DNA of 8,174 nt from Candidatus Atribacteria bacterium (lineage in GTDB: Bacteria > Atribacterota > JALVIU01), in NCBI GenBank assembly GCA_027028665.1, contig JALVIU010000325.1, forward strand, positions 1 to 8,174, given 5' to 3'. This document shows positions 1-8,174 of this stretch, in pieces. The number at the start of each line of letters is the position of its first letter. Positions within the stretch are counted from its first letter, which is position 1. The position numbers and the translations under genes are program-made. The notes under the pieces were generated by a model, which worked only from the letters and a program-made list of their open reading frames with translations, did no database searches and was not told the origin of the DNA.

Positions 1-434
1 CCTTTAAATCTACCGCCACTTCCAATATAGAAATCCTCTGTATTTTCCCTTACTACATAGAAATCTATATCATCTGGTGTTTTGTCTTTAAGCGGTGTAT
101 ATAGACCAGGGAAGTACTTGATGGGTCTTAGATTTATATATTGATCGAAATAGAATCTAAGTTTTAAAAGTATCTCTTTTTCTAATACTCCAGGTCTTAC
201 TCTTGGATCTCCTACAGCTCCTAAATATATTGCATCCATATCCTCCATTTCTGAAAGTGCTGTATCAGGAAGAAGTTCTCCTGTTTCAAGATAGTGATCT
301 GCACCAAAGGGATATTCTACCCACTTTATCTTTTCCTTTCCGAATATATCCATTGCTGCATCTATAACTTTCCTGCCTTCCCTTATAATTTCTGGTCCAA
401 TGCCATCACCAGGTATTAATGCAATGTTATACAT
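1..434 (-). CDS. leuB: 3-isopropylmalate dehydrogenase, N-terminal part (cut by window edge)
   Basis: The gene begins with ATG at 434-432 and runs off the left edge, leaving the first 144 residues. The protein belongs to the isocitrate/isopropylmalate dehydrogenase family of NAD-dependent beta-decarboxylating dehydrogenases. Visible family marks are PGDGIGPE near residue 8, the GAVGDPRV strand, the [13 protein letters not shown] segment with the substrate-binding arginines, and VVRENTED. In leucine synthesis the enzyme oxidises and decarboxylates 3-isopropylmalate to 2-ketoisocaproate. The [23 protein letters not shown] style resembles LeuB of actinobacteria and some anaerobes more than E. 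coli LeuB. The start directly follows the leuD stop (TAA 437-435), with Shine-Dalgarno AAGGGGTGA on the minus strand at 450-442, so the two are almost certainly co-translated. Isocitrate, homoisocitrate or tartrate dehydrogenase cannot be excluded from the N-terminus alone, but the leuCD neighbours favour LeuB. Confidence 0.85.
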
Positions 435-944
435 TTATATTTCACCCCTTTCTTTTAACTTTTTTTCTACATAATTTAATAGCCCACCCAACTGGATGAT
501 CTCCTGTAAAAATTCTGGGAATGGTGGTGCCTTATATTCTCTTTGTTTTGTAAGATTTCTAACAATGCCCTTACCTGTATCTATCTCAAGTTCATCACCT
601 GTAGAAATATCTTCAATATCTTCTTCTTTTAGTTCTAATATGGGAAGACCTATATTTATTGCATTTCTATAAAATATTCTTGCAAAGGATTTTGCAAGTA
701 CAGCTCCTACCCCTGCTGCCTTTATAGAAACCGGTGCATGTTCCCTGGAGCTACCAGATCCAAAGTTTTTTCCACCTACTATAAAATCTCCTTCCTTTAC
801 ACTTTTTGCGAAATTGATATCTAAATCCTCTAAACAGTGTTTTGCAAGTTCCTTTGGGTCTGACGTATTTAGATATCTTGCAGGAATAATAAGATCTGTA
901 TCAATATTATCCCCATATTTCCATACCTTACCCTTTAAGATCAT
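435..944 (-). CDS. leuD: 3-isopropylmalate dehydratase small subunit
   Basis: This is the swivel-domain subunit of isopropylmalate isomerase, 169 residues, the normal length for the short LeuD type. With LeuC it interconverts 2-isopropylmalate and 3-isopropylmalate. Visible marks are [14 protein letters not shown] (residues 11-24), the specificity loop YLNTSDP (24-30), the conserved [12 protein letters not shown] (60-71) and the [15 protein letters not shown] block (87-101). From memory, YLNTSDP is the form seen in clostridial LeuD, whereas methanogen homoaconitase small subunits carry YLRTTDP. That supports an isopropylmalate rather than a homocitrate substrate. The ATG overlaps the leuC stop in an ATGA (941-944), and a strong Shine-Dalgarno (AGAGGAGGT, complement of 951-959) lies inside the leuC 3' end, a typical translational coupling. 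Homoaconitase or citramalate-pathway isomerase activity remains possible. Confidence 0.92.
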
Positions 945-2203
945 AGTTCTACCTCCTCTGGGCTTCCTATCCTACCAAGAATTGCAGATGCAGCAGCTAT
1001 GGCAGGACTTGCCAGATATACCTCACTCTCTGGATGCCCCATTCTTCCTACAAAATTTCTATTTGTAGTAGATATTGCCCTTTCTCCCTTTGCCAGTACT
1101 CCCATGTGACCACCAAGACATGGACCACATGTAGGTGCAGAGACAGTAGCACCTGCTTCCATAAATATATCTATTAGCCCTCTTCTCATAGCTTCTCTAT
1201 AGATTTTCGGTGTAGCGGGAATAACTATCATTCTTACATCTGGATGGATCTTCTTTCCTTTGAGAATTTGGGCTGCAAGCTCCAGATCCTCAAGCTTTCC
1301 GTTAGTACACGAACCTATAAAGGCTTGATCTATTTTTATATTACCTACTTCGCTTATAGGCTTTGTATTCTCTGGTAAATGTGGAAATGCAACTTGTGGC
1401 TCAATCTTACTTACATCAAATTCATAGACCTCTGCATATTGGGCATCTTTATCACTCTTATAGATTTTGTATGGCCATTTTGCTATATCTTTAATATACA
1501 TCTCTGTCACATCATCTGGTTCTATTATGCCTGTCTTTCCACCTGCCTCAATTGCCATATTCGTTATTGTAGCCCTTGCATCCATACTAAGATTATTTAT
1601 AACTTCTCCTGTAAACTCCATTACCTTGTATGTAGCACCTGCCACACCTATTTTTCCTATGGTATATAAAATTAAGTCTTTTGATGTAACCCATTTCCCC
1701 ATCTTCCCATAGTATATAAACTTTATTGTCTCAGGTACCTTGAGCCATACCTCTCCAAGTGCAACAGCTGCTGCAAAGTCTGTGCTACCTACTCCTGTTG
1801 CAAATGCACCAAATGCTCCAAGGGTACATGTGTGAGAATCTGCCCCTACTATGAGCATTCCTGGAAGGGCTATACCTTCTTCTGGTAATAGTACATGTTC
1901 TATCCCCATTCTTCCTACTTCGAAGTAATTTTTTATACCGTATTTCTTTGCAAACTCTCGTACTTTTTTGCATTGTTCTGCAGATTTTATATCTTTATTT
2001 GGTGCGAAATGGTCTGGTATAAGTCCTACCCTTTCTGGATCAAAAACCTTTTTTAATCCTAAGTTTTCCAGATGGTTTATCGCAAGTGGGGCAGTAATAT
2101 CATTTGCATAGGCAAAATCTACCTTTGCTTTTACTATTTCACCTACGATTACCTCTCTCCCTACATGTGCGGAGATAATCTTCTCGGCAATGGTTTGTCC
2201 CAT
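941..2203 (-). CDS. leuC: 3-isopropylmalate dehydratase large subunit (short, archaeal/LeuC2 type)
   Basis: This is the catalytic, 4Fe-4S-carrying subunit of isopropylmalate isomerase (aconitase superfamily). At 420 residues it is of the short type paired with a separate LeuD, against about 466 for E. coli LeuC. The three cluster ligands are visible: C299 in GSCTNG, and C359 and C362 in [10 protein letters not shown]. The [12 protein letters not shown] block (121-132) and the C-terminal [20 protein letters not shown] segment (381-400) are also family hallmarks. It is the first gene of the minus-strand leuC-leuD-leuB operon and starts at ATG 2203-2201, with Shine-Dalgarno AAAGGAGG (complement of 2209-2216) six bases ahead. 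A promoter lies just upstream. The short leader leaves no room for a T-box or leucine attenuator, so control is probably at the promoter. Homoaconitase is the main alternative, since sequence separates the two enzymes poorly. Confidence 0.92.
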
Positions 2204-2233
2204 ACTCGCCTCCTTTGTATTAATTTATACAAT

Positions 2234-2262
2234 ACTCTAACTTAAATTTATTCAACTGTCAA
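2234..2262 (-). promoter_or_regulatory. Promoter of the leuCDB operon
   Basis: On the minus strand, TTGACA (2262-2257) is followed by a 17-base spacer and TAGAGT (2239-2234, four of six matches to TATAAT). This predicts transcription starting near 2227 and a leader of about 24 bases carrying the leuC Shine-Dalgarno. The -35 box is one arm of the palindrome TGTCAAgTTGACA shared with the divergent promoter. Confidence 0.65.
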
Positions 2263-2263
2263 G

Positions 2264-2292
2264 TTGACATTATCCTTTTATTGTGTTAATTT
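2264..2292 (+). promoter_or_regulatory. Divergent promoter for the metallopeptidase gene, predicting a near-leaderless mRNA
   Basis: On the plus strand, TTGACA (2264-2269), a 17-base spacer and TAATTT (2287-2292) make a promoter. The -10 is weak but is preceded by TG one base upstream (2284-2285), an extended -10 element. The expected start is near 2299, about three bases before the ATG at 2302, and no Shine-Dalgarno is present. The -35 is the other arm of the shared palindrome at 2257-2269. Confidence 0.55.
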
Positions 2293-2301
2293 TATCTTAA
2301 A

Positions 2302-2661
2302 ATGAAAGTTTCTATGGAAGAATTTGAGAAAATAATAGAGAAGGCATTTGCAAATTTGCCTGATTACTTTAAGGAAAAATTAGAGAATATCACTATTTTT
2401 GTAGAAGAATACCCAGATTTTTTGAATCCTCAGCAGAGATTTTTCTTACTTGGACTTTATAGAGGTGTACCTTATCCTAAAAGGGGCATTTATTATGGGA
2501 ATGTTTTACCAGATACCATTACTATATATAAGGCCCCTATAGAAGCTCAGGTATCCAATATGGATGAACTTATCAGGCTTGTGGAAAAGGTGCTTTATCA
2601 TGAGATTGGTCACTATTTTGGATTCTCCGATGATGAATTATATCGTATTATGGGCAGATAG
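2302..2661 (+). CDS. Small zinc metallopeptidase family protein (DUF1025/Zincin_1)
   Basis: This 119-residue protein has no signal peptide or membrane segment and is probably cytoplasmic. Near the C-terminus it carries HEIGHYFGFSDDE: H100 and H104 as zinc ligands, E101 as the catalytic glutamate, and D110 as the likely third ligand (HExxHxxGxxD pattern). The N-terminal MEEFEKIIEKAFANLPDYF segment and GLYRGVP (51-57) fit the minimal-zincin family formerly called DUF1025, whose members are 110-140 residues and whose substrates are unknown. The ATG at 2302 has no Shine-Dalgarno; an in-frame ATG at 2314 is possible but also lacks a good one. The gene stands alone between the divergent leu operon and the suf genes, which have their own promoter about 20 bases after its stop. 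A role in leucine or Fe-S metabolism is not implied. Confidence 0.85.
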   Translation: MKVSMEEFEKIIEKAFANLPDYFKEKLENITIFVEEYPDFLNPQQRFFLLGLYRGVPYPKRGIYYGNVLPDTITIYKAPIEAQVSNMDELIRLVEKVLYHEIGHYFGFSDDELYRIMGR

Positions 2662-2666
2662 TATAG

Positions 2667-2695
2667 TTGACTAAAATGGTATAATATATTATAGA
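2667..2695 (+). promoter_or_regulatory. Promoter region of sufCB
   Basis: Two overlapping candidates are visible. One is an extended -10, TGG followed by perfect TATAAT at 2680-2685 (TG at 2677-2678), with no good -35. The other is TTGACT (2667-2672), a 17-base spacer and TATAGA (2690-2695). Either gives a 5' leader of roughly 20-30 bases before sufC. No clear Fur or IscR-like operator palindrome was recognised. Confidence 0.6.
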
Positions 2696-2721
2696 GAAAA
2701 ATTTGTATATAAAAGGGGGAT

Positions 2722-3459
2722 ATGATGCTCGAGATAAAACATTTAGAGGTAGAAGTAAATAACCGTAAAATCTTGAAGGATATAAATCTTACGATAAAAA
2801 AGGGTGAAGTGCATGCACTTTTTGGTCCAAATGGAATAGGTAAGACGAGTCTTTTAAATACTATAATGGGACTTTCAGGCTATAAGATAACAAAAGGTGA
2901 GATAATATTTAAAGGAAAAAAGATAAACGATCTATCCATAGATGAAAGGGCAAGGCTTGGAATAGGGATGCTTTTTCAAAGACCTCCTGTAGTAAGAGGA
3001 GTAAAGATGAGGCAGATGGTAGCCCTTGCGTCTGGAAAGACTTTAAAAGATGAGCATATAGAAGCCTTAGCAAAAGAGCTCCAGATGGATGAATTTTTAT
3101 CACGGGATGTAAACTTAGGTTTTTCCGGGGGTGAAGTGAAACGCGCAGAGGTATTGCAGCTTCTTGCCCAATCTCCCGATCTTGCACTTTTAGATGAGCC
3201 TGAATCAGGGGTAGATATAGAAAATATATCTATACTTGGATATGCTCTAAATAGATTATTGCAAAAAGATTTGCCTATAATGGAAAGGAAGAGGTCTGCA
3301 CTTATCATTACACATACAGGGCATATCTTAAAATACGTAGTTGCAGATGTTGGGCATATTATGCTTAATGGAAGGATAATATGTACGGGACATCCTGAAG
3401 AAATCTTGCAGGATATAAAAAAATTTGGTTATAAGGAGTGTGAGCTATGTCACAGGTAG
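2722..3459 (+). CDS. sufC: Fe-S cluster assembly ATPase SufC
   Basis: This is the cytosolic ABC-type ATPase of the SUF iron-sulfur cluster machinery; it powers conformational change in the SufB-containing scaffold and is not a transporter. All ABC motifs are present: Walker A GPNGIGKTS (35-43), Q-loop Q86, signature FSGGEVKRAE (134-143), Walker B LALLDEPESGVD (154-165) and H-loop H198. FSGGExKR and DEPxSGVD are typical of SufC. Length (245) is normal. Two ATGs are adjacent (2722 and 2725). The Shine-Dalgarno AGGGGGA (2714-2720) is only one base from the first, so translation probably begins at 2725 as MLEIKHLEV. The last residues, CELCHR, give an uncommon C-terminal CxxC (C240, C243). The 3' end overlaps sufB by 13 bases, indicating coupled expression. 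Confidence 0.95.
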   Translation: MMLEIKHLEVEVNNRKILKDINLTIKKGEVHALFGPNGIGKTSLLNTIMGLSGYKITKGEIIFKGKKINDLSIDERARLGIGMLFQRPPVVRGVKMRQMVALASGKTLKDEHIEALAKELQMDEFLSRDVNLGFSGGEVKRAEVLQLLAQSPDLALLDEPESGVDIENISILGYALNRLLQKDLPIMERKRSALIITHTGHILKYVVADVGHIMLNGRIICTGHPEEILQDIKKFGYKECELCHR

Positions 3460-4610
3460 GATTTGAAAAATTTATAGTGCCTGATGAGGATGAATATAAA
3501 AAGATAGAAACTATAGAGGAGCTTACAGAGGAAGATAAAGAGAGCTTAGCAAAGGCAGGAATTGTACCAGAGGATAAAGATAAGGCAGGAAATTTTGTCC
3601 AGATGGACCAGAGTGTTGTATATAATAAATCTTTTATTGATGGTGTTGAAATCCTTGGTATAAGAGAGGCGCTTAAAAAATATGATTGGCTATGGGATTA
3701 TTACTGGAAGATTTTAGAAAAAGACAAGGATGAATATACACAGCTTTCTGATCAGCTTCCTACAGATGGTTACTTTATAAGAGTTAGAAAGGGGGTAAGA
3801 CCTCCATTTCCTATCCAGTCCTGTCTTTATCTTAAAAAGGATAATGCAATACAAAGTGTACATAGTATAGTGATAGTGGAAGAGGGTGCACATGTAATGA
3901 TAAATAGTGGGTGTACCTTAAGCAACCTTGTAAAAGAGGGTGTACATATAGGGATATCTGAATTTTATGTAGGAAAGAATGCATATTTAGAGTTTACTAT
4001 GGTACACAGTTGGGCAGATGAATTTATTACCCGCCCTCGCACAGCCATTAGGGTAGAAGAAGGGGGGAGATTTGTTTCAAACTATATATCCCTTGGCCCT
4101 GTAAAATCTATAGAGAGCTATCCTACAGCATATCTTGTAGGAAAAGAGGCAAGTGCATATTTCAATAGCATACTTTATGCACCACCTGGTTCCCTCCTTG
4201 ACGTAGGTGGAAGGATAGTATTTAAAGCAGAAAAGACAAAAGGGGAAATCATATCTCGTACTGTAAGTGGTGGTGGAAAGGTTATTGCAAGGGGTCATCT
4301 TGTAGGTGATGCACCAAAGATCAAGGCACATCTTGAATGTGATGGCCTTATAATAAAAGAAGGGGGTATTATCCATGCTGTGCCTGAGCTTGAAGGAAGA
4401 AATCCTGATGTGGAGATGTCTCATGAGGCAGCAGTAGGAAAGATAGCAGAAGAAGAAATAGAATATCTCATGGCACGAGGTATATCCCGTGAAGAGGCTA
4501 TATCCTTGATAATTAGAGGATTTTTGGATACAAGTAGTATGAATCTTCCACCAAGGACACAATTAGAGGTAAACATGGCTCTTAAACAACTCGAAGAAAA
4601 AGGATTTTAA
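3447..4610 (+). CDS. sufB: Fe-S cluster scaffold protein SufB (short form)
   Basis: This is the scaffold of the SUF system, on which a new Fe-S cluster is assembled before transfer to apoproteins. It has 387 residues, clearly shorter than E. coli SufB (495), and resembles the compact archaeal or minimal-SUF form. The C-terminal core is well kept: C298 in HLECDG aligns with the essential cysteine of E. coli SufB (C405), and SHEAAVGKI (325-333) contains the HE pair corresponding to H433/E434. The ISREEAISLIIRGFLD helix (346-361) is also typical. These residues point to SufB rather than SufD. The start is supported by AAGGAG at 3433-3438, inside sufC. No sufD, sufS, sufU or sufE follows; the next gene is a tRNA with its own promoter, so sufCB looks like a two-gene unit. 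A SufB2C2 complex is the natural inference. Confidence 0.93.
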   Translation: MSQVGFEKFIVPDEDEYKKIETIEELTEEDKESLAKAGIVPEDKDKAGNFVQMDQSVVYNKSFIDGVEILGIREALKKYDWLWDYYWKILEKDKDEYTQLSDQLPTDGYFIRVRKGVRPPFPIQSCLYLKKDNAIQSVHSIVIVEEGAHVMINSGCTLSNLVKEGVHIGISEFYVGKNAYLEFTMVHSWADEFITRPRTAIRVEEGGRFVSNYISLGPVKSIESYPTAYLVGKEASAYFNSILYAPPGSLLDVGGRIVFKAEKTKGEIISRTVSGGGKVIARGHLVGDAPKIKAHLECDGLIIKEGGIIHAVPELEGRNPDVEMSHEAAVGKIAEEEIEYLMARGISREEAISLIIRGFLDTSSMNLPPRTQLEVNMALKQLEEKGF

Positions 4611-4615
4611 AGGTA

Positions 4616-4644
4616 TTGATTTTATTTTGAACTTGGTATATAAT
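4616..4644 (+). promoter_or_regulatory. Promoter for tRNA-Arg (and probably tadA)
   Basis: TTGATT (4616-4621), a 17-base spacer and perfect TATAAT (4639-4644) lie between the sufB stop and the tRNA. The predicted start near 4651 leaves about seven bases before the mature tRNA 5' end, as expected for a stable RNA promoter. No hairpin terminator separates it from sufB. Confidence 0.75.
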
Positions 4645-4657
4645 ATATACGACAAGT

Positions 4658-4731
4658 GCGCCCGTGGCTCAATTGGATAGAGCGACGGACTACGGATCCG
4701 TAGGCTGAGGGTTCGAATCCTTCCGGGCGCG
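4658..4731 (+). tRNA. tRNA-Arg (anticodon ACG)
   Basis: A complete cloverleaf of 74 bases including the discriminator. The acceptor GCGCCCG/CGGGCGC is fully paired, the D stem is GCTC/GAGC, and the anticodon stem ACGGA/TCCGT encloses loop CTACGGA with ACG at 4692-4694. The T arm GAGGG-TTCGAAT-CCTTC has one G-U pair. The discriminator is G4731 and CCA is not encoded, so a CCA-adding enzyme is needed. In bacteria A34 of this tRNA is deaminated to inosine by TadA, letting it read CGU, CGC and CGA; tadA begins 23 bases downstream. A run of seven T (4733-4739) follows almost directly. Confidence 0.97.
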
Positions 4732-4754
4732 CTTTTTTTATTGTCTATGAAACC

Positions 4755-5258
4755 ATGAATGATAAAGATATAGCTTTTATGAGAGAGGCTCTTAATGAGG
4801 CAAAAATTGCATATAGAAAAGATGAGGTCCCAATAGGTGCTGTAGTTGTAAGAGATAGCAAAATTATAGGGCGGGGTCATAATCTTAGAGAGTCACTAAA
4901 GGACCCTACTGCCCATGCAGAACTTATTGCTATACGAGAGGCCTCAAGGAGCATAGGGGATTGGCGCTTAGAGGATACTACTTTGTATGTAACCCTTGAG
5001 CCCTGTATTATGTGTGCAGGTGCCATCCTTCTCTCTCGTATTCCAAGGGTTGTATTTGGTGCAGAGGATAAAAAAGGTGGGGCACTGGTAAGTTTGTTAC
5101 ATGTATTTGATACCCCAGGTCTAAACCATAAGGTGGTGTATGAGGGCGGGGTCTTAGAGGAGGAATCGAGAAGGCTTTTAAAGGAGTTCTTTAAGGCATT
5201 GCGAAATAAGGAGAAGTGGCCGAGCCTGGCCGAAGGCGCTCGACTCGAAATCGAGTAG
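4755..5258 (+). CDS. tadA: tRNA(adenine-34) deaminase TadA
   Basis: TadA is the zinc-dependent deaminase that turns the wobble adenosine of tRNA-Arg(ACG) into inosine. Catalytic features are clear: H54 and E56 in DPTAHAE (zinc ligand and proton shuttle) and PCIMC with zinc ligands C84 and C87. The PIGAVVV segment (26-32) and VVFGAEDKKGGA further identify it. At 167 residues it equals E. coli TadA in length. The start is ATG 4755, which follows tRNA-Arg closely and has no Shine-Dalgarno; a second in-frame ATG (4779) has none either. The oddity is the 3' end: codons for the last 16 residues (EKWPSLAEGARLEIE and the base before it) and the TAG stop (5256-5258) lie in the tRNA-Ser(CGA) gene, a 49-base overlap. 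The family core appears to end near FFKALRNK, so this tail is probably dispensable. Confidence 0.95.
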   Translation: MNDKDIAFMREALNEAKIAYRKDEVPIGAVVVRDSKIIGRGHNLRESLKDPTAHAELIAIREASRSIGDWRLEDTTLYVTLEPCIMCAGAILLSRIPRVVFGAEDKKGGALVSLLHVFDTPGLNHKVVYEGGVLEEESRRLLKEFFKALRNKEKWPSLAEGARLEIE

Positions 5259-5294
5259 GCATTTGCCTCGTGGGTTCGAATCCCACCTTCTCCG
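5210..5294 (+). tRNA. tRNA-Ser (anticodon CGA), overlapping the end of tadA
   Basis: A class II tRNA of 85 bases including discriminator G5294. The acceptor GGAGAAG/CTTCTCC is fully paired, the anticodon stem CTCGA/TCGAG encloses loop CTCGAAA with CGA at 5246-5248, a variable arm with GGC/GCC follows, and the T arm is GTGGG-TTCGAAT-CCCAC. It reads UCG. CCA is not encoded, and six T (5295-5300) follow the discriminator. The first 49 bases are also tadA coding sequence, with the tadA stop in the variable region. No convincing separate promoter was seen just upstream within tadA, so it may be processed from the tRNA-Arg/tadA transcript. Confidence 0.96.
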
Positions 5295-5329
5295 TTTTTT
5301 CAAAAGGATAACTTTTTGTTATAATTATC

Positions 5330-5358
5330 TTGACATAATTTGCGAAAGGCACTATAAT
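5330..5358 (+). promoter_or_regulatory. Consensus promoter upstream of tRNA-Ser(GGA), SRP RNA and dnaX
   Basis: TTGACA (5330-5335), a 17-base spacer and TATAAT (5353-5358) give a perfect match to the sigma-70 consensus. The start is expected near 5365, about 35 bases before the tRNA. As no comparable promoter is seen before the SRP RNA or dnaX, it probably drives tRNA-Ser(GGA), the SRP RNA and, by readthrough, dnaX-ybaB-recR. Confidence 0.85.
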
Positions 5359-5399
5359 ATACTGTAGTTTGAAAAAATAGGATATAAGGATAATTTAAT

Positions 5400-5487
5400 G
5401 GAGAGGTGGCTGAGTCTGGCCGAAGGCGCTCGCCTGGAGAGCGAGTAGACAGTTCCTGTCTCGTGGGTTCAAATCCCACCCTCTCCG
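5400..5487 (+). tRNA. tRNA-Ser (anticodon GGA)
   Basis: A class II tRNA of 88 bases including discriminator G5487. The acceptor is GGAGAGG/CCTCTCC, the anticodon stem CTCGC/GCGAG encloses loop CTGGAGA with GGA at 5436-5438, a variable arm with GACAG/CTGTC follows, and the T arm is GTGGG-TTCAAAT-CCCAC. It reads UCC and UCU. CCA is not encoded, and a T6-A-T5 tract (5488-5499) follows. Its 5' half is nearly identical to tRNA-Ser(CGA) 190 bases upstream, as expected for isoacceptors sharing SerRS identity. Confidence 0.97.
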
Positions 5488-5511
5488 TTTTTTATTTTTG
5501 GGTTTAAAATT

Positions 5512-5788
5512 TGTGGCCGTGCTAAGCGGGGAGCTAGCGGTGCCCTGTACCCGCAATCCGCTATAGCGGGGCTGAACTCCCAGCAAGAGGTCCCTTCTTG
5601 CTACAAGGCTGACTCTCTGGGGAGGTGTTGAGGACCGGAGCCTGTGCAATAGAGGCTTGCAAACCCCGTCAGGTCCGGAAGGAAGCAGCGGTAAGCAATG
5701 TCCTCTATGTGCCTCAGGGTCCTCTGGTCTGAGCTTTCCCAGGGAGGATCGCTTGTAGTAATGGATCGAAGCTGGGTGCACGGCCACA
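5512..5788 (+). ncRNA. ffs: Signal recognition particle RNA, long Alu-containing (Bacillus-like) type
   Basis: About 277 bases closed by a perfect terminal helix: TGTGGCCGTGC (5512-5522) pairs with GCACGGCCACA (5778-5788). The 5' part is an Alu domain very like Bacillus scRNA (GCTAAGCGGGGAG, then GGTGCCCTGTACCCGCAATC). The S domain holds the highly conserved Ffh-binding hairpin at 5668-5694, with GTCAGGTCC, tetraloop GGAA (5677-5680), GGAAGCAG and GGTAA. The RNA binds Ffh and targets nascent membrane and secreted proteins to FtsY and the translocon; the Alu domain is associated with translation arrest. Its place between tadA and dnaX matches Bacillus. No good promoter lies directly upstream, so it is probably processed from the transcript starting near 5365. 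Confidence 0.96.
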
Positions 5789-5801
5789 TTTTAGGATGTG
5801 G
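5784..5801 (+). promoter_or_regulatory. Possible hairpin between SRP RNA 3' end and dnaX ribosome-binding site
   Basis: CCACAT (5784-5789) and ATGTGG (5796-5801) can pair with a six-base loop TTTAGG. The 5' arm is the last part of the SRP RNA terminal helix; the 3' arm covers the GTG at 5798 and the first bases of the dnaX Shine-Dalgarno GGAGGT. The hairpin and the complete SRP helix cannot form together. A regulatory effect is inference only. Confidence 0.35.
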
Positions 5802-7339
5802 AGGTAAAAATTTATACAGCATTATATAGGAAGTGGAGACCTCAAACCTTTGAAGAGGTAAAAGGTCAAGAGCATATAACAAGAACCTTAGCCAATGCTG
5901 TAAAAACAGGTAAGATAGCCCACGCTTATCTTTTTGTAGGTCCCCGAGGAGTTGGAAAAACATCGGTTGCACGTATATTTGCCAAGGCCTTAAACTGTAA
6001 AAAAGGTCCTACCCCTCACCCGTGTAATGTATGTACAAATTGTGTAAAGATAACAAAAGGGATTTCCCTTGATGTTTTAGAGATAGATGGGGCATCTAAT
6101 AGAGGTATTGATCAGATAAGGGACCTTAAAGAGCGCATAAAGTTTGCATCTGTTGAGGGAAGGTATAAGATATACATAATCGATGAAGTTCATATGCTTA
6201 CAAATGAGGCCTTTAATGCCCTTCTTAAGACACTTGAAGAGCCCCCTTCTCATGTAATATTTATATTTGCCACTACTGACCCTCAAAAACTTCCTTCTAC
6301 AATCCTTTCAAGATGTCAAAGATTTGACTTCAGGAGGCTTTCCCCAGATATTATTGAGGAAGAGATAGAAGAGATATTGAATAGAGAGTCCATAGAATAT
6401 GAAAAGGATGCCTTATTACTTGTCTCTACCTTTGCAGATGGTTCTATGAGGGATGCATTATCCATCCTGGAGCAGGTAATATCTTATACAGAGGGACATA
6501 TTACCTATGAAAAGACACTGGATATCTTAGGGATTGCCGGGGATGAGGTAATATATTCTATATTAAAAAGTGTAAAAGAGGGTGAGAGAAAAGATATAAT
6601 AAAGGCTATAAGTAGTGCATTGGAGAGAGGAATAGACCTGCAGTCTCTATATAGAGATATTTTAAATATGTTAAGGGATCTTTCTCTATATATGATAGGT
6701 GGTTCGAGACTTTTAAAAGATCTGCCAGCTTCATATATAAAAAGATTGGAGTTTCTTTCTAAGATCTATGATATTAAAGATGTGGAAAGGCTACTTGATA
6801 GATTTATTACCTATGAAAATCAGATGAAGACTACACTGGTTCCACGAGTAGTACTTGAATTTCTTTTGCTTTTCGGTATCTCGAGAGAGTCTATGAGGCA
6901 AGAAGAGGAGAGGCCTTCTGAGACATTAGAGGAGGACTTATCTTCACTTGAGGAGACAACCGAAAAAGAAGCTACAGAAGATATTGAAGAAGAAATAGCC
7001 GATAATGATAATGTAGAAGATATACCTATTACTGAGAAAGATGTATGGGATAGACTTATTGAGTCTCTTGATAACAAGGTACTCGCCAATTCACTGAAAA
7101 ATAATATAGAATCTTATAAATTGGAATCCAATAAGCTTATATTGGATATTCCTCAAGAGCTATTTTTTTATTTAGAGGACAAAAAAAAGACACTAAAAGA
7201 TGCCTTGAAGAGGCTTTTAGGAAGAGATATAATTATAGAATTAAGAGAGATTAAATCTAATTCTCAAGATGATCATCATCTTTTAAAGGAAGGACTTTCT
7301 ATTTTTGGTGGAAGGATTATAAATTTAGAGGAAGATTAA
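5798..7339 (+). CDS. dnaX: DNA polymerase III subunit gamma/tau
   Basis: DnaX is the ATPase of the clamp loader; tau also joins polymerase cores and the helicase. In order: Walker A GPRGVGKTS (48-56), zinc module C67, C76, C79, C82, Walker B with DEVH (129-132), sensor/SRC finger (171-173), domain III to about 370, an acidic linker (about 370-425) and a C-terminal tau-like domain. It is 513 residues, shorter than E. coli tau (643) and near Thermus DnaX (about 529). The only in-frame ATG/GTG/TTG near the front is GTG 5798, but its Shine-Dalgarno would be one base away. The perfect GGAGGT at 5800-5805 instead points to ATT at 5810, giving MYTALYRKWRPQ, which matches the family N-terminus. A slippery site at 7183-7189 may yield a shorter form. 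The gene sits 9-21 bases after the SRP RNA. Confidence 0.95.
   Translation: MEVKIYTALYRKWRPQTFEEVKGQEHITRTLANAVKTGKIAHAYLFVGPRGVGKTSVARIFAKALNCKKGPTPHPCNVCTNCVKITKGISLDVLEIDGASNRGIDQIRDLKERIKFASVEGRYKIYIIDEVHMLTNEAFNALLKTLEEPPSHVIFIFATTDPQKLPSTILSRCQRFDFRRLSPDIIEEEIEEILNRESIEYEKDALLLVSTFADGSMRDALSILEQVISYTEGHITYEKTLDILGIAGDEVIYSILKSVKEGERKDIIKAISSALERGIDLQSLYRDILNMLRDLSLYMIGGSRLLKDLPASYIKRLEFLSKIYDIKDVERLLDRFITYENQMKTTLVPRVVLEFLLLFGISRESMRQEEERPSETLEEDLSSLEETTEKEATEDIEEEIADNDNVEDIPITEKDVWDRLIESLDNKVLANSLKNNIESYKLESNKLILDIPQELFFYLEDKKKTLKDALKRLLGRDIIIELREIKSNSQDDHHLLKEGLSIFGGRIINLEED
5800..5812 (+). promoter_or_regulatory. Shine-Dalgarno and probable ATT start of dnaX
   Basis: GGAGGT (5800-5805) is followed after four bases by ATT (5810-5812), in frame with dnaX. 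The encoded start (M)YTALYRKWRP agrees with usual DnaX proteins, which begin a few residues before ALYRKWRP. The upstream GTG (5798) overlaps this Shine-Dalgarno and would add four residues. Confidence 0.5.
7174..7220 (+). promoter_or_regulatory. Candidate programmed frameshift/slippage site in dnaX
   Basis: Codons 462-464 read AAA AAA AAG (A8 at 7181-7188, then G), so heptamer A-AAA-AAG is in the correct zero frame, as in E. coli dnaX. AGAGGA (7174-7179) is a Shine-Dalgarno-like element just upstream. Three bases downstream a stem-loop can form: CTAAAA (7193-7198) with TTTTAG (7215-7220) and GCC (7202-7204) with GGC (7212-7214), bulge GAT, seven-base loop. A -1 shift adds 21 residues before TAA; a +1 shift (or A7 transcript) stops at TAA 7194-7196. 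Confidence 0.5.
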
Positions 7340-7353
7340 TAGGAGGTGTAGAG

Positions 7354-7668
7354 ATGGCTAAAGGGTTACAGAATCTTATGAAACAGGCACAAGAACTTCA
7401 AAAAAAGCTTGAAAGGGTACAAGAAGAGCTTGGAGATATGGAAGTAGAGGCTACTGCTGGTGGTGGAATGGTAAAGGTAGTGGCAAATGGAAAACAGGAT
7501 ATACTAAGTATCCAGATAGACCCAGAGGTAATAAATCCAGAAGATAAGGAGATGCTTGAGGACCTTGTACTTGCTGCGGTAAACGAAGCATTACGAAAGT
7601 CTCGTGAACTTGCTGCAGAGGAGATGGGTAAGGTTACAGGTGGAATAATGCCACCTCAATTCATGTAG
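7354..7668 (+). CDS. ybaB: Nucleoid-associated protein, YbaB/EbfC family
   Basis: A 104-residue dimeric DNA-binding protein of the YbaB/EbfC family, usually 100-110 residues. Residues about 4-30 form a charged amphipathic helix (LMKQAQELQKKLERVQEEL). The family block EATAGGGMVKVVANGKQDILSIQIDPEV follows, then a C-terminal helix and GGIMPPQFM. Members bind DNA broadly and help organise the nucleoid; the constant link with dnaX and recR suggests a role near replication or repair, unproven. The start is firm: AGGAGGTG (7341-7348) lies five bases before ATG 7354, 14 bases after the dnaX stop. It is the middle gene of the dnaX-ybaB-recR operon. Confidence 0.95.
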   Translation: MAKGLQNLMKQAQELQKKLERVQEELGDMEVEATAGGGMVKVVANGKQDILSIQIDPEVINPEDKEMLEDLVLAAVNEALRKSRELAAEEMGKVTGGIMPPQFM

Positions 7669-7672
7669 TGCT

Positions 7673-8174
7673 ATGCCTAATTTTTTACCAGATATCTTTC
7701 TAAAGCTTGTAAATGAATTCTCTAAACTTCCTGGCGTGGGGGAGAAAACGGCATTTAAATTTGCCCTTTATTTGCTTAAACGCCCTAAGGAAGAGGTAGA
7801 ACTTTTGGCAGATACAATTACAAAATTCAAAAATGACATAAAATACTGTAAAGTTTGTAATAATATTACTACCGAAGATGTGTGTAGTATATGTAAAGAT
7901 CCTTCGCGGGATCCTACATCAATCTGTGTAGTGGAAGGGGTTGAGGATCTTATTGCTGTCGAAAAGACACATAGTTTCAATGGTAGATATCATGTGCTTC
8001 ATGGGGTGATTTCTCCCCTGGATGGAATAGGGCCAGATGATATTAAATTGAAAGGCCTTTTGGATAGGATAGAGAGGGGAGATGTAAAAGAGGTGATAAT
8101 CGCTACAAATCCTGACATCGAAGGAGAAGGTACAGCCCTTTATATAGCAAAACTCCTAAAGAATAAGGGGGTAA
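7673..8174 (+). CDS. recR: Recombination mediator protein RecR, N-terminal part (cut by window edge)
   Basis: The reading frame opens at ATG 7673, four bases after the ybaB stop, and continues to the window end, giving 167 of about 200 expected residues. RecR works with RecO (and RecF) to load RecA on SSB-coated single-stranded DNA in gap repair. Domains in order: helix-hairpin-helix with KLPGVGEKTAFKFA (18-31), zinc finger C59, C62, C71, C74 (YCKVCNN then VCSICKD), and a Toprim domain from about 84 with CVVEGVEDLIAVE and TNPDIEGEGTALYIAKLL. The missing end should hold the Walker B-like C-terminal motif. No Shine-Dalgarno precedes the ATG, so translation is probably coupled to ybaB. Confidence 0.95.
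   Translation, partial: MPNFLPDIFLKLVNEFSKLPGVGEKTAFKFALYLLKRPKEEVELLADTITKFKNDIKYCKVCNNITTEDVCSICKDPSRDPTSICVVEGVEDLIAVEKTHSFNGRYHVLHGVISPLDGIGPDDIKLKGLLDRIERGDVKEVIIATNPDIEGEGTALYIAKLLKNKGV

Follow-up and report, generated by a model that had tools for sequence, protein, structure and literature searches.

Organization of the locus

The window, by which we mean the whole 8,174-nucleotide stretch analyzed (contig JALVIU010000325.1 of a Candidatus Atribacteria bacterium), carries tRNA-Arg(ACG), tadA, tRNA-Ser(CGA), tRNA-Ser(GGA), the large SRP RNA, dnaX, and ybaB, in that order, with the following features:

4616-4644, + strand: promoter-like TTGATT-17-TATAAT upstream of tRNA-Arg(ACG), 10/12 match to consensus
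4658-4732, + strand: tRNA-Arg(ACG) (ARAGORN; Rfam, 67.6 bits), then a T run at 4733-4739
4755-5258, + strand: tadA, 167 aa, with the catalytic domain complete at about residue 150 (position 5204)
5210-5294, + strand: tRNA-Ser(CGA) (ARAGORN; Rfam, 56.4 bits), nucleotides 1-49 common to tadA
5210-5258, + strand: tadA/tRNA-Ser(CGA) overlap, from the last base of tadA codon 152 to the TAG, covering the acceptor, D, and anticodon arms
5295-5300, + strand: T run directly 3' of tRNA-Ser(CGA), a possible terminator or trailer judging from its sequence
5330-5358, + strand: perfect promoter consensus TTGACA-17-TATAAT (12/12) for tRNA-Ser(GGA), 40 nt upstream of it
5399-5488, + strand: tRNA-Ser(GGA) (ARAGORN, Rfam), without overlap
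5517-5783, + strand: large bacterial SRP RNA (Rfam, 211.9 bits)
5798-7339: dnaX, following the SRP RNA
7354-7668: ybaB, following dnaX

The open reading frame (ORF) at 4755-5258 is identified as tadA by its match to NCBIfam PRK10860 (178.6 bits against a cut-off of 150), and it has the TadA zinc-site motifs HAE and PCxxC, in which H54, A55, E56, P83, C84, and C87 are invariant (alignment A1). It starts 22 nt downstream of the gene for tRNA-Arg(ACG), a known substrate of TadA, and enters tRNA-Ser(CGA) on the same strand with no stop codon ahead of the tRNA, terminating at a TAG (5256-5258) that forms nucleotides 47-49 of the tRNA, directly 3' of the anticodon stem. ORF translation, ARAGORN, and Rfam all bear out the first-pass annotation in placing the tadA stop within the tRNA, and its count of 16 tadA codons lying there is correct, with the first tRNA base in the split codon 152 and 46 nt of overlap before the stop. 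By both ARAGORN and Rfam the tRNA-Ser(CGA) is canonical with every stem paired, and it is probably functional. The tRNAs of the window encode no CCA and have T runs directly after them (4733-4739, 5295-5300, and 5488-5500), as do many further tRNAs of this genome; relatives encode CCA. Elsewhere in the window, a 119-aa ORF (2302-2661) with an HEIGHYFG motif and no NCBIfam match is likely a small zinc metallopeptidase.

The predicted TadA structure is confident up to residue 150, where the last helix ends; solved TadAs align only as far as approximately residue 152-155. The tRNA thus starts directly after a domain that is complete at residue 150, and RNase P cleavage would leave a message still encoding all of it. 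The C-terminal tail, whose sequence is dictated by the tRNA as had been proposed, is predicted to be disordered (pLDDT <50 for residues 159-167, and 44 for the last block). We rejected the tail as a folded element, as structure prediction shows none, and likewise a special fold of the 3' region (MFE z-score, -0.76).

Recurrence of the overlap at tadA loci

We compared approximately 160 tadA loci, drawn from relatives and other phyla and sampled unevenly in that they were picked by likeness either to the window TadA or to an overlapping Desulfotomaculia TadA. Where tRNA-Ser(CGA) is present no more than 400 nt downstream (82 loci), the tadA stop falls within the tRNA in 42, so that the overlap recurs at 41 loci besides that of the window. 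It is present in at least six lineages, and occurs in the window's genome and sister families f3, f4, and f6 of its phylum, in approximately 17-20 Desulfotomaculia, in a clade of five Aquificota genomes, and at single loci in Myxococcota (L064), Planctomycetota (L054), Bacillota (L077), and another phylum (L016). In families f2 and f5 of the window's phylum the tRNA lies 8-294 nt downstream of tadA without overlap, and many non-overlapping loci have tRNA-Ser 4-60 nt beyond tadA. At least 12 state changes are required on the TadA tree, a minimum given that many forks are unresolved. A tRNA-Arg(ACG) gene lies within 300 nt upstream on the same strand at 32 of 157 tadA loci, in several phyla.

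The reading frame at the tRNA start varies, and frames 1, 2, and 3 are all used among the overlapping loci, which argues that no particular tail has been selected across lineages. The overlap is shared with other families of the window's phylum but in a different frame, the tRNA starting at codon position 3 in the window and at position 1 in its phylum; the longer D loop of the window tRNA restores the final frame of the relatives, ending EGARLEIE-stop. A single inherited frame is therefore rejected, both by this difference and by loci L016, L054, L064, L077, and L013, which differ again.

Other tRNA genes provide a baseline for these observations. A same-strand ORF of at least 50 aa enters none of the 25 other tRNAs of this genome, and among 68 tRNAs of two complete relatives (excluding the tRNA of tadA) there are only two such entering ORFs, both of 59 aa and seemingly spurious. 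The overlap is thus specific to tadA, with 0/25 here and no convincing case among the 68, and this baseline together with the recurrence at tadA loci led us to reject chance ORF read-through. We conclude that the overlap arose repeatedly where tadA adjoins tRNA-Ser(CGA), independently in several bacterial phyla.

Retention and loss of the overlap in Desulfotomaculia

The numerous Desulfotomaculia loci permit a test of retention, using the 4-8 linker codons that separate the last conserved Arg from the tRNA in 17 genomes with an intact tRNA. These codons offer a mean of 2.9 one-base routes to a stop, and linker lengths vary in whole codons. The third-position tree length is 9.3 changes per site, such that synonymous sites are near-saturated, and 0 nonsense changes are seen in the linkers where approximately 7 are expected at the synonymous rate, although this rate is rough and TadA may need a few of these residues. 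Retention of the overlap through near-saturated synonymous change suggests that it is kept by selection in this group.

Four Desulfotomaculia loci no longer have an intact copy of the original tRNA-Ser(CGA) downstream of tadA: it is broken or missing, and another tRNA-Ser(CGA), different and complete, is nearby (approximate oriented coordinates: L212, 1960-2128; L217, 1960-2128; L211, 1958-2213; L220, 1980-2092). Two of them, L212 and L217, have lost the 3' half of the original tRNA to foreign DNA that carries a tRNA-Ser(CGA) of its own, distinct from the first; what was the 5' half remains as the tail of tadA, the stop being supplied at the junction, and the two loci have the junction sequence GTGCATAAAAACTGAATAATTATACA in common, directly after the anticodon stem. 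The arrangement resembles elements that carry their own replacement tRNA. The tRNA-derived tail is partial in L211 and absent in L220. We also note that in one Desulfotomaculia genome (G166) tadA is present twice, nearly complete in each case and including the region of the tRNA-derived tail (G166:C16:1869-2372 and G166:C114:6098-6598), reflecting either duplication or contamination.

A proposed shared transcript with two alternative uses

Competition between tRNA maturation and TadA synthesis, as raised in the first-pass annotation, requires that the two share a transcript. The best promoter match within 100 nt upstream of tRNA-Ser(CGA) scores 4/12, the lowest among the leading tRNAs of the genome; the others score 7-12, mostly at least 10, and both neighboring tRNAs, tRNA-Arg(ACG) and tRNA-Ser(GGA), score 10-12. 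Because tRNA-Ser(CGA) has no promoter-like upstream sequence, a transcript shared with tadA is likely, and going by these consensus matches the tRNA is probably made from it. The element at 4616-4644 is the probable start of the transcript carrying tadA and tRNA-Ser(CGA), a role assigned from its sequence.

Our preferred reading, to which we give a probability of roughly 0.55, is that this one transcript has two alternative uses, either translation of TadA or release of tRNA-Ser(CGA) by RNase P. Transcription would begin upstream of tadA, with tRNA-Ser(CGA) forming the 3' part of the RNA and lacking a promoter of its own. A ribosome reaching the TAG would have to unfold the 5' half of the tRNA, yielding the 167-aa TadA; alternatively, the tRNA would fold and RNase P would cut at 5210, yielding tRNA-Ser and a stopless tadA message that encodes the complete catalytic domain and about one residue more. 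That such a cut would leave the message stopless follows from the sequence layout, as first proposed, but the further statement that one RNA cannot yield both products is overstated, since translation first and processing later would give both from one molecule. The output of TadA would be capped relative to that of the tRNA, which may be tolerable because few TadA molecules should be needed. The overlap itself could have originated in an ancient tadA/tRNA-Ser neighborhood by loss of the tadA stop through a point change or small deletion, a loss that would be harmless because the C-terminal tail is disordered.

Any regulation by the overlap is hypothetical. We hypothesize that tRNA processing lowers TadA expression, which is likewise a hypothesis for the related system described in PMC8124441; many translations per transcript before processing could make the competition negligible. 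A more far-reaching possibility, which we consider doubtful, is that selection has repeatedly given rise to a switch here, maturation of tRNA-Ser(CGA) eliminating the tadA message. If so, the supply of the inosine-making enzyme would be tied to the tRNA output of an operon headed by its own substrate, tRNA-Arg(ACG). The suggestion that tmRNA rescue is routine for this message is not supported, as neither tmRNA nor SmpB was found in the window's metagenome-assembled genome (MAG; ~90% complete); across the phylum, 38 of 50 genomes have SmpB.

Alternative explanations

The main rival is a neutral origin with little consequence, in which the stop was lost beside the tRNA, the overlap is held by inertia, translation ends before processing, and nothing is regulated. 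We regard this as possible at somewhat worse than even odds. The independent origins in different frames and the disordered tail are as it predicts, and the 4-60 nt spacing at many non-overlapping loci indicates that a single step suffices to create the overlap. It accounts less readily for the 17 Desulfotomaculia, none of which has returned to a separate stop despite several one-step routes and near-saturated synonymous sites, or for the lack of such overlaps at other gene-tRNA pairs. If the overlap were instead kept for the protein, the tRNA-derived tail working in TadA (for example, by contact with its tRNA substrate), conservation of the frame within clades through whole-codon changes in linker length would be explained, as would the tail that outlasted its tRNA in L212 and L217. 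However, lineages differ in both frame and tail, the tail is shortened in L211 and missing from L220, and it is disordered in a low-confidence prediction, such that we consider a tail function quite improbable.

Two other explanations were considered. A promoter for tRNA-Ser(CGA) within tadA, giving message and tRNA from separate transcripts, would be in keeping with the other lone tRNAs of the genome, which have their own; the 4/12 match makes this unlikely, although such a promoter could be weak or of a non-sigma-70 type. Alternatively, an assembly error could be responsible, with one A missing in CGAAATAAGG and hiding a TAA that abuts the tRNA, a concern that had been raised as a sequencing error concealing an earlier stop. 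Adding one A to the AAA of CGAAATAAGG, immediately ahead of position 5207, gives CGAAAATAA, with the protein ending LRK-stop exactly ahead of the tRNA, and this species is represented by a single assembly. The difference in frame between the window and its phylum relatives keeps the concern alive, but the occurrence of the same arrangement in dozens of independent assemblies weakens it. Moreover, all other recognizable window genes are intact, which makes an assembly indel unlikely, and misreading of three-base runs is rare; we consider such an error very improbable.

Comparison with known systems

Annotation pipelines commonly avoid or trim overlaps between coding sequences and tRNAs, so such cases may be under-reported. 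In E. coli, a secG-leuU mRNA-tRNA co-transcript was reportedly described by Mohanty and Kushner in 2008; it is similar in that RNase P frees the tRNA from a transcript starting at the protein gene. To our knowledge, the secG coding sequence and the tRNA do not overlap, so the stop stays after processing.

The tadA/tRNA-Ser overlap was not found in the open-access literature (subscription journals lay outside the search), and selB with its tRNA is the only similar bacterial case found there. Overlaps of selB and selC occur in Alphaproteobacteria, Gammaproteobacteria, and Nitrospirae (Mukai 2021, PMC8124441), with the selB stop at tRNA nucleotides 46-48 in Dyella and Luteibacter, a similar case in Nitrospirae, and a selC remnant carried by selB of Sinorhizobium meliloti (PMC8124441). 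Mukai proposed a two-fate model for selB/selC, with the protein alternatively expressed from a nonstop message once the tRNA has been processed (PMC8124441). This is the closest precedent: in both systems the gene of a tRNA-handling protein runs into a downstream same-strand tRNA and stops mid-tRNA, and in both a remnant tRNA half can persist as a C-terminal tail after insertion, as in L212 and L217. The systems differ in that tRNA-Sec is the ligand of the SelB protein itself and is often wholly nested, whereas tadA encodes a housekeeping deaminase, shares only the 5' half of its tRNA, and overlaps an elongator tRNA outside the targets of the deaminase. The anticodon CGA has no A34, and the TadA substrate tRNA-Arg(ACG) lies upstream and is not overlapped. 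Since tRNA-Ser(CGA) is no substrate of TadA, it is not obvious why the two products should be matched, unlike in selB/selC. What is new relative to selB is thus the genes, the involvement of an elongator tRNA not modified by the protein, and the much wider spread, across more distant phyla.

Animal mitochondria provide a further parallel, as in the cox1/tRNA-Lys overlap of Armadillidium vulgare (cited in PMC8124441). These overlaps are similar in placing a same-strand tRNA in or overlapping an ORF, with processing competing with the message, and different in belonging to a compact, non-bacterial organelle genome. The tadA/tRNA-Ser pair shows that a protein message and a tRNA can share sequence outside mitochondria and selenocysteine genes as well, in a housekeeping gene pair that has evolved the overlap at least six times in bacteria and retained it for long in some clades, and it offers a simple natural setting in which to test the competition between translation and RNase P for a single RNA.
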